DNA of 64,000 bases, taken from the NCBI RefSeq assembly GCF_000521215.1, contig NZ_KI928921.1:269440-333439 (forward strand). The letters run 5' to 3'. Each line of letters begins with the position of its first letter. Position 1 is the stretch's first letter. Under the pieces are notes generated by a model that saw only the letters and a program-made list of their open reading frames with translations, made no database searches and was not told the origin of the DNA. The translations under genes were made by a program, and so were the position numbers. This DNA comes from Labrenzia sp. DG1229 (GTDB lineage Bacteria > Pseudomonadota > Alphaproteobacteria > Rhizobiales > Stappiaceae). Of this stretch, positions 1-64,000 are shown one piece after another.

Positions 1-2
1 CG

Positions 3-500
3 ATGCACTCGGAAAAAATAGCCAGATCACCAGCGCTCGTTGCCGATGGAAAGCATCTGATGACGGATGTGCTGAGTTCCATCGGTGTGCTTGTCGGCGT
101 CGTGCTGGCGCTTTTGACCGGTTGGCATATCCTGGATCCCGCGCTGGCCCTGCTCGTTGGACTGACCGTTCTCTGGTCAGGTTGGGAATTGGTCAAGGAA
201 TCTGTCGGCGGACTTATGGACGAAGCCGTTTCGGCCGATGTACTTGAAAAAATCCGCATCCAGATTTCCGAACATGGCGAAGGCGCCCTGGAGGCACATG
301 ACCTGAGAACCCGGATCGCAGGCCGATCGACCTTTGTCGATTTTCATCTCGTGGTTCCCGGGACAATGTCGGTCGAATCCGCACACGAAATCTGCGACAG
401 GATAGAAGAAGCCATCACCGAAGGTGTCCCTGGCGTGCATATCACCATTCACGTGGAACCGGAATACAAGGCCAAGCACTCCGGTATTGTCGTTGTTTAG
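3..500 (+). CDS. Cation diffusion facilitator transporter, C-terminal part (partial)
   Basis: This is the 3' part of a gene cut by the window edge; 165 codons are visible of a family usually near 300 residues. Cation diffusion facilitators are inner-membrane antiporters that export Zn2+, Fe2+ or Mn2+ in exchange for protons. The visible part begins in transmembrane helix 5, with the metal-site HxxxD pattern (H18 and D22 of the visible frame), then helix 6 (about residues 48-66) and the cytoplasmic ferredoxin-like domain, which ends with the conserved HITIHVEP strand. The methionine at base 3 is internal, not the start. The metal cannot be told from this part. Nothing links it to the permease gene that follows. 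Confidence 0.9.
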   Translation: MHSEKIARSPALVADGKHLMTDVLSSIGVLVGVVLALLTGWHILDPALALLVGLTVLWSGWELVKESVGGLMDEAVSADVLEKIRIQISEHGEGALEAHDLRTRIAGRSTFVDFHLVVPGTMSVESAHEICDRIEEAITEGVPGVHITIHVEPEYKAKHSGIVVV

Positions 501-551
501 GGCAACTTCACATGAAGAGCACACTATGAAACTGACAGGAACAGACTTCTG

Positions 552-1379
552 ATGCCGGGCTTGCGGAAACGGACCGCACAGCTGGCCGACCATCTGATCC
601 TGATTTCCGGCGCCCTCATCATGAGCCTGCCGGTCTATTCGCTTTTTGCCGCAACCACACATCCGCCCGGCAGCCCCATGATGCCGCGCCTCGATCCGGG
701 CGCGGCTCTGCTGCAAAACTACGGCAGCTTCATCACGTCCACCGCAGGTTTTTCCGGGGATGTAACCGTCGTGGCGATGCTTTGGAACTCCTTCCTGCTC
801 GGATTTGGCTTTGCTACCTTGAAGGTGCTGACGTCATTGTTCGCGGCCTACGCCCTGGTCTATTTCAGAATAAGGTTTGCCAGTGCGATATTTGCCGTTT
901 TGCTGCTCACGTTGATGCTGCCGCTGGAATCCCGGTTTCTGCCCACTTACGCCGTCGTTGCCGACCTCGGTCTGGTCAACACGAGAACCGGCCTTGTCCT
1001 GCCACTGGTCGCTTCCGGACTGGGGACCTTGTTTTTCAGGCAGTTTCTTTTGACGGTCCCCGACGCACTGCTGGAATCTGCCCGGCTGGACGGTGCAGGA
1101 GGCTGGAAGTTTTTCAAGGATATCTTGCTGCCGTTGTCGATCCCGACCGCCGCAGCACTCTTTCTTGTGTTGTTCGTGAACGGCTGGAACCAGTATCTTT
1201 GGCCGGTGATTGTCACGTCCGAAGAAGCAACCTACACCCTGGTCAGGGGCATGCAGTTTTTCGGACGCGCAAGCCTGCCCGGACTGATGCTTGCGATATT
1301 GGCCGTCATCCCACCGTCACTTCTTGTCATCTTGTTTCAAAGACAGGTCATTAAAGGACTGTATGACGGCTCTCACTAA
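552..1379 (+). CDS. ugpE: ABC transporter permease, UgpE-like (orphan)
   Basis: Inner-membrane permease of the MalG/UgpE group, 275 residues. Stretches such as LMLPLESRFLPTYAVVADLG and GWNQYLWP match the glycerol-3-phosphate permease UgpE. The cytoplasmic loop that contacts the ATPase (EAA-type, residues 174-200, ESARLDGAGGWKFF) is intact, so the protein looks functional. UgpE normally works with UgpA, UgpB and UgpC, but none of these is next to it: a cation transporter lies upstream and a HAD phosphatase downstream. A Shine-Dalgarno-like AGGAA lies 11 bases before the ATG. The partner proteins must be encoded elsewhere, or the gene is a remnant of a dispersed operon. The family is certain; the substrate is inferred. 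Confidence 0.85.
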   Translation: MPGLRKRTAQLADHLILISGALIMSLPVYSLFAATTHPPGSPMMPRLDPGAALLQNYGSFITSTAGFSGDVTVVAMLWNSFLLGFGFATLKVLTSLFAAYALVYFRIRFASAIFAVLLLTLMLPLESRFLPTYAVVADLGLVNTRTGLVLPLVASGLGTLFFRQFLLTVPDALLESARLDGAGGWKFFKDILLPLSIPTAAALFLVLFVNGWNQYLWPVIVTSEEATYTLVRGMQFFGRASLPGLMLAILAVIPPSLLVILFQRQVIKGLYDGSH

Positions 1380-1419
1380 TGCAGGCATCGGCCTCGAAAA
1401 AGGAAAAGGCGACTACCGC

Positions 1420-2106
1420 ATGGCATTTGAAGCGATCCTGTTTGATTGCGACGGCGTCCTTGTCGATTCGGAAAAGATCTATGTCAGTGTTGAGCGGGAG
1501 CATCTGGCCAGGATTGGTCTTGACTATGAGATTGACGAGTACATGGACCGGTTCCAGGGCCTTGGCAGTGACGATTTCTGGGCAGAGCTTGACCGTGACC
1601 ACCGTGCCCTCGGCAAGGGTCCCTTGCCGGAATCCTTCGGGTCGGAACTCGACGCTGCCACGATGGAACGGATCGACCGGGAACTGTCCGATATTGCCGG
1701 GATCAAACAGTTTCTCGATATTCACGAGGGACCGAGGGCGGTGGCGTCGTCGTCACGCCTGCAACGGCTGATCCACAAACTGCAGCACACCGGGCTCTAC
1801 GGCTATTTTGAACCTCACATCTATTCAGGCGAGCAGGTCGCCAACGGCAAACCCGCACCGGATCTGTTTCTGCATGCGGCAAGCAGGCTTGGAGTGGATG
1901 CGGCAACCGCCCTCGTCATCGAAGACAGCGCAAATGGTGTTAAGGCCGGTCTTGCGGCAGGCATGACTGTCTGGGGATTTGTCGGCGGTGGCCACAGCCA
2001 TCACGGACATACGGAACAGCTTCTGGAAGCGGGTGCTCACAAGGTGGTCGACAGCCATGATGATCTGGCCGGGCTTCTTTTCAACACAAAAAGCCAATCT
2101 GAGTGA
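1420..2106 (+). CDS. HAD-superfamily phosphatase (beta-phosphoglucomutase/phosphoglycolate phosphatase-like)
   Basis: A cytoplasmic haloacid-dehalogenase-family hydrolase of 228 residues. The nucleophile motif FDCDGVLVDSE is at residues 8-18 (D9 nucleophile, D11 acid/base). It is followed by a helical cap, a motif II serine in AVASSS, the motif III lysine in NGKPAPDLF, and the motif IV acid pair in VIEDSANG. This is the set of a subfamily IA phosphatase acting on a small sugar phosphate. I chose the ATG at 1420 because AGGAAAAGG precedes it; an in-frame ATG at 1363 would overlap the end of the ugpE-like gene. The short distance suggests co-transcription with ugpE, which would fit a sugar or glycerol phosphate substrate. 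The exact substrate cannot be read from the sequence. Confidence 0.85.
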   Translation: MAFEAILFDCDGVLVDSEKIYVSVEREHLARIGLDYEIDEYMDRFQGLGSDDFWAELDRDHRALGKGPLPESFGSELDAATMERIDRELSDIAGIKQFLDIHEGPRAVASSSRLQRLIHKLQHTGLYGYFEPHIYSGEQVANGKPAPDLFLHAASRLGVDAATALVIEDSANGVKAGLAAGMTVWGFVGGGHSHHGHTEQLLEAGAHKVVDSHDDLAGLLFNTKSQSE

Positions 2107-2107
2107 T

Positions 2108-2142
2108 TGAAAAATGCGGGGAGTGGCAAAACCACTCCCCGG
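2108..2142 (-). terminator. Rho-independent terminator of the first ammonium transporter gene
   Basis: A 9-bp perfect stem (GGGGAGTGG and CCACTCCCC, loop CAAAA) lies between the convergent HAD and ammonium transporter genes. Read on the minus strand the stem is followed by GCATTTTTC, so it best serves the minus-strand gene. Confidence 0.7.
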
Positions 2143-2151
2143 TGCACGGTT

Positions 2152-3372
2152 TTACCGTCCCAGATCTGCTTCCGGATTGGCACCGATCTTGTGGATCGAC
2201 AGGTCTGCCCCCTGGTATTCTTCTTCCTCAGTCATGCGCAGTCCCATGGCTGACTTGAGAATGCCATAGACAACAAATCCTGCACCCGCGGCATAGCCGA
2301 CGCCCAGCAGTGTTCCGATGATCTGCGAGACCAGTGAGACGCCGCCAAGCCCACCAAGGGCTTCCAGCCCGAAGATACCCGCAGCAACACCGCCCCAGGC
2401 GCCGCAGATCCCGTGCAAGGGCCATACGCCGAGTACATCGTCGATTTTCAGTTTGTTCTGGCAGAATTCGAACCCTGTCACGAAAATGGCACCCGCGACA
2501 CCTCCGACGACCAGACTACCGACCGGATGCATGATATCGGAGCCGGCACAGACCGCCACGAGACCGGCGAGCGCGCCGTTGTGAACAAATCCGGGGTCAT
2601 TCTTGCCGACAATCAGGGCAACCAGAATGCCGCCGACCATTGCCATCAGCGAGTTGATCGCCACCAGGCCGGACGCCGCTTCCAGCGCTCCCGCCGTCAT
2701 GACATTGAAGCCGAACCAGCCGACGCACAACATCCAGGAACCCAGGGCAAGCCACGGCAGGGACGACGGCGGAATACCGATCGGGCGGCCGTTTCGGTCG
2801 TATCGCCCGCGCCTTGCACCCAGGAGCATGACGGCGGCAAGGGCAATCCATCCGCCAACCCCATGCACCACGACGGATCCGGCGAAATCGTGGAAGCTGG
2901 CCCCGAACTGCGCCTCAAGCCAGGACTGAAGTCCGAAATTTCCGTTCCAGACGACCCCTTCGAACAGGGGATAAACGATCCCGACAAGCGCGACAGTTGC
3001 AGCACATTGCGGCCAGAATTTCATTCGTTCGGCAATTCCGCCGGAGATGATGGCAGGTATCGCCGCTGCAAATGTCGTCAGAAAGAAGAACTTCACCAGC
3101 GTTAGCCCCTGAAGTTCAAAGCCTCCGCCGCCTCCGGAAAGGGTCGCCGCGTTCACGAAGAAGGTCGTGCCATAGGCAAAGGCATAACCCACAAAGAAGT
3201 AGGCAACGGTTGAAAGTGCGAAATCGACCAGGATCTTGACCAACGCATTGACCTGGTTTTTGTGGCGCACCGTTCCGACTTCGAGAAATGCGAAACCGCC
3301 ATGCATCGCGAAGACGAGAATCGCTCCGACCAGCACGAAAAAGACGTCTCCACCGACAGCAGAATTACTCAT
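2152..3372 (-). CDS. Ammonium transporter (Amt/AmtB family), no signal peptide
   Basis: Amt-family ammonium channel of 406 residues with about eleven transmembrane helices. The two pore histidines are present (H170 in VVVHGVGG and H320 in VWPLHGICG), as is the conserved SGGIAERMKFW helix start. The cytoplasmic tail (MTEEEEYQGADLSIH) resembles tails bound by PII proteins such as GlnK. Unlike the other Amt of this window (4924-6261) it has no cleavable signal peptide and begins directly with helix 1; the two proteins are clearly diverged. A GGGGGG Shine-Dalgarno-like run precedes the ATG. It is monocistronic, convergent to the HAD gene and divergent from the chemoreceptor. A sigma-54-like promoter lies 59-73 bases upstream, suggesting induction under nitrogen limitation. 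Confidence 0.95.
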   Translation of the reverse strand: MSNSAVGGDVFFVLVGAILVFAMHGGFAFLEVGTVRHKNQVNALVKILVDFALSTVAYFFVGYAFAYGTTFFVNAATLSGGGGGFELQGLTLVKFFFLTTFAAAIPAIISGGIAERMKFWPQCAATVALVGIVYPLFEGVVWNGNFGLQSWLEAQFGASFHDFAGSVVVHGVGGWIALAAVMLLGARRGRYDRNGRPIGIPPSSLPWLALGSWMLCVGWFGFNVMTAGALEAASGLVAINSLMAMVGGILVALIVGKNDPGFVHNGALAGLVAVCAGSDIMHPVGSLVVGGVAGAIFVTGFEFCQNKLKIDDVLGVWPLHGICGAWGGVAAGIFGLEALGGLGGVSLVSQIIGTLLGVGYAAGAGFVVYGILKSAMGLRMTEEEEYQGADLSIHKIGANPEADLGR

Positions 3373-3693
3373 GATTGCCCCCCAGTTAGGCAGAATGCCA
3401 TTAGATTTTGCTTATTGGATCATGAGGAATTCAATTTGCATGCCAAACAGGCAAATGCCGAAAAGAAAGGCTGAAAACAGCCGATTTTGCGAACACTTGG
3501 CCAATATTACCTGCGTCTGATTATGTTTGAGTCGCATAAAAAGTAATCAATTGAACACTTCTTATGCGGGCGTGACCCGTTACGAATCAGGTCCTGAATA
3601 CACCCGATAACAATTGAGACTTCCCGACCGGTTTTCACAGTATTAACCATGTTGTCCGATCATGCTGCCGCTGCGAGGAGAAGGCTGAGTCCA
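3373..3693. promoter_or_regulatory. Divergent control region between ammonium transporter and chemoreceptor
   Basis: This 321-base stretch has no convincing gene. It holds the sigma-54-like element of the minus-strand ammonium transporter (3431-3445). Separated half-sites TGATTA (3518-3523) and TAATCA (3544-3549) are also present. The same halves form tight palindromes upstream of glnK, so the two nitrogen units may share a regulator. The chemoreceptor start is preceded by GAGGAGAAGG (3675-3684). Confidence 0.5.
3431..3445 (-). promoter_or_regulatory. Candidate sigma-54 (RpoN) promoter for the ammonium transporter
   Basis: On the minus strand the sequence TGGCATGCAAATTGA matches the RpoN consensus TGGCACG-N4-TTGC except at two bases. 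GG at 3444-3443 and GA at 3432-3431 are separated by the required 10 bases; the usual -12 C is an A. The expected start of transcription is near 3420, about 48 bases before the ATG. Confidence 0.5.
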
Positions 3694-4809
3694 ATGTTCA
3701 AGCGAGCCTTGATAACGGCGATTGTCGTCGGGTCGATACTGACAATTATCAATCAGGTTGATGCCATTTTCGGAACTGCCGAACTTGTTGTGTGGCAGGC
3801 GCTTCTTTCAACGGTAGTGCCGTTTCTGGTTTCGCTTGTCAGTGCCTACCTGACACTGAAAACCAGGAAACCGGCAAATGAGACCGGGCAGGAAGCGACT
3901 GATCAGGAAAGCGAACCTCGAGATAGTGCGGACGTAACCCGGGTCTCCCCTGGCAATGATCGGGATTTGCCCACCGATGTCGACATCGAACAGCTCAAAG
4001 AAGCCTGGGCAGTTGTTTCCCAGATCGGACAGAATGCGCGGGCCGTAAACACGGCGAGCAAGGAACGGGCAGACTTTCTTGCGGACTTGATATCGACCGC
4101 AGAACGGATCCAGGAGGACCTCCATTCCGTCGGGACCCAGGCGCAAAGCTGTACGCAGGATCTTGTCAACGCAGGGGGCAAGATTACCGAAGCCCGCGAA
4201 GGTATCCAGTCGATTTCGCAGACCTGTATCGGTGCCGCGGAATTGATCGGTCATCTGAACACGTCAACGAGCGACCTCACCCACAAGTTCAACGACATCG
4301 AAACCCTCGCGCAGGAAATTTCGTCGATCTCCGCGCAAACCAATCTTCTTGCTCTCAACGCCACGATCGAGGCAGCACGTGCCGGAGATGCCGGCAAGGG
4401 TTTTGCTGTCGTAGCGGGCGAGGTCAAAGTGCTTGCCGGTTCAACCGAGAAGGCAGTTGAATCGATTGCGACGATCCTTTCGGAAATGACGCGATCGCTT
4501 GCCGAAACACGCCAACTTGTCGAAACCGCAAGAGAAAAACTGCAGCTTTCCGACACGCAAAGTGCAAGCAGTCTCGAACAGATTTCATCGGTAGAGCACT
4601 ATCTGAGCGATCTGACGTGTCGCAACGAGGCGACATCGAAACAGATGACTGACAGAACGATTGCGCTTGATGAAGTTTCGACGAACCTTCACAAGATCCA
4701 TCAGGACACTGAAAACGCTATCAAGGGCTCCGCCCGGAACATCGAACTCGCGCATCGCGCTTCCGAAACGGTTCAGGAAGTCGCCGAACGATTGCAACAG
4801 CCGGCCTGA
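3694..4809 (+). CDS. Chemoreceptor (MCP) with an NrtS-like membrane domain
   Basis: A 371-residue methyl-accepting chemotaxis protein of unusual build. Residues 1-56 form two membrane helices with a short linker; the pattern ([37 protein letters not shown]) resembles the small nitrate/nitrite transporter NrtS. There is no periplasmic ligand domain and no HAMP. A charged linker (57-105) leads to the coiled-coil signalling domain. Its tip is at about 212-250 ([27 protein letters not shown]), the conserved CheA/CheW contact. I chose the ATG at 3694 because GAGGAGAAGG precedes it; an ATG at 3649 has no ribosome site. The gene sits between two ammonium transporters, so a role in sensing nitrogen compounds is a reasonable inference. 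The NrtS likeness is by eye only. Confidence 0.75.
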
Positions 4810-4834
4810 AAGGATTTCAGACCGCATGCACTCC

Positions 4835-4863
4835 AAAAAAAACCCGGGGTTGCCCCCGGGTTT
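4835..4863 (-). terminator. Terminator between chemoreceptor and glnK-amtB
   Basis: A GC-rich hairpin (AAACCCGGGG and CCCCGGGTTT, 3-base loop) followed on the minus strand by eight T. It ends the glnK-amtB transcript and probably also stops the convergent chemoreceptor transcript. Confidence 0.85.
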
Positions 4864-4923
4864 CCAGTTAGCGGTCCGAGCCATTAGACCGCCTGGGAGA
4901 TTTGAATTTGCGCCCTGGAAGCT

Positions 4924-6261
4924 TCAAAGACGCTGGGATCCCGTTCCGAATTCCGGATAGGCCTCCACGCCGATTTCGACTTTGTCGAGACCAAGCGCTT
5001 CTTCTTCGTCGGATACCCGTATGCCGATGGTAACCTTGAGGACATACCAGACGATACCGCTGGCCACGAAGGTGAAGGCACCGTAGGCAGCGATCCCTGT
5101 GATCTGTGTGCCGTAGGATGCATCGCCATTCGTCAACGGAACAATCAGGGTTCCCCAGATACCGGCCAGCAGGTGAACCGGGATAGCGCCTACAACATCG
5201 TCGATCTTGAACTTGTCGAGCACCGGAACGGCCAGGACAACGATCGCACCACCAACACCGCCGATGAAGAGCGTTGCCCACATACTGGGAGCAAGCGGTT
5301 CGGCCGTGATCGAAACCAGACCTGCGAGTGCGCCGTTCAGCGCCATGGTAACATCGACTTTCTTGTAAAGCAGTTGGGTCATGATGACGGCAACCACAAC
5401 GCCGGCAGCAGCTGCCATGTTGGTATTGGCGAAGATGCGTGAAACATCGGTCACATCGCTGATGGAGCCCATTGCAAGCTGCGAAGCACCGTTGAAGCCG
5501 AACCAGCCGAGCCAGAGGATGAACGTACCAAGCGTTGCGAGCGGCATGGATGAACCCGGGAATGGATGAACTGTGCCGTCCGCACCATATTTGCCTTTAC
5601 GCGCACCTAGAATGATGGCACCGGAGAGCGCAGCCCAGCCACCGACGGAGTGAACGATCGTGGATCCGGCAAAGTCGGAAAAACCCATCTCGGACAGCCA
5701 TCCGGCACCCCATTGCCAGGAACCGGAAATCGGGTAGAGAAAACCGGTCAGGATCGCTGTGAAAATCAGGAAAGGCCACAGCTTTACGCGCTCTGCAACT
5801 GTTCCGGAGACGATAGAGGCGGTCGCGGCCACGAAGACCATCTGGAAGAACCAGTCGGAAGCGGTGGAATAACCTGTATCGAGCGCATCACCGCCGACAG
5901 GATCAAAAGAGTACGGACCTAGCGAACCGATGAAACCGCCGTCGACACCGCTGTACATCAGGTTATAGCCGGTAACCCAGAACATGATGCCCGCGATGGA
6001 ATAAAGCGTGATATTCTTCAGGCATTGCATCGAAACGTTCTTGGAACGGACAAGTCCTGCCTCCAGCATGGCGAAGCCTGCCGCCATCCACATGACAAGG
6101 AAGCCGCCAATGAGGAACAAGAGCGTGTTGAAGATGTAGGCGACTTCCGGAGAAACGGCCGGAGTTTCCGGTGCAGCCGTCGCGTCCTGAGCCAATACCG
6201 GGAGAGCCGAAAGGCTCAACACGGCAAGCGCTGTCGCGCACTTAGCAGCGATACTTTTCAT
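4924..6261 (-). CDS. amtB: Ammonium transporter AmtB (glnK-linked, with signal peptide)
   Basis: Amt-family ammonium channel of 445 residues. A cleavable signal peptide (residues 1-24, ending PVLA before QDATAA) is followed by about eleven transmembrane helices. The pore histidines are H204 (STIVHSVGG) and H362 (AIPVHLLAG), and the conserved SGTVAERVKLW segment is present. The gene lies 20 bases downstream of glnK on the same strand, the classic glnK-amtB arrangement in which uridylylation-free GlnK plugs the channel when ammonium is plentiful. The tail (VSDEEEALGLDKVEIG) is the expected GlnK-contact end. Expression probably comes from the sigma-54-like promoter in front of glnK. Confidence 0.96.
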   Translation of the reverse strand: MKSIAAKCATALAVLSLSALPVLAQDATAAPETPAVSPEVAYIFNTLLFLIGGFLVMWMAAGFAMLEAGLVRSKNVSMQCLKNITLYSIAGIMFWVTGYNLMYSGVDGGFIGSLGPYSFDPVGGDALDTGYSTASDWFFQMVFVAATASIVSGTVAERVKLWPFLIFTAILTGFLYPISGSWQWGAGWLSEMGFSDFAGSTIVHSVGGWAALSGAIILGARKGKYGADGTVHPFPGSSMPLATLGTFILWLGWFGFNGASQLAMGSISDVTDVSRIFANTNMAAAAGVVVAVIMTQLLYKKVDVTMALNGALAGLVSITAEPLAPSMWATLFIGGVGGAIVVLAVPVLDKFKIDDVVGAIPVHLLAGIWGTLIVPLTNGDASYGTQITGIAAYGAFTFVASGIVWYVLKVTIGIRVSDEEEALGLDKVEIGVEAYPEFGTGSQRL

Positions 6262-6281
6262 AATACGTTTCCTTACCTAAA

Positions 6282-6719
<438 letters not shown>

Positions 6720-6774
6720 TCAGGTCGCTGGCACACCATGGTCTGGAAAACCGGACGGGCGTCGGGACTTGATA

Positions 6775-6790
6775 ATCAAGGACCGTGCCA
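6775..6790 (-). promoter_or_regulatory. glnK: Candidate sigma-54 (RpoN) promoter for glnK-amtB
   Basis: The minus strand reads TGGCACGGTCCTTGAT, which differs from TGGCACG-N4-TTGCW only by A for C in the -12 element. The GG and GA elements are 10 bases apart as required. Transcription would begin near 6764, leaving a leader of about 144 bases. The first ammonium transporter has a similar element with the same TTGA deviation. Confidence 0.6.
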
Positions 6791-6899
6791 ACTCTGCGAT
6801 AGTGAGAATAAAGTTGTTATTTTTCAGACAGTTGATGAAACATACGGTGAGTCAGCGAAGTTGTTTGCCGGTACTCGCTGAATCTACACGCAGATAGAC

Positions 6900-6946
6900 T
6901 GATTAAAAATTAATCAGCAAAAATCGCATTGATTACTTTTTAATCA
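6900..6946. promoter_or_regulatory. Two tandem palindromes, candidate activator sites for glnK
   Basis: TGATTAA-AAA-TTAATCA (6900-6916) is a perfect palindrome and TGATTAC-TTT-TTAATCA (6930-6946) has one mismatch. Centres are 30 bases apart. They lie about 145 and 175 bases upstream of the predicted sigma-54 start point. The sequence is not the enterobacterial NtrC site, so the bound protein is unknown. Confidence 0.5.
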
Positions 6947-7046
6947 AACTGGGAATGGGCAAAACATTGGACCCTGAATATACGGGTCCTGCTATTCCGG
7001 CGGCAACCGGATCCAGTCAATCAGGAAACTGTTCGGCAGCGCAATG

Positions 7047-7598
7047 TCAGGCGGAGAAGCCACCGTCCTTGAGAAAAGCATCTTCGTCAGGGGTCGATTC
7101 CCGACCCAGAATCTTGTTGCGATGGGGAAAACGGCCAAAACGACGGATCACATCCATGTGGATCAGGGCATAGTGATAGAATTCCTTGTCACCAAGCAGC
7201 CTGCTCAGATCGACGGCCTTTTCTTGGTGCGCCATGTCTTCCGAATGTTCGAACGGCAGATAAAAGAACCCTCTTGCTTCCTTCGGAAAGGCCCGGTCAA
7301 AGCCTTTTTCCATCGCTTCCGTTGCAACGGAAACCGCCATTGGATCCGAAGAAAACGCTTCTGGAGTTCCGCGGTAGATGTTCCGGGACATCTGATCGAG
7401 CAGAAGCAGCAGTGCAAGGCTCCCATCCGCTGTTTCGCGCCAGTGATCCAATGCACCGGTCTTTGCAGCTTCAAGAGCATCCTGGAACCGGTCACGGCAC
7501 TTGACGTCAAATTTGGCGTCGCCGGAAAACCACTTTGAAGGCCCTGCCTGCCACCAGAAATCAAGCACATCCAACGGCGTTATCGTCTTGTCGCTCAT
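7047..7598 (-). CDS. DUF924 family protein
   Basis: A soluble protein of 183 residues that matches the DUF924 family in layout: LDVLDFWW near the N-terminus, KWFSGDAKFD, LALLLLLDQMSRNIYRGTPEAF in the middle and FFYLPFEHSEDM later. The family folds as a TPR-like helical protein of unknown biochemical role and is widespread in proteobacteria. I chose the ATG at 7598 (MSDKTITPLDVLDF) because it matches the usual N-terminus; an ATG 16 codons upstream would add an unconserved extension. Nothing in the neighbours explains its job. Confidence 0.8.
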   Translation of the reverse strand: MSDKTITPLDVLDFWWQAGPSKWFSGDAKFDVKCRDRFQDALEAAKTGALDHWRETADGSLALLLLLDQMSRNIYRGTPEAFSSDPMAVSVATEAMEKGFDRAFPKEARGFFYLPFEHSEDMAHQEKAVDLSRLLGDKEFYHYALIHMDVIRRFGRFPHRNKILGRESTPDEDAFLKDGGFSA

Positions 7599-7715
7599 TG
7601 TAAATTTTCCGTTCGGGCTATTGATCGCACTGCTTATTCCCACCACGCGGAAACTTGATGAGCAAGTTCTTTGTTCTGATCAATTGAGGACAGGGACAGG
7701 GCCGCCGGCCTGCAA

Positions 7716-8525
7716 CTAGTTTCCGCAGGCGAGTTTCTGCCATTTGGCGCGGTGCAATTCGGTGATCTCGTCCAGATAGCCGCTTTTCTTCAAGACGGAC
7801 ATTTCCTCCCGAACAGCCTCGGTCAGTGCCGGATCGGTTCCCTTGCTCAAGATGGCCCATAACGGTTTGGCCAGGTCCTCTATGAACACGACGGGCTGCA
7901 GCAGGGACCCGTCATATCCCTGCTTGCAGGCAGAGGCTTCAGCAAGAAATCCCGTGAGTGGCAGCAGATCGATCCTTTCCAGATAAAGCATCTCGATCCC
8001 CTGTTTGTAATCGGTAATCGGCACAAGGTTCCCGGACTTTTCAAGGCCCAGTGCCGTCAGATAGTCGTGGGTGTTTCCACCGTCCTGGACACCGATTTTC
8101 ACATCGTGATCTCTCAGGTCCGCGATCGTTTCAACATCGACCCTGGGTTTTGTTTTGAGTTGGTAGAGATACTGGCCGTAAGGTGAAACTTCTCCAAGCC
8201 ACAGGAATTTGTCTTCGCGGTCCGTCGTGCGCGACAGGGAAAAAAGCATGACGTCCGGAGTCGTCTGGGCAGTCAGCATCGCCCGTTTCCAGGGCATGAA
8301 TTCAAACGACCCCACTGTCACTGGAAAACGCTCGCCAACCCTTTCGAACACGGTCAGCATGAATTTCGTCACATAGCCGTCCGGATTGCCGTCATTGTCC
8401 CATTGGAGAGGCGCAAAGCTTTGCGTTACAATTTGAATTTCAGTTGGTTCGGATCGAACCGGCGCCACTGAAATCAGAAGAGTCCAGGTCACCGCAACCA
8501 GCTTTGTCCAACGCCCAACGCTCAC
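7716..8525 (-). CDS. Periplasmic solute-binding protein (SBP family 3 type)
   Basis: A secreted protein of about 269 residues. The signal peptide (VAVTWTLLISVAPVRS) is followed by a type II binding-protein fold: IQIVTQSFAPLQWDNDGNPDGYVTKFM at the start matches the amino-acid-binding family, as do the ADLRDHDVKIGVQDGG hinge region and a C-terminal helix pair. No permease or ATPase is adjacent, so it is an orphan receptor. It may serve another ABC system or act as a sensor. I chose GTG at 8525, five bases after a GGGGG run; an in-frame TTG at 8537 is possible. The ligand cannot be told. Confidence 0.7.
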   Translation of the reverse strand: MSVGRWTKLVAVTWTLLISVAPVRSEPTEIQIVTQSFAPLQWDNDGNPDGYVTKFMLTVFERVGERFPVTVGSFEFMPWKRAMLTAQTTPDVMLFSLSRTTDREDKFLWLGEVSPYGQYLYQLKTKPRVDVETIADLRDHDVKIGVQDGGNTHDYLTALGLEKSGNLVPITDYKQGIEMLYLERIDLLPLTGFLAEASACKQGYDGSLLQPVVFIEDLAKPLWAILSKGTDPALTEAVREEMSVLKKSGYLDEITELHRAKWQKLACGN

Positions 8526-8713
8526 TTGAGCCCCCAAAGGCCAAACAGTTTACGCCTGACGGATTCAATATCCGGATCCCCAGGCTCTTCAAAATTCGAT
8601 CAGACTTTTTCTAGTCGCGAACCATTAAATCCGATTGAATGATTGGAAAATGATACGTATCTGAAATAACTTGGCCTGAAGTAATATAGCATAGAGTTAA
8701 TGGAATATCCTTG

Positions 8714-8941
8714 GTGTCTGAAACCACACTTGATTTGAAGGGACTGAAATGTCCCCTACCGGCGCTCAAGACTCGAAAGGCGATGACCCGGCTTGCGGAG
8801 GGAGACCATCTGGTCGTCCTCACAACCGACCCGATGGCTGAAATAGATATTCCCCATTTCTGCCAGGAAAACGGTCACGCACTGCTCTCGCGCGAACGCA
8901 CCGATTTCGGTCACCGTTTCCTGTTGTCAAAGGGTGGCTGA
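8714..8941 (+). CDS. TusA-family sulfurtransferase
   Basis: A 75-residue cytoplasmic protein of the TusA/YeeD/SirA family, small sulfur carriers. The family motif CPLP lies in LDLKGLKCPLPALKTRKA near the N-terminus, with its reactive cysteine; the C-terminal strand is GHRFLLSKGG. Such proteins pass persulfide sulfur, for example to tRNA 2-thiouridine synthesis or to other sulfur pathways. There is no ATG; I prefer GTG at 8714 (MSETTLDLKG), and TTG at 8711 is the alternative. No sulfur genes are adjacent, so the partner is unknown. Confidence 0.85.
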   Translation: MSETTLDLKGLKCPLPALKTRKAMTRLAEGDHLVVLTTDPMAEIDIPHFCQENGHALLSRERTDFGHRFLLSKGG

Positions 8942-8961
8942 CCATGTGCGTCAACGAAAGA

Positions 8962-9258
8962 TCAGGCAGGTGACGCAATACGATTGATTTCGTGGGCCAG
9001 TTCCAGGTCCAGTTCGCTCAGGCCGCCAACATCGTGGGTTGCAAGCGTGATATCAACTGTCCGGTAAACGTTCGACCACTCGGGATGATGGTTCATTTTC
9101 TCGGCGAAGAGCGCAACCTGCGCCATGAAACCGAACGCTTCCCGAAAATCCCTGAACTTGAAGGATTTGAAGATTGCCTCCCGTCCTTCGCACAAGTGCC
9201 AATCCGGCAATGAATTGAGACCTGCGGCCCGGTCTTCCGGTTTCAGTCGCTCAACCAT
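8962..9258 (-). CDS. phhB: Pterin-4a-carbinolamine dehydratase
   Basis: A 98-residue 4a-hydroxytetrahydrobiopterin dehydratase, which dehydrates the pterin left after aromatic amino acid hydroxylation. The catalytic histidine pair is at residues 57-58 in [12 protein letters not shown], and a third histidine lies in [12 protein letters not shown] chose the ATG at 9258 because AGGAGG precedes it at ideal distance; longer upstream frames are not conserved. No phenylalanine hydroxylase is nearby. Orphan dehydratases of this type are common and may recycle other pterins. Confidence 0.92.
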
Positions 9259-9414
9259 CTGATCCTCCTGTGATTCGAAACCCCCAAAGACTCCGAAGGC
9301 GTTGTTACTGTAGATGGGTGACGGCACGAAGGCGATGACAATACCTGAATTACAGGATTGCATTTGCCGATATCCGGCAGCACGGTGTCCTCAGTTCGAA
9401 CGGCGGAGAGCGAA

Positions 9415-9864
9415 TTGACCCGGAATGTCTTGTTTGTCTGCCTTGGAAACATATGCCGATCTCCGCTCGCCGAGGGGATATTCAAGGACCTGATCGGCAA
9501 TGCGGGACTTGCCCGCGAATTCAAGGTGGATTCTGCAGGGACCGGTCCGTGGCACGTTGGCAATCCGCCGGATCAGCGGTCGATTGAGATTGCATTCAGA
9601 CATGGCATCGACATTTCGGCTCAACGTGCTCGCAAGGTCCGTAAGTCGGATTTTGAAACCTTCGACGCAATTCTTGCAATGGACGGCAACAACCTCAAGA
9701 CGCTGACAACGATGAGCGGCCGGCCCAGCGCGGAAATTCGCCTGTTGCTGAGGACTCCGCCAATGGATGTGCCCGATCCGTTTTTCGGCGGTCCGGAAGG
9801 TTTCGAAGACGTGTTCAGTCTCATCCGGTCAGGCTGCGCGGAATTTCTGGGCAGCATTGTCTGA
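9415..9864 (+). CDS. Low-molecular-weight protein-tyrosine phosphatase
   Basis: A 149-residue phosphatase of the arsenate-reductase/LMW-PTP fold. The P-loop CLGNICRS (nucleophile C9, R15) follows the first strand, and the general acid aspartate lies in VPDPFFGG. FKVDSAGTGPWHVGNPPD is the usual substrate-side loop. No ATG fits; I chose TTG at 9415, which gives MTRNVLFVCLGN as in relatives and is preceded by GGAGAG. A TTG at 9358 would add 19 unconserved residues. Such enzymes often dephosphorylate tyrosine kinases of polysaccharide export, but none is nearby. Confidence 0.9.
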   Translation: MTRNVLFVCLGNICRSPLAEGIFKDLIGNAGLAREFKVDSAGTGPWHVGNPPDQRSIEIAFRHGIDISAQRARKVRKSDFETFDAILAMDGNNLKTLTTMSGRPSAEIRLLLRTPPMDVPDPFFGGPEGFEDVFSLIRSGCAEFLGSIV

Positions 9865-9971
9865 TCGGAAGGCGGAGCGCGACTGCAAGAATTTGGCCTG
9901 TCCTTTTCATAATTCCTTCTTGCTGTCCACGGTATGTATGGCGTTCAGGTTTTTTTGAGCTCGGCACGAAA

Positions 9972-10262
9972 ATGAAAATCTTTTGGTGGTCACTGGCCGC
10001 CGTTTTGATTTTGCTCGGACTGGCAACGGTCTGGCTCCCTATTCCAACCGGCGTGCCCCTGCTCGCGCTGGGTTTGATCGTCATTGTCGGGACAAGCCGC
10101 ACCGCTGCCCGACATCTTCGCAAGCGTCGCCGCGAGACACCGCCGTTGAACAATGCAATCTCCTGGGTGGAAAACAGATCCCCGCTCCGCTTCGCCCGCA
10201 TCCTGAAAAGGACGCGCCCACGCGACACACGGCATCGGCACAATCCGGAAAACCGGACCTGA
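9972..10262 (+). CDS. Small membrane protein, PGPGW-like
   Basis: A 96-residue protein with a hydrophobic hairpin (residues 5-42) broken by PIPTGVP, then a very basic tail rich in Arg and Pro. The pattern of two helices joined by a Pro-Gly turn and ending in ALGL resembles the PGPGW family of uncharacterised membrane proteins, but the exact motif is not conserved. It stands alone between the tyrosine phosphatase and the PAP2 phosphatase. Function unknown. Confidence 0.6.
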   Translation: MKIFWWSLAAVLILLGLATVWLPIPTGVPLLALGLIVIVGTSRTAARHLRKRRRETPPLNNAISWVENRSPLRFARILKRTRPRDTRHRHNPENRT

Positions 10263-10298
10263 ACCCCGTGACTAAAGCCCCGCAATGCTATCTGAAAG

Positions 10299-11156
10299 CT
10301 ATGTGTCTGAAATTTTGCGGACGAGGCTGCGCAGCATCGCGCGGGCGCGCAGAACCAGACGATGCACGCGCCGTTGCAGGCGCCGCCCCTTTACCGTGAA
10401 CCATTCATCCAGCTTCCGGTCGCTGACAACAGGTGGCACCCGTTGGTAGAGCAAATGGTGGACGGCAAGTATCAACAGCAGCGTCACCCCCCAGGAAATC
10501 AGCGTGTCTGAAAAGAAGTGTCCGCCAAATGCGACCCTGTTGACAGACAGGACCAGGCAAAGCGGCAGGAGGAAGGCGAGGGCTGCCTTGCGCCAGGTTC
10601 CGGGAACAAGAAAGGCAATGGACGTCAGCCAGATGGCCGCCGAGGCCTCACCGGAGACGAATGAACAATTGCTGTCGCAGTAATCCGTGATTTTCCAGAC
10701 GGGCTGATAAGGCAGGTCACCGCCGAACTCCTCGACATATCGCGGTCTCGGCCGCCCCCAGTTATCCTTCAGGACCGCATTGACCAGAATGCCGGGCCCG
10801 AGAATGAGTGTCGACAGGAGAAACACCGGCTGGCGCAACGGCATGATCGGTGGCCGGCCGGGTACGAGGAGTTTTAGAACGAGCACCGCGACGCATGTCA
10901 CGGCGATCACGCGGACAAGAAACGGCCCCAGATGCCTGACCTTGCGCAGAAAAGGTTCATTGCTGGCCCAGAACCCGGATATCTCGGAATAAAATAGTCC
11001 GCTTGCCCAAAAATCGACATTTGGAAAAATCAGGAAAAACAGTGATACTGCACAGACATACAACCCGACCGCAATCATAGGGCGTGCGAGACTAGAGCCT
11101 ATCAACTTGCGAAGGCCGGACGCCGGGCTATTCTTGAGAGGATCGGTTTGTTTCAT
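10299..11156 (-). CDS. PAP2-family membrane phosphatase
   Basis: An integral membrane phosphatase of 285 residues with about six helices. The three PAP2 motifs can be read: KDNWGRPRP, CSFVSGEAS and NRVAFGGHFFSDT, with the nucleophile histidine in the last. The second motif has SGEA where most relatives have PSGH; this variant, with the preceding CDSNCS, is known from alphaproteobacterial lipid phosphatases as far as I recall. A basic C-terminal tail follows. I chose the ATG at 11156 (MKQTDPLKN); the frame continues upstream without a conserved start. Likely substrates are lipid A or another lipid phosphate, by inference. Confidence 0.8.
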   Translation of the reverse strand: MKQTDPLKNSPASGLRKLIGSSLARPMIAVGLYVCAVSLFFLIFPNVDFWASGLFYSEISGFWASNEPFLRKVRHLGPFLVRVIAVTCVAVLVLKLLVPGRPPIMPLRQPVFLLSTLILGPGILVNAVLKDNWGRPRPRYVEEFGGDLPYQPVWKITDYCDSNCSFVSGEASAAIWLTSIAFLVPGTWRKAALAFLLPLCLVLSVNRVAFGGHFFSDTLISWGVTLLLILAVHHLLYQRVPPVVSDRKLDEWFTVKGRRLQRRVHRLVLRARAMLRSLVRKISDT

Positions 11157-11266
11157 TTTTTGTTTTTCAGACCAACTAGAGAACTCATGATCTAACGTAT
11201 CTGCCGCGCCCGTCCAATCCCCGAAAGATTCAGACAAAGGCGTTTGCGGAGTATCACAAGGTGTCA

Positions 11267-11923
11267 ATGAGCCGCCAGTCCAATCAGTCTGCAGATTCAA
11301 AAATAGTCTCGCTGCGACCTGACCCGCGGCCTGTTGTGCAATTCTGGTATGAGTTCGCTTCGACCTACAGCTATCTTTCGGCAATGCGCGTGCAGACACT
11401 GGCAAGCGACAGTAATATCGTCATTGCCTGGCGCCCGTTTCTGCTTGGGCCCATATTCAAGAAGCAGGGATGGGACACATCCCCATTCAACCTGTATCTG
11501 GCAAAGGGTCGATACATGTGGCAGGACATGGAACGGCAATGCGAACGATACGGCTTGCCGTTCACAATGCCCGTGCCGTTTCCCCAGCACAGCCTGCTTG
11601 CGTCCAGAATAGCCTATAGCGGTCGCCAGCAGCCCTGGATCGGAGCTTTTACGCGAGCAGTTTATGTGGCGCAATTCGGTCAAGGGCTGGACATTTCGGA
11701 CGAAGGTCTGATGGTGGATCTTCTGTTCGAGGCCGGTGCTCCGGTCAAAAAGGCGCTCGAAGAGTCGAGATCATCCGGAACCAAGATTGGGCTGAGAGCA
11801 GCAGTTTCGGAAGCCGAACAGCTTGGGATCTTCGGTGCACCCAGTTTCGTCCTGGAAAACGGGGACCTATACTGGGGTGACGATCGGATGGAGCAGGCGC
11901 TGGAAAAAGCTGCACAGGCTTGA
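11267..11923 (+). CDS. DsbA-fold isomerase, 2-hydroxychromene-2-carboxylate isomerase-like
   Basis: A cytoplasmic protein of 218 residues of the thioredoxin/GST-kappa-like HCCA isomerase family. QFWYEFASTYSYLSAMRV near the N-terminus holds the catalytic-site serine region; WRPFLLGPIFKKQGW and GIFGAPSFVLENGDLYWGDDRM are the other family signatures. In known members the enzyme isomerises an intermediate of naphthalene degradation using glutathione. No aromatic degradation genes are present, so the substrate here is open. ATG at 11267 is used; GTG at 11261 is an alternative. Confidence 0.85.
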   Translation: MSRQSNQSADSKIVSLRPDPRPVVQFWYEFASTYSYLSAMRVQTLASDSNIVIAWRPFLLGPIFKKQGWDTSPFNLYLAKGRYMWQDMERQCERYGLPFTMPVPFPQHSLLASRIAYSGRQQPWIGAFTRAVYVAQFGQGLDISDEGLMVDLLFEAGAPVKKALEESRSSGTKIGLRAAVSEAEQLGIFGAPSFVLENGDLYWGDDRMEQALEKAAQA

Positions 11924-12007
11924 CGCTGGACCGACTTTGGGCCGTTTTGATGCCGAGCCCGCCATCCCTTGAGGTCATGTCATGACTTTCTGACAGATTG
12001 TCCCATA

Positions 12008-13168
12008 TCAATCCGTACCAGCACGCCGAATTGACCGTTCCAGAACGGCATAAAGATCCGCGGGCAAAATCGGTTTGGACACGGTCTCAACAAATCCGGC
12101 TTCACGCAACACGCTCTCGCCAACCGTTTCAAGAGCAGCACTGACCGCGACAAGTGGCAGCAGTGCGCCACCGGGAACCGCTCTGATTTCCCTTGCCGTT
12201 TCAATTCCGTTCTTACCGGGCATGTTCAGATCCATCAGGACCAGGTCGTAGCGGTTGCTTTTCACAAGCGAAAGCGCCTGATCCCCCGACTTCGCGATCT
12301 CGTAGCTACTTCCAAAGGATTCCAGGAGTGTGGAAAGCAACCTGCAATTCGTATCATTGTCGTCCACGATCAGGACATGGATCTTGACCGCAACAGAGTG
12401 TTCCAGTTCCGGTGAGCCTGGATCCGGGCTCACCTCGGAAGTTGGCACCTTCTTCCGCTTGTTGAGTGGAAGGCGGATCTCAAACCTGCATCCTTCCATA
12501 TTGGAATCGACCAGCACGAGTTCGCCTCCAATCGCGTGCAACAGTCGATCGGCGCCCCACAATCCAAGTCCGGCCCCCGGACCGGCGGCAAGGCCGTGTC
12601 GACCGCGCCTGAATGGCTGGAAAAGATGGGCCGCCTCCTCGGCGCCAATTCCAGGCCCGGTATCGACAACGGAAATCAAAACCCAATCCTGATCTCCAGC
12701 CTCAGATCTGACTGAATCGGAGTTTCCTGCCAGATTCACGCAGATCCGGATGGCTCCTTCTTCGGTATATTTCACTGCGTTGTCCAACAGGGCAGCGACG
12801 ACCCGGCGCAATTCAGCCGGATGTCCGGTCTCAATGCCACTTGCCCGATCCTCGATCCGGACCTCGAAACCAAGACGCTTTGCCTCCGCGGCAGCCCGGA
12901 AAAGGTCCGCGCAGTCCCGAACAACATCTGAAACACGCTGAAGGACGGGCCCCGATCCGGACTCCGTATCAGTCGTCGCCACCAGTTCTCCGGTTAAGGC
13001 CGTCAAGGCATCGATCGACTTGATCAGAATCGATAGTTTCTCACTCTGATCTTCGTTGAGCGGTCCATTGCCGATCAGTTCGGCAGTGAGCCGCATTGCA
13101 GATAGCGGTGTTCTGAGGTCATGAGCCAGCAGTGCAAGGCTGACGTTGTCCTGTTCACGATCCTGCAT
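12008..13168 (-). CDS. Soluble hybrid histidine kinase with receiver domain
   Basis: A 386-residue cytosolic protein. The dimerisation/phosphoacceptor domain starts at once (H16 in LLAHDLRTPLSAMRL), followed by the ATP-binding domain (N130 in LLDNAVKYT, DTGPGIG, AGLGLWGADRL). After a short acidic linker comes a receiver domain with VDDNDTN, the phospho-aspartate in LVLMDLNMPGKNG, and the conserved lysine in VSKPILP. There is no transmembrane segment and no PAS or GAF input domain. The signal must therefore come from a partner protein, or the protein acts as a relay. Two ATGs compete: 13168, 11 bases after AGGAGG, and 13177, only 2 bases after it. Confidence 0.9.
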   Translation of the reverse strand: MQDREQDNVSLALLAHDLRTPLSAMRLTAELIGNGPLNEDQSEKLSILIKSIDALTALTGELVATTDTESGSGPVLQRVSDVVRDCADLFRAAAEAKRLGFEVRIEDRASGIETGHPAELRRVVAALLDNAVKYTEEGAIRICVNLAGNSDSVRSEAGDQDWVLISVVDTGPGIGAEEAAHLFQPFRRGRHGLAAGPGAGLGLWGADRLLHAIGGELVLVDSNMEGCRFEIRLPLNKRKKVPTSEVSPDPGSPELEHSVAVKIHVLIVDDNDTNCRLLSTLLESFGSSYEIAKSGDQALSLVKSNRYDLVLMDLNMPGKNGIETAREIRAVPGGALLPLVAVSAALETVGESVLREAGFVETVSKPILPADLYAVLERSIRRAGTD

Positions 13169-13380
13169 TGGGCGCATTTCCTCCTGATGGACGAGGCAAT
13201 CGAACGTACCCGGCTGCCTCTGCCAGTTAGACGGCAAAGCGCATCGTCCTCTATCCTTTTCACTTTGAAGGCTGGCGGCGTGCGATCCAATCCCCTAAAA
13301 ACAATTGCCAACCGCAATTTGACTTCACAGTCCTGACCCAACCCATCCAGATTTCGCTTCAGACCCCGGCACGACTACAG

Positions 13381-14355
13381 ATGCTTGCACAAACCCTATC
13401 AATCGTCGCGCCTGTCTTCCTGCTGATCGGTATCGGTTATTGCCTTGCTCGATTTCAGGTTCTCGATCAGCCGATCGGCGACGCACTCGGCCAGTTCGTT
13501 TTCATAGTCGCATTGCCGGTTCTCGTCTTCCGCTCTCTGATCAATGCCGACCTCTCAGGTGGGTTTCCGCTCTCGCTTTGGGCAAGTTACTTTCTCGGAG
13601 TGGGCACAGCCTGGACCCTTGGAACGCTGGTCATCCGAAAAGGCTTCGGCAGGGAGGCCCGGGCTGGCGCAATCGGTGGCATTTCCGCGTCCTACGCAAA
13701 CCTGTTGCTGGTCGGAATGCCCGTTGTCTCGACTGTCTATGGAGACAAGGGCCTGATCCCCGTACTTTTGATCATCTCGATTCATCTGGCAACCATGACC
13801 GTCGTCATGGCGATTGCAATGGAGCGGACCGCAGCCATCGACAGCGGTAAAGCCAGTCCACCAATCGGCAGGCTCTGTCTGGACGCCGGCCGGAAAGTGA
13901 TCACCAATCCGCTGATCGTCACAATCATCCTTGCCTTTGCCTGGCGGCAAACGGGCCTGTCGATCCCGGACATCGGCGAAGACATCCTGGGCCGGATAGC
14001 GGCAACGGCCCTTCCGCTTGCCCTGCTCTCGCTCGGCATGAGCCTTGTTCAATACGGTCTTCGCGGAAACGTTTTGCCCGGGTTTCTACTTGGAACGATC
14101 AAGATATTCGTCATGCCAGCGGTTGTTTTTCTGGCTGGCACATTCCTGTTTCAACTGCCGCCTTTATGGATCGCCGCCGCCACGCTCGCAGCAGGATGTC
14201 CTACGGGTGTGAATGCCTACATTTTTGCAAATCGCTACGGCACAGGCCATGCAATGTCGGCCAATGCGATTACGATGACCACCCTGAGCGCGATCGTGAC
14301 GACGAGCTTGTGGATATGGTTCCTGGGATTGTGGTTCGGACAAGAACTCGGCTAG
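13381..14355 (+). CDS. AEC-family transporter
   Basis: An inner-membrane carrier of 324 residues with about ten helices in two inverted halves, of the auxin efflux carrier family (also called BASS-like). FLLIGIGYCLARFQVLD at the start and GCPTGVNAYIFANRYG near the end are family signatures. Members move dicarboxylates such as malate or other small acids. The gene is alone, convergent to gluQRS, and gives no context clue to its substrate. Confidence 0.88.
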   Translation: MLAQTLSIVAPVFLLIGIGYCLARFQVLDQPIGDALGQFVFIVALPVLVFRSLINADLSGGFPLSLWASYFLGVGTAWTLGTLVIRKGFGREARAGAIGGISASYANLLLVGMPVVSTVYGDKGLIPVLLIISIHLATMTVVMAIAMERTAAIDSGKASPPIGRLCLDAGRKVITNPLIVTIILAFAWRQTGLSIPDIGEDILGRIAATALPLALLSLGMSLVQYGLRGNVLPGFLLGTIKIFVMPAVVFLAGTFLFQLPPLWIAAATLAAGCPTGVNAYIFANRYGTGHAMSANAITMTTLSAIVTTSLWIWFLGLWFGQELG

Positions 14356-14372
14356 CGGAAAGTCCGAAACAA

Positions 14373-15257
14373 TCAAAGGCCAATGCGTTTGCGAAGTTCC
14401 GCGTGGGTCATTCCGGCCTCACGCAAAGATCTCAGGCTTGTATCCTGGCTCGATTTCGAAAGCTTCCGGCCGTCCGGTCCAAGAACAAGCCGGTGGTGCC
14501 GGTAGCGGGGCTGTGGCAGACTTAGCAGTTCCTGAAGAACTCTGTGAACACTTGTGGCGTGATAGAGGTCCTCACCGCGCAATATGTCGGTAATCCCTTG
14601 CCGGGCATCATCGACCACAACGGACAGATGATAGCTTGTGGGCGTGTCCTTGCGCGCCAAAACAACATCTCCCCATGCTGTCGCAGCGACAGGAACCTGC
14701 CGTGAAGGCTGAAACAGGCACGGCCCTTCGGCTCCGGCCTCCTCCCAGGTCAGATCTTCTCCGATCCGGCTGAGCGCCTTTTTCATGTCGAGCCGGATAG
14801 CGAAGGTCGCATCACTGTCCCTTCGGTTCTGCACGCCTTCCGGTGAAAGCACCACACTGTCACCCGGATAGAGGGGAGCCCCGTCCGGATCTTTCGGCCA
14901 TGCCTTTCCAGTTGATTCATAATCCGACACGAAACGCCGGATTTCCGCTCTTGTCAGATAAGCTGCATAGACAAGCCCCATATCCTGCAGCCGTTCCAGG
15001 GACGCACGATACTCGGGAAAGACTTCCGATTGCCGCAGGAACGGTCCTTCCAGCGGCAGGCCAAGCCATGCGAGGTCCTCGAACATGTCGTTTTCCAGCT
15101 GCCGTGTGCATCGCGTCTGGTCGATATCCTCAACCCGCACAAGAAAGCGGCCATTGAAGGCCACGGCAGCGCGGACATTCAACAATGCGGAAAGCGCGTG
15201 ACCGATATGCAGATGGCCATTTGGCGACGGCGCAAATCGGAATACGGGCTTTGACAT
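14373..15257 (-). CDS. gluQ: Glutamyl-Q tRNA(Asp) synthetase
   Basis: A 294-residue paralogue of the glutamyl-tRNA synthetase catalytic domain that attaches glutamate to the queuosine base of tRNA-Asp. The ATP motifs HIGHALSAL (about residues 16-24) and KLSKS (near the C-terminus) are present, and the anticodon-binding domain is absent, as expected. FRFAPSPNGHLHIGH starts the fold, so I chose the ATG at 15257; the frame is open 41 codons farther upstream without conservation. The segment that carries the zinc-binding cysteines in the E. coli enzyme (after GLVYAAYLTRAEI) has none here. Confidence 0.93.
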   Translation of the reverse strand: MSKPVFRFAPSPNGHLHIGHALSALLNVRAAVAFNGRFLVRVEDIDQTRCTRQLENDMFEDLAWLGLPLEGPFLRQSEVFPEYRASLERLQDMGLVYAAYLTRAEIRRFVSDYESTGKAWPKDPDGAPLYPGDSVVLSPEGVQNRRDSDATFAIRLDMKKALSRIGEDLTWEEAGAEGPCLFQPSRQVPVAATAWGDVVLARKDTPTSYHLSVVVDDARQGITDILRGEDLYHATSVHRVLQELLSLPQPRYRHHRLVLGPDGRKLSKSSQDTSLRSLREAGMTHAELRKRIGL

Positions 15258-15364
15258 TTGAAGAGACGGGACCGGGTTGACGCAGGCGAGGTCATGAACC
15301 ATGACCGTCGGTATAACTACCATTCCCGGCCGGCGGTGCAAGAGCAGAAAACTTGAGTGACACG

Positions 15365-16006
15365 ATGAAACCGATTGCAACGAAAGACGATGTTCAGGCA
15401 GGTCTGAGGGAATTGATCGCTAATGATCCCCGCCTGAAGCCGATCGCGGGCAAAGCGGGCGAACTGCCATTGCGCAGACGCGCGGCAAACTTTGCAGGAT
15501 TGGCGCAGATCATCACGGCCCAGCAGGTTTCTGTTGCCAGCGCCACGGCGATCTTTCAACGGGTTCAAGCGCTCGTCACTCCCTTGACGGCTGAAGCATT
15601 GGCATCCTTCAGTGACGAAGACCTGGCCGGTGCGGGGTTGTCCCGTCCGAAGGTCAGAACCCTCCGGGCCGTCGGAGCCGCCTGTGAAGATGGGCTGGAC
15701 CTGGCCAGGCTCACTGAAAGCCCGGCCGACGAGGCACACGCGCGACTATGCGCCATCAAGGGGATCGGGCGCTGGAGCGCTGATATTTTCCTGCTGTTTT
15801 GCGCCGGGCACCCCGACATATTTCCAAGCGGCGATCTTGCCTTGCAAATAGCGGTGCGTGATGCGCTCGGTCTTGATGAAAAGCCGCCACAGAAGGAGCT
15901 CGATGACATCGCCTTGCGATGGGCGCCGAACCGGGCCATCGCCGCAAGGCTCTTCTGGGCGTGGTATCGGGTGCAGAAACAGGGCCGGGAAACCTTGCCG
16001 GTTTGA
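15365..16006 (+). CDS. DNA-3-methyladenine glycosylase II (AlkA type, HhH-GPD)
   Basis: A 213-residue base-excision repair glycosylase that removes alkylated purines. The helix-hairpin-helix KGIGRWSAD is followed by the catalytic aspartate in FPSGDLALQIAV, the HhH-GPD order. AQIITAQQVSVASA is the typical first conserved segment. There is no AlkA N-terminal domain, so it is the short form. ATG at 15365 is used; TTG at 15353 is possible. It is divergent from gluQRS; the two starts are about 108 bases apart. Confidence 0.9.
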   Translation: MKPIATKDDVQAGLRELIANDPRLKPIAGKAGELPLRRRAANFAGLAQIITAQQVSVASATAIFQRVQALVTPLTAEALASFSDEDLAGAGLSRPKVRTLRAVGAACEDGLDLARLTESPADEAHARLCAIKGIGRWSADIFLLFCAGHPDIFPSGDLALQIAVRDALGLDEKPPQKELDDIALRWAPNRAIAARLFWAWYRVQKQGRETLPV

Positions 16007-16015
16007 GGACCCATT

Positions 16016-16807
16016 TCAGTCCCCCGACATTTCCCCGATCGAACGCAGGAGCAATTCGATATCCTGTGGCCGGGACAGCCTGTGATCTCCGTCCGGAACC
16101 AGGCTGAAGGTCACATCCTCTCGCGGAAGCGCCTCGACCAGCCGTTGCGCGTGACTTGCCGGGACGTCCGGATCCTGTGCGCCCTGAATGATGGTAACCG
16201 GAAGGCCGAGATGAATGTCCCGGCCAAGGAGGAGGTGACGCCGGCCATCCTCGATCAGTTTTCCGGTTATGACGTAAGGCTCGTCGGCGTAATCCGATGG
16301 CTGCGACCAGCGCCCCTTCTGTTGGATCGCCTGCCGGATCTCATCGGTGAAGCGCTGTTTCCACATCAGTTCTTCGGTGAAGTCGACGGCCGGCGCGATC
16401 AGAACAAGCCCCTTGATTCTGCCGGTTGGCTTCCGGCTCAACGCCAGCAGGAGTGAAATCCAGCCGCCCATCGACGATCCTATGAGGATGGTGTCCCGCT
16501 TGCAAAACCTGTCAAAGACGGCTTCCGCCTCTTCAAGCCAGTCGGAAACGCAGGCTTCCTCGAAGTCACCCCCGGAACGACCGTGACCGGAATAATCGAA
16601 GCGAACCACTGCCTGACCCCTGCGTCGCCCGTATTCCGCAACAGCCTCGGCCTTGGCGCCGGTCATGTCGGATTTGAACCCGGACAACCAGAGCAGTGCC
16701 GGATCCTTGCCGGAAGCGACATTTACAGCAATATTGCGCGTCTCGTCGTTTTTTCCGACCTGGATGAATTGCGGTTCCTGCACACCCATATTATGGCTCT
16801 CATTCAC
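16016..16807 (-). CDS. Alpha/beta hydrolase (ABHD10-like)
   Basis: A cytoplasmic serine hydrolase of 263 residues. The nucleophile elbow is GSSMGGW, the catalytic acid lies in GAQDPDVP and the histidine in DGDHRLSRP, in the usual order. LLWLSGFKSDMTGAKA and FDYSGHGRSGGDF match the group that includes mitochondrial ABHD10, an esterase acting on acyl glucuronides and S-acyl groups. It is convergent to the glycosylase gene. The physiological substrate is unknown. Confidence 0.85.
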   Translation of the reverse strand: MNESHNMGVQEPQFIQVGKNDETRNIAVNVASGKDPALLWLSGFKSDMTGAKAEAVAEYGRRRGQAVVRFDYSGHGRSGGDFEEACVSDWLEEAEAVFDRFCKRDTILIGSSMGGWISLLLALSRKPTGRIKGLVLIAPAVDFTEELMWKQRFTDEIRQAIQQKGRWSQPSDYADEPYVITGKLIEDGRRHLLLGRDIHLGLPVTIIQGAQDPDVPASHAQRLVEALPREDVTFSLVPDGDHRLSRPQDIELLLRSIGEMSGD

Positions 16808-16872
16808 TCTTTTTTCCCAACCCGCCGTTTGGCACAGCTGCCCCAGTCATAAAAGCTCTCCGGAGATCCGAA

Positions 16873-18060
16873 TTGCGTCAACTTCCTCCCGCAACAACCG
16901 TGTTGCAAGTGATCCCGGATCTCAACTCCGGCGGTGCGGAAAGAACGACACTCGATGTTGCGAATGCAATCGTCGAAGCCGGCGGCACCGCACTGGTCGT
17001 CAGTCAGGGCGGACAACTGGTTGCCGAACTGGAAGCGGCTGGCGCGGAACATGTGGTGATGCCGGTCAAATCCAAGAACCCGTGGACACTCTGGAAGAAC
17101 GCCGCCAGTCTGGCTGACTTGATAGAAGCGCGGCAGGTAAACATCCTTCACGCGCGCAGCCGGGCACCGGCATGGTCCGCCCTTCGCGCGGCAAGGCGCA
17201 CGCGCACTCCATTCGTGACGACTTACCACGGCACCTATAATCAGTCGAATTCCCTGAAAGCGTATTATAATTCGGTTATGGCCCGCGGAGACGCAGTCAT
17301 CGCCAATTCGAATTTTATCGCGAATCTGATCAGGACCCGTCATCCGTACGCCCGTGGCAAGATTACCGTGATCCCGCGCGGGTCGGACCTGAAAGGCCTT
17401 GATCCCGAAAATGTCAGCGCACTGAGGCAGCAGGCTCTGAAGGACAGCTGGGGCATACCCTCCGGACATCCGATTGTACTGAACATGGCCCGTTTGACAG
17501 CCTGGAAAGGCCAGAAAGTCCTTGTCGAGGCGATGTCGATCCTGAAGGAATGGGGCTTCGACGAGCCGATTGCCATTCTGGCGGGCGATGCACAGGGACG
17601 TGACGGTTATGTCTCCGAACTCAAGAAGACGATTGCCGACAGAGGACTACGGGACCAGGTCCGTCTCGTAGGCCATTGCACGGATGTCCCGGCAGCGCTG
17701 GCGTTGTCAGATCTGTCCGTGGTGGCCTCCGTCGAACCTGAGGCCTTTGGCCGTGCGGCCGTCGAAGCCCAGGCGGCAGGCATACCCGTGATTGTCTCAA
17801 ATCACGGCGCGGTGCCCGAAACCGTGCTCGCCCCACCGGAAGTCGAAGAAGATCAACGCACCGGCTGGCGGGTGGCGCCGGGAGATGAAGCAGCACTTGC
17901 TGACGTCATGAGAACGGCTCTCGCCCAGTTGCCTGAGGAAAGGCAGGCGATGACATCAAGAGCTCTTGCCCATGTCCGGCAGAACTTTTCCGTCGGGACA
18001 ATGTGTTCAAGGACGCTTGCAGTCTATGCCGGCCTCCTCGATCACGCCGCGAGCGGGTAG
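16873..18060 (+). CDS. Glycosyltransferase family 4 (LPS core, LpsB/LpcC-like)
   Basis: A cytoplasmic-face GT-B glycosyltransferase of 395 residues. The N-terminal domain has IPDLNSGGAERTTLDVA and HARSRAPAWSALRAARRT; the C-terminal nucleotide-sugar domain has the EX7E motif in EPEAFGRAAVEAQ. Closest in pattern are alphaproteobacterial lipopolysaccharide-core mannosyl transferases, which is an inference from memory of the family. The start is a TTG at 16873, eight bases after CGGAG. The 3' end overlaps that of the convergent RNA phosphodiesterase gene by 19 bases. Confidence 0.85.
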   Translation: MRQLPPATTVLQVIPDLNSGGAERTTLDVANAIVEAGGTALVVSQGGQLVAELEAAGAEHVVMPVKSKNPWTLWKNAASLADLIEARQVNILHARSRAPAWSALRAARRTRTPFVTTYHGTYNQSNSLKAYYNSVMARGDAVIANSNFIANLIRTRHPYARGKITVIPRGSDLKGLDPENVSALRQQALKDSWGIPSGHPIVLNMARLTAWKGQKVLVEAMSILKEWGFDEPIAILAGDAQGRDGYVSELKKTIADRGLRDQVRLVGHCTDVPAALALSDLSVVASVEPEAFGRAAVEAQAAGIPVIVSNHGAVPETVLAPPEVEEDQRTGWRVAPGDEAALADVMRTALAQLPEERQAMTSRALAHVRQNFSVGTMCSRTLAVYAGLLDHAASG

Positions 18061-18578
18061 GCCTCCTCGACCAGATAAGGGCCGCCTCCGACACTCGACT
18101 TGGCCGAAAACAGCACGAAACGCCCGGCAACAAAGGGTTCTGCCTGAAAATTTCCGTGTTCGCTGAGCCACTTTGCAACGTCTTCGTTGGTCGACGTTTT
18201 GCAGCGTGCGATGGTCACATGCGGAATATACTTGCGCCTTTCGGGGGGGAGCTGCAGTCGCTGCAGGATCCGCTCCTGTTCGGCTTGCAATTCGGCCAGC
18301 TGAGCCGTCGGTTCGACCCGGGCCCACACCGCATGCGGCTTTCCATTGCCAAACGACCCGAGGCCGTTCAACCGGATTTCCACTGGCTCACGCCGGACAC
18401 GGTCGAGTGCAGCCGCCACCTCGTCGGCAGTTCGATCATCAATATCGCCGATAAAACGCAAGGTAAGGTGATAGTTCTCTGGATCAATCCAGCGAGCGCC
18501 CCGGAGGCCTCCCCGGAGCATTGAGAGCAAGAGCGCCGTCTGGGACGGTATCTCAAGGCCTGTAAATAGGCGCGGCAT
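18042..18578 (-). CDS. thpR: RNA 2',3'-cyclic phosphodiesterase
   Basis: A 178-residue 2H phosphoesterase (LigT/ThpR). The two catalytic HxTx motifs are HLTL (NYHLTLRFIG) and HVTI (IPHVTIARCK). The enzyme opens 2',3'-cyclic phosphates on RNA ends; its cellular role in bacteria is not settled. I chose the ATG at 18578 (MPRLFTGLEIPSQ), the canonical start. It overlaps the convergent glycosyltransferase gene by 19 bases. Confidence 0.92.
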   Translation of the reverse strand: MPRLFTGLEIPSQTALLLSMLRGGLRGARWIDPENYHLTLRFIGDIDDRTADEVAAALDRVRREPVEIRLNGLGSFGNGKPHAVWARVEPTAQLAELQAEQERILQRLQLPPERRKYIPHVTIARCKTSTNEDVAKWLSEHGNFQAEPFVAGRFVLFSAKSSVGGGPYLVEEAYPLAA

Positions 18579-18770
18579 GGGTACTCCCTCCGCTGTCGCT
18601 GACAAAAGCCATGAGGAATCAACTTCATGAAAATCGCAAGACAAAAATATAAGGTTTTGACGCTGAATCGGAATTCGGATTGGGCAATGTCGGCCAACTT
18701 GATGGATCAAAGGTCAATTTGGCAAATCGGCTGAAAGTGATTCTCTCAAAAGGTTTTGCGCACCAATCTC

Positions 18771-19823
18771 TTAAGGCGCTGTGTTGCCGAACTCGTGATG
18801 GATCGCATCGATTTTGCCGAGCACGTCTTCGTTCAATGAAAGATCCGCAGCGGCGATATCCGTTTCAAGCTGGTCCATCCGTGTTGCTCCGATTATCACC
18901 GACGTCATGAAACTGCGTGATTTTGCAAATGCGATTGCCATTTGCGCAGGATCGAGACCGGCTTCCTTCGCCAATGCGCAATATGCGTCCACTGCCTCGA
19001 ATGTACGAGGGTGCTCATAGCGCTGCATTTTGTTGAAAAGGGTTTTACGCGCGCCTGTCGGCAAGGCTCCATCACGGTACTTCCCGGTAAGGTAACCCTG
19101 CGCCAATGACGAATAGGCCAGCAGTCCGACATTTTCCCGTCGTGAAACTTCGGCAAGCCCCGTCTCGAAGGTCCGGTTCACCATTGAGTAGGCATTCTGG
19201 ATGGAAGCGATCCTGGGCACATCAGAAAGTTCCGAGGTGGAGACGTACCGCATCGTTCCCCAGGCGCTTTCGTTCGAAACACCGATGTGCCGCACCTTGC
19301 CTGTCTTGACCAGATCCCCCATGATTTCCAGCGTCGATTGGATGCTGTTTTCATCTTCAACCGCTTCTGCATCCTGCCAGCGTGACGGATTGGAGCCGAA
19401 GCCGGAAACGTTCCGGTCCGGCCAGTGGATCTGATAGAGATCAATGTAATCTGTCTGCAGGTTCTTGAGACTGCGGTCGACCGCAAACTCGATCTGTTTC
19501 CGGTTCAACTCACCTTTTTCTCTGTTGTCCCGGAACCAGTCCATGACGGTCCTGCCGACAACCTTGGTTGCCAGGACCACCTGGTCTCGATGGCCGGATT
19601 TTCTGAACCAGGTTCCGATGATCCGCTCTGTCCGCCCTTGCGTCTCTTTCTTCGCCGGGATGGGATAGAGTTCGGCGGCGTCAAGGAAATTGATACCTTT
19701 TTCAAAGGCGTAGTCCATCTGCGCGTGACCTTCGGCTTCCGAATTTTGTTCGCCAAAGGTCATTGTTCCAAGGCAAAGGGCACTCACCTGCACATCGGTG
19801 CGGCCAAGACGGCGCTGTTTCAT
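18771..19823 (-). CDS. Aldo/keto reductase (Tas-like)
   Basis: An NADP(H)-dependent oxidoreductase of 350 residues with a TIM-barrel. The catalytic tetrad can be read: D in INFLDAAELYP, Y in the same segment, K in VVLATKV and H in YQIHWPDRN. The length and the AAELYPIPAKKETQG segment resemble E. coli Tas. A clear GAAGGA site precedes the ATG. No pathway partner is adjacent; the substrate is unknown. Confidence 0.88.
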   Translation of the reverse strand: MKQRRLGRTDVQVSALCLGTMTFGEQNSEAEGHAQMDYAFEKGINFLDAAELYPIPAKKETQGRTERIIGTWFRKSGHRDQVVLATKVVGRTVMDWFRDNREKGELNRKQIEFAVDRSLKNLQTDYIDLYQIHWPDRNVSGFGSNPSRWQDAEAVEDENSIQSTLEIMGDLVKTGKVRHIGVSNESAWGTMRYVSTSELSDVPRIASIQNAYSMVNRTFETGLAEVSRRENVGLLAYSSLAQGYLTGKYRDGALPTGARKTLFNKMQRYEHPRTFEAVDAYCALAKEAGLDPAQMAIAFAKSRSFMTSVIIGATRMDQLETDIAAADLSLNEDVLGKIDAIHHEFGNTAP

Positions 19824-19892
19824 CAGGTATTCCTTCGAAATTTGAAAAGGGTATCCGGCATGCCAGAAAACTGAATGACCGGGAAAGAACCC

Positions 19893-20522
19893 TCAGGAAG
19901 ACGAGGCTTTTGCCAAAAGCTCTTCCACTTTCGGCAGGATATTCTCAACAATGATCGCGATCCCATCCGCGTTCGGATGCATGCCATCGGATAGATTAAG
20001 GTTCGGGTTGAGCGCAACCCCTTCCAGGAAGAACGGGTAAAGCAGCGCACCGTGGGCCTGAGCAAGATCAGAATAGATCGGGTCGAACGCCTCCGCATAT
20101 TCCGGGCCGAGATTTCTGGGTGCAAGCATGCCTGCAAGCAGCACTTCAACACCGCGGTCCCGCAATCGCCTCGTGATCTCGTTCAGATTGTTGCGGGTGA
20201 TATCAGGCTGAATGCCACGCAGCGCGTCATTGGCCCCCAACTCCACAATCACCGCGTCGGCATCGGTTCCCACGGACCAGTCGAGGCGGGACAGTCCCCC
20301 GGAAGTCGTGTCCCCCGAAACACCGGCATTGACCACTTCAACCGAAAGACCCCTTGCATCAAGTGCCTTTTGCAGCTGTTCCGGAAATCCCTCCTGGGGA
20401 GCGAGTTGATACCCGGCGGACAAACTGTCTCCCAGGACAACAAGCTTCAAGTCGGCGGATTGAACCGCAGTCGTTGACAAACAAAAAAGCAGAAAACACA
20501 GGGCTGCACGGATTTGGTTCAC
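19893..20522 (-). CDS. tesA: Periplasmic lysophospholipase/thioesterase, GDSL type (TesA)
   Basis: A secreted SGNH hydrolase of 209 residues. A signal peptide (ALCFLLFCLSTTAVQSA) leads to the GDSL block VVLGDSLSAGY, the glycine of block II in GVSGDTTSGGL, the block III asparagine in ELGANDALRG and the block V Asp-His pair in LSDGMHPNADG. E. coli TesA is a periplasmic thioesterase and lysophospholipase. The start is GTG at 20522. It is divergent from the YbbA/YbbP-like ABC genes, the same arrangement as tesA and ybbAP in E. coli. Confidence 0.93.
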   Translation of the reverse strand: MNQIRAALCFLLFCLSTTAVQSADLKLVVLGDSLSAGYQLAPQEGFPEQLQKALDARGLSVEVVNAGVSGDTTSGGLSRLDWSVGTDADAVIVELGANDALRGIQPDITRNNLNEITRRLRDRGVEVLLAGMLAPRNLGPEYAEAFDPIYSDLAQAHGALLYPFFLEGVALNPNLNLSDGMHPNADGIAIIVENILPKVEELLAKASSS

Positions 20523-20643
20523 GCTAAAACTCTTTCAGGACTGGAAGACCAGGCACATCAGGCCCATATGGTCGCACAGCGTCCAATTGTCGAGGGCAGA
20601 ATCTGATAAGGAAGACGCTAATCATGTCCCTTGTAAAGGTTTA

Positions 20644-21363
20644 ATGATGACAAATACTCCGGCGATCTCTCTCAAGAGCGTACATCTTACACTCGGCGAA
20701 GGTGCCGGTAGGGTACATATCCTCAAAGGGATCGACCTGGACATTTCCAAGGGAACATCTGTCGGCCTTGTTGGACCTTCCGGGTCAGGCAAGTCGACGC
20801 TTCTGATGGTGATGGCCGGTCTTGAACGGTCAGATGAAGGCACAGTTGTCGTCGCCGGTTCAGAACTTGGCCCCCTTTCGGAGGATCAGCTTGCCCGGTT
20901 CCGCGGCCGCAATGTCGGGATCATCTTCCAGTCTTTTCATCTCGTTCCCAACATGACGGCCCTGGAAAACGTCGCGGTGCCACTTGAATTGGCTGGCGAT
21001 GCATCGGCTTTTGACAAAGCCAAAGCAGAATTGGACGCCGTCGGTCTCGGCCACAGGATGCATCACTACCCAGCGCAAATGTCTGGCGGTGAGCAGCAAC
21101 GGGTTGCTGTCGCGCGCGCACTCGTCGTCGAACCTCAAATCCTGATCGCCGATGAGCCGACCGGCAATCTTGACGAGAGCACTGGCAACCAGATCGTCGA
21201 TCTGATGTTCAATGCCCAGCGCGAACGTGGGACAACCCTGGTGCTTGTCACACATGATCCGGGTCTTGCCGAAAGATGCGATCGTATGATCAGGGTCCGC
21301 TCCGGAGAGATCGAGGAGGTGCAATCCGACGCATTGGGTGAGCAGCAAGAGGTTTCTGCATGA
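20644..21363 (+). CDS. ybbA: ABC transporter ATPase, YbbA/LolD-like
   Basis: A cytoplasmic ATPase of 239 residues from the LolD/MacB-type group. Walker A is GPSGSGKST, the signature MSGGEQQRV, Walker B LIADEPTGNLD and the switch histidine VTHD. I chose the first of two adjacent ATGs (20644), after AAAGGT; the frame opens 19 codons earlier. The stop overlaps the start of the permease gene (ATGA, 21360-21363), so the two are translationally coupled. With the permease it forms a mechanotransmission-type system of unknown substrate, possibly a lipid or ester handled with TesA. Confidence 0.92.
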   Translation: MMTNTPAISLKSVHLTLGEGAGRVHILKGIDLDISKGTSVGLVGPSGSGKSTLLMVMAGLERSDEGTVVVAGSELGPLSEDQLARFRGRNVGIIFQSFHLVPNMTALENVAVPLELAGDASAFDKAKAELDAVGLGHRMHHYPAQMSGGEQQRVAVARALVVEPQILIADEPTGNLDESTGNQIVDLMFNAQRERGTTLVLVTHDPGLAERCDRMIRVRSGEIEEVQSDALGEQQEVSA

Positions 21364-23942
21364 GCAGCTTCGTTCCTGCGAACATGCAGAGAGGCAACCA
21401 GACCTTTGGGCTGGCCACGCGCTTCGCCTTGAGGGAGCTGCGGGGAGGACTGCGAGGCTTTTACATTTTTATCGCCTGCATAGCACTTGGTGTCGCCGCC
21501 ATTGCGGGCGTGACCTCGGTCTCCCGGTCCCTCACCAACGGCATTGCAAACGAAGGCCAGGCGATCCTCGGTGGCGACCTGTCCTTTTCACTGATTCACC
21601 GGCAGGCCGGGGAGGATGAAGCCGCCTTTCTGGACACGCTCGGATCCGTATCTCGCGTCGCCACGTTGCGGGCAATGTCACGGCGTTCCGATACGGGAGA
21701 TCAGGCTCTCGTCGAATTGAAGGCCGTCGACAATTCTTACCCGCTATACGGCTCGCTCGATCTTGCCTCAGGCCGGATGCTTGGCGATGCACTCGCAAAA
21801 CGCGATGGGGTCTGGGGCGCCGTTGCCGACCTGGCTCTCCTGGCGCGGCTTGACATTTCCGTCGGCGATACACTGTCACTGGGTCGCACGACTGTGCGCG
21901 TTACCGATGTTATCGAGGCCGAACCCGACAAGCTTGCAGGCGGAATGGAATTCGGTCCGAGGTTGATGATTTCGGATGCCGCGATCGGCGACACCGACCT
22001 TGTGCAACCCGGCAGCCTGGTTCGCTGGCACTATCGCGTGCGATTGTCCCCCGCGCCTGACATCGACGATCTCGGAAACGTCATCGAACAGGCCAAGAAC
22101 GCGACACCCGAAAGCGCATGGAGAATCCGCTCACGTGCCAATGCCTCGCCCGGTCTGCAACGCAGCATCGGGCGTTTCGCACAGTTTCTGACGCTGGTTG
22201 GGCTGACGGCGCTGGTCGTTGGCGGGGTTGGTGTCGCCAACGCGATCCGTGCCTATCTGGAAACCAAGCGGGAAGTCATCGCCAGCTTCAAGTGTCTTGG
22301 CGCGACCGGAAACTTCGTCTTCAGGATCTACCTTGTCCAGACGCTGGTTATTGCCATCATCGGTATCTTGATCGGCCTCGTGATCGGAGCGTTGATACCG
22401 TTCGCTGCCGACGCCGCACTCTCCAGCGTGTTGCCCGTCCAGCTCGCCGCAAGCATTTATCCGGCGGAGCTCGGACTTGGACTTCTCTATGGTCTGCTGA
22501 CGGCTCTGGCTTTTGCTCTTTGGCCGCTCGGCCGCGCCCACGACGTACCACCAACGGCATTGTTCCGGGACATTGTGACCAGTGGCTCCAAGCTTCCGCG
22601 CAAGCGGTATCTCGCGGCGACGGCGGTTACCGTGCTGCTGCTGGCGGGAATTGCGATCGTCCTGTCCAGCGACAAGTTTATCGCGAGCGTCTACATCATT
22701 GCCTCGGCCGGTGCATTTGTTCTGCTGGTGGCTGTTGCCCGCGCCATCATGTTTGTCGCCCGCCGGTTGCCCGGCGTCCGGTCGACCGAATTACGGCTGG
22801 CGATTGCGAATATCCACCGCCCGGGCGCACTGACATCTTCTGTGGTGCTCTCACTCGGTCTCGGCCTGTCGCTTCTTGTGGCGCTGGCACTCATTGACGG
22901 AAATCTGCGCCGCGAACTCACGGCCACGATGGCCGACCGGGCTCCGAGCTTCTTTTTTGTCGACATCCAGAGCCACGAACGCGATGCCTTCGAACAGGCA
23001 CTGAAGGATCAGGCGCCGGATGGAGAGCTGCAGAGCGTACCCATGCTGCGTGGTCGAATCATCAGCCTGAACGGTATTCCGGCTGATGAATTCGAACCGG
23101 CACAAGAAGGATCGGACTGGGTTCTGCGGGGCGACCGAGGTATCACCTACGAAGCCACCGTGCCACCGAACTCCAAGCTGGTTGAAGGCAGCTGGTGGCC
23201 TGAAGACTACTCCGGAAAACCCCTTCTTTCGTTTGATGCTGAAGCTGGAACAGAGCTGGGTCTCAAGATTGGCGATCAGATCACCCTCAACGTGCTTGGC
23301 CGTGAAATCAGTGCCGAGATCGCCAACTTCCGGGATGTCGAGTGGCAGTCCCTTTCGATCAACTTCGTAATGGTATTCTCACCCAACACCTTCGCTGGCG
23401 CGCCGCATGCGCATCTGATGACACTCGGTTGGGAGGACGACGTCTCGACAGAAGCCGAGCTCGCTCTTTTGAAATCCGTTTCCAATACATTTCCGACAGT
23501 CACGGCAGTTCGCGTGAAGGACGCCATTGCCCAGGTCAATGATCTTGTCTCGCAGCTCGCCTGGGCAATCCGCGGCGCAAGTTCGATCACGCTGATCGCA
23601 AGCGTGCTGGTCCTGGCCGGTGCGCTCGCGGCAGGTCACAGAAGCAGGATCTACGACGCGGTAATCCTGAAGACGCTCGGCGCAACGCGTCCGAGGCTGA
23701 TCCTTGCCTATGCTCTTGAATACGCGATCCTGGGTCTGACGACCGCGGTCTTTGCACTTGTTGCCGGTGGTCTGGCGGCCTGGTTCGTGATCACGCAGAT
23801 CATGGATGGTTCATTTGTTCTCATGCCCGTCACCGCGGCCGGTGCAGCCGTGGTTGCCCTGGTATTGACCGTCGGTTTCGGTCTGATCGGTACCTGGCGC
23901 ATCCTGGGTGAAAAGCCGGCGCCTGTACTCAGGAATCTCTGA
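21360..23942 (+). CDS. ybbP: ABC transporter permease, YbbP-like (FtsX domains)
   Basis: A large inner-membrane protein of 860 residues. An N-terminal helix (about 30-50) is followed by a periplasmic domain, then a FtsX-type helix bundle (about 275-450 with further helices), a second periplasmic domain (about 520-740) and a second FtsX bundle ending near the C-terminus (LGATRPRLILAYALEYAILG). This is the ten-helix YbbP layout. It overlaps the ATPase gene by four bases. The substrate of YbbAP systems has been linked to hydrophobic esters; that role is inferred here from the tesA neighbour. Confidence 0.92.
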   Translation: MSSFVPANMQRGNQTFGLATRFALRELRGGLRGFYIFIACIALGVAAIAGVTSVSRSLTNGIANEGQAILGGDLSFSLIHRQAGEDEAAFLDTLGSVSRVATLRAMSRRSDTGDQALVELKAVDNSYPLYGSLDLASGRMLGDALAKRDGVWGAVADLALLARLDISVGDTLSLGRTTVRVTDVIEAEPDKLAGGMEFGPRLMISDAAIGDTDLVQPGSLVRWHYRVRLSPAPDIDDLGNVIEQAKNATPESAWRIRSRANASPGLQRSIGRFAQFLTLVGLTALVVGGVGVANAIRAYLETKREVIASFKCLGATGNFVFRIYLVQTLVIAIIGILIGLVIGALIPFAADAALSSVLPVQLAASIYPAELGLGLLYGLLTALAFALWPLGRAHDVPPTALFRDIVTSGSKLPRKRYLAATAVTVLLLAGIAIVLSSDKFIASVYIIASAGAFVLLVAVARAIMFVARRLPGVRSTELRLAIANIHRPGALTSSVVLSLGLGLSLLVALALIDGNLRRELTATMADRAPSFFFVDIQSHERDAFEQALKDQAPDGELQSVPMLRGRIISLNGIPADEFEPAQEGSDWVLRGDRGITYEATVPPNSKLVEGSWWPEDYSGKPLLSFDAEAGTELGLKIGDQITLNVLGREISAEIANFRDVEWQSLSINFVMVFSPNTFAGAPHAHLMTLGWEDDVSTEAELALLKSVSNTFPTVTAVRVKDAIAQVNDLVSQLAWAIRGASSITLIASVLVLAGALAAGHRSRIYDAVILKTLGATRPRLILAYALEYAILGLTTAVFALVAGGLAAWFVITQIMDGSFVLMPVTAAGAAVVALVLTVGFGLIGTWRILGEKPAPVLRNL

Positions 23943-24092
23943 CAACTGCGCTTTCAACGAAGCAGGAAGTCAGGAATGTGCGAAAAGAAACCGAACATTC
24001 CTGACGGACTTCCCGCAAGTCCGGCTTGCATGCTCTTGTGATCTTGGATATCCGAATATCAACGGGACGAGATCAAAAGAAGGGCAGGGTCA

Positions 24093-24866
24093 ATGTTTGA
24101 ATTTCCGACAAAATTCGTACTGAAATTTTTAGCCAGGTCTGCGGCACTTGCTGCTGTAGCCACGATTCCATTTGCGGCACCAGTGCTCGCCGAGAGCCCA
24201 TTCCACACCGGTGTCTGGCAATTGAATACGCCGGGAGGCCCGCGGGGCCTCGTCGTCAGTGACTGGCTGGTGTTCGAGGATGGTTTGCCGAAACGCTGGC
24301 TCTATCGCCGCGCAGGCACAAACGATGAAAACCAGTTCGATTTCTTCAGCCGCACCATAGGCGATTCAGGATATACGCCGGTCGGCATACGTGTTTACCG
24401 GACAGGCGAGAATGCAATGAAATACACGCTCGCCCCCAAGGGTGAAGACCCGGTTGAAGTCTCGGCAGTGCGCCTCTCCATTCCCAACTTTGAAAATTCC
24501 TGCCTTTCGGTCGAGAAGAAAGGCAAGCGCTTTTTCGGCAACTGGGTCGGCACCAGCGGCTCCAAACTCAAGAAACTGAATGTCGGCAAGAACAAGATCA
24601 CCATCGACGGTGAAGCGCGCGAAATTTCGATAGAGGAAGTTCGGGTCGGTCGCATGGGCATCACCGAAGGTGGCAAGCCGATTGCCTTTCTGACGGACGC
24701 GGGCGGCGACTATGCCGTGCTTCAATGGTTCAAACCCGGCGTGACCGTTGAACAGATGCGCAACAAGGAACGTGAAATCCTGGATTTTACGTCCGAAGAA
24801 ATCGTTCGAAATCCGGGTGGTGACTGCGACAGGCAGATTGCATCCCGCCTAAAGGCAATGAAATAA
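24093..24866 (+). CDS. Secreted protein of unknown function
   Basis: A protein of 257 residues with a signal peptide (residues 8-33, ending PVLA before ESPFHTG). The mature part is rich in beta-strand pattern and has two cysteines, one in FENSCLSVEK and one in GGDCDRQIAS, about 110 residues apart, which could pair in the periplasm. I do not recognise the family. GAAGGGCAGG precedes the ATG. It stands between ybbP and the Bax-inhibitor gene with more than 140 bases on each side, so it is probably its own unit. Confidence 0.75.
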   Translation: MFEFPTKFVLKFLARSAALAAVATIPFAAPVLAESPFHTGVWQLNTPGGPRGLVVSDWLVFEDGLPKRWLYRRAGTNDENQFDFFSRTIGDSGYTPVGIRVYRTGENAMKYTLAPKGEDPVEVSAVRLSIPNFENSCLSVEKKGKRFFGNWVGTSGSKLKKLNVGKNKITIDGEAREISIEEVRVGRMGITEGGKPIAFLTDAGGDYAVLQWFKPGVTVEQMRNKEREILDFTSEEIVRNPGGDCDRQIASRLKAMK

Positions 24867-25037
24867 CTTTCATTCTTTTAAGCATAATGGCTTATAATGC
24901 GGTCTGGAGCAGGTAGATTAAGATTTTTTCACAAATCCTGTCTTGTGCTCCTGTTCGCATTTTCCCATATGTTGAGGGAGTTGTGCTGCACTTAATGGTA
25001 CATGCAATAAACGATCTAGAAGGGGATTCACGCAACC

Positions 25038-25775
25038 ATGTCGACCTTTGACCGTCAAAATCAAGGCGCCTATACCGTTGCCGGCTCGCGCGCCGAGGCC
25101 GGCATCGATCAGGGCCTGCGCGCCTACATGCTGGGCGTCTACAACTACATGACAATCGGCCTGGCACTGACCGGTTTCGCTGCTCTTGGCACCTTTGCGA
25201 TGGTGTCGAGCAACCCAGGCCTGGCACAGACCCTGTTCAGCGGTCCGCTCTATTTCGTGCTTCTGTTCGCTCCTTTGGGAATGGTGATGTGGTTATCGTT
25301 CCGCATCCAGTCCATGAGTGCATCGACCGCCCGGACAATGTTCCTGGTGTATGCAGCCGTGATGGGCGTTTCGCTTGCACCGATCTTCATGATTTATACA
25401 GGTGGATCGATTGCGCGTGTGTTCTTCATCACTGCCGCCGCGTTCGGCTCGCTGAGCCTGTTCGGATACACCACGAAGAAGGACCTGACCGGTTGGGGAT
25501 CGTTCCTGATGATGGGCCTGTTCGGCATCATCATTGCGATGATTGTGAATATCTTCCTGCAATCATCCGCCATGCAGTTCGCCATCTCCGTGATCGGTGT
25601 CCTGGTGTTTGCCGGCCTGACGGCCTATGACACCCAGAAGATCAAGGAAATGTACTACGAAGGCGACAGCAGTGAAGTCGCAACCAAGAAGTCTGTCATG
25701 GGAGCACTGCGCCTCTACCTCGACTTCATCAACATGTTCCTGATGCTGTTGCAGCTGTTCGGCAACCGCGACTAA
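25038..25775 (+). CDS. Bax inhibitor-1/YccA family membrane protein
   Basis: An inner-membrane protein of 245 residues with seven helices after a polar N-terminus (residues 1-30). The order of helices, the VFAGLTAYDTQKIKEMYYEG segment in the last third and the final FINMFLMLLQLFGNRD are family hallmarks. Bacterial BI-1 proteins are pH-gated Ca2+ leak channels or interact with FtsH (YccA). It is monocistronic with AAGGGG before the start and a strong terminator after the stop. Confidence 0.95.
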   Translation: MSTFDRQNQGAYTVAGSRAEAGIDQGLRAYMLGVYNYMTIGLALTGFAALGTFAMVSSNPGLAQTLFSGPLYFVLLFAPLGMVMWLSFRIQSMSASTARTMFLVYAAVMGVSLAPIFMIYTGGSIARVFFITAAAFGSLSLFGYTTKKDLTGWGSFLMMGLFGIIIAMIVNIFLQSSAMQFAISVIGVLVFAGLTAYDTQKIKEMYYEGDSSEVATKKSVMGALRLYLDFINMFLMLLQLFGNRD

Positions 25776-25799
25776 GCAGCCCATCAGATCAAAAAACAG

Positions 25800-25828
25800 A
25801 AAAGCCCGGCTTCTGCCGGGCTTTTTTA
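25800..25828 (+). terminator. Terminator after the Bax inhibitor-1 gene
   Basis: AAAGCCCGGC and GCCGGGCTTTTTT form a strong hairpin with a TTCT loop and a T-run. The flanking A-run lets it work on the minus strand too, for the DUF2794 gene. Confidence 0.92.
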
Positions 25829-25849
25829 TACCTGGAATAACAGGGGCTA

Positions 25850-26239
25850 TCAGGCGTCAACGACGCGCAGATGTTTTTTCTTCTCGAGAACACGCAGGAC
25901 CTGAGCCAGGTCGTGACCGCGCTTCATGATCATGCCACCCGGGGCTACAACGGAATATGCGCCCTGCCTGCGGGCAAGCTTCGGGTCTTTTTCGATGCGG
26001 TAGAGCGGCATCTCGGAGGACCGTCGAAACACCGAAAAAACCGCCCGGTCGTTCAAGAGGTCGATTGCATAATCGCGCCATTCCCCATCAGCGACCATGA
26101 GGCCGTAGAGGCGCAGTATGGTATCAAGTTCTCGCCGGTTGAAGGCTACAACAGATCTGGAAGGCAGAGCCGGTTGGCTTAGCGGCAACGGGTTGGTTCC
26201 CGCGCCGCGCTGAAACGCGCTGTCATCGGCTTCGCTCAT
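25850..26239 (-). CDS. DUF2794 family protein
   Basis: A 129-residue soluble protein. The segment FNRRELDTILRLYGLMVADGEWRDYAI, then FSVFRRSSEMPLYRIEKDPKL and RRQGAYSVVAPGG, is the full DUF2794 pattern, a family largely confined to alphaproteobacteria. Function unknown. The N-terminal 30 residues are low-complexity. It converges with the Bax-inhibitor gene and shares the terminator between them. It supports the alphaproteobacterial origin of the window. Confidence 0.92.
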   Translation of the reverse strand: MSEADDSAFQRGAGTNPLPLSQPALPSRSVVAFNRRELDTILRLYGLMVADGEWRDYAIDLLNDRAVFSVFRRSSEMPLYRIEKDPKLARRQGAYSVVAPGGMIMKRGHDLAQVLRVLEKKKHLRVVDA

Positions 26240-26490
26240 TCCGCCTCCTTACTGTTCACGACTTGCGCCGTTCAAGAACCCCGATAAAAGAGTTTCCGCC
26301 TTTACCTTGTTGTCATGATGCGTTGGCTTTGGGTCGAATGGCAAGCCCAGCGGCTCAGAAACATTTTCCGGCTCACGACCAAGTTGCCACTTGCAGTCGC
26401 TTTTTGTGGGCGAAAATCAAAAAACGGACGTAGCGGAAGTTTGCCCCGAAAGAATGATCAAAATTCCATGATTTCGCCGCAATGCAGCCC

Positions 26491-26519
26491 TTGGCAAGTC
26501 AAATTAACTCCCCATATTT
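26491..26519 (+). promoter_or_regulatory. Promoter-like element of the candidate small RNA
   Basis: TTGGCA, 17 bases, ATATTT: a plausible housekeeping promoter in an otherwise GC-rich sequence. TATTAT at 26521-26526 is an alternative -10 box. Transcription would start near 26525. Confidence 0.4.
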
Positions 26520-26524
26520 CTATT

Positions 26525-26660
26525 ATACCCTGATGGGTATGACAGGTAGGGATCGCGGAATGCATTAGCCCCCCAGCCCCCCGGGGTTCTTACCGGTCAA
26601 CCAGGTTTACTTAGTCAAACATCAGGGCAACTGAAGGGCCGGCTATATGCCGGCCCTTTT
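26525..26660 (+). ncRNA. Candidate small RNA with C-rich unpaired segment
   Basis: About 135 bases between a promoter-like pair and an intrinsic terminator (8-bp stem GGGCCGGC/GCCGGCCC, then TTTT). No reading frame with a ribosome site is present. The middle holds GCCCCCCAGCCCCCCGGGG (26568-26586), a C-rich stretch that could pair with G-rich Shine-Dalgarno sequences, as trans-acting regulatory RNAs of Rhizobiales do. I could not match it to a named family by eye. The 5' end is approximate. Confidence 0.45.
26636..26660 (+). terminator. Rho-independent terminator of the candidate small RNA
   Basis: GGGCCGGC, loop TATAT, GCCGGCCC, then TTTT. No coding sequence ends just upstream on this strand, so it must end a non-coding transcript. 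Confidence 0.8.
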
Positions 26661-26804
26661 CATGTTCAGGGTGCGCGATAGCGTCGGACTTTTCACCGAC
26701 ATTGACAGAATATCCGTGAGCGTGGGGAACTCGTTTCACTTTTCGCGTTTCTGCAACCAATTGCCCCTTTTCCAATCCCTCTCTTGATGTATCATTTTCT
26801 CAGG

Positions 26805-27320
26805 ATGACCACGGACCTGATAGATCTTCGTGCGGCCCGAGCCGCAGATTGCAACGCGCTGGCAGACATTCACAGCGCGGCCTGGCTGGGTGCGTATCGT
26901 GGACTTTTGCAAGGTGTTGATCTTCAGAAAATGGTCTCCCGCCGCGGCACGGGCTGGTGGCGAGGCGCGTTGGCCCGTGGCGTGGACATAAAGCTTCTCT
27001 GCGTTGCCGACATCCCGGCCGGCTATGCCACGTTCGGCCCCTGCCGCCTGCTCGATACCGGCATGGAAGGCGAGATCTACGAATTGTATCTCAAGCCCGA
27101 ATACCAGGGTCTTGGCTTTGGCCGAACACTTTTCGGTAATGTCCGTAATACTTTGCGTTCCAAAAGACTTCGCGGACTTGCTGTCCAGGTCCTCAGCGAC
27201 AATCAGCCGGCCCGGAATTTCTACCGGGCAGTCGGTGGCAAGCTGACGGCAAAGTCCTGGTATCGGCTTGGAGGGCGCCGGATGGAGCTGTCCATCTATG
27301 CCTGGCCGCAAGCCACTTGA
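26805..27320 (+). CDS. GNAT-family N-acetyltransferase
   Basis: A cytoplasmic acetyltransferase of 171 residues. RAARAADCNALADIHSAAW is the typical GNAT opening, EIYELYLKPEYQGLGFGRTLF holds strand 4 and the acetyl-CoA pyrophosphate loop (Q/RxxGxG/A as QGLGFG), and QVLSDNQPARNFYRAVGGK is the C-terminal motif. I chose ATG 26805; ATG 26787 would add six residues and neither has a clear ribosome site. The acceptor is unknown. Confidence 0.85.
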   Translation: MTTDLIDLRAARAADCNALADIHSAAWLGAYRGLLQGVDLQKMVSRRGTGWWRGALARGVDIKLLCVADIPAGYATFGPCRLLDTGMEGEIYELYLKPEYQGLGFGRTLFGNVRNTLRSKRLRGLAVQVLSDNQPARNFYRAVGGKLTAKSWYRLGGRRMELSIYAWPQAT

Positions 27321-27422
27321 TGAGCCCTGCATCTCAGCATTTAGGTGCAATGCAAAATAAAGGGCTTGAACTTCGCCAGCGGGATTGCGATAGACGGCAG
27401 CAACGATCAACAGGAGTTTGTG

Positions 27423-27962
27423 ATGCGTATCGACGCCGTGCCGATTGGCAAGAACCCGCCTGAAGACATCAATGTCATCATTGAAGTGCCCGTCGGAGGC
27501 GAGCCGATCAAATACGAGATGGATAAGGACGCCGGCGCCATGTATGTCGACCGGTTTCTCTATACGCCGATGCGTTACCCGGGCAACTACGGTTTCGTTC
27601 CGCACACATTGTGTGGCGATGGAGACCCGATCGACGTGGTCGTCGTCAACCAGCGCCCTGTCGTGCCGGGTGCGATCATGTCCTGTCGTCCGATCGGTGT
27701 TCTCTTGATGGAAGACGAGTCGGGCCAGGACGAGAAAATCATCGCGGTTCCGGGTCACAAGGTCACCAAGCGTTACGACGCGGTGCTCGACCTCACCGAC
27801 CTGCCACAGATCACTGTCGATCAGGTCAAGCACTTCTTCGAGCATTACAAGGATCTTGAGCCAGGCAAGTGGGTGAAGATCACCGGTGTCGAAGGCGCTG
27901 AAGTTGCGAAAAGACTGATTGCGGAATCCATCGAGCGCGCTCAGGTGGAAGCAGCAGAATAA
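27423..27962 (+). CDS. ppa: Inorganic pyrophosphatase
   Basis: Family I soluble pyrophosphatase of 179 residues, which hydrolyses PPi to drive biosynthesis. The signature DGDPIDVVV with its metal-binding aspartates is present; [11 protein letters not shown] and GHKVTKRYD supply other active-site residues. I chose ATG 27423 with AGGAG nine bases upstream. The open frame extends 26 codons further upstream but without conservation. Confidence 0.97.
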
Positions 27963-28001
27963 ACAGCAACAGAACCTGAACGAAGGCCCGCACGAGGCTG
28001 C

Positions 28002-28436
28002 CTAACGATCAGTCGCAGCCTCGATGCGCTCCATGTCCTGATCGGACAGACCGAAATGGTGCCCGATTTCGTGGATCAATACATGAGCGACCACCTCGCC
28101 CAATGTATCGTCCATTGCGGCCCAGTAGTCCAGAATGGGCCTGCGGAACAGCCAGATACGGTTAGGCATCTGCCCGCTCCACTCAATGTCACTGCCCTGT
28201 GCAAGACCCTGCCCTTCGAACAGTCCCAGCAGATCATGCGGATCCTCGATCGAAAGTGCGTCCAGAACGTCGTCCGGTGCATAATCGGCAAGACTGATCT
28301 GGATATGACCACAGCGCAGCAGGACGTCATCCGGCAATCCTGCCAGGACTTCGCTTGCCATCTGCTCGAAATCGGCCAATTCCGGAGCTTTGCGTTCGGA
28401 CCAGCCACTGCGGCTTATCGGTCGGACGGATGCCAT
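28002..28436 (-). CDS. Zincin-like metallopeptidase family protein
   Basis: A 144-residue protein with the zinc-protease motif HEIGHHFGLSD near the C-terminus (HExxH plus a downstream aspartate), typical of the DUF1025/Zincin_1 family. FEQMASEVLAGLPDDV opens the domain and RIWLFRRPILDYW lies before the active site. No signal peptide is seen. Biological role unknown; it converges with ppa. Confidence 0.88.
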   Translation of the reverse strand: MASVRPISRSGWSERKAPELADFEQMASEVLAGLPDDVLLRCGHIQISLADYAPDDVLDALSIEDPHDLLGLFEGQGLAQGSDIEWSGQMPNRIWLFRRPILDYWAAMDDTLGEVVAHVLIHEIGHHFGLSDQDMERIEAATDR

Positions 28437-28470
28437 GTTGCTTGCCTTGATCCTTCAGGAGATTATTTGA

Positions 28471-28725
28471 CTACAGGTAGGTCACCACGAGGTAGATCAC
28501 CAGTCCAATCGCAAAGACCAGCCCTGCACCCCGGCCTATCCGGGTACCCCAGACTTCGATCTGGTCGTCTTCGTTCTTGTCGGCCGCACTCATGTGGCCT
28601 TTGGCGCGGTCCGCCATTCGAACGAAAGTCGACCCGACAATGGTTTCACTTTCAGCCCCGACCCGGTCAAGTGATCTTAAAGCGTCCTCGCGCTGCTGTT
28701 CCTTGGAATTCTTGTTTTCGCTCAT
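28471..28725 (-). CDS. Small single-helix membrane protein downstream of dsbB
   Basis: An 84-residue protein. Residues 1-62 are polar and charged with helical pattern (EQQREDALRSLDRVGAESE), residues 63-83 form one transmembrane helix (GAGLVFAIGLVIYLVVTYL) at the C-terminus, a tail-anchor layout. Its ATG overlaps the dsbB stop (ATGA, 28722-28725), so the two are coupled. I do not recognise the family. Confidence 0.75.
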   Translation of the reverse strand: MSENKNSKEQQREDALRSLDRVGAESETIVGSTFVRMADRAKGHMSAADKNEDDQIEVWGTRIGRGAGLVFAIGLVIYLVVTYL

Positions 28726-29246
28726 ACGCTCACAGTGGCCTTGTTTCTCCCCTGTTTCAATAGAAACGCGGCAAGCAGGCCAAGGGCTGTCAGCCCGGCG
28801 GACGCAACTGCGTTCCAGCCCGCAAAGGAAAGACCAAGCATCCGCCAACTGGCTTCCGTACAGCTGACGACGCGCGTTGACTGCAATGCCTGCAGCATGT
28901 TGGAGGCCGAGGCCGGCGCTGCACTGCCACCGCCGCAGTCGTTCGGGCCATCCCAGAACTGCCATTCCGCACCGGCCTGATAAACGCCCAGGCCAGCCCC
29001 GTAGGCAAAAATCGCTGCTGCGGCCATGAGCGTCAGCATCGCAAGCCGGTTCCGCTGCCGTAACAGCAGGATCAGCGCAAGGGCTGTGAGCGGCAATCCG
29101 GCATAATAAGGAATGCGTTGCTCAAGACAGAGCTTGCAGGGTACGTAGCCACCAATCAGCTGATATCCCCAGGCAGTCGCAATCACGACAAGTCCGCCGA
29201 GCAGAGCGAGGGCGACCAAATTCCTTGCCCATTGATATTGGGTCAT
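28722..29246 (-). CDS. dsbB: Disulfide bond formation protein B
   Basis: A four-helix inner-membrane protein of 174 residues that reoxidises DsbA and passes electrons to quinone. The first periplasmic pair is C37/C40 (VPCKLCLEQRIPYY, with the conserved quinone-site arginine after it). The second pair is C in GPNDCGGG and C in VVSCTEASW. It heads a short minus-strand run with the tail-anchored gene downstream and a DedA gene upstream. No dsbA is adjacent. Confidence 0.94.
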   Translation of the reverse strand: MTQYQWARNLVALALLGGLVVIATAWGYQLIGGYVPCKLCLEQRIPYYAGLPLTALALILLLRQRNRLAMLTLMAAAAIFAYGAGLGVYQAGAEWQFWDGPNDCGGGSAAPASASNMLQALQSTRVVSCTEASWRMLGLSFAGWNAVASAGLTALGLLAAFLLKQGRNKATVSV

Positions 29247-29260
29247 TGTTTCCTCTTCAC

Positions 29261-29839
29261 TCAGATGTATCGCAACAAAATGAAGCCACCGACCAGCAAC
29301 ACCACGAAGAGGGTGAACATGAGACCGAGACGTTTTTCGATGAAGTCCTTGATCAGTGGTCCGAACAGATAAAGCAGCCCTGCGACGACAAAAAACCTCA
29401 GACCCCTCGAAACAATACTCGCAACAACAAAAACCGGAAGGCTCAGACCGGCAACACCGGAGGCTATCGTGATCACCTTATACGGAAACGGTGTCAGACC
29501 GGCGATGAAGACGAACCACCAACCCCAGTGATTGAAAACGGCACGGAATTCATCGAATTTTTCCATCTTGCCATAAAAGGACAGGATCGGCACGGCCACC
29601 TGTTCAAACAGGAACATACCGATCAGATATCCCAGCACCCCGCCCGCGACCGACGCAACCGTACACAACAAGGCGTACCACCAGGCCTTTTCCCGGCGGG
29701 CAATCACCATCGGGATCAGCAGGATATCGGGAGGAATCGGAAAGACGGAACTTTCAACGAACGATACGGATCCCAACGCGGCGGGTGCGCGTGGTCCGGC
29801 GGCAAGGGACAACGTCCAGTCATAAAGGCGTCTGATCAT
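29261..29839 (-). CDS. DedA/YqaA-family membrane protein
   Basis: An inner-membrane protein of 192 residues. SFVESSVFPIPPDILLIPM is the DedA-type re-entrant segment with its acidic and proline residues, and the second half has GWWFVFIAGLTPFPYKVITIASG. Length and helix layout fit the short YqaA branch. DedA proteins are linked to lipid carrier (undecaprenyl phosphate or phosphatidylethanolamine) flipping. The stop lies 14 bases before the dsbB start, suggesting one operon. Confidence 0.9.
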   Translation of the reverse strand: MIRRLYDWTLSLAAGPRAPAALGSVSFVESSVFPIPPDILLIPMVIARREKAWWYALLCTVASVAGGVLGYLIGMFLFEQVAVPILSFYGKMEKFDEFRAVFNHWGWWFVFIAGLTPFPYKVITIASGVAGLSLPVFVVASIVSRGLRFFVVAGLLYLFGPLIKDFIEKRLGLMFTLFVVLLVGGFILLRYI

Positions 29840-30237
29840 GCCGTTCCATTAGCCCCCCTCGCTTAAAATGTCATCAATGGATGTGCGCATTTTCGCAATC
29901 CGGTTTGACAGAAAGGCCCATGCCCCTGCCCCGGGGGCTCAAGTGGCTCGAATTCAGAGCATGGTCCCGAAACAAGCATGTTGAATATTCGGAATAAAAT
30001 TCAAATCTTGAATGAAATATCCAATATTTTGACAATTTCTTCCAAATAAATCTTCTTTATTTTGCGTTTAAAAAAATAAACACTTTAAAAACTCAGCTTT
30101 TCTCTAACAATTAATCATCAACTTGTCACACCTTTGCCACAGATATACTGATTAATTATTAAAGATAGCCGGTTTTTTTGTGAACAAAACCGCGTTCACT
30201 TTCATTGACACCCAACAAAGCTGAGGAGGGGAATTCG
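29840..30237. promoter_or_regulatory. AT-rich region upstream of the CBM2 protein gene
   Basis: A 398-base stretch without a gene. From about 29985 to 30170 it is far more AT-rich than the rest of the window, with runs such as AAAAAAATAAA and many AATTAAT blocks. It holds a promoter-like pair at 30134-30162. Such sequence is typical of xenogeneic-silencer binding or of a strong upstream element. Confidence 0.55.
30134..30162 (+). promoter_or_regulatory. Promoter-like element for the CBM2 protein gene
   Basis: TTGCCA, 17 bases, TATTAA. Transcription would begin near 30169, giving a leader of about 70 bases before the ATG at 30238. Confidence 0.45.
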
Positions 30238-31743
30238 ATGGCAGCCCAGTACGCGACGTCGGATGCGACACTTGATTACACTGTCAGTGATCAGTGGCAA
30301 GGCGGGTTTGTGGGACGAATGGCCTTGTCTTCCCAAGAAGGGGCGGACGGTTGGCGCATCGCATTTCGGCTGGATGCCGAGATTGACGCGATCTGGAATG
30401 CCCGCATCATTTCTCGCATCGATGACACCTATGTCATCGAAGGCGTCTCATACAACAGCAGCCTGACCGCGGGTGAATCGGCAACATTCGGATTTACGGC
30501 CCGGGGAACAGACACATCCATAGATGCGGACAGTGTTTCGATAGACAGCACGCCGGTCGACACCGGACCCGTCGACCCGGTTCCGGATGAACCTGATCCC
30601 GTTCAACCGGATCCTGTGGACCCGGCACCCGCCGATCCATCACCAGGTCCGGGCGACTATGTCGATATTACATCTTTCGGCAACTTCCACGGCAGCAGCA
30701 GCCACACCGGTCACGATGAACTCCATGGCGGGCGCACGGCCATCACCACGGAAGCACTCGTGGCTTACAACGGACTGCGCAATTTTCTCGGCTACCAGAA
30801 CACGGAACTGGAGATCATCGGCCAATGGGCCTTCGACAACGACCTTACAAACAATGACCAGGCATGGGGTCAGGACTTGCAGGGTGTTGGTCTTTATTAC
30901 GCGATGCAGGCAGCAAAGGTCGGCTGGATCCGCGACAATGCGTTCGACCCGCAACTCCTGGCCGATATCCAACGCACGGCCCGGCTCGGTGATCCGGCCG
31001 ATGTCATGATAATGGTCGAGGCAAACAGCCACGTAGGTTTTGCGGATTACCTGGTCCAAAACGGGCTTGTCGAGACATTCATCAACACGCTGAAAATGGA
31101 ACCACACTACGGCGGCTGGATGCACGGGCGCGTTCACGGCGACCTGACTTTTCCAGATGGTGACGGCGCCCGGGCTCATGACGTCAATCACCTGACGGTG
31201 CTTAGCCATGACCAGACGCAGCCATTCATGAATGACACGTTTGACTGGCCGCAATGGAGCGCCCTGGACGTGCCCCATCAGGACGTCATCGATTATTTCC
31301 AATCCATGGTCGTTCTTGGTGATCCTATTGGTGACGCCCTGCCGGATGGCAGTGCACCCGACCCGGTCGATCCTGATCCCGTCGAACCTGATCCGGTGGA
31401 CCCAGATCCGGTTGATCCTGACCCTGTGGATCCTGCGTCAGGCCTGTCGGCGGAGTTTCAGGTCGTCAATGACTGGGGACACGGCGCAACGCTCAACATT
31501 GTGGTCAGCAACGACGGAACCGAAGATGTCACGGACTGGGATCTCGAATTCACACTCGGGTCGGACATTCAGCACATCTGGAACGCGGTCGTGGACTCTC
31601 ACGATGGGGACCGCTATTCGATCGATGACGCCGGATACAATGCAGGCATCGGTGCCGGAGGGTCGGTAACGATCGGCTTCAACACTACGACAGGCGGCTT
31701 CGATGCAGCGCAACTGAACGAGGAAGCGCAGTTCATCTTCTAG
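30238..31743 (+). CDS. Protein with two CBM2-like domains around an unknown core
   Basis: A 501-residue acidic protein. Residues 4-90 (DYTVSDQWQGGFVGRMAL, DAIWNARI, VSYNSSLTAGES) and 402-501 (FQVVNDWGHGATLNIVV, HIWNAVV, GYNAGIGAGGS) are family-2 carbohydrate-binding modules, the type that binds cellulose or chitin. Both lack the usual cysteine pair. Pro/Asp linkers (about 103-140 and 373-401, repeats of DPVDP) join them to a core of about 230 residues that I cannot assign; it has His-rich patches such as NFHGSSSHTGHDELHGG and HGRVHGD. There is no signal peptide after the ATG chosen behind GAGGAGGGG, although such domains act outside the cell. No secretion genes are adjacent. Confidence 0.75.
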   Translation: MAAQYATSDATLDYTVSDQWQGGFVGRMALSSQEGADGWRIAFRLDAEIDAIWNARIISRIDDTYVIEGVSYNSSLTAGESATFGFTARGTDTSIDADSVSIDSTPVDTGPVDPVPDEPDPVQPDPVDPAPADPSPGPGDYVDITSFGNFHGSSSHTGHDELHGGRTAITTEALVAYNGLRNFLGYQNTELEIIGQWAFDNDLTNNDQAWGQDLQGVGLYYAMQAAKVGWIRDNAFDPQLLADIQRTARLGDPADVMIMVEANSHVGFADYLVQNGLVETFINTLKMEPHYGGWMHGRVHGDLTFPDGDGARAHDVNHLTVLSHDQTQPFMNDTFDWPQWSALDVPHQDVIDYFQSMVVLGDPIGDALPDGSAPDPVDPDPVEPDPVDPDPVDPDPVDPASGLSAEFQVVNDWGHGATLNIVVSNDGTEDVTDWDLEFTLGSDIQHIWNAVVDSHDGDRYSIDDAGYNAGIGAGGSVTIGFNTTTGGFDAAQLNEEAQFIF

Positions 31744-31794
31744 ACCCCGCCCCGGCTCCCCCGGTTCACGGTATCTGGCGCAGACGGGTCTCGT

Positions 31795-33210
31795 TCAGCA
31801 TTCGGGGAGGTTGACCGCAAGGCCGCCGAGAGACGTTTCCTTGTACTTGTCCCGCATGTCCTGCCCGGTCTGGCGCATGGTCTCGATGCAATTGTCGAGC
31901 GGCATGAAATGTGAGCCGTCGCCATGAAGCGCAAGTGAAGCTGCCGAAACCGCCTTGATGGCTCCCATGCCGTTCCGTTCGATACAGGGAACCTGAACAA
32001 GACCCCGGACCGGGTCACATGTCATGCCGAGATGATGTTCCAATGCGATTTCCGCGGAATTTTCAATCTGCTCGTTGCTGCCACCCAGAGCAGCACACAA
32101 CCCTGCCGCCGCCATGGCGGAAGCCGAACCGACCTCGGCCTGACAGCCGCATTCCGCTCCCGAGATGGACGCGTTGTGTTTGATGAGACCACCGATTGCA
32201 GCGGCCGTCAGAAGAAAGGTGTCGATACCTTCGCGCGAAGCGTCGACACAATGGTCGCGATAATAACGAATGACGGCGGGAACGACACCGGCAGCGCCAT
32301 TGGTCGGCGAGGTGACGACCTGGCCGCCAGCTGCGTTTTCCTCATTCACCGCCATGGCATAGACAGACAGCCAGTCGTTGATCGCATGAGGTTGCTGGCT
32401 GTTTGAACCGCTCTGATCGAGCAAGCGCCGATGAATTGCCCTGGCGCGCCGCTTGACGCTGAGCCCGCCCGGCAAGATGCCTTCCAGTGACAACCCCCGG
32501 GCAATGCAGTTTTCCATGACGCCCCAGATTGCCTCGAGCTTCTCGTTCAGGACCTTTGCGCCGAGAACGGATTCCTCGTTGGCCCGTTTCATCTGGGAAA
32601 TTGTCAGGCCGGAGTCCCTGCCCATCTGCAACATCTCGGCCGCAGAGCCGAACGGATACGGGTACCCGATGGCTTCCTTCTCCTCGTGAAGGTCGGTATC
32701 AGGTGCCTTCTCCGCGGCGAGCAACTCGGCTTCCGTTACCACGAACCCACCACCGATGGAATAGTAGGTATCGGCCAGCAGGACTTCACCGTCACGATCA
32801 AATGCCGTCATCTTCATACCGTTGGCGTGAAGCGGCAGTGCCGGACCGTAGTCGAAAACAAGATCCGCTTCCGGATCGAAGCGGACCTCGCCACATTTCG
32901 ACACTTTCAAAACGCAGGTGTTGCGCAGTTCCGCCAGTTTTTCTTCTGCCAGATCCGCATCGACCTTGTCGGGGCGAAATCCGAGAAGCCCAAGCATGAC
33001 GGCCCGGTCCGAAGCGTGACCTTTGCCCGTAAAGGCCAGAGAACCGTGAAGGGAGGCAATTACCCTTGCCACGGCAGCGGGATCGAACTTGCCGTTTTCA
33101 CCTGCCGTCAGGCGATTGAGAAAAGCAACCGCCGCCGTCATCGGCCCCATTGTATGGGAGGATGACGGTCCGATCCCGATCTTGAAAATGTCAAAGACAC
33201 TTAGAAACAT
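31795..33210 (-). CDS. sdaA: L-serine ammonia-lyase
   Basis: Single-chain iron-sulfur L-serine dehydratase of 471 residues, converting serine to pyruvate and ammonia. The beta domain is at residues 1-150 ([16 protein letters not shown]) and the catalytic alpha domain follows ([14 protein letters not shown]). Iron-sulfur cysteines can be read in GAECGCQAE and in [18 protein letters not shown]. It is the last gene of the glycine operon, 54 bases after gcvP, and would drain serine made by GlyA. A hairpin separates it from gcvP. Confidence 0.95.
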
Positions 33211-33228
33211 GACGGTTCGCTCTTGGAG

Positions 33229-33254
33229 CTGCGCGGCACATTGTTGTGCCGCGC
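33229..33254 (-). repeat. Hairpin between gcvP and sdaA
   Basis: A perfect 10-bp inverted repeat (GCGCGGCACA, loop TTGT, TGTGCCGCGC) lies in the 54-base gap. No T-run follows, so it is more likely an mRNA-stability or attenuation element than a full terminator. Confidence 0.6.
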
Positions 33255-33264
33255 ATCCGGGTTG

Positions 33265-36120
33265 TTATTCGGCTGCTTCCGCGTAGTCCGACATCGGCGG
33301 ACAGGTGCAGACCAGATTGCGGTCACCGTATGCGTTGTCGACACGGTTGACCGGCGACCAGTACTTGTCGACATCGAGCGAACCGGCAGGATAGCACGCC
33401 TGTTCACGGCTGTACGGACGGTTCCACTCTCCGACCAGATCGGCCACGGTGTGCGGCGCATTCTTGAGGGGATTGTTGTCCGCATCGATCTTGCCGTCGA
33501 TGATGTCCTGGGCTTCCGCCCGGATTGACAGCATCGCATCGCAGAACCGGTCCAGTTCGGCTTTGGGCTCTGATTCCGTCGGCTCCACCATGAGCGTGCC
33601 TGCGACAGGCCAGGACATGGTCGGTGCATGGAACCCGCTGTCGACGAGACGTTTGGCGATGTCCTCAACGGTGACCCCGCCGCTGTCGGCCAGCGGACGC
33701 GTGTCGAGAATACACTCATGCGCAACCCGGCCCGTGTCGGACGTATAGAGGATTTCGTAAGCGTCCTTCAGACGTTCGGCAATGTAGTTGGCATTCAAAA
33801 TGGCAACCTTGGTTGCCTGTGTCAGTCCAGAACCACCCATCAGCAGAACGTAGGCCCAGCTCACTGGCAGGATCGATGGCGACCCGAACGGAGCTGCAGA
33901 AACGGGCCCGACAGTGGTGCCATATTCCGGATGACCGGGGAGGTAGGGTTCAAGATGTGCCTTGACGCCGATCGGCCCCATGCCCGGCCCGCCACCACCA
34001 TGTGGAATGCAGAAGGTCTTGTGCAGGTTGAGGTGGCTGACATCGCCGCCGATCATGCCTGGCTGCGCCAGACCGACCATTGCATTCATGTTCGCGCCGT
34101 CAATATAGACCTGACCGCCGTGGTCGTGAGTGATCTGGCAGACTTCCTGCACCGTTTCCTCGAACACACCGTGCGTGGACGGATAGGTGATCATGCAGGC
34201 AGCAAGACTGTCGGAGTGCTGTTCCGCCTTTTCACGGAAATCGACAAGGTCGATATTGCCCTGTTCATCAGACTTCACCGGAACCACCTTGTAGCCGACC
34301 ATCTGCGCAGACGCCGGATTGGTGCCATGCGCGGATGTCGGAATAAGGCAGATGTCACGATGGCTGTCACCACGCGCGGAATGATAATTGCGGATCGTCA
34401 AGAGGCCCGCATATTCGCCCTGTGCACCGGAATTCGGTTGCTGGCTGATCGCATCGTAGCCTGTGATCTGGCAGAGCTTGTCGTTCAGATCGTCAATCAT
34501 CTCGTGATAGCCAACCGCCTGATCGGCCGGAACGAACGGATGCAGGTCGGAAAACTCAGGCCAGGTGACCGGGATCATCTCGATTGTTGCGTTCAGCTTC
34601 ATTGTACATGACCCGAGCGGGATCATGGACCGGTCGAGCGCAAGGTCCCGGTCCGCCAGGCGGCGCATGTAACGCGTTATTTCCGCTTCGGCACGGTTCA
34701 TGTGGAAGATCGGATGCGTCAGGTAGTCGCTTTCGCGAAGTGCATGCTGTGGCAGCCGGTAGTCGCGGTTTGCCTCGCTGTCATCCGTCATATTCCCGCC
34801 GAAAGCGCGCCACACGGCCTCGATTGTTGCCGGCCGGGTCTGCTCGTCGAGCGAGATGCCAACACGGGTTTCACCGATTTTTCGAAGATTGATGCCGTTG
34901 GCAACCGCAGCGTCCAGGACAACGCCCTGAAGCGCTCCAACCTCGACTGTGATTGTGTCGAAGAAGACGGCCGGCTCCACCTTGAAGCCCATGGATTCCA
35001 GACCGGTTGCCATACGCGAAGTTTTCCGGTGAACGGACTGGGCAATCGCCTTGATACCATCAGGACCGTGATAGACCGCGTACATGGAGGCGATGACAGC
35101 AAGCAGCGCTTGAGCGGTACAGACGTTGGAGTTGGCTTTTTCCCGGCGGATATGCTGCTCACGTGTCTGCAGGGCGAGGCGGTAGGCCTTCTTGCCTCGG
35201 CTATCGACGGAAACACCTATGATCCGGCCCGGCATGCTGCGCTTCAGCGCGTCCTTGCAGGACATGTAGGCGGCGTGCGGACCACCAAAGCCCATCGGAA
35301 CACCGAAACGCTGGGTTGATCCGACCGCGATGTCCGCGCCCATTTCGCCCGGAGACTTCAGGAGTGCAAGCGCGAGCGGGTCGGCTGCAACGACCGCCAA
35401 GGCCTTGTTTTCGTGCAACTTGCCGATGATTTCGGTGAAATCACGGACATGCCCGTAAGTGCCCGGATACTGGAATATGGCACCAAAAACAGTGGCAGGA
35501 TCGAGGTCCGCAGGGTCGCCGACGACAACCTCGATGCCGAGCGGTTCGGCCCGCGTCTCGATCACGGCGATATTTTGCGGGTGGCAGTTCTCGTCGACGA
35601 AGAATGTGTTCGACTTCGACTTTGCCGCGCGCTTGGCCATGGTCATTGCTTCGGCGGCCGCTGTCGACTCGTCCAGAAGCGAGGCATTGGCTATGTCGAG
35701 GCCGGTGAGGTCAGAAACCATGGTCTGGAAGTTCAGCAATGCTTCCAGGCGGCCCTGGGAAATTTCAGGCTGGTAGGGCGTATAGGCCGTATACCAGGCC
35801 GGATTTTCCAGAATGTTGCGCAGGATCGGGGCTGGCGTTGTCGTCCCGGAGTAGCCCTGTCCGATCAGTGACGTCAGGACCTTGTTCTTGCTGGCCACTT
35901 CCTTCATGTGAAAGAGCGCATCACGTTCTGAAAGACCGGGCCCACCCCAGTCGAGCGCTTCCTTCTGACGGATCGCAGGTGGCACGGTCGCATCGATCAG
36001 ATCCTCGAGGCTTTCGAATCCGATCAGCTTCAGCATGTCCGCCATTTCAGCCGGAGACGGGCCGATATGCCGTCGATTCGCGAAGTCGTAAGCCTGGTAA
36101 GTGGTAAGTTCAAAAGCCAT
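33265..36120 (-). CDS. gcvP: Glycine dehydrogenase (decarboxylating), P-protein
   Basis: PLP-dependent P-protein of the glycine cleavage system, 951 residues in one chain, like the E. coli enzyme. It decarboxylates glycine and transfers the aminomethyl group to lipoyl-GcvH. The N-terminal half ([14 protein letters not shown]) is the non-catalytic homologous domain. The second half carries the PLP lysine in [17 protein letters not shown]. The gene follows gcvH by 13 bases in the order gcvT-gcvH-gcvP. Confidence 0.98.
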
Positions 36121-36133
36121 ATGTTGCTATCCT

Positions 36134-36499
36134 TTAGGCAATGAAGGCCTTGTAGGCATCGAGATCCATCAGGTCATTCAACTGATCGGTATTCGACAGT
36201 TTGATCTTGTAGAGCCAGCCATCGCCTTCGGGGCTTTCGTTCAGTGTCGCAGGGCTGTCCGCGAGCGCTTCATTGGCCTCGACGATCTCTCCGTTGACGG
36301 GAGCATAGATTTCAGACGCGGCCTTGACCGACTCGACAACCCCGATTTCATCGCCTTTTTCAAAAGTATCGCCGCCGTCTTTCTGTTCGACATAGACGAT
36401 TTCACCTAGCTGCTCGGCCGCATGTGCGGTAATGCCGACAGTGGCAATGTCACCTTCAACGGCAATCCATTCGTGTTCTTCGGAATAATAAGTGGTCAT
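36134..36499 (-). CDS. gcvH: Glycine cleavage system H-protein
   Basis: Lipoyl carrier of 121 residues. The lipoylated lysine is K59 in VVESVKAASEIY. The lipoyl-domain fold has the usual HEWI start and GVVESVKA turn. It shuttles the aminomethyl group between GcvP, GcvT and the dihydrolipoyl dehydrogenase LpdA, whose gene lies in the same operon. Confidence 0.98.
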   Translation of the reverse strand: MTTYYSEEHEWIAVEGDIATVGITAHAAEQLGEIVYVEQKDGGDTFEKGDEIGVVESVKAASEIYAPVNGEIVEANEALADSPATLNESPEGDGWLYKIKLSNTDQLNDLMDLDAYKAFIA

Positions 36500-36515
36500 G
36501 TCGGTCTCTCCCCGA

Positions 36516-37613
36516 TTAGCGCTTGTAATTTTGCTGCACGAAGGGCAGCGAAACGATTTCGGCAGGTTGCGCCTTGCCCCTGATCATCAGGTTGACTCTC
36601 GTTCCAGGTTCTGTCGAGTCAGTGCTGATATACCCCATCGCGACCGGTCCACCAGCCGTCGGCCCGAATCCGCCCGAGGTTACGACACCAATGGCTTTGC
36701 CGTCTTCGCTTTGAACCTCGACACCTTGTCGCGCCGGAGCCCGGCCTTCCGGCCGGATGCCGACAAGTTTGCGCGACGTGCCTTCGGCAATTTCCTGCTG
36801 AATACGTTCGGCTCCCGGAAAACCGCCTTCTTCACGGCGGCGCTTCTGGATCGCCCAGATCAACGACGCCTCGATCGGCGACGTGTCATTGTCGATGTCA
36901 TTGCCATAAAGGCAGAGCCCTGCCTCCAGCCTGAGGGAATCGCGTGCACCCAGGCCCGCGGGTTCGCAGTTTTCGTCCGCGAGGAAAGCACGTGCGACTT
37001 CGACCGCACCGTCCTGCGGAATGGAAATCTCATAACCGTCTTCACCGGTGTAACCGAGGCGCGAGATCCGGCACTCGACGCCGTTGATGGCACCGATCAT
37101 CGTTTCCATGAATTTCAGGTCTCGTACACCCGGACACAAGTTACCGACGACATCTTCGGCCTTGGGGCCTTGTACGGCGATCAATGCCCGGTCAAATATC
37201 TCGATCACCTCGATGCCGTCGAGATATTTCGCCATATGCGGGATATCCTGATGACGCATGGAGGCGTTGACGACGACGAAGAAATGGTCACCTGCATTTG
37301 AGACGATCAGATCATCCATGATCCCGCCGTTCTCATTGGTAAAGAAGCCGTAGCGTGCCTTGCCTTCCTTCAGTGTCGAGAATGCCTGCGGACACAGGGC
37401 TTCCAGTTTCGCACCGACATTCTCGCCTTTGAGGATCACCTGGCCCATATGGCTGACGTCGAACAGGGCTGCCTTTGCGCGGCAGTGTTTGTGCTCCCCC
37501 ATGATGCCAAGGGGATATTGCACCGGCATCTCCCAGCCGGCGAAATCGACCATTTTGCCGCCCAGTTCGACATGAAGGTCGTAGAGCGGGGTTCTTTTGG
37601 GGGCGTCAGCCAT
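36516..37613 (-). CDS. gcvT: Aminomethyltransferase, T-protein
   Basis: Tetrahydrofolate-dependent T-protein of 365 residues that releases ammonia from aminomethyl-GcvH and forms 5,10-methylene-THF. MVDFAGWEMPVQYP, FDVSHMGQV, and LGYTGEDGYEIS with its folate-site residues are present. The one-carbon unit can be used by GlyA, encoded at the head of the operon, to make serine. I see no glycine riboswitch in the 31 bases between usp and gcvT. Confidence 0.98.
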   Translation of the reverse strand: MADAPKRTPLYDLHVELGGKMVDFAGWEMPVQYPLGIMGEHKHCRAKAALFDVSHMGQVILKGENVGAKLEALCPQAFSTLKEGKARYGFFTNENGGIMDDLIVSNAGDHFFVVVNASMRHQDIPHMAKYLDGIEVIEIFDRALIAVQGPKAEDVVGNLCPGVRDLKFMETMIGAINGVECRISRLGYTGEDGYEISIPQDGAVEVARAFLADENCEPAGLGARDSLRLEAGLCLYGNDIDNDTSPIEASLIWAIQKRRREEGGFPGAERIQQEIAEGTSRKLVGIRPEGRAPARQGVEVQSEDGKAIGVVTSGGFGPTAGGPVAMGYISTDSTEPGTRVNLMIRGKAQPAEIVSLPFVQQNYKR

Positions 37614-37644
37614 AGTGCCGGTCCTTTCTCTTTATCTTTCAGCG

Positions 37645-38058
37645 TCAGTCACGCACCACCGTGACGGTACAATGCGCATTGCGCACGACACGGGCAAGGT
37701 TCGGACCGATTTCATAGTTCGGAAAATCGCCCTTTGCGGAAGCCATCACGATATGGTCGAAACCTTCCTTGTGAGCCAGTTTGAGAAGTTCGCGGTAAAC
37801 GCTGCCTTGCTCGATGTGAATGGGTACATCACCGGCACCGCCTGCTTCAAGGACCGCCGCCAGTTTCTGGTGTACGAAATCCTTTGCGCCCGAGCCGTAA
37901 TTGGGCGGCAGATTTGGCAACTGGATTATTTCTGGAATAACGGAAACCGCATGCAGTTCAGCACCATAGAGTTTCGCCATTTCCAACGCCGTCGGCAGGG
38001 CTTTCTTCCAGGACCGGTCGTCCGTGTGATCAATCGGCAGCAGAATTTTGGTGGTCAT
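37645..38058 (-). CDS. Universal stress protein (UspA family)
   Basis: A 137-residue cytoplasmic protein. KILLPIDHTDDRSWKKAL opens the fold; the C-terminal VMASAKGDF and the GxSxxxxV-like segment (IGPNLARVVRNAHCTVTVV) are weak, so ATP binding is uncertain. It lies between the amino acid symporter and gcvT on the same strand with short gaps, so it is part of the glycine operon, where its role is unknown. Confidence 0.88.
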   Translation of the reverse strand: MTTKILLPIDHTDDRSWKKALPTALEMAKLYGAELHAVSVIPEIIQLPNLPPNYGSGAKDFVHQKLAAVLEAGGAGDVPIHIEQGSVYRELLKLAHKEGFDHIVMASAKGDFPNYEIGPNLARVVRNAHCTVTVVRD

Positions 38059-38090
38059 CTGTCATCTCCACACAACTGAATTCTATAGAA

Positions 38091-38114
38091 GGAGGGCCGA
38101 CTATCCGGCCCTCC
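38091..38114 (-). repeat. Hairpin after the symporter gene
   Basis: GGAGGGCCG and CGGCCCTCC form a 9-bp stem with a 6-base loop between the symporter and usp genes. On the minus strand it is followed by TTCTAT, so it is at most a weak terminator inside the operon. Confidence 0.5.
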
Positions 38115-38124
38115 CGCCCGTTGC

Positions 38125-39498
38125 TTATTCCGCGGTGTTCTTTTCGCCTTCTTCGCTGGCACCGTTGGTGGCGAAGAATTCCTTGGTGAGCGCGAAGACC
38201 ACCGGGCTGAGCAGCGCCAGCGCGATCAGGTTCGGGATCGCCATCATGGCATTGAGCGTGTCTGCCAGCAGCCAGATAAACCCGAGATCCGCGGTTGCGC
38301 CGAAGTAGATCATCGCGATCCACAGGATACGGTAAGGCACCAGCGCACGGTATCCGAAGAAGAAACCCACGCACTTCTCGCCATAGAAGGACCAGCCCAG
38401 AATGGTGGTGAAGGCGAAGATCGACAGAGCGATCGCAATGAGATAGCCGCCGACACCCGGCAATGAGGTCTCAAAGGCGAGCGACGTCAGCGCCGCACCG
38501 GATTCTCCGCTGGTCCAAGCACCGGAGGAAATGATTGCCAGGCCCGTGATCGAGCAGACGATGAGGGTATCGATGAACGTTCCCAGCATCGCGATGAGGC
38601 CCTGGTTGACCGGTCCCTTTGTCGATGCTGCCGCGTGTGCGATCGGAGCAGAACCGAGGCCTGCTTCATTGGAAAACACGCCGCGGGCGACGCCAAAACG
38701 GATCGCTGCCCAGACAGCCGCACCTGCAAAACCGCCTTGAGCTGCGGACGGTGTAAAGGCGTATGTGAAGACAAGACCGAGCGTCTCGCCGATGGCACCG
38801 ATATTGATCAGAAGCACCAGCAGTCCGGCAACGATGTAGCAGATTGCCATGAACGGCACGAGCTTGCCCGCGACCGCGCCTATGCGGGTGATGCCACCCA
38901 GAATGACGGCAGCAGTCAGAACCATCAAAATCACACCGGTGACCGACGTGTTGAGCCCGAAATTCGCTTCCAGCACGTGGGCGACGCCGTTGGCCTGCAC
39001 CCCGTTGCCGATACCGAAGGCAGCAATCGCGCCGAAGAGGGCGAAAGCCCAGGCGAGCCAGTGCCAATGCGCGGCAAGGCCGTTCTTGATGTAGTACATC
39101 GGGCCACCGACAAAGTTTCCGAGTTCGTCGGTCTCGCGATACTTAACCGCACAGACGGCCTCGGCATATTTTGTCGCCATGCCCACAAGGGCGGTCATCC
39201 ACATCCAGAAGAGCGCACCCGGGCCACCAAGGAAAATCGCTGTTGCGACACCGGCAATGTTACCTGTTCCGATGGTCGCCGAAAGCGATGTCATCAAAGC
39301 GTTGAACGGGCTGATCTGGCCCTCGCCCTGGTCGGTTCGGCCTTTGAACAGCAGTCCGAAGCCTGTGCCGAGTTTCAGGATCGGCATGAATTTCAGACCG
39401 ACCTGCAGGAAGAAACCGACACCGAGGATAAGGACCAGCATGAGTGGCCCCCATACGACACTGTTGATCTCGCCTACAATACTACTTAACGCTTCCAT
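38125..39498 (-). CDS. Alanine/glycine:sodium symporter (AGCS family)
   Basis: An inner-membrane sodium-coupled amino acid importer of 457 residues with about eleven helices. The family signature GVARGVFSNEAGLGSAPIAHAAA is present, as are GTGNIAGVATAIFLGG and FFGYRALVPYR. AGCS proteins carry alanine and glycine. Its place inside the glycine operon makes glycine the likely substrate. The distance to lpdA upstream is 121 bases. Confidence 0.93.
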   Translation of the reverse strand: MEALSSIVGEINSVVWGPLMLVLILGVGFFLQVGLKFMPILKLGTGFGLLFKGRTDQGEGQISPFNALMTSLSATIGTGNIAGVATAIFLGGPGALFWMWMTALVGMATKYAEAVCAVKYRETDELGNFVGGPMYYIKNGLAAHWHWLAWAFALFGAIAAFGIGNGVQANGVAHVLEANFGLNTSVTGVILMVLTAAVILGGITRIGAVAGKLVPFMAICYIVAGLLVLLINIGAIGETLGLVFTYAFTPSAAQGGFAGAAVWAAIRFGVARGVFSNEAGLGSAPIAHAAASTKGPVNQGLIAMLGTFIDTLIVCSITGLAIISSGAWTSGESGAALTSLAFETSLPGVGGYLIAIALSIFAFTTILGWSFYGEKCVGFFFGYRALVPYRILWIAMIYFGATADLGFIWLLADTLNAMMAIPNLIALALLSPVVFALTKEFFATNGASEEGEKNTAE

Positions 39499-39619
39499 GG
39501 CTTTCCTCCCAGTACGTTAGGTTTGCTCTCAACTACGCCGGTTGGCATAGAGGCCCGAGAGCGTTGGAATTCTTGTCCGGCCGAAACGCTCGGCCATCAG
39601 GTTCGCCAGCCGACAATTG

Positions 39620-41014
39620 TCAGGCGTGGATTGCGCGGCCAAGCGCGTCGAGGCAAGCTTCCTTGACGGCTTCGCCGAGTGCCGGGTGTGCATGGCAGGT
39701 CCGTGCGACCTCCTCCACACGTGCACCTTTGCTCATGGCCAGAACCAGTTCGGCAATCAGATCACCGCCATGGGCACCGCAGATATGCGCACCCAGCAAC
39801 CTTCCGTCCGGCGCTGCCAGCACCTTGACGGCGCCATCCGTTTCACCGGCCGAACGTGCACGGCTATTGGCCATAAAATTGAATTTTCCGGAGACATAGT
39901 CGGCGCCGGCTTGCTTCAGCGCCTCTTCCGTCGCGCCGACCGATGCCACTTCCGGATCTGTGTAAACAACTCCGGGAACCGTGTTATAGTCTACATGTCC
40001 GTTCAACCCGGCCAGTGTCTCGACACAGGCAATCCCGTCTTCCTCGGCCTTGTGCGCCAGCATCGGGCCCGGAACACAATCACCAATGGCATAGATGCCG
40101 GAAACGGAAGTCGAAAAGGAACCGTCGATCTCGATGAAACCCCGGTCATCGGTTGCGACACCAAGCGTGTCGAGGCCCAGACCGCGCGTTACCGGGCGAC
40201 GCCCGATTGCCACGAGAACCTTGTCGGCTTCCAGCGTTTCGGTTGTTTCCTTGCCGACCCGTTCGAGCGTGAGTGTCAAGCTGTCAGCACCGCCGTCGAT
40301 ACTGGTGACCTTGCGTCCCAGCTGGAATTTCAGGCCACGCTTCGTCAGGGCCCGTTGCGCCAGCTTGGCGATTTCACCGTCATTGCCCGGCAGGATACGG
40401 TCAAGAAATTCGACGACAGTCACTTTTGCACCCAGCCGCGACCAGACCTGGCCAAGCTCCAATCCGATAACCCCGGCTCCGATGACAACCAGGTGCTGCG
40501 GCACATCGGCAAGCGCAAGGGCGCCCGTGCTGCTGAGAACGTTCGCTTCGTCGATCTCGACGCCCGGCAGAGATGCTGGCTCCGAACCTGTGGCGATCAG
40601 GATGTTGCCGGCGGCAAGCAGCATTTCCTCGCCGTCACGAGAAACCCTGACGACACCCGGTTCGGGGATCGAACCCCAGCCTTCGACGTGCTCAACACCA
40701 TTCTTCTTGAACAGGAACGCAACGCCCTTGGTCAGATCGCCGACGATTTTGTCCTTGCGGCCCATCATTGCAGCCAGATCAAGGGTCGCGCCGTCTACGC
40801 CGATCCCGTGCGCCGCCAGGTGTTTCAGTTCGGCAAACTTCGAGGAAGAGGTCAAAAGAGCCTTGGAAGGCATACACCCCACGTTGAGGCAGGTTCCACC
40901 CAGGGCACCGCGCCCTTCCACGCACGCTACCGACATGCCCAGTTGCGCGGCGCGAATGGCTGCCACGTATCCACCCGGCCCTCCGCCGATGACAACTAGA
41001 TCGAAACGCTTCAT
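39620..41014 (-). CDS. lpdA: Dihydrolipoyl dehydrogenase (L-protein)
   Basis: FAD/NAD disulfide oxidoreductase of 464 residues. The FAD site is VVIGGGPGGYVAA at the N-terminus, the redox-active disulfide is in GGTCLNVGCMPSK, the NAD site is VIGAGVIGLELG, and the catalytic His-Glu pair is in HAHPALGEAVKEA. It reoxidises dihydrolipoyl GcvH, so this copy is the L-protein of the glycine cleavage system. I chose the ATG at 41014 (MKRFDLVVIG), 10 bases after the glyA stop. Confidence 0.96.
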   Translation of the reverse strand: MKRFDLVVIGGGPGGYVAAIRAAQLGMSVACVEGRGALGGTCLNVGCMPSKALLTSSSKFAELKHLAAHGIGVDGATLDLAAMMGRKDKIVGDLTKGVAFLFKKNGVEHVEGWGSIPEPGVVRVSRDGEEMLLAAGNILIATGSEPASLPGVEIDEANVLSSTGALALADVPQHLVVIGAGVIGLELGQVWSRLGAKVTVVEFLDRILPGNDGEIAKLAQRALTKRGLKFQLGRKVTSIDGGADSLTLTLERVGKETTETLEADKVLVAIGRRPVTRGLGLDTLGVATDDRGFIEIDGSFSTSVSGIYAIGDCVPGPMLAHKAEEDGIACVETLAGLNGHVDYNTVPGVVYTDPEVASVGATEEALKQAGADYVSGKFNFMANSRARSAGETDGAVKVLAAPDGRLLGAHICGAHGGDLIAELVLAMSKGARVEEVARTCHAHPALGEAVKEACLDALGRAIHA

Positions 41015-41024
41015 CTTTGCGGCC

Positions 41025-42284
41025 TCAGCTTTCGTAGATCGGGAATTTCTTGCAGACCGCAAGAACCTCGGCACGGGTAGCGGCTTCAATGTCGGCATTG
41101 CCTTCCGGATTCTCACCAAGTGCATCCAGAACATCGGAGATCAGGTGCCCGATCCGGTGAAATTCCTCAGGCCCGAAGCCGCGCGAACACCCTGCGGCCG
41201 TGCCAAGCCGCACACCACTGGTGATCGTCGGCTTTTCCGGATCACCCGGAACGCCGTTTTTGTTGCAGGTGATCCCGGCACGCTCCAGAGCCGCTTCGGC
41301 AGCATTGCCCTTGACACCTTTCGGGCGCAGGTCGACCAGCATCAGATGATTGTCGGTACCACCCGAAACGATCGCGCAGCCGCGCTCGATCATGACGTCG
41401 GACAATGCCCTGGCGCTGTCCACGACACGCTGGCAATATGTTGTGAACTCAGGCTTCAGCGCTTCGCCGAAAGCCACTGCCTTGGCTGCAATAACGTGCA
41501 TCAGAGGACCGCCCTGAAGACCTGGAAAGACCGCGGAGTTGATTTTTTTCGCGATGGTCTCGTCATTGGTCAGGATAATTCCGCCACGAGGACCACGCAA
41601 GGTTTTATGAGTGGTCGACGTTACAACGTGTGCGTGAGTCATTGGCGAAGGGTGCAGGCCGGTCGCCACCAGGCCGGCGATATGCGCCATGTCCACCAGC
41701 AGCCAGGCCCCGACCTCATCCGCAATCTTGCGGAATATCCCAAAATCGATAACGCGCGAATAGGCTGACGCGCCTGCGATAATCATTTGCGGCTTCTCGG
41801 TGCGCGCGAGATCAGCCACCTGATCATAGTCGATAACACCTTCGGGTGTCAGACCGTACTGGACCGGATGAAACCACTTTCCGGACTGCGCCGGCTTCGC
41901 GCCATGGGTCAGATGCCCGCCCGCATCGAGCGACATACCCAGGATGGTGTCGCCCGGCTTCAGGAGAGCCAGCTTGACGGCCCCGTTGGCCTGCGCGCCG
42001 GAATGCGGCTGCACGTTTGCGAACTGCGCACCGAAAAGTCGTTTCAACCGGTCGATTGCTTCCGCCTCGACTTCGTCGACGAATTCGCAGCCTCCGTAAT
42101 AGCGGCGCGAGGGATAGCCTTCGGCATACTTGTTGGTGAGAACCGAGCCCTGCGCCTGCAGAACGGCTTTCGAAACAATGTTCTCCGACGCGATCAGTTC
42201 GATTTGATCCGCCTGACGCTTCGCTTCACGATCGATCGACCGGGCGATGACCGGATCTGCGTCTTCCAGATTTGTCTGAAACAT
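41025..42284 (-). CDS. glyA: Serine hydroxymethyltransferase
   Basis: PLP enzyme of 419 residues that interconverts glycine plus methylene-THF and serine plus [22 protein letters not shown] is the usual N-terminal segment, the PLP lysine lies in [12 protein letters not shown], and the folate-binding [14 protein letters not shown] is present. I chose the ATG at 42284, five bases after GGAGGG. It is first in the operon glyA-lpdA-agcS-usp-gcvT-gcvH-gcvP-sdaA and divergent from the XRE-cupin regulator. The upstream gap carries two GTTT-N8-type palindromes. Confidence 0.97.
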
Positions 42285-42338
42285 GGTTCCCTCCATCCGT
42301 TTCCCGAAATGCCACTTGTTTCCCTTTCGGCAACTTGT

Positions 42339-42354
42339 GTTTCTTATAGGAAAC
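42339..42354. promoter_or_regulatory. Operator-like palindrome A upstream of glyA
   Basis: GTTTCTTATAGGAAAC is a 16-base palindrome with one mismatched pair, 55 bases before the glyA start and 80 before the XRE regulator start. A perfect-arm copy lies at 43094-43109. Confidence 0.55.
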
Positions 42355-42376
42355 TTTTCGCATATTTGCAACATTA

Positions 42377-42392
42377 GTTTGCTTAGGAGAAA
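42377..42392. promoter_or_regulatory. Operator-like palindrome B between glyA and the regulator
   Basis: GTTTGCTTAGGAGAAA is a degenerate version of palindrome A, 38 bases away and 42 bases before the regulator start. Position suits autoregulation plus control of glyA. Confidence 0.4.
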
Positions 42393-42433
42393 TTTGACCC
42401 CTTTTCGAGAATATGCAAACTATTGGAGAAACA

Positions 42434-43051
42434 ATGGAAAGGCCGGACATGGATCCCGTTTCACAAAGCTCCGAGGACGACATCACAAACACACCTGATG
42501 CCGGTCATCTTGGAAAAATGATCCGTGAGGCTCGTCTCAAAAAAGGCTGGACGCTGGAAGAAGCCGGCAAGGCGGCAGGCATTGGCAGGTCGACCTTGTC
42601 AAAGATCGAGAACAACCAGACCCGGCCCAGCTTCGACATTGTCCGCCGGTTGACCAAGGCTCTGGAGCTGAAGACCCCGCAACTGTTCGTGCAGTCGGGA
42701 CCGAGTGATATTTCCGGTCGCAGGGATGTCACCCTCGCGGGTCAGGGTGAACCGCAGGACACGCCGACCTATTTTCATGAACTCCTGTGCACCGAGCTCA
42801 CCAGCAAGCGCATGTTCCCCTATATCAGCACGATCAAGGCCCGCGACGTCTCGGAATTCGAGTCGTGGATCCGTCACCGCGGCGAGGAATTCATGTTGGT
42901 GATCAGCGGCGAGCTGACTTTCTTCACCGAGCACTACAAGCCTTTGCCGATGAGGGAAGGCGACAGCGTCTATTACGACAGCGGCATGGGTCATGGCTGT
43001 GTCTCCACCGGCAAGGAAGACGCCAAGGTTCTCTGGGTGTCACTGGAATAG
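42434..43051 (+). CDS. XRE-family regulator with cupin domain
   Basis: A DNA-binding protein of 205 residues. After a polar start, residues 28-82 form the helix-turn-helix (MIREARLKKGWTLEEAG, RSTLSKIENNQTRPS) and residues 130-205 a cupin beta-barrel (RHRGEEFMLVISGEL, MREGDSVYYDSGMGHGC) that probably binds a small effector. Regulators of this build often control amino acid or polyamine catabolism. I chose ATG 42434, six bases after GGAG; ATG 42413 has no ribosome site. It is divergent from the glycine operon, the likely target, and convergent to the ureohydrolase gene. Confidence 0.93.
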   Translation: MERPDMDPVSQSSEDDITNTPDAGHLGKMIREARLKKGWTLEEAGKAAGIGRSTLSKIENNQTRPSFDIVRRLTKALELKTPQLFVQSGPSDISGRRDVTLAGQGEPQDTPTYFHELLCTELTSKRMFPYISTIKARDVSEFESWIRHRGEEFMLVISGELTFFTEHYKPLPMREGDSVYYDSGMGHGCVSTGKEDAKVLWVSLE

Positions 43052-43093
43052 GATGAAGTGCCCGGCACGCAGGACGGCCGGGCTGTGGATGGT

Positions 43094-43109
43094 GTTTCCT
43101 GTAGGAAAC
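43094..43109. promoter_or_regulatory. Palindrome C between convergent regulator and ureohydrolase genes
   Basis: GTTTCC-TGTA-GGAAAC has perfect 6-base arms and matches the palindromes upstream of glyA. It lies directly before the stop of the ureohydrolase gene. On the plus strand it is followed by TTACTTTTTG, so it may simply be the terminator of the regulator gene. Confidence 0.4.
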
Positions 43110-44075
43110 TTACTTTTTGTTATGGAAAATGAACCCGATGAAGTTCAACAGGACCTGCGCCGCCAGGATCTGCGTGCTCTGGCTCGGATCATAGTCCGGC
43201 GCGACCTCTACCAGATCAATGCCGGCGACATCGCCCCGTTTTGACAGGCCCTGCAGGATTTCCAGAACATCATAATAGAGAAAACCGCCATGGCTCGGTG
43301 TACCCGTACCCGGCGCGATTGAGGGGCAGAAGGCGTCAATATCAATGGTGACGTAGTAGCGGACACCGGCCGGAATCCGCTCCAGAACGGCATCCGTCCC
43401 AAGCTTGCGGACCTGGCGGACAGACAGAATGTCCGAACCCCGCGCACGTGCATCCGCATAGCCTTCCTTCGCGGTTGAAGACACATTGCGAATACCGAGC
43501 TGGGTCATCCCTGAGACATAGTCTTTTTCAATCGCTCTGCGCATCGGGTTGCCGTGCCCTGCCGTCACCCCGTGACGCTCGTCGACGAAGTCCAGATGCG
43601 CATCGATCTGAATTACGTGGATCGGCCCGTTCTTCGCACAATCCTCCTCAAAGGCATTGATGCAGGGAATGTTGACAGAATGATCCCCGCCGATCACGAC
43701 CGGCAGCGCACCTGCGTCGAGGATTTTTTTCACGCCGTATTCGATATTGGCGTGGCTTTCCTCGGTCTTGGTGTGAATGATGTCCGCATCGCCGATATCG
43801 ACGATCCGGACCTCCTCGCCGAGATAGGTGGCGTCATCCTCATGATCGTAGGCGCCCGCATGTCCGAAGCTGAACAGCGTCGATGCTTCCCGCACGGATC
43901 TTGGACCGAACCGCGCACCGGACCGGAATTGGCAACCGAAGTCGAAAGGCGCTCCAAGCACGGCAACATCGGCGGCAATCTTGTCCCAGTCGGAGACGTA
44001 TTCTCTCTTGCCAAAGGTCGCGATACCGACAAAGGGCAGGTTCAGACGGCCGGATACATAGCCATGTCCTGACAT
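43110..44075 (-). CDS. Ureohydrolase (agmatinase/guanidino acid hydrolase family)
   Basis: Mn-dependent ureohydrolase of 321 residues. The metal ligands can be read in order: GGDHSVN, DAHLDFVDE, and DIDAFCPSIAPG. The family hydrolyses guanidino groups to urea: agmatine, guanidinobutyrate, guanidinopropionate, arginine or others. I chose ATG 44075, six bases after GGAG; two farther ATGs lack this. The usual annotation is agmatinase, but no polyamine genes are near. It sits beside a glycine catabolic operon, so a substrate that releases glycine, guanidinoacetate, is worth testing. Confidence 0.9.
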   Translation of the reverse strand: MSGHGYVSGRLNLPFVGIATFGKREYVSDWDKIAADVAVLGAPFDFGCQFRSGARFGPRSVREASTLFSFGHAGAYDHEDDATYLGEEVRIVDIGDADIIHTKTEESHANIEYGVKKILDAGALPVVIGGDHSVNIPCINAFEEDCAKNGPIHVIQIDAHLDFVDERHGVTAGHGNPMRRAIEKDYVSGMTQLGIRNVSSTAKEGYADARARGSDILSVRQVRKLGTDAVLERIPAGVRYYVTIDIDAFCPSIAPGTGTPSHGGFLYYDVLEILQGLSKRGDVAGIDLVEVAPDYDPSQSTQILAAQVLLNFIGFIFHNKK

Positions 44076-44238
44076 GAGGAACTCCGTAGTATGTGTCATT
44101 GCGCCAACCGTGGCAGCAACACACACTGCTGGAAAACCGGTCGTTTGGAAACAACTGCGTTTAAGCGGCCATCAGGCGATTTTTCGGTAGCAGAAAGTGC
44201 AGGCGCTCAAGCAGCCGGCAGGCGATAGCGCAAAAAAA

Positions 44239-44323
44239 TGGTGCCCCCCGCCGGAATCGAACCGGCACTCCCTAAGGAACGGGATTTTGAATCCCGCGCG
44301 TCTACCAGTTCCGCCAGAGGGGC
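44239..44323 (-). tRNA. tRNA-Leu (anticodon CAA)
   Basis: Minus-strand cloverleaf of 85 bases with encoded CCA. The acceptor stem pairs GCCCCTC with GGGGGGC, the anticodon stem CGGGA/TCCCG encloses loop TTCAAAA (anticodon CAA), a long variable arm of class II follows, and the T-arm is GCCGGTTCGATTCCGGC. It reads UUG codons. Confidence 0.97.
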
Positions 44324-44537
44324 AACTGACACCGGAGAGGGTGCCTATCATGGCCACTCCGGCGATGCAAGCGATAGCTCACCCTCGAAGATCGGAATTC
44401 GCAAGGCGCCGATTGCAAATCAGGAGTTGCAAAAATTCAGAGTCGTTTGAAATTCTTGCAACTTTCGCCGGCGAACAAAAGCGCAAATTGTGCGCTTTTT
44501 CTGGACAAGCGTTTTGGGCTTGTTTAGAAAAAGCGTC

Positions 44538-46103
44538 ATGAGCAAATCAGGACGGGAAATCGAGCTTAAGCTTGAACTGGATCAGGCGGCCCAGGACGCC
44601 GTCAAACGGGCAGGCAGCATTGAGGGATTCACCGCCAGCCGCGCCGTGACCAAGACCCTGCAGTCGATATATTTCGACACGCAGGACCAGTCCCTGCGCA
44701 AGGCAAAAGTCTCTCTCAGGGTAAGAAAGTCAGGCCGCAGCTGGGTTCAGACGGTCAAGATCGGAACAGGAGTTGTTGCCGGCCTGTCGTCGCCGATCGA
44801 GGCGGAACACCCGGTCAAGGGCCGCGCCCTGGATTTCTCGGTGATCGAAGATCCGGACGTAAGCAGGATGCTTGCGAAGGTTATCGGCGATGCGCCCTTG
44901 TCTGAGTGCTTTGAGACGGTCATGAAGAGAACCACCCGCCAGTTGAAGCGGGAGAACGACGACGCTCATGTCGAGCTTGCCTTCGACACCGGCAACATTC
45001 TCGCCGGTGCGGGCAGTCAGCCTCTGGTTGAACTCGAGATGGAACTGCTGTCGGGTTCGAGCCAGGCAATCTTCGAGGTGGCCAAGGCCCTCTTGAAGGA
45101 TGTTCCTTTCCGGTTTTCGCCCTACAGCAAGGCAGAACGCGGGTACAGGTTCGCCGAAGGACGGAAAGCAGAAACGCCGGTTCCCTATTTTGCGGAAAAG
45201 ATCAAATTTTCTCGCGGAACAGGCGTGGAACTGGCGTTCCGCGACGTGCTGCGCTCCTGCCTGAAGCAGATTTGTGAAAACCGCGTTGTCGTCCTCGCCT
45301 CAGAAGATCCGGAAGGCCCTCATCAGCTTCGCGTCGGCCTGCGCCGTCTGCGCAGCGCCTTTCGCCTGTTCAAACCGGTTCTCAATCCGGCGACGGTCGC
45401 ACCACTGGACCGGATGGCGCGCACGATCGCCCAGGAAGCCGGCTCGATCCGTGACATTGATGTGCTGATCGAAGAGATTGTCGAGCCACTGGTCGAAAAG
45501 GCACCCGATATCCTGTCTTTCGATGCGTTGCTGGAAACGCTCCATGCCGCACGCGACAAGGATACGCGCAGTGTCGTGATCAATCATCTGAAGTCTGCCG
45601 AAGTCAATCGCTTCATTCTGGATCTGGCAGCCTACACGGAAGGCCGTGGCTGGCTCGATCCGGAAAATTTTCACCAGACGTCATTGCTGGCACAGCCGAT
45701 CGAGGTTTATTCGAGCAAGGCACTCGCCAGACAATGGAAGAAGGTTGTCGGCTATGGCAAGCGGTTGGAGGACCTGACCGTTCCCGAGCGCCACGACATG
45801 CGCAAGGCAATGAAGAAAATGCGGTATGGCATTGAATTCTTCGACAGCCTGTATTCCGCAGACACCGTCAAACCGTTTTTGAAACGGATGAAAAAACTGC
45901 AGGACATTTTCGGGTATCTCAATGACGTCGCAATGGCTGAATCCTTGCCCGAAAGATGCAACGTGACCGGCAAGAACGCACTCGCCGTAACCCAGGCCAT
46001 CGGCTTTGTCATCGGCTGGCACGAAGCTCAATGCCAGACCATGTGGCAACACGCCAAAGGCAACTGGAAGGCCACTCACGAAACGCCACGCTTCTGGGAC
46101 TGA
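44538..46103 (+). CDS. CYTH and CHAD domain protein
   Basis: A 521-residue cytoplasmic protein with two domains. Residues 6-210 form a CYTH triphosphate tunnel (EIELKLEL, then basic and acidic strand residues such as SLRVRKSGRSWVQTVK and LVELEMELLSG). Residues 235-515 form a CHAD helical domain with the conserved HQLRVGLRRLRSAFRLF and RHDMRKAMKKMRYGIEF motifs. CHAD domains bind polyphosphate; CYTH domains of this group hydrolyse inorganic triphosphate. ATG 44538 is chosen; the open frame extends 16 codons upstream. Confidence 0.93.
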   Translation: MSKSGREIELKLELDQAAQDAVKRAGSIEGFTASRAVTKTLQSIYFDTQDQSLRKAKVSLRVRKSGRSWVQTVKIGTGVVAGLSSPIEAEHPVKGRALDFSVIEDPDVSRMLAKVIGDAPLSECFETVMKRTTRQLKRENDDAHVELAFDTGNILAGAGSQPLVELEMELLSGSSQAIFEVAKALLKDVPFRFSPYSKAERGYRFAEGRKAETPVPYFAEKIKFSRGTGVELAFRDVLRSCLKQICENRVVVLASEDPEGPHQLRVGLRRLRSAFRLFKPVLNPATVAPLDRMARTIAQEAGSIRDIDVLIEEIVEPLVEKAPDILSFDALLETLHAARDKDTRSVVINHLKSAEVNRFILDLAAYTEGRGWLDPENFHQTSLLAQPIEVYSSKALARQWKKVVGYGKRLEDLTVPERHDMRKAMKKMRYGIEFFDSLYSADTVKPFLKRMKKLQDIFGYLNDVAMAESLPERCNVTGKNALAVTQAIGFVIGWHEAQCQTMWQHAKGNWKATHETPRFWD

Positions 46104-46172
46104 CCTGCAAGACAGCGGCACACGGAATACGGCCGACTGCAAACCAGATTGACTTGCCCACAATCGACCGGG

Positions 46173-47078
46173 TCAGGCATTTGCGACCGACACGAGTGTT
46201 TCGCGAAGCCACTTGTGCTTGGGGTCTCGCGTCATGCGAGGATGCCAACTCGCGACAATTTCCAGGTAGGGCAGTTCCAAAGGGGTCCTGACCCAGGAAA
46301 ATCCGTGGTCAAAAGTTTCGGCGATCCGGCCCGGAACAAAGGCCAGCAGATTTTTCGATTTCATCATTTGCAGAAGCATCGCGAAGGTCGGCACTGCAAG
46401 CATGACGTTCCTTTCTCTGCCTGCCGTCGCCAGTGTGTCGTCAATCGGTCCGCGAAAACTGCCCCCCGTCGGATCGACGAAAGCATGGTCGAGACCACAA
46501 AGTCGATCCAGCGCAATTTCCTCACCCTCTTCAAAGTCCCCGTAGCTTGAAAGACAAACAAAACCATCCCTGTACAAGATACGCGCCGGCAGGTCAGGCA
46601 CCGCCAGTTCGCGATCGCTCAGAATGAGATCGATTTCCCCTCTCTCCAGTTGACCGGCAACTCCGTCGGCTGGTCTCGGAAGGATCGACACGCGGGAATG
46701 GGGCGCCGCCTGGAACACTTTTTCAGTAAAGGATCCCAGAATGGTGTGCTGGAGATAGTCACTTCCACAAATTCTGGCAGTGAAGGAAGACCTGCCGGGA
46801 TCAAAATCGTCCGAAACAAGTAGCAGGCCGATTTCTTCCAAAAGGTCCCCAACCCTTGGTGCGATTCCATCAGCCCTCGGCGTGGGTACGATACCGTGAG
46901 AAGTTCGCACGAAGAGGTCGTCGTCAAGTGTTTCCCGAAGTCGTTTCAGCATCCCGGACACGGTTGGTTGCGTGAGGGAGAGCCTGGACGCTGCCCGTGT
47001 AACGCTACGCTCTGAGTAAAGCGCATCAAACGCGACCAGCAGATTGAGATCAATATTCCTGATATTGAGTTTCGACAT
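46173..47078 (-). CDS. LysR-family transcriptional regulator
   Basis: A 301-residue regulator. The N-terminal winged helix-turn-helix is at residues 8-68 (NLLVAFDALYSERSVTRAASRLSL and QPTVSGMLKRLRE); residues 92-295 are the effector-binding domain. The sequence resembles the NodD/NahR-like branch in its opening IRNIDLNLL. It is divergent from the DUF1127 gene and the MFS-amidohydrolase set that follows, the usual position of a LysR activator next to its targets. The effector is unknown. Confidence 0.93.
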   Translation of the reverse strand: MSKLNIRNIDLNLLVAFDALYSERSVTRAASRLSLTQPTVSGMLKRLRETLDDDLFVRTSHGIVPTPRADGIAPRVGDLLEEIGLLLVSDDFDPGRSSFTARICGSDYLQHTILGSFTEKVFQAAPHSRVSILPRPADGVAGQLERGEIDLILSDRELAVPDLPARILYRDGFVCLSSYGDFEEGEEIALDRLCGLDHAFVDPTGGSFRGPIDDTLATAGRERNVMLAVPTFAMLLQMMKSKNLLAFVPGRIAETFDHGFSWVRTPLELPYLEIVASWHPRMTRDPKHKWLRETLVSVANA

Positions 47079-47162
47079 AACAGCTATTCAATAATACATT
47101 TTGATCAATAACAAGCGAAACGCAAGTATCTCTCAGTTCCGCGAAACTGGTGGCAGAGAGAG

Positions 47163-47390
47163 ATGGCCAAGGAATCGAAAGACTGTCCTGCATTGCAATC
47201 AAGCGTGTTCAGGACGCTCCTGTCCGTATGGCTGGAGATGTTCCGGGTTTGGCGTCAGAAACGGCAGGACCGCAGACAACTGAACTTGCTCAGCGACGAC
47301 GGTCTCAAGGATCTGGCAATTGATCGCAGCGAGATCCCGTCCATCGTCCACGCGGGTGCTAACGAGCGCCGTCGAAATCATGGCGACTGA
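47163..47390 (+). CDS. DUF1127 (YjiS-like) small protein
   Basis: A 75-residue basic protein. The C-terminal half (WRQKRQDRRQLNLLSDDGLKDLAIDRSEI) is the DUF1127 motif, arginine-rich with an LSDxxLkDlgidR core. Short proteins of this family in alphaproteobacteria bind RNA and affect phosphate and carbon metabolism, as reported for some members. A GCAGAGAG site precedes the ATG. It lies between the divergent LysR gene and the MFS gene, 113 bases before the latter. Confidence 0.85.
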   Translation: MAKESKDCPALQSSVFRTLLSVWLEMFRVWRQKRQDRRQLNLLSDDGLKDLAIDRSEIPSIVHAGANERRRNHGD

Positions 47391-47503
47391 AACGATATCG
47401 CGGGACGGAAACCCGGCTGGCGACCTGCGCTTGGACAGCACGGGAGCCGCAAACCTCCAGCTCGGCAACGCTTCTGTCGCCCTCACTACATCGGAGAATT
47501 CAT

Positions 47504-48745
47504 ATGCCAGCAACGTCCAATACGGCATCGCGATTTCTGTTCGACCCGCGCTTCGTGTTGCTCGCCGGATCGCTGATCGCGCTCGTGGCCCTGGGCATGC
47601 GGCATTCCTTCGGCCTGTTCCTCGAGCCGATTACCGGCAGTCTTCCAGATGTAGACCGGGAATCCTTCGGTTTCGCGATCGCCCTGCAGAACCTCGTGTG
47701 GGGTGTGGCGCAACCCTTTGCCGGCATGATCGCGGACCGGTTCGGCAGCGCAAGGGTGATTTTTGTCGGCGGCATGCTTTACGCCGGGGGACTTGTCTGT
47801 GCGTCAGCCGCATCGACATCTCTCGGTCTGGTGCTCGGCTTCGGTGTGCTCGTCGGCGTCGGCTTGAGCGCCACAAGTTACGCAGTTGTTCTGGGTGCGG
47901 TAGGACGACGGTACCCGCCAGAGCGCCGCACGTCAGCCCTTGGTATTGCCTCGCTTGGAGGGTCTTTGGGCATCTTTCTGTCGGTCCCGGTCACGTTGAG
48001 CCTGATTGATTCACTCAGTTGGCCCACGGCACTCGTAAGCCTGGCGTTTGTCGCGGCGGTCATCTGTGTTCTGGCACCATTCCTAAGCGGACGATCTGTA
48101 GAACCCAGTGCAGATCAGACACTGAAATCCGCACTTGGAGAAGCCCTGTCACATCGTGGATTTGTGCTGCTTGTTCTCGGCTTTTTCGTATGCGGGTTCC
48201 AACTCGCATTCATCGGCACTCATTTGCCTGCCTACCTTCTGGACAGGCACCTTGCACCCTGGCTTGGTGGCGCCGCACTTGCCACAATCGGCGCAACGAA
48301 TATCGCCGGAACATTCGTCTGCGGCGTACTGGGCGACATACTCAGCAAGAAAAAGATCCTGGTTGCCCTCTACCTGGCGAGATCAGGTGCCGTGGCAGTG
48401 TTCGTTTCGTTGGCGCCGTCCGATATTTCAACACTGCTGTTTGCAGCTGTGATGGGCTTTACCTGGCTCGGAACAGTTCCGCTTACCACTGGAATCGTCG
48501 CTCAGATCTTCGGCGCCCGATATCTGGCAACACTAGTCGGCATTGTATTTCTCATGCACCAGATCGGGAGTTTTCTGGGCGCCTGGCTTGGCGGGTTCGT
48601 CTTCGAACACACCGGCAATTACGACATCATGTGGTGGAGCGTTGTGGCATCCGGCGTCCTCGCTGCGTTGATTCATCTTCCGATCAACGAGCGCTCACTG
48701 GCAGAAGAGAGACACGTTCCCGGGAGTGCCTTGAGCAATGCCTGA
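47504..48745 (+). CDS. Major facilitator superfamily transporter
   Basis: An inner-membrane transporter of 413 residues with twelve helices. The loop between helices 2 and 3 has the MFS pattern GMIADRFGSARVIF, repeated in the second half as GVLGDILSKKKILV. RHSFGLFLEPI at the start resembles the oxalate/monocarboxylate transporter group. GGAG lies eight bases before the ATG. The stop overlaps by eight bases with a 56-codon gene, and ABM-like and amidohydrolase genes follow, so it probably imports the substrate of that pathway. Confidence 0.92.
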   Translation: MPATSNTASRFLFDPRFVLLAGSLIALVALGMRHSFGLFLEPITGSLPDVDRESFGFAIALQNLVWGVAQPFAGMIADRFGSARVIFVGGMLYAGGLVCASAASTSLGLVLGFGVLVGVGLSATSYAVVLGAVGRRYPPERRTSALGIASLGGSLGIFLSVPVTLSLIDSLSWPTALVSLAFVAAVICVLAPFLSGRSVEPSADQTLKSALGEALSHRGFVLLVLGFFVCGFQLAFIGTHLPAYLLDRHLAPWLGGAALATIGATNIAGTFVCGVLGDILSKKKILVALYLARSGAVAVFVSLAPSDISTLLFAAVMGFTWLGTVPLTTGIVAQIFGARYLATLVGIVFLMHQIGSFLGAWLGGFVFEHTGNYDIMWWSVVASGVLAALIHLPINERSLAEERHVPGSALSNA

Positions 48746-48908
48746 CCGGTCCTGGGTCGTATGGGGTATTTTGGGTTTGGTGGTTCTGACGGCCATCTAC
48801 TGCCTCTGGATCCTGACAGCCGATGCTTACCTGAGGCTGTTCCTGGACCTGGCGGTTACCCGCTTCATTTGTCTTGCGGGCCTTCCCCAGGTCCAGGCGG
48901 TTTTTTGA
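48738..48908 (+). CDS. Small single-helix membrane protein overlapping the MFS gene
   Basis: A 56-codon frame starting at an ATG inside the last codons of the MFS gene (8-base overlap). It encodes MPDRSW, then a hydrophobic helix (WVVWGILGLVVLTAIYCLWIL) and a second moderately hydrophobic stretch ending AVF. The overlap, the hydrophobic pattern and the end 32 bases before the next start suggest translational coupling to the transporter. I do not recognise the family. It could be an accessory peptide of the transporter. Confidence 0.6.
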   Translation: MPDRSWVVWGILGLVVLTAIYCLWILTADAYLRLFLDLAVTRFICLAGLPQVQAVF

Positions 48909-48940
48909 ACTCCCCGAAACGCCTGAACAAGGAGAAATTC

Positions 48941-49291
48941 ATGGGTGCAGCTCAGCCAAACAAGGGTCCGGTCCTGCGACTGTTTCAAGTCAAGATCAAG
49001 GAGGGTCACGCGGAAACCCTCATGCGGAAATTTGCGACAACGTCTGCAGATGTCGTTCGACACGAACCCGGCAATGCCGGATATTTCTTTGGCCGGGGCC
49101 TTGCCCCGGATGAGAGTTATCTCGTTTTTGCTTCCCTCTGGGACAATATTGAGTCTGTGAAGCAGCGGTTTGGAGACACCTGGCAGCAGTCATTCCTGCC
49201 CGAAGGATACGACGACCTGATCGAGGAATATTCGGTTCGGCATATTGATTTGAATTCCGGCTGGAGAGTTTCACCCCGGGAACCGGCCTGA
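48941..49291 (+). CDS. ABM-like dimeric alpha/beta-barrel protein
   Basis: A 116-residue cytoplasmic protein. LRLFQVKIKEGHAETLMRKF opens and PGNAGYFFGRGLAPDESYLVFASLWDNIESVKQRFG continues a ferredoxin-like fold of the antibiotic biosynthesis monooxygenase type (heme-degrading or quinone-forming relatives). Catalytic residues of any one branch are not evident. AAGGAG lies at ideal distance before the ATG. It belongs to the MFS-amidohydrolase run and may act on the same compound. Confidence 0.75.
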   Translation: MGAAQPNKGPVLRLFQVKIKEGHAETLMRKFATTSADVVRHEPGNAGYFFGRGLAPDESYLVFASLWDNIESVKQRFGDTWQQSFLPEGYDDLIEEYSVRHIDLNSGWRVSPREPA

Positions 49292-49492
49292 GACTCGCCT
49301 CCCGCGTATTCAAACCCACTTTGAATCCGGCAACTGTCACTCCGAGGCATCACGGCCCGGGTCTCACAAGCTTGTTTTTTGGCTATCGATCGGCAAACTT
49401 GACTTGCGAAAAATGCCAATCGCAAATCGAGTTTATAGCGGCCGGCGAATGATGAACCGCGCTGTTTGAATTGTGCGAGAAGGATTGCGACA

Positions 49493-50728
49493 TTGAATTC
49501 CCTGCTTGTCAAGAATGCCCGGATTATCGATGGAACGATGGATACACCATCCGATCCGACAGACATTGCTATCGAAAACGGCCGTTTTGCCGACGTTGGC
49601 CCTGACCTGACATTCAATGCAGAAGAAGTTGTCGACCTGGCGTCGTGCTATGTACTTCCGGGCCTGATCGACTGCCATGTGCATGTCGTGGCAACCACTG
49701 CAAATCTCGGCCGGAATGCCGAACTTCCCAACTCCTGGGTTGCCCTTCAGTCGGCGCGCATCATGAAATCCATGCTCATGCGGGGTTTCACAACCGTGCG
49801 CGATCTTGGAGGAGCGGATATCGGGTTGAAACAGGCCGTCGACGAGAAGCTGATTGATGCACCAAGGCTCGTTATCTGCGGCAAGGCCCTCTCCCAGTCT
49901 GGCGGCCATACAGACTATCGTGGCCCCAATCACAGTCGCGATGTCAGCTACTATGCCGAGCGGCTTGGTTCCCCCGGACGCATTTGCGACGGTGTGCCGG
50001 AAGTGCAAAGGGTGGCCCGGGAGGAAATAAAGAACGGCGCCCAGTTCATCAAGATCATGGCGGACGGCGGCGTCTCCTCACCGTCCGATCCCATCGGATA
50101 CCTGACATTCTCTGTCGACGAGTTAAAGGCAATTGTTGAGGTCGCCCGCAATTTCGGAACCTATGTGGCGGCCCACCTTTATGACGATCATGCGATCCGC
50201 CGGGCTCTGGACTGCGGCGTGTCCTGTGTCGAACACGGTAACCTGATGAGTGATGAAACCATCAACCGCATCGGCCAGGAAGGTCAATTCGTCGTTCCGA
50301 CGAACGTGACCTACGATTATCTGGCGAAGGAAGGACAAACTTTCGGTTTGCCGCCAGAGTCGGTTGCGAAAATCGAGGACGTGCGGACACAGGGTCTGGA
50401 ACGCCTTGCGAAAATGAAAAGGGTGGGCGTGGTGATGGGCTACGGATCGGATCTTCTGGGCGGTATGCATGTGCATCAGTCTGACGAGTTCATTCTGCGC
50501 GCCCGCCATCTACCCACGGCTGACGTGATCAGATCGGCGACACTGGATGCGGCCAGGGTCCTGCGAATGGAAGGCCAGATCGGCTGCATCGCGCCCGGCG
50601 CTTTTGCCGACCTTGTTGCAGTGGATGGAAACCCGCTTGAGAACATTTCTCTGCTTTGCGATCAAGGTGCCCACATGCCGCTCATCCTGAAGGAAGGGCG
50701 AGCAGTCAAGACCTCCGGGTCGCTCTGA
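49493..50728 (+). CDS. Amidohydrolase (imidazolonepropionase/prolidase-like)
   Basis: A metal-dependent hydrolase of 411 residues. Metal ligands can be read: HxH in GLIDCHVHVVA, a lysine (possibly carboxylated) in AQFIKIMADGG, histidines in VAAHLYDDHAIR and VEHGNL, and the aspartate in GYGSDLL. This is the set of the Xaa-Pro dipeptidase/imidazolonepropionase-like branch. The start is TTG at 49493, seven bases after AGAAGGA; a TTG nine codons earlier is less likely. As last gene of the LysR-controlled set it would hydrolyse an imported amide or cyclic compound. The substrate is unknown. Confidence 0.88.
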   Translation: MNSLLVKNARIIDGTMDTPSDPTDIAIENGRFADVGPDLTFNAEEVVDLASCYVLPGLIDCHVHVVATTANLGRNAELPNSWVALQSARIMKSMLMRGFTTVRDLGGADIGLKQAVDEKLIDAPRLVICGKALSQSGGHTDYRGPNHSRDVSYYAERLGSPGRICDGVPEVQRVAREEIKNGAQFIKIMADGGVSSPSDPIGYLTFSVDELKAIVEVARNFGTYVAAHLYDDHAIRRALDCGVSCVEHGNLMSDETINRIGQEGQFVVPTNVTYDYLAKEGQTFGLPPESVAKIEDVRTQGLERLAKMKRVGVVMGYGSDLLGGMHVHQSDEFILRARHLPTADVIRSATLDAARVLRMEGQIGCIAPGAFADLVAVDGNPLENISLLCDQGAHMPLILKEGRAVKTSGSL

Positions 50729-51110
50729 CCCGCCGGCCGGGCACCAACTGTTCAAGTTGCTGGTGCGCAATCCTGTGCCAGCGCTTCAGCTGAAGCACAT
50801 TGGCACCCGATTGAGGTCACTGCCGGAAACCGGCCGGACCAAGCCATGCCGACACCCTTTCCCTCAACATTTCCATTTGGATAAATGATCACCTCGAATT
50901 GATCGCCAAAGGGCCGACGCAGTTTTCCCGACACCGAAGTCCGGGCAGTCCGCCAGTGCTCGGGGCATGATCCCGGTGATGAGCAAAAGCAAGCCGCATC
51001 TCAGGTTCGATGGAGTGGCGCGAAAGTCCGAAAACAATTGACCGGGAAACTCGGGAATCCTCTTGGAAAGACAGCCTTTTCCTCAATCCTACAGAGTTTT
51101 GCGGAGTGCT

Positions 51111-51126
51111 TTACCCAATTGGGTAA
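51111..51126. promoter_or_regulatory. Perfect 16-base palindrome, operator-like
   Basis: TTACCCAATTGGGTAA is a perfect palindrome 242 bases upstream of the small secreted protein gene. A degenerate relative (TTACCGCACTGGACAA) occurs 107 bases downstream at 51218-51233. Confidence 0.45.
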
Positions 51127-51227
51127 TGTTGGGAAACATGCGAGCAGATATCATCGCTTCTGTTTCAGGCAATTGGTGTTTTAGGCATACTGCAGACTGA
51201 GTATTTTCGACAGTCTTTACCGCACTG

Positions 51228-51260
51228 GACAACACTCCGTCTGTTTTACGGAGTGTTGTC
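51228..51260. repeat. Long inverted repeat (13-bp perfect stem)
   Basis: GACAACACTCCGT and ACGGAGTGTTGTC with loop CTGTTTT, about 108 bases upstream of the small secreted protein gene. No T-run follows, so it is not an ordinary terminator; it may be an operator or an mRNA leader structure. Confidence 0.5.
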
Positions 51261-51367
51261 TGGTTCGCCAAAATCGGGAATACTCAGTGTAAATACCATT
51301 TGGAACGCTACGTAAATTTGTCATTGGCTATTTGCCATTCTTGTGTGTCAGATCATGGGAGAATGAA

Positions 51368-51718
51368 ATGAAATTTCGGTCCTTGTTATTAGCTGGCCTG
51401 TTCACGTTGTCCGGTGGCCCGGCCTTCGCAGCGTGTGAGTACAACGGGACTTATTATTCAGCCGGATCGCAATTGTGTTTCGACGGCTGGTTACAGGAGT
51501 GCACGGTCGCGGACTATTGGAAAGCCGTCGGTATGTGTCACCACCAGCCAGATCAAATGGACCCCCTGGCAAAGGAAATGGGTTTCAGCACAGTCCTCTT
51601 CACGCGGAGCCTGAAAGAAAGCCAGTCGGAAAATGCAACGCCGATACAGGCATTCGCTCATTTGCGCAAAAGCTTGGATGCGGCTTCTTTCAAACAACTC
51701 GAGATCAGGGCGCACTGA
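51368..51718 (+). CDS. Small secreted cysteine-containing protein
   Basis: A 116-residue protein. The signal peptide (MKFRSLLLAGLFTLSGGPAFA) is followed by CEYNGTYYSAGSQLC, a compact motif with cysteines at both ends, then CTVADYW and MCHHQPD with two more. The opening recalls short secreted families such as DUF1496 (C-x-Y-N-G-x-x-Y-S-x-G), but I would not assign it firmly. The mature C-terminal half is helical. It stands alone behind a long palindrome-rich leader. Function unknown. Confidence 0.7.
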   Translation: MKFRSLLLAGLFTLSGGPAFAACEYNGTYYSAGSQLCFDGWLQECTVADYWKAVGMCHHQPDQMDPLAKEMGFSTVLFTRSLKESQSENATPIQAFAHLRKSLDAASFKQLEIRAH

Positions 51719-52066
51719 AGCCCCGAGGGCCTGAACTCGCCGTCTTTTTCAGCGTAAATTCAGAGCTGAAACGGGTAGCGAGGTGGCAGGGACGCCCGAC
51801 ACCGCATACCTCTTTGATGGCAATAGCTCGCTATGGCAGGGGCATGCGTTTCAGTACTGCCGACGCTGGATGATTTTGGCGCAGCGGGCAGTTTCCCTCA
51901 AATCCCGACATTGCAAAAACACTGATTTTTCCGATGACCGGGTTTTTCATTGGCACAAGACCATTCCTATTCGAATATCAATGAAATATCCGGCATCGCA
52001 AACACGTTCTGAGCACCAATTCATCTATCCAATTCTACACTTCATCGAAATTTGATACCCTGAGCC
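51719..52066. other. Intergenic region without a recognised feature
   Basis: 348 bases between the small secreted protein gene and the winged-helix/TPR regulator gene. I see no supported gene, RNA or clear terminator. It presumably contains the regulator's promoter, for which no good consensus match stands out. Confidence 0.5.
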
Positions 52067-53638
52067 ATGATTTATTGCTTTGGTGATTTTGAGCTCGACA
52101 CAACGCGCCAGGAGCTTCGGTGCGGTCATGAGCCTGTCAGTATTGAGCCGCTCGCCCTCGGACTGTTGCAACTGCTTCTGGAAAATCACGACAGGCTGGT
52201 CACCAAACAGGAAATCAACTCTGTCTTGTGGGACGACCGGGCAGTCTCCGACGCCGCGTTGACCACCTGCGTGAGATCGGCGCGATCGGCTGTCGGCGAC
52301 TCGGGGGCGGGCCAGAAGATGATAAAAACCATACACGGACGCGGTCTTCGATGGATCGCGCCTTTTGATGTCCGATCGGAAGCGGCCTTCTCAGGTGATC
52401 CGGCCGCACCTGATCAGGACATGCGTGTCCAGCCCTGGCAAAAAGCATCGCCGCGCCCGTCGATTGCAGTTCTGAAATTTGGTGCAATGGGCGGCGAACC
52501 GATTGCGCAGACCCTCGGAGAGGCCATTCCACACGAACTGATTGCCGCAATCGCTCGACTGAGATGGATCTCGGTGATCGCACGCGGGTCCTCCTTCAGG
52601 TTTGGATCGGATGACCTCAATCCGGAGGATATACGCGAGCGTCTCGGCATTCGCTACGTCTTGTCCGGAAGTGTTGAAGTGCTGGGCAGGCAACTGATGG
52701 TCAATGTGGTCCTGACGGACACAATAGACGGCCAGGTCATCTGGGCGGATCGAATGAATGCCGCGCTCGACGCAGTTCATGAAATCCGTGAAAAGATCAT
52801 CGCAGAAGTCATCTTCGCCATCGAGGTCCAGATCCCGTTAAGCGAGGCATCCAAGGCGCGGCTGCGGTCTCCCGACAGCATCGACGCCTGGACGACCTAC
52901 CACCTCGGACTTCAGTCGCTTTACCGTTTTGACGAAGCCGCAAACGAAGTGGCTGTTTCCATGTTCAAAAAAGCGGTGGCCATGGAACCGGGATTTGCGC
53001 GTGCCCACGCCGCGCTGTCCTTTGCGCACTTCAAGACGGCATTCATGCATTATTCAACGAACCGCGGATTTGCCGTCGACGCTGCACGAAGGGCGGCCGA
53101 GCGTGCGATCGAGATTGATCCCATGGATCCGTTCGCAAATTTCAGCATGGGCCGGTCTCTCTGGCTGATTGGTGATCTCGACGGCGCAAAGGGCTGGCTT
53201 TCCAGGTCAACTTCCCTCAGCCCGAATTTCGCGCAGGGTCTTTATGCAAGGGCATGGACGGAAACCATCTCGGGGTCCAGCACCGATGGTCTGCGCCTCT
53301 CGGACGAGGCACGCACTCTCAGTCCGCTTGACCCTCTTCTCTACGCGATGCTCGGAACCCGGGCTCTCAGTCTGTCTGTTGACGGTCATGATCAGGAAGC
53401 TGCCGAATGGGGTGAACGGGCAGCCCGGGCACCGGGCGCGCACGACCTTATTCGCGTGATTGCGCTTTTTCTCAACGAACTTGCTGGAAACCATACTCAA
53501 GCCTCCGATTGGGCCCGCATGGTACGTGCGGACCGGGAAAGCATGACGCAGGACCTCTTTTTCAGATCGTTTCCGTTTTCGAGCTCAGATGTACGAAAAC
53601 GGATTTCCGGAGCATTGAAGACGCACGGTATTCTTTGA
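52067..53638 (+). CDS. Winged-helix regulator with TolB-like and TPR domains
   Basis: A 523-residue cytoplasmic protein. Residues 1-100 are an OmpR-type winged helix (FGDFELDTTRQELR, EPLALGLLQLLLENHDRLVTKQEIN, RSAVGDSG). Residues 125-260 form the domain found in CadC- and adenylate-cyclase-like proteins (PSIAVLKFGAMGGEP, LGIRYVLSGSVEVLGRQLMVNVVLTD split over several strands). From about 270 to 500 are TPR-type helices (AVAMEPGFARAHAALSFAHF, AIEIDPMDPFANFSMG). There is no transmembrane segment, unlike CadC. It lies 169 bases upstream of the two-gene PLP operon on the same strand and may control it. Confidence 0.88.
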   Translation: MIYCFGDFELDTTRQELRCGHEPVSIEPLALGLLQLLLENHDRLVTKQEINSVLWDDRAVSDAALTTCVRSARSAVGDSGAGQKMIKTIHGRGLRWIAPFDVRSEAAFSGDPAAPDQDMRVQPWQKASPRPSIAVLKFGAMGGEPIAQTLGEAIPHELIAAIARLRWISVIARGSSFRFGSDDLNPEDIRERLGIRYVLSGSVEVLGRQLMVNVVLTDTIDGQVIWADRMNAALDAVHEIREKIIAEVIFAIEVQIPLSEASKARLRSPDSIDAWTTYHLGLQSLYRFDEAANEVAVSMFKKAVAMEPGFARAHAALSFAHFKTAFMHYSTNRGFAVDAARRAAERAIEIDPMDPFANFSMGRSLWLIGDLDGAKGWLSRSTSLSPNFAQGLYARAWTETISGSSTDGLRLSDEARTLSPLDPLLYAMLGTRALSLSVDGHDQEAAEWGERAARAPGAHDLIRVIALFLNELAGNHTQASDWARMVRADRESMTQDLFFRSFPFSSSDVRKRISGALKTHGIL

Positions 53639-53807
53639 ATTCCGCGGTTACTCAGCATTTTGTTCGATATCTTCAGGAAATCCTCAGGGCCTGCTCAGGA
53701 CCTCCGGCACAAATCATGCAATCTTCCTCTGCGTAAGGCTGTTGCCCGGCGGACATTTGTCCGCACGGGTATCTCCGCAGCAACATTTGCGACCAAGAGG
53801 AACAAGC

Positions 53808-54887
53808 ATGACCGGCGAGACACTCAGGACGACCCAGGGCGTTGGACACACCTATGACAGCATCCTCGACACGATCGGAAACACACCATCGGTTCGGATA
53901 AACAACCTGGCGCCAAAGGGCGTCGACATGTTCGTCAAGTTCGAGGCGGCAAATCCCGGCGGTTCGGTGAAAGACCGCCTCGCTGTTAACATCATTGAAG
54001 CTGCCGAACGCAGTGGGATGCTGAAACCTGGACAGACAGTGGTGGAAGCCACGAGCGGAAACACAGGAATCGGACTTGCCGTTGTCTGTGCGCAAAAGGG
54101 GTATCCGCTGGTCGTGACAATGGCGGACAGTTTTTCCGTCGAGCGCCGCCGCCTCATGCGCATTCTGGGTGCCAGGGTCGTGCTGACACCGCGGGCGGAA
54201 AAAGGTTTCGGCATGTACCGCAAAGCGGTGGAACTGGCCGAAGCACATGGGTGGCTGCTGGCCCGCCAGTTTGAAACCGAAGCAAATGCCGAGATACATG
54301 CGTCGACCACCGCCCGGGAAATCATGGTGGATTTCCAGGGGCAACGGCTGGACTATTTCGTTACCGGCTACGGGACCGGTGGAACCGTGACAGGTATCGG
54401 CCGTGTTTTGCGCGTCGAAAGCCCCGGGACGAAGATCATTTTGTCCGAACCTGCCAATGCGCAACTCCTCGGTAGCGGTCAGGTTCAGCAGCGCTCTGAA
54501 GACGGATCACCGACAGCAAGCCATCCGGCCTTTGAACCCCATCCCATCCAGGGCTGGACCCCGGATTTCATTCCGGCCGTCCTTCAAGAGGCTGTCGACA
54601 ACCACTACTACGATGATCTGCGCCCGGTTCCGGGGATGGTTGGTGTCCAATGGGCGAAAAAACTTGCCAGCCGGGAGGGAATTCTGACCGGGATATCCGG
54701 TGGCGCGTCCTTCGCCATTGCAATGGAAATCGCACAGAAGTGCGAACCGGGATCAACAGTTCTCTGCATGCTGCCGGACACAGGCGAACGGTACCTTTCA
54801 ACGCCACTGTTTGAAGATATTCCCGAGGACATGACCGATGAAGAAGTTGCAATCTCCATGTCGACACCCGGATATCACCTTGCCTGA
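53808..54887 (+). CDS. Cysteine-synthase-like PLP enzyme
   Basis: A fold-type II PLP enzyme of 359 residues. The PLP lysine is K55 in NPGGSVKDRLAV, the asparagine loop is TSGNTGIGLA, and the phosphate-binding glycine loop is GYGTGGTVTGIG. It carries an insertion compared with CysK, around QVQQRSEDGSPT and HPIQGWTPDFIP, and an extended C-terminal tail. CysK-type enzymes replace the side group of O-acetyl- or O-phosphoserine with sulfide or another nucleophile. The overlap with the decarboxylase gene suggests that its product is decarboxylated. AGAGG precedes the ATG. A housekeeping role as cysteine synthase is the alternative. Confidence 0.85.
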   Translation: MTGETLRTTQGVGHTYDSILDTIGNTPSVRINNLAPKGVDMFVKFEAANPGGSVKDRLAVNIIEAAERSGMLKPGQTVVEATSGNTGIGLAVVCAQKGYPLVVTMADSFSVERRRLMRILGARVVLTPRAEKGFGMYRKAVELAEAHGWLLARQFETEANAEIHASTTAREIMVDFQGQRLDYFVTGYGTGGTVTGIGRVLRVESPGTKIILSEPANAQLLGSGQVQQRSEDGSPTASHPAFEPHPIQGWTPDFIPAVLQEAVDNHYYDDLRPVPGMVGVQWAKKLASREGILTGISGGASFAIAMEIAQKCEPGSTVLCMLPDTGERYLSTPLFEDIPEDMTDEEVAISMSTPGYHLA

Positions 54888-56304
54888 CACGTCCGGTGAA
54901 TTCTCGGTCCTGCACGCTGCGCTCGACCGCGCGGTCTCGTATCGCAGGCGCGTCAAGGACACGCCTTGCGGTGCGGCGCGAAGCTATCGGGAAATGCTGG
55001 AGGTGTTCTCAGAACCTCTCCCCGAAGTCGGCTCCGACGACGTGGACGTTTTGACCGAACTGGCAGATCGCGGTGAACAGGGTCTCAATCCGATGACACA
55101 TCCCATGTTTTTCGGGTGGGTGCTGGGAGGATCGGCGCCAGCCGGCGTAGCAGCCGACTGGCTGTGCAGTGCCTGGGGGCAGAATGCTGCCTTTCATACC
55201 TCATCACCCACTTCAGCCGCGATTGAAAGCATCGCCTCGACATGGTTGCTGGACCTCCTTGGGCTCCCGGCCGATGCCGCCGTCGGCTTTGTCACCGGCG
55301 CGACGGTCGGAAATTTTACCGCACTTGCTGCAGCGCGCGGCGCCGTTCTGAGACAAGTCGGTTGGGACCCGGACAATGACGGCCTTTTCGGCGCTCCGCC
55401 GATAACGGTGTTTGTCGGTGACGACGCGCACACATCCGTGTTTTCAGCCCTCGGTTACCTGGGCCTCGGGCGCCGGCGCGTCAAGCGTGTCGAAACCGAT
55501 GGCCAGGGCCGCATGGACGCGGCCGGGCTGGCTCGTCAGATCCGCAATCATCAGGGTGCTGCGATCGTTATCGCCCAGGCTGGCCAGATCAATACCGGAG
55601 CGTTCGATCCGTTCTCGGAGCTTCAGGAGATTGCTGGAGAAAGAAACGCCTGGCTGCATGTCGATGGTGCTTTCGGGTTATGGGCACGTGCACATCCGCA
55701 CTACAAGCACCTCACCAAGGGTGTGGAATGTGCAGATTCCTGGGCGGTCGACGGGCACAAATGGCTGCAAACGCCGTTTGACTGCGGTTACGCCATTGTT
55801 CGTGACAAGAACAGCCTTGAACGCGCCATGACAATCGATGCGAGTTATCTGCCATCCGGTGAGAACAATGACCGGATCCCGTGCTTTCTCGTACCGGAGC
55901 TTTCTCGTCGTGCGCGAGGGCTGCCAACCTGGGCAATGCTGAAGACACTCGGCAAACAGGGTGTTGAGGAAATTATCGCCCGCCATTGCGGCATTGCCTG
56001 GCGGATTGCGGATCGGCTGCAACAGGAGGCCGGCGTTCGGATCGTGAACGACGTTGTACTGAACCAGGTCATCGTGAGCTTCGGAGAGCCGGCACTGGAC
56101 TTGCCCGAGCGGAGCAGATTGACGGAAGCGGTGATCGAGAAGCTTCGTTCGGAATGTTCGGTATTTGTCGGAGGGGCTCGTTGGCGTGATGAATGGGTCA
56201 TGCGTATCTCCGTCATCGGCAATGCCACAAAGCCTGCGGACGCCGATCTTGTGGCCGGCATCATCCTGGACGCGTGGAAGGTGGTTTCCGGTTCGCAAGA
56301 GTAG
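54838..56304 (+). CDS. PLP-dependent amino acid decarboxylase (group II, aromatic-type)
   Basis: A fold-type I decarboxylase of 488 residues of the aromatic amino acid/glutamate/cysteine-sulfinate decarboxylase family. The PLP lysine is K308 in AVDGHKWLQTPFDCG, the pyridine-nitrogen aspartate is D276 in LHVDGAFG and the ring-stacking histidine is H198 in GDDAHTS. TSSPTSAAIESIASTWLLDL is the N-terminal active-site region. Its ATG lies 50 bases inside the upstream gene, behind GAGGA, so translation is coupled. Substrate specificity cannot be read; a beta-substituted alanine from the upstream enzyme is the natural hypothesis. Confidence 0.88.
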   Translation: MKKLQSPCRHPDITLPDTSGEFSVLHAALDRAVSYRRRVKDTPCGAARSYREMLEVFSEPLPEVGSDDVDVLTELADRGEQGLNPMTHPMFFGWVLGGSAPAGVAADWLCSAWGQNAAFHTSSPTSAAIESIASTWLLDLLGLPADAAVGFVTGATVGNFTALAAARGAVLRQVGWDPDNDGLFGAPPITVFVGDDAHTSVFSALGYLGLGRRRVKRVETDGQGRMDAAGLARQIRNHQGAAIVIAQAGQINTGAFDPFSELQEIAGERNAWLHVDGAFGLWARAHPHYKHLTKGVECADSWAVDGHKWLQTPFDCGYAIVRDKNSLERAMTIDASYLPSGENNDRIPCFLVPELSRRARGLPTWAMLKTLGKQGVEEIIARHCGIAWRIADRLQQEAGVRIVNDVVLNQVIVSFGEPALDLPERSRLTEAVIEKLRSECSVFVGGARWRDEWVMRISVIGNATKPADADLVAGIILDAWKVVSGSQE

Positions 56305-56333
56305 ATGGAAGGCGATAAAGTCAGGACCTGGCT

Positions 56334-57068
56334 TCAGACCCCTTCACCCATTGCATCCCGGATGACGAAATTGTCCAGCAAACCCCGAAAGGCCTGGTTC
56401 CGGCGGTACCAGGTACCGATCTTGACCCGATCCATGCCATGGCTGATGACCGCCGGAACAATGCCTGTTTCCATTACAAGCGCGCCGTCCAGATAGAGCT
56501 GTGTTCTTTCACTGGCCTGGTCGATAACAAGCCTGACCTGATGCCAGTTCAGGGTCATTGCGCCGGGATCGGACGTCAGCCGCGCCTTTGAACCGGTCAC
56601 GTCCTCCACCGCGACACTCAGGACAGGTTCCTCGCCGTTGGAAAGATTGAAGATGACATGGCGGATGCGATCTCCGCTTTTGCCACTGACCACGGCGACG
56701 GTTTTGACCGGGGCGCTTTTTTCATATGGATTGGTCCAGTCTTCCGCCTTGATGTCGAACGATATGTCGACACGTTCGGAGAGACTGACCAGGTCCGGCG
56801 TCTTGATTTCGAGATATCGGCCATCGCCCTGGGCAAAATATGCCTGACCCGTCTGCCCGGCAGAAAAGACGGCTTTGCCATCGACCGACTGAGGGTGAAG
56901 ATCGATTTCGCCGATCGTGTTGATGGTGCCATCGAATCCCAGTTGCACATAGGCGCCTTCGATCGGTGTCGTCACGTGGGCATTTTTCTGCCCGGGGATC
57001 AGCCAGACGGCAATCAGAACAGCGCAACAGACTGCGGCGACGACCGCTACAATTGCTGTTCTATTCAT
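56334..57068 (-). CDS. Membrane-anchored LamG/ConA-like lectin domain protein
   Basis: A 244-residue protein. A single N-terminal helix (residues 4-26, IVAVVAAVCCAVLIAVWLI) anchors it in the inner membrane, and residues 40-240 show the beta-sandwich pattern of concanavalin-type lectins (VDISFDIKAEDW, WHQVRLVIDQASERTQLYLDG split over strands, VKIGTWYRRNQAFRGLLDNFVI). The final GLLDNFVI is the LamG calcium-side segment. GGGAG precedes the ATG at 57068. It converges with the decarboxylase gene and is divergent from the Crp-like gene. The ligand is unknown. Confidence 0.75.
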   Translation of the reverse strand: MNRTAIVAVVAAVCCAVLIAVWLIPGQKNAHVTTPIEGAYVQLGFDGTINTIGEIDLHPQSVDGKAVFSAGQTGQAYFAQGDGRYLEIKTPDLVSLSERVDISFDIKAEDWTNPYEKSAPVKTVAVVSGKSGDRIRHVIFNLSNGEEPVLSVAVEDVTGSKARLTSDPGAMTLNWHQVRLVIDQASERTQLYLDGALVMETGIVPAVISHGMDRVKIGTWYRRNQAFRGLLDNFVIRDAMGEGV

Positions 57069-57301
57069 AATCTGCTCCCGGGTGGTCAGGTCTGCATCGA
57101 CAATCGGTCTTTGAACAAAGGGGAAGTTTAGTATGAAAATCTTAAGCGCCCATGATCCCGGCCGGAACGCCATTCGCCGCGCGTCCCGCCGCAAGGTGGT
57201 TGCCGGACCGGGACACGACTTGAAATGCATCCGCACATGAAGTTACCGTTTCCAACGAAGCATCGAATGTATCTGCCAGTGATGGAGTCCCGTCCATAGC
57301 A

Positions 57302-57841
57302 ATGAAGATATCGCCTGAACTTCGCAGCACATTGCGGTGCCACGGCAAGGTTCGTAACCTGGCCAGAAAGACATGTCTCCTGGAACAGGGAGATGTGAGC
57401 CGGCACGCATATTTTGTCGAGTCCGGATCCCTGCGTCTCTGGTACAACGACAACGGCAAGGATGTTTCGGTAAAGTTTTTTCTGCAGCAGGAACTCTGCG
57501 CGTCCCTGGACAGTTTTTATCGGGAACAGCCCAGCAGGTACGGTCTTGAATCGTTGGCCTCATCTGTCGTGCGGATATACACCAAGCAAGACATCAGCAA
57601 TTTCATGGAGCGGTCAGAGAACTTCAGAGACAGCGTCAACTCCGCAATGGTGCATTGCATGGCGGATTATCAGGATCTTTTTGCGGATCGAATTTCCAAG
57701 TCTCCCGAAGACCGGTATCAGGCACTCATCGAACAGGAACCGGAGGTATTGAACACCGTACCGCTCCACTATATCGCTTCGTACCTTGGAATTACACCAG
57801 TTTCACTCAGCAGAATCCGCCGGAAAATCGAAAACACTTAA
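57302..57841 (+). CDS. Crp/Fnr-like transcriptional regulator
   Basis: A 179-residue protein. Residues 12-110 match a cyclic-nucleotide-binding-like beta-roll (RKTCLLEQGDVSRHAYFVESGSLRLW split over strands). The C-terminal 45 residues hold a helix-turn-helix (LHYIASYLGITPVSLSRIRRKI). No residues for cAMP contact are obvious, and no FNR cysteine set is present. It resembles the short regulators whose second helix reads SLSRIRRK, common in Bacteroidetes and some alphaproteobacteria. Target unknown. Confidence 0.85.
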   Translation: MKISPELRSTLRCHGKVRNLARKTCLLEQGDVSRHAYFVESGSLRLWYNDNGKDVSVKFFLQQELCASLDSFYREQPSRYGLESLASSVVRIYTKQDISNFMERSENFRDSVNSAMVHCMADYQDLFADRISKSPEDRYQALIEQEPEVLNTVPLHYIASYLGITPVSLSRIRRKIENT

Positions 57842-58044
57842 CAATCGTTAAGGCATAAAAACACGTTTTTTCCTAGTCCTGTTCACAGGAACGGACGTTC
57901 GTTTGATGACGACTGCCAAGAGATTGGTCAAGGCCGGATTTTGACGAAATCTGCATGCCCTCAACACCAAACGGCAAGTAACGGAAGTTCGATCATTTGC
58001 GATCTTTCGACAAGGAAGATTTGTGAAAAGGCGGGGGAAGCGAG

Positions 58045-58374
58045 ATGACAGGTTCCAGAATTCCGACAGGCCGGATCCTGTTGCTTTTTGCTGTTCTGGC
58101 TGGCTTCACAAGCTTCTGGTTCACATTGCAATTCACCTGGACACCTGAATTTCAGGCGACTGCCCTGCCTGACGGCCCCACCCACTCCAACTACCATGCG
58201 TTCCGGGGCGCAATGCTGGCGTTGGGGGTCAACCTGCTCTTGGCATGGGTTGGCATAAGGGCCAACGCCATCAGGCTTGAAAGCTGGACGATCGTTGTCT
58301 TCATGGCGGTCTTTTACTACGCAGGCTGGTGGCTTGCCTGGCCAATCTGGGGTCTGCATGCGCCATATTTCTAG
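58045..58374 (+). CDS. Small membrane protein of unknown function
   Basis: A 109-residue protein with three predicted membrane helices: residues 10-28 (ILLLFAVLAGFTSFWF), 52-72 (AFRGAMLALGVNLLLAW) and 80-100 (TIVVFMAVFYYAGWWLAW). Conserved-looking aromatic residues fill the loops. A GGGGGAAGCGAG site precedes the ATG. I do not recognise the family. The next gene starts 85 bases later on the same strand. Confidence 0.7.
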   Translation: MTGSRIPTGRILLLFAVLAGFTSFWFTLQFTWTPEFQATALPDGPTHSNYHAFRGAMLALGVNLLLAWVGIRANAIRLESWTIVVFMAVFYYAGWWLAWPIWGLHAPYF

Positions 58375-58459
58375 GCAGAGGTGGTCCACGCTGTTGGTAC
58401 CGTTTGTGGCCTTGCAGGTCTGACAACTCTCAAACCTGATCTGAAGGCGCTGTAAATCC

Positions 58460-59497
58460 ATGGCAACGATGCAGGCATGGGTCGCACGCGACTATGGGCC
58501 GCCCGAAAAGGTTCTTTGGCTTGAAAAACTGCCGATACCCGTGCCGCAGGGTCGGCAGGTTCTTGTACGCATTCTTGCGTCATCGCTGAACCCGATTGAT
58601 CTTCGAATGGTTCAGGGATACGGCGCTCGGCTTCGACGCCTGGTCGCGCGACTGGAATTTCCGTTCATCCCGGGTCGGGATGTCGTTGGAGAGGTGGTTG
58701 ATTCCGGTCCTGAAGTCACGAAATTCGAAACCGGCGACCTCGTCGTTGGAATTACCGACCTCAGGGAAATTGGCGCGCACGCACAGTTCTCGGCCATAAG
58801 CGAAACCAACTTGACGTATGCACCGCCCGGTATCCCGCCAGGAAAACTAGCTGCCATTCCCTATGTCGCCATGACCACCTGGAGCGCACTTGTCGGCCGT
58901 CTGGATCTCGATCCGAGTTCGGCTACCGGGAAGTCACTGTTCGTACACGCCGGATCAGGCGGCATTGGCAGCTTCACCATCCAGTGGGCCAGATCTCTGG
59001 ACATGAAGGTTTCAACCACATGCGGTCCGTCAAACGTCGAGTGGGTCAAGGAACTTGGCGCAGATGTCGTGGTGAACTACAGGGATCAGGACTATCGAGA
59101 GATCGTTCAAGATGTCGATTTTGCCTACGACACTCTGGGTGGAAAATACGAGAAAGGAACGGTGGCGCTTGTGAAAAGCGGTGGTGGTTACGTTTCACTC
59201 ATTCATCCGACCATGCGCTACACGGGCAGGTTTGGGCTATTTGGCGGTGGGCTGGCTGCAATCGGCACCCTTGTGGGCCGAAAGATATTGCACGGCATGA
59301 AGGGGAGAAAATACGCCTGGGCGATCGCGCAGCCCAGCGAGGCAGGCATTACACATGTCATGGAAAAGGTGGGCAGCGGGGAAATCAGAGCGGTGATTGA
59401 CCGCGAATTGCCGATGAAAGACATCATATCCGGGTTCGAACACCTTGCATCGGGCCGCGCAAAGGGGAAAGTCGTACTTAGCTGGGAAGATGTCTGA
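58460..59497 (+). CDS. Zinc-independent MDR oxidoreductase (quinone-oxidoreductase-like)
   Basis: A cytoplasmic NADP(H)-dependent medium-chain oxidoreductase of 345 residues. IPGRDVVGEVVDSG lies in the N-terminal domain and HAGSGGIGSFTIQWARS is the nucleotide-binding loop. The structural and catalytic zinc cysteines of alcohol dehydrogenases are absent, which places it with quinone reductases and enoyl reductases. The closing SGFEHLASGRAKGKVVLSW is typical. The substrate is unknown. Confidence 0.9.
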   Translation: MATMQAWVARDYGPPEKVLWLEKLPIPVPQGRQVLVRILASSLNPIDLRMVQGYGARLRRLVARLEFPFIPGRDVVGEVVDSGPEVTKFETGDLVVGITDLREIGAHAQFSAISETNLTYAPPGIPPGKLAAIPYVAMTTWSALVGRLDLDPSSATGKSLFVHAGSGGIGSFTIQWARSLDMKVSTTCGPSNVEWVKELGADVVVNYRDQDYREIVQDVDFAYDTLGGKYEKGTVALVKSGGGYVSLIHPTMRYTGRFGLFGGGLAAIGTLVGRKILHGMKGRKYAWAIAQPSEAGITHVMEKVGSGEIRAVIDRELPMKDIISGFEHLASGRAKGKVVLSWEDV

Positions 59498-59641
59498 TCA
59501 AGGCAGGTATCCTGGCCGGACCTTGGCAATCGGTCCGCAATCCCGTATTGCGTTCAAACTCGCGACTGTCATTCGCGGAAAGGCCAGCCGCACCGCAGCA
59601 AGCGGTAACCGCCCTTTCCAGTCATCAGAGGTCAAATCTGT

Positions 59642-61279
59642 TCAGGACATCAGTGCCGGCTCCTGTGCAAGTTGTTCCAGAAGACGGGCAACTGCCTCGG
59701 CGCCCGGATCGTTGTGACCCGACAGATTTGCTTCCGATACATAGCTCGCCCGGCCGGCACGCGCTCTTGTGATCCGAGACGTCGCATCCGCTCCTTGTCG
59801 AGCTTCCCGGGCTGCTGCCTCGATACCGTTCTCAAGCGCATTCAGCGCCGGCATCAGGGCGTCGATCATGGTCCGGTCACCCGGCTTGGCACCACCGACC
59901 TGCATGATGCGGTCGAGGCCCGCTTTCAAGGCACCGATGGAGTTCCGCCCGCTTGAAGAGGCGTCGCCCGCTGCCGCGAAGAAAATCGCCAGAAGAACAC
60001 CGGAAGACCCGCCCATGGTCTGGCTCAGTTCCAGGCCGATCGCCCGGTAAAGCTGCGTCAGGTCGGCTAGCGGCATACGGTCCAGCGCGGTGATCAGTGC
60101 GCGGGATGCCGTCGCCAATGTGCTGCCTGTGTCACCGTCGCCCGACTTCGCATCAAGCGCGTTGAGATCGGCTTCTGCCGCAATCAGGATATTGCAGCAC
60201 TTTTCGATGAATTTCCTTGTCGCGTCGTTGTTGGATGGCAGCGGCTGGATCGGTGACAACCCGTCCGGCAGCGGCAGGATGGACACCGGTCCGAGCGCAA
60301 GACACCCCGGCCAGACCCAGGGCGCGACCGGCGCCTGCAACAAGGCCTCCTCGGTCTTGCTGACGGCAAGAAGGGACACCGAAAATCCATGCATGTCGAG
60401 TGAAGTCATCATGGATGCCGGACCGACCAGCCAGCGGATCTGCCCGCCGATGCGCGAATGCGTGAGTTCCTCGGCGAGCACCGACATTTCAAGCGGGGTC
60501 GTGCCGCCGAGATTGTTCAGCAGTGCCACATGCGGTCCGGGTGTGAGCGACGGCTCAAGCCGGTCGACAACCATGGCCATAGCCGTTTTTGCATTGGAAA
60601 AAGCGACCTGTTCAACACCGGCCTCGCCATGAATGCCGAGACCGAGTTCAGCCATGCCGGGCTTGATCCTGTCTTCCTTCGGCGATCCGGGGATCGTGCA
60701 GGTATCAAGGGACATGCCGATCGAGACCGCGCCCGCGATCACCCGTCCCGCTGCCTCTGTGACGGTCTCAAGATCAGCACCCTGATCTGCGAGCGCACCG
60801 GCGATCTTGTGGACGAACAGCGTGCCGGCCACGCCCCTGGCCTGAGGAAGGTCCGGCAACGCGACATCGTCGTCGACGATCACCATGTTGACCTTGAGGC
60901 CGAAGGCTCGGGCCCGCTCGACCGCAAGGCCGAAATTCAGCCGGTCCCCGGTATAATTCTTGACGATGACAAGGCATCCGGCCTTTCCGGTCACGGCAAG
61001 AATGCCCGCAAGAACCGCATCGACCGAGGGTGAGGCGAAGACTTCCCCGCACACCGCAGCCGTCAGCATTCCCTGGCCGACAAACCCCGCGTGACTGGGC
61101 TCGTGACCGGAACCGCCGCCGGACACCAGGGCCACCTTCGACTTGTCCCAATCGGTCCGCACGACCACCTTGATGTGCGGATATCCGTCAAGCCGGGCCA
61201 GCCGGCCGCCCGCTGTTCGCAAAGCACCGTCAATTGCTTCCGTGACGAGTGTTTCCTTTGAGTTGATGAACTGCTTCAT
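59642..61279 (-). CDS. Dihydroxyacetone kinase, fused DhaK-DhaL
   Basis: A single-chain ATP-dependent kinase of 545 residues. The DhaK half (1-330) has SGGGSGHEPSHAGFVG and H217 in GLGIHGEAGVEQ, the histidine that binds the ketose covalently. The DhaL half (about 345-545) has the nucleotide-metal motif SGDGDTGSTLA and the MGGSSGVLLAIFF segment. Such enzymes phosphorylate dihydroxyacetone with ATP; relatives use glyceraldehyde or four-carbon ketoses. It is the last visible gene of the ABC importer operon, 12 bases after the ATPase gene, so the importer probably brings in a polyol, triose or tetrose that ends as its substrate. Confidence 0.93.
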   Translation of the reverse strand: MKQFINSKETLVTEAIDGALRTAGGRLARLDGYPHIKVVVRTDWDKSKVALVSGGGSGHEPSHAGFVGQGMLTAAVCGEVFASPSVDAVLAGILAVTGKAGCLVIVKNYTGDRLNFGLAVERARAFGLKVNMVIVDDDVALPDLPQARGVAGTLFVHKIAGALADQGADLETVTEAAGRVIAGAVSIGMSLDTCTIPGSPKEDRIKPGMAELGLGIHGEAGVEQVAFSNAKTAMAMVVDRLEPSLTPGPHVALLNNLGGTTPLEMSVLAEELTHSRIGGQIRWLVGPASMMTSLDMHGFSVSLLAVSKTEEALLQAPVAPWVWPGCLALGPVSILPLPDGLSPIQPLPSNNDATRKFIEKCCNILIAAEADLNALDAKSGDGDTGSTLATASRALITALDRMPLADLTQLYRAIGLELSQTMGGSSGVLLAIFFAAAGDASSSGRNSIGALKAGLDRIMQVGGAKPGDRTMIDALMPALNALENGIEAAAREARQGADATSRITRARAGRASYVSEANLSGHNDPGAEAVARLLEQLAQEPALMS

Positions 61280-61290
61280 GTTCCCTCTCC

Positions 61291-62286
61291 TCAGGTGATA
61301 CGGACGCCGCTTGCATCAAAGAAAAGCGGATTACGAGGTTGAATGGCGACAGTGTCTCCGGGTTCCAGATCCGAATGCGGTTCGGAAAGCGTGACAACGT
61401 CATGGCCATCCAGCGTCAGGTGAAGGCGTATCTGGTCACCCAGATGTTCGATACGCTTGACCATCGAACCCTTGCCTTCACCCTGCTGGATGTGTTCGGG
61501 CCGCAGGCCCATCTTGTCCGCACCCGCCGGAGCCCCGGCGAACATGTCGGCCGGAAGCACGTTTATGCGCGGTTGTCCGAGCCGCCCGGCGACATAGAGA
61601 TTGACCGGATTCTCGTAGATTTCCCGAGGCGTCCCGAATTGCACAAGCCGGCCATGATCAAGCACTCCGACATGGGTCGACATGGTCATGGCCTCGATCT
61701 GGTCATGTGTCACGTAGAGCAGCGTGGCTCCGAGGTTTTCCTGAATCCGCTTCAATTCGATGCGAAGATCCGAGCGCAGCTTGGCGTCGAGTGAACTGAG
61801 CGGCTCATCCATCAGGAAAATCGTCGGTTCCCGTACCAGAGCACGGCCGATCGAAACCCGCTGCATTTCCCCGCCGGACAGTTCAGTTGCCTTGTTATTC
61901 ATCTTGTGTGAAATGCGAAGAACTTCGGCGATCTCTGAAACCTTGCGTTCGATCTCTTCAGCAGGTGTTTTCAGGAGCGGCGAGCGCAAGGGAAAGGCAA
62001 GGTTGTCCTGCACGCTCATATGCGGATAAAGCGAATATTGCTGGAACACCATTGCCACATTGCGCTGCGCCGGTGTGTCATCAACAACAGAGCGGCCACC
62101 GATGGAAACATCACCGCCTTCGGGCTGCTCCAACCCGGAAATCAGCCGCAGGATCGTGGTCTTTCCGGCGCCGGTCGGCCCGAGCAGTGTAACAAGAGCC
62201 CCGTTGGGAATGGTCATGGTCACGTCGTCGACCGCGATCGTTTCGCCAAACGCCTTGGAAAGATTGGACAAACGCACTTCAGACAT
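61291..62286 (-). CDS. ABC transporter ATPase 2, CUT1/MalK-like
   Basis: A cytoplasmic ATPase of 331 residues. Walker A is GPTGAGKTT, the signature LSGGEMQRV, Walker B IFLMDEPLSSLDA and the switch histidine YVTHDQIEAM. A C-terminal OB-fold domain of the MalK type follows (about 235-331, MGLRPEHIQQG). The ATG at 62286 overlaps the stop of the preceding ATPase gene by eight bases. It forms a pair with that different ATPase, suggesting a heterodimer as in rhizobial glycerol importers. Confidence 0.93.
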   Translation of the reverse strand: MSEVRLSNLSKAFGETIAVDDVTMTIPNGALVTLLGPTGAGKTTILRLISGLEQPEGGDVSIGGRSVVDDTPAQRNVAMVFQQYSLYPHMSVQDNLAFPLRSPLLKTPAEEIERKVSEIAEVLRISHKMNNKATELSGGEMQRVSIGRALVREPTIFLMDEPLSSLDAKLRSDLRIELKRIQENLGATLLYVTHDQIEAMTMSTHVGVLDHGRLVQFGTPREIYENPVNLYVAGRLGQPRINVLPADMFAGAPAGADKMGLRPEHIQQGEGKGSMVKRIEHLGDQIRLHLTLDGHDVVTLSEPHSDLEPGDTVAIQPRNPLFFDASGVRIT

Positions 62287-63376
62287 GGGAGAGGATCCCC
62301 TCGTTGAGATCCGACCGCAAGGCGCGTCCCGATTGATTGTCGAACAGCGTCGCAGTGGTTCCGTTGAATTCGAGCGCGACGGTCTCGCCTGGCTTTGCCG
62401 GTTGGTCCGACGCAATCCTGGCCTTGAGGTCTCCTCCGGATGTCTTCACGGTGACAATCTGGGTGGTTCCGAGATACTCGGCGGCAACGACTTCGCCGCG
62501 GTTGTCGCCCTCGTCGCGAAGCGAGATGTGCTCCGGCCTGATGCCGTAGACCAGATCACCCTGGAAGGGTTCACGAACGGTAGGCATGGCAAGGTCAACA
62601 TGATGAAGCCGGACGTTCGACGATCCTGCGAGCACTTCACCATGGAACTTGAGGAAATTCATGGAGGGCGAGCCGATGAAATCGGCGACAAACATTGTGG
62701 CCGGTTTGTCGTAGATGTCTTGCGGCGTACCGAATTGTTCGATCACGCCATGGTTCATGACAACGATCTTGTCTCCCATCTGCATCGCCTCGAGCTGATC
62801 GTGGGTGACATAGACCGTCGTTGCCCCCATTCGGTCGTGCAGCGCCCGCAACTCTTCGGCCATATGCTCGCGGAACTCCGCATCCAGGGCTCCCAGCGGT
62901 TCATCCATCATGAAGGCCTTCGGTTCGCGGACAATTGCCCGTCCAAGCGCGACCCGTTGCCTGTCACCGCCGGAAAGACCGCTTACCGGCCGGTCGAGGA
63001 TGTCCTCGATCCCGAGAATACGCGAGACTTCGGCGACCTTGTCCTTGACCTGACGTTTGGACATACCCTGACTGATCAGCGGATAAGAGATGTTGCGCCT
63101 TACATTCATGTGCGGATAAAGCGCAAACATCTGGAACACGAAGGCAATATCGCGCTGTCTTGCCGGTTTCTGTCCGACTTCTTCCTTGTCGATGTAGATT
63201 TCGCCCGACGTTGGAAGTTCCAGGCCCGCGATCATGCGCAACGTGGTGGTCTTGCCGCATCCCGACGGGCCAAGCAGCATGAAGAATTCACCGTCCTCGA
63301 TTTTGAAAGAGGAGGACTGCACGGCGGTGAAATCACCGAATTCCTTCCTGAGATTTTTGATTACGATCTCGGCCAT
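62279..63376 (-). CDS. ABC transporter ATPase 1, CUT1/MalK-like
   Basis: A cytoplasmic ATPase of 365 residues. Walker A is GPSGCGKTTT, Walker B AFMMDEPLGALDA and the switch histidine VYVTHDQLEAMQ. The signature reads LSGGDRQRV, with Asp where most have Gln. The C-terminal regulatory domain (about 240-365, YGIRPEHISL) is present. With the second ATPase downstream (eight-base overlap) it should drive the importer whose permease genes lie upstream. Confidence 0.93.
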   Translation of the reverse strand: MAEIVIKNLRKEFGDFTAVQSSSFKIEDGEFFMLLGPSGCGKTTTLRMIAGLELPTSGEIYIDKEEVGQKPARQRDIAFVFQMFALYPHMNVRRNISYPLISQGMSKRQVKDKVAEVSRILGIEDILDRPVSGLSGGDRQRVALGRAIVREPKAFMMDEPLGALDAEFREHMAEELRALHDRMGATTVYVTHDQLEAMQMGDKIVVMNHGVIEQFGTPQDIYDKPATMFVADFIGSPSMNFLKFHGEVLAGSSNVRLHHVDLAMPTVREPFQGDLVYGIRPEHISLRDEGDNRGEVVAAEYLGTTQIVTVKTSGGDLKARIASDQPAKPGETVALEFNGTTATLFDNQSGRALRSDLNEGILSHV

Positions 63377-63389
63377 GACGCGTTGTGCT

Positions 63390-63578
63390 CTAATCTGGAA
63401 AGTGGCTGACGACGATGAACATCACCGTGCCGGTCAGTGTGACGATGAAGGAGTAGGTGTAGGCCCACAGCACGACCGGCTGCATCAGCATGACGACACC
63501 GATTGCAATGAGAACCGAGGCGAGCATTTCCCAGGGGCCGCGCCGGAACCGCATCAAACCATGAACGAACTGGCTCAT
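63390..63578 (-). CDS. Small two-helix membrane protein in the ABC importer operon
   Basis: A 62-residue protein beginning MSQFVHGLMRFRRGPWEML. Two hydrophobic helices follow (about residues 19-37 and 40-58), with the end VVSHFPD. The ATG overlaps the permease stop by four bases (ATGA, 63575-63578), and the first ATPase gene begins 13 bases after its stop. The position inside the operon and the tight coupling suggest an accessory subunit. I cannot place it in a family; it does not look like DUF2160, the small protein of some glycerol importers. Confidence 0.75.
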   Translation of the reverse strand: MSQFVHGLMRFRRGPWEMLASVLIAIGVVMLMQPVVLWAYTYSFIVTLTGTVMFIVVSHFPD

Positions 63579-64000
63579 TTGCGCACCGCTCCGAAGGTAA
63601 TGCCGCGCAGGAGATGTTTGCGAAGCAGGATTGTGAACACCATGACCGGCACCAGAAACAGCGTTGCGCCAGCCGCAACGGCAGGCCAGTCCTGCCCGCC
63701 GACGCCGATGATCGTCGGAATGAACGGCGGTGCCGTTTGCGCAGTTCCCGAGGTCAGCAACACAGCAAAGGCATATTCGTTCCAGGAGAAGATCAGGCAG
63801 AAGATCGCGGTTGACGCAATCCCGGTTGCTGCCTGTGGCAGCACCACCTTGTAGAAGGCCTGGAACCGCGTATAGCCATCGATCAGGGCCGCTTCCTCGT
63901 ACTCGCGCGGTATTTCGTCCATGAACCCCTTGAGCAGCCACACGGCGAGCGAAATATTCACCGCGGTGTAGAGCAGGATCATGCCCAGATGCGTGTCGGA
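63575..64000 (-). CDS. ABC transporter permease, MalG-like (partial)
   Basis: The 3' part of a permease gene cut by the window edge; about 141 residues are visible. The EAA loop that contacts the ATPase is present (IPREYEEAALIDGYTRF, then VVLPQA), followed by helices and the end RHLLRGITFGAVRK-like tail (KHLLRGITFGAVRK). The frame remains open to base 64000, reading SDTHLGMILLYTAVN, so the methionine at 63982 is internal. It belongs to the CUT1 sugar/polyol importers and is coupled to the small membrane protein gene. Confidence 0.92.
   Translation of the reverse strand, partial: SDTHLGMILLYTAVNISLAVWLLKGFMDEIPREYEEAALIDGYTRFQAFYKVVLPQAATGIASTAIFCLIFSWNEYAFAVLLTSGTAQTAPPFIPTIIGVGGQDWPAVAAGATLFLVPVMVFTILLRKHLLRGITFGAVRK

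Follow-up and report, generated by a model that had tools for sequence, protein, structure and literature searches.

Methyl-accepting chemotaxis proteins (MCPs) in general control the kinase CheA through their signalling tip. Extracytoplasmic folds serve as the sensory domain of many chemoreceptors, and a HAMP domain is common in MCPs but not universal. NrtS is a nitrate/nitrite transporter that was reportedly described by Maeda et al. in Plant Cell Physiol in 2019, and we take family NF038050 to represent it. NrtS, MCPs and nitrate chemotaxis through McpN are all known already; the last is documented in the McpN report, where McpN is a nitrate chemoreceptor whose periplasmic PilJ domain carries an N-box (PMC6381276). 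Nitrate input to an MCP, reported for McpN, is also what we propose for the receptor described here; McpN senses through its periplasmic domain, whereas this receptor has none. The nitrate-responsive comparison extends to NarX and NarQ, which according to PMC8199190 are histidine kinases with a periplasmic sensor and with a P-box that a segment of the receptor weakly resembles.

Among the matches listed for the open-licence PMC literature, judged by title or the start of the abstract, none reported an NrtS-chemoreceptor fusion, and none of those found for an Amt-MCP fusion bore on the topic by title. We see here a variation on a known type: a chemoreceptor class with a transporter-derived sensory part and a base module of its own.

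Domain architecture of the receptor

The window, that is the whole stretch of 64,000 nucleotides that was analysed, comes from a 7.6-Mb genome and contains the receptor gene at positions 3694–4809 of the forward strand, encoding 371 residues. A longer frame starts at 3649; the Met at 3694, within the sequence M(F/L)KRA, is common to the window protein and its six homologues in the genus. A 96% identical copy is carried by Roseibium album CECT 5095.

In the protein, a variable linker joins an NrtS-type two-helix unit to an MCP signalling domain. The membrane unit spans residues 1–57 (positions 3694–3864, forward strand) and was delimited by NF038050, a profile of stand-alone NrtS proteins, conservation in the genus and hydropathy, which reveals two hydrophobic stretches (TM1, approximately residues 5–24, and TM2, approximately 33–55) separated by a short loop. 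By the positive-inside rule both ends of this hairpin would lie in the cytoplasm. Residues 58–105 (3865–4008) form the charged linker that the earlier note had described; in the alignments it is poorly conserved and variable in length. It leads into a helix segment with the motif NAxxVNxxSxxR (N-base, residues 106–146; 4009–4131), the MCP signalling domain with its kinase-control tip (4273–4704) and a returning helix segment with the motif A(I/V)xGSxxN (C-base, residues 324–361; 4663–4776), all on the forward strand. Both base segments were defined by alignments, HMMs and spacing.

The MCP signalling tip expected after the linker is present: PF00015 (MCPsignal) scored 92.5 bits against a cut-off of 34.6 and was the sole Pfam family above its curated cut-off. 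No HAMP appeared among the Pfam matches up to E 10, where the remaining entries were weak coiled-coil matches, and the protein lacks a periplasmic domain, in agreement with the architecture first proposed; even with the limit at 10, the HMMER filters discard most matches above about 0.1.

The N-terminal hairpin is homologous to NrtS

An NCBIfam search with residues 1–60, which the earlier note had suggested as a check, returned NF038050 as the top match (21.9 bits, E 1.2e-4, cut-off 25); the same model scored 17.6 bits (E 0.0025) against the whole protein. As the window protein does not reach the curated cut-off, homology was tested in both directions. A profile was built from 12 stand-alone NrtS proteins, the over-cut-off members in a 289-genome sample of the class, and the window protein scored 59.9 bits with it. 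Shuffles of residues 1–60 reached at most 10.4 bits (4915 scored of 5000 made), and the second-best of the window's 588 frames of 60 or more residues reached 3.5 bits. In the reverse direction, a profile of the seven N-termini from the genus matched 19 of the 289 class genomes, the window's own included, and these comprised all 12 genomes with NrtS over the NCBIfam cut-off, matched at the same places. Because these 12 proteins were found by both searches, the stand-alone profile may lean toward the fusion side of the family; the margin is large. The N-terminus is homologous to NrtS beyond chance, as first noted from its sequence. In the window's genome, a search up to E 10 matched NrtS nowhere but in the fusion itself.

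The hairpin shares with NrtS its two helices, an Arg, and the motifs VVG, (I)NQ and VPF/Y; it differs from NF038050 members in being fused to an MCP, in scoring under the curated cut-off and in missing a Lys at the entry to TM2. Among the 13 fusions described below, the TM1 Gly and an Asn-Gln pair are present in 13/13 and VP in 12/13. Across the seven copies in the genus the mean column identity is 86% for the hairpin and 80% for the whole protein.

The fusion recurs across the phylum

Scans of 61, 289, 297 and 299 genomes, in overlapping samples, yielded 13 NrtS-MCP fusions in six families (counted by code); the profile used on the 297 and 299 genomes already contained some fusions, and the scan for the receptor in the genus scored at most 32 candidates per genome. 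Seven fusions belong to the window's genus. Six more were found, one each, in two genomes of the same class (G075 and G312), two genomes of one family in the same order (G436 and G402) and two of the same phylum from another class (G842 and G619). All five of the outside fusions that were Pfam-scanned, i.e. all but G842, exceeded the MCPsignal cut-off, and the G842 fusion has the tip motif visible in the alignment. NF038050 was the best NCBIfam match for the N-termini of the six outside fusions and of the two shorter relatives described below, at 14.7–24.3 bits, with every score under the cut-off of 25; with the stand-alone NrtS profile the 13 fusions and these two relatives scored 37–73 bits. 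Collecting homologues with the same fusion had also been suggested beforehand, and their N-termini proved to be homologous to each other, not unrelated two-helix units. A transporter-like unit standing in place of the sensory part, as originally noticed in a single gene, is thus a recurrent arrangement in the phylum. A search for plasmid-borne relatives gave no match.

A tree of the MCP part puts the 13 fusions and 29 ordinary MCPs on opposite sides of a single branch (SH-aLRT 100). The tree program warns of long branches, and that the fusion arose once is therefore only suggested.

Two shorter proteins, at positions 4951–5598 (reverse strand) of locus L119 and 2835–3335 (reverse strand) of locus L121, come from two genomes of one genus, G362 and G465. 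They hold the NrtS hairpin and both base segments, lack the whole upper bundle and the tip, and keep the TM2-entry Lys. No Pfam family matched either protein up to E 1. In these minis, hairpin and base are seen side by side in the absence of a signalling tip.

Several other proteins were noticed in passing. Proteins of 164–205 residues in which, by reading, a further, diverged hairpin comes after an NrtS-like unit lie in loci L118 (7936–8553), L120 (8390–8935), L122 (7719–8213) and L055 (around 8570), and one of the same kind occurs in L026 as a 247-residue open frame. Those in L118, L120 and L122 adjoin a gene for a membrane protein of 225–235 residues, and two of these three loci are also near a MarR-like regulator, the names being given by reading only. 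At L117 5960–7483 (forward strand) in G619, the NrtS-MCP gene adjoins and converges with a gene for a PAS-domain chemoreceptor.

A conserved base module lies at a fixed distance from the signalling tip

Besides the hairpin and the tip, alignment of the fusions revealed a third conserved block, a pair of helices located where the bundle is closest to the membrane. The inbound motif NAxxVNxxSxxR, with TA replacing NA in G075, lies 103 residues before LLALNA in 13/13 fusions. The outbound motif A(I/V)xGSxxN lies 125 residues after LLALNA in 12/13, and 129 after it in G619. With N-base and C-base HMMs built without the sequences of the genus, the window protein scored 42.3 and 34.3 bits, respectively, while the other 29 of the 30 MCP frames in the same genome reached at most 10.2 and 5.4 bits (frames were taken from loci with 1500-base flanks, and some are cut). 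A base profile run on the 289 class genomes matched just three, all of them fusion carriers; as these three genomes contribute to the profile, what counts is the absence of any further match. A PDB search with the N-base returned three weak matches, none of them a sensor (best E 0.094).

The receptor resembles ordinary MCPs of the same genome in PF00015, in its tip and in the length after the tip (155 residues, vs 154 in most of them). It differs at the inbound helix: in 19 of the 29 ordinary MCPs, those that could be matched, a motif that is presumably that of the methylation helix precedes the tip by 68 residues. Although other high-scoring matches of the N-base in an ungapped scan include the ordinary first methylation helix, we reject the possibility that the N-base is simply this helix on account of the spacing, 103 vs 68 residues.

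The stretch that links hairpin to base is hypervariable in both the genus and the fusion alignments, which makes rigid coupling of TM2 to the bundle unlikely in this protein. This arrangement bears on the main rival to membrane sensing, namely that the NrtS hairpin is a plain anchor and that a cytoplasmic cue (energy, redox or a metabolite) is sensed through the base or the state of the membrane. A base held at fixed distance from the tip below a variable membrane linker speaks for that explanation; the two minis, which retain NrtS and base and have dropped the tip, are in keeping with it, as is the PAS-MCP gene adjoining the fusion gene in one outside genome. The hairpin argues the other way. 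It is more conserved in the genus than the protein as a whole, and its family-specific polar Asn-Gln pair, held in 13/13 fusions across six families, exceeds what an anchor needs. We consider it unlikely that the hairpin merely anchors a receptor whose base does the sensing, while giving this rival serious weight.

The fusions lack the TM2-entry lysine of NrtS

Residues were counted in 71 distinct NrtS-domain rows (E up to 1e-3). TM2 begins with a Lys, a feature that emerged from this analysis and is not part of a published definition of NrtS, in 45/51 stand-alone NrtS proteins, 0/13 fusions and 2/2 minis; the fusions have Q (9), P (2), T (1) or G (1) at this position. A second TM2 position is Phe in 13/13 fusions, compared with Tyr in 34/51 and Phe in 16/51 stand-alone proteins. 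If, in line with the positive-inside rule, the N-terminus is cytoplasmic, the Lys would sit at the periplasmic mouth of the hairpin. Because this residue is missing, the simplest inference is that the fusion hairpin has kept its core but may have lost transport function. The count is weakened by the close kinship of seven of the 13 fusions, and if the fusion has a single origin the absence of Lys may represent one loss. Lys is also missing from the first unit of each of four double-NrtS-like proteins (4/4), so that receptors are not alone in having lost it.

The same differences in TM2 (Lys lost, Phe in 13/13) would be expected if the hairpin had become a sensor for some other small ligand or anion, its specificity having shifted after fusion. 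The neighbourhoods of the 13 fusions, read mostly by eye, contained no recognised nitrate genes, which fits this explanation as well, whereas the retention of the shared TM1 core speaks against it. A change of ligand strikes us as improbable.

A weak likeness between N-base and P-box is kept as a lead

A further explanation combines an active transporter with an internal sensor: NrtS would import nitrate or nitrite, and a P-box-like N-base ([IV]NxA[G to S]xxR) would bind the anion. When the N-base was scanned without gaps, the P-box was the best position within NarX and also within NarQ, and the published P-box consensus, A-I-N-x-A-G-S-L-R (PMC8199190), aligns with A-V-N-T-A-S-K-E-R of the window protein. 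McpN is reported to bind nitrate with a hydrogen bond from R61 and contacts from G58, A59 and M62 (PMC6381276). The resemblance weakens on closer comparison. The N-base HMM matched no P-box in NarX or NarQ; 53 and 62 of 41,065 positions outscored the P-boxes of NarX and NarQ, respectively, many of them in coiled coils of ordinary MCPs; and no PilJ match was obtained for eight base segments. In place of the nitrate-stacking Gly, 15/15 fusions and minis have Ser, so the receptor N-base reads SxxR where the P-box and N-box of PilJ and NarX have GxxR. Loss of the TM2-entry Lys from the fusions also counts against active transport. We keep the resemblance as a lead only, and regard import followed by internal sensing as very unlikely.

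The ammonium neighbourhood reflects one inherited event

The receptor gene lies between two ammonium transporters, as the earlier note had stated: a divergent neighbour at 2152–3372 (reverse strand; PF00909, 297 bits) and a convergent amtB at 4924–6261 (reverse strand; PF00909, 331 bits), with the P-II gene glnK upstream of amtB at 6282–6632 (reverse strand; PF00543, 104 bits). All seven copies in the genus adjoin glnK-amtB. Loci L011 and L012, two of these seven, lack the second ammonium transporter (2152–3372 in the window) at this place but retain glnK-amtB and the receptor.

DNA matching amtB-glnK was found in 36/36 other genomes of the genus that were searched, and a receptor match at E 1e-40 in six of these 36 plus the window's own. 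Thirty of the 36 amtB-glnK loci were inspected with their flanks and contained the receptor in just those six; for the remaining six genomes, absence of the receptor comes from the genome scan (at most 32 candidates each). Altogether 30 of 37 genomes in the genus have glnK-amtB and no receptor match at E 1e-40, 24 of these 30 having also been checked at the locus. In a tree of the amtB-glnK region, computed by a quick method, the seven receptor loci form one clade with one change (SH-aLRT 93), so the setting is one inherited event and not seven observations; the association would most simply be one gain in one clade. Nitrogen neighbours of the other fusions had been proposed as a test, and when the translated frames around the six outside fusions were read by eye, no genes for nitrogen transport or assimilation, amt included, were recognised (not every frame could be named, above all around the G842 fusion, and the G436 contig is only 5 kb). 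The amt association was thus found within one clade, and the nitrogen neighbourhood was dropped as independent support. The claim, in the form first given, that this setting makes the receptor a nitrogen sensor is not supported.

That the receptor reports ammonium transport through contact with AmtB/GlnK is highly improbable: adjacency to glnK-amtB in 7/7 genus copies is its support, and against it stand the single change on the tree, the 30/37 genomes that have glnK-amtB and no receptor match, the lack of recognised ammonium genes beside the six outside fusions, and the lack of a sigma-54-like site upstream of the receptor in the seven loci by two strict patterns.

That the window's genome also encodes NapA and NirB counts towards nitrate or nitrite sensing. 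NapA occurs in 7/7 genus genomes with the receptor gene and 12/30 without it (Fisher one-sided p 0.005), a co-occurrence that we discount as support because it amounts to one independent pair only. NapA was over its cut-off in none of the eight outside fusion and mini genomes, two of which are only 61–71% complete, and weaker matches to the NapA model were seen in 7/8. NirB is uninformative as a marker, being found in 35/37 genus genomes at E 1e-50 and over its cut-off in 34.

Elsewhere in the window, positions 30205–31743 (forward strand) hold a 512-residue frame with Pro-Asp-rich repeats between segments that, by reading alone, are like carbohydrate-binding ones.

Proposed mechanism and significance

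Our best reading is that the receptor is a transporter-derived, probably non-transporting chemoreceptor for nitrate or nitrite. Its sensory part would be a diverged hairpin of the nitrate/nitrite transporter NrtS, and two hairpins in a receptor dimer would form a four-helix intramembrane unit. Nitrate or nitrite may bind this unit without being appreciably transported, as the missing Lys suggests, and binding would alter its packing or dynamics. The base, whose two segments have a conserved position and a presumed role as reader, would detect the change in the membrane and pass it to the MCP tip and hence to the control of CheA. Nitrate or nitrite is the predicted signal because the domain family is named for it and the core of the hairpin is kept; the transport status of the receptor and the direction of its response are likewise presumed. 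Counting against this reading are the NF038050 scores below the cut-off in fusions and minis, the Lys-less first units of the double-NrtS-like proteins, the hypervariable linker, the failure to recognise nitrate genes next to the fusions (mostly by eye) and the lack of over-cut-off NapA in the eight outside genomes. We hold sensing of nitrate or nitrite by the NrtS hairpin without transport, relayed through the base to the tip, with confidence that falls a little short of even.

A broader proposal is that NrtS-MCPs are phylum-wide transporter-derived receptors that have lost the Lys and with it transport, and that have an intramembrane nitrate/nitrite sensor and a dedicated base, the minis that keep the Lys being transport-competent with a regulatory base. 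In this wider form the idea is doubtful, and we offer it as a possibility.

Beyond signalling bundle and linker, the receptor has just a hairpin of approximately 57 residues from a transporter family, which would be a very small sensory unit. The identity of this hairpin gives a specific ligand hypothesis, nitrate or nitrite, and the TM2-entry Lys is a candidate residue-level marker dividing sensors from transporters. Together with the natural relatives that lack the tip, these make the conversion of a transporter into a receptor directly testable.
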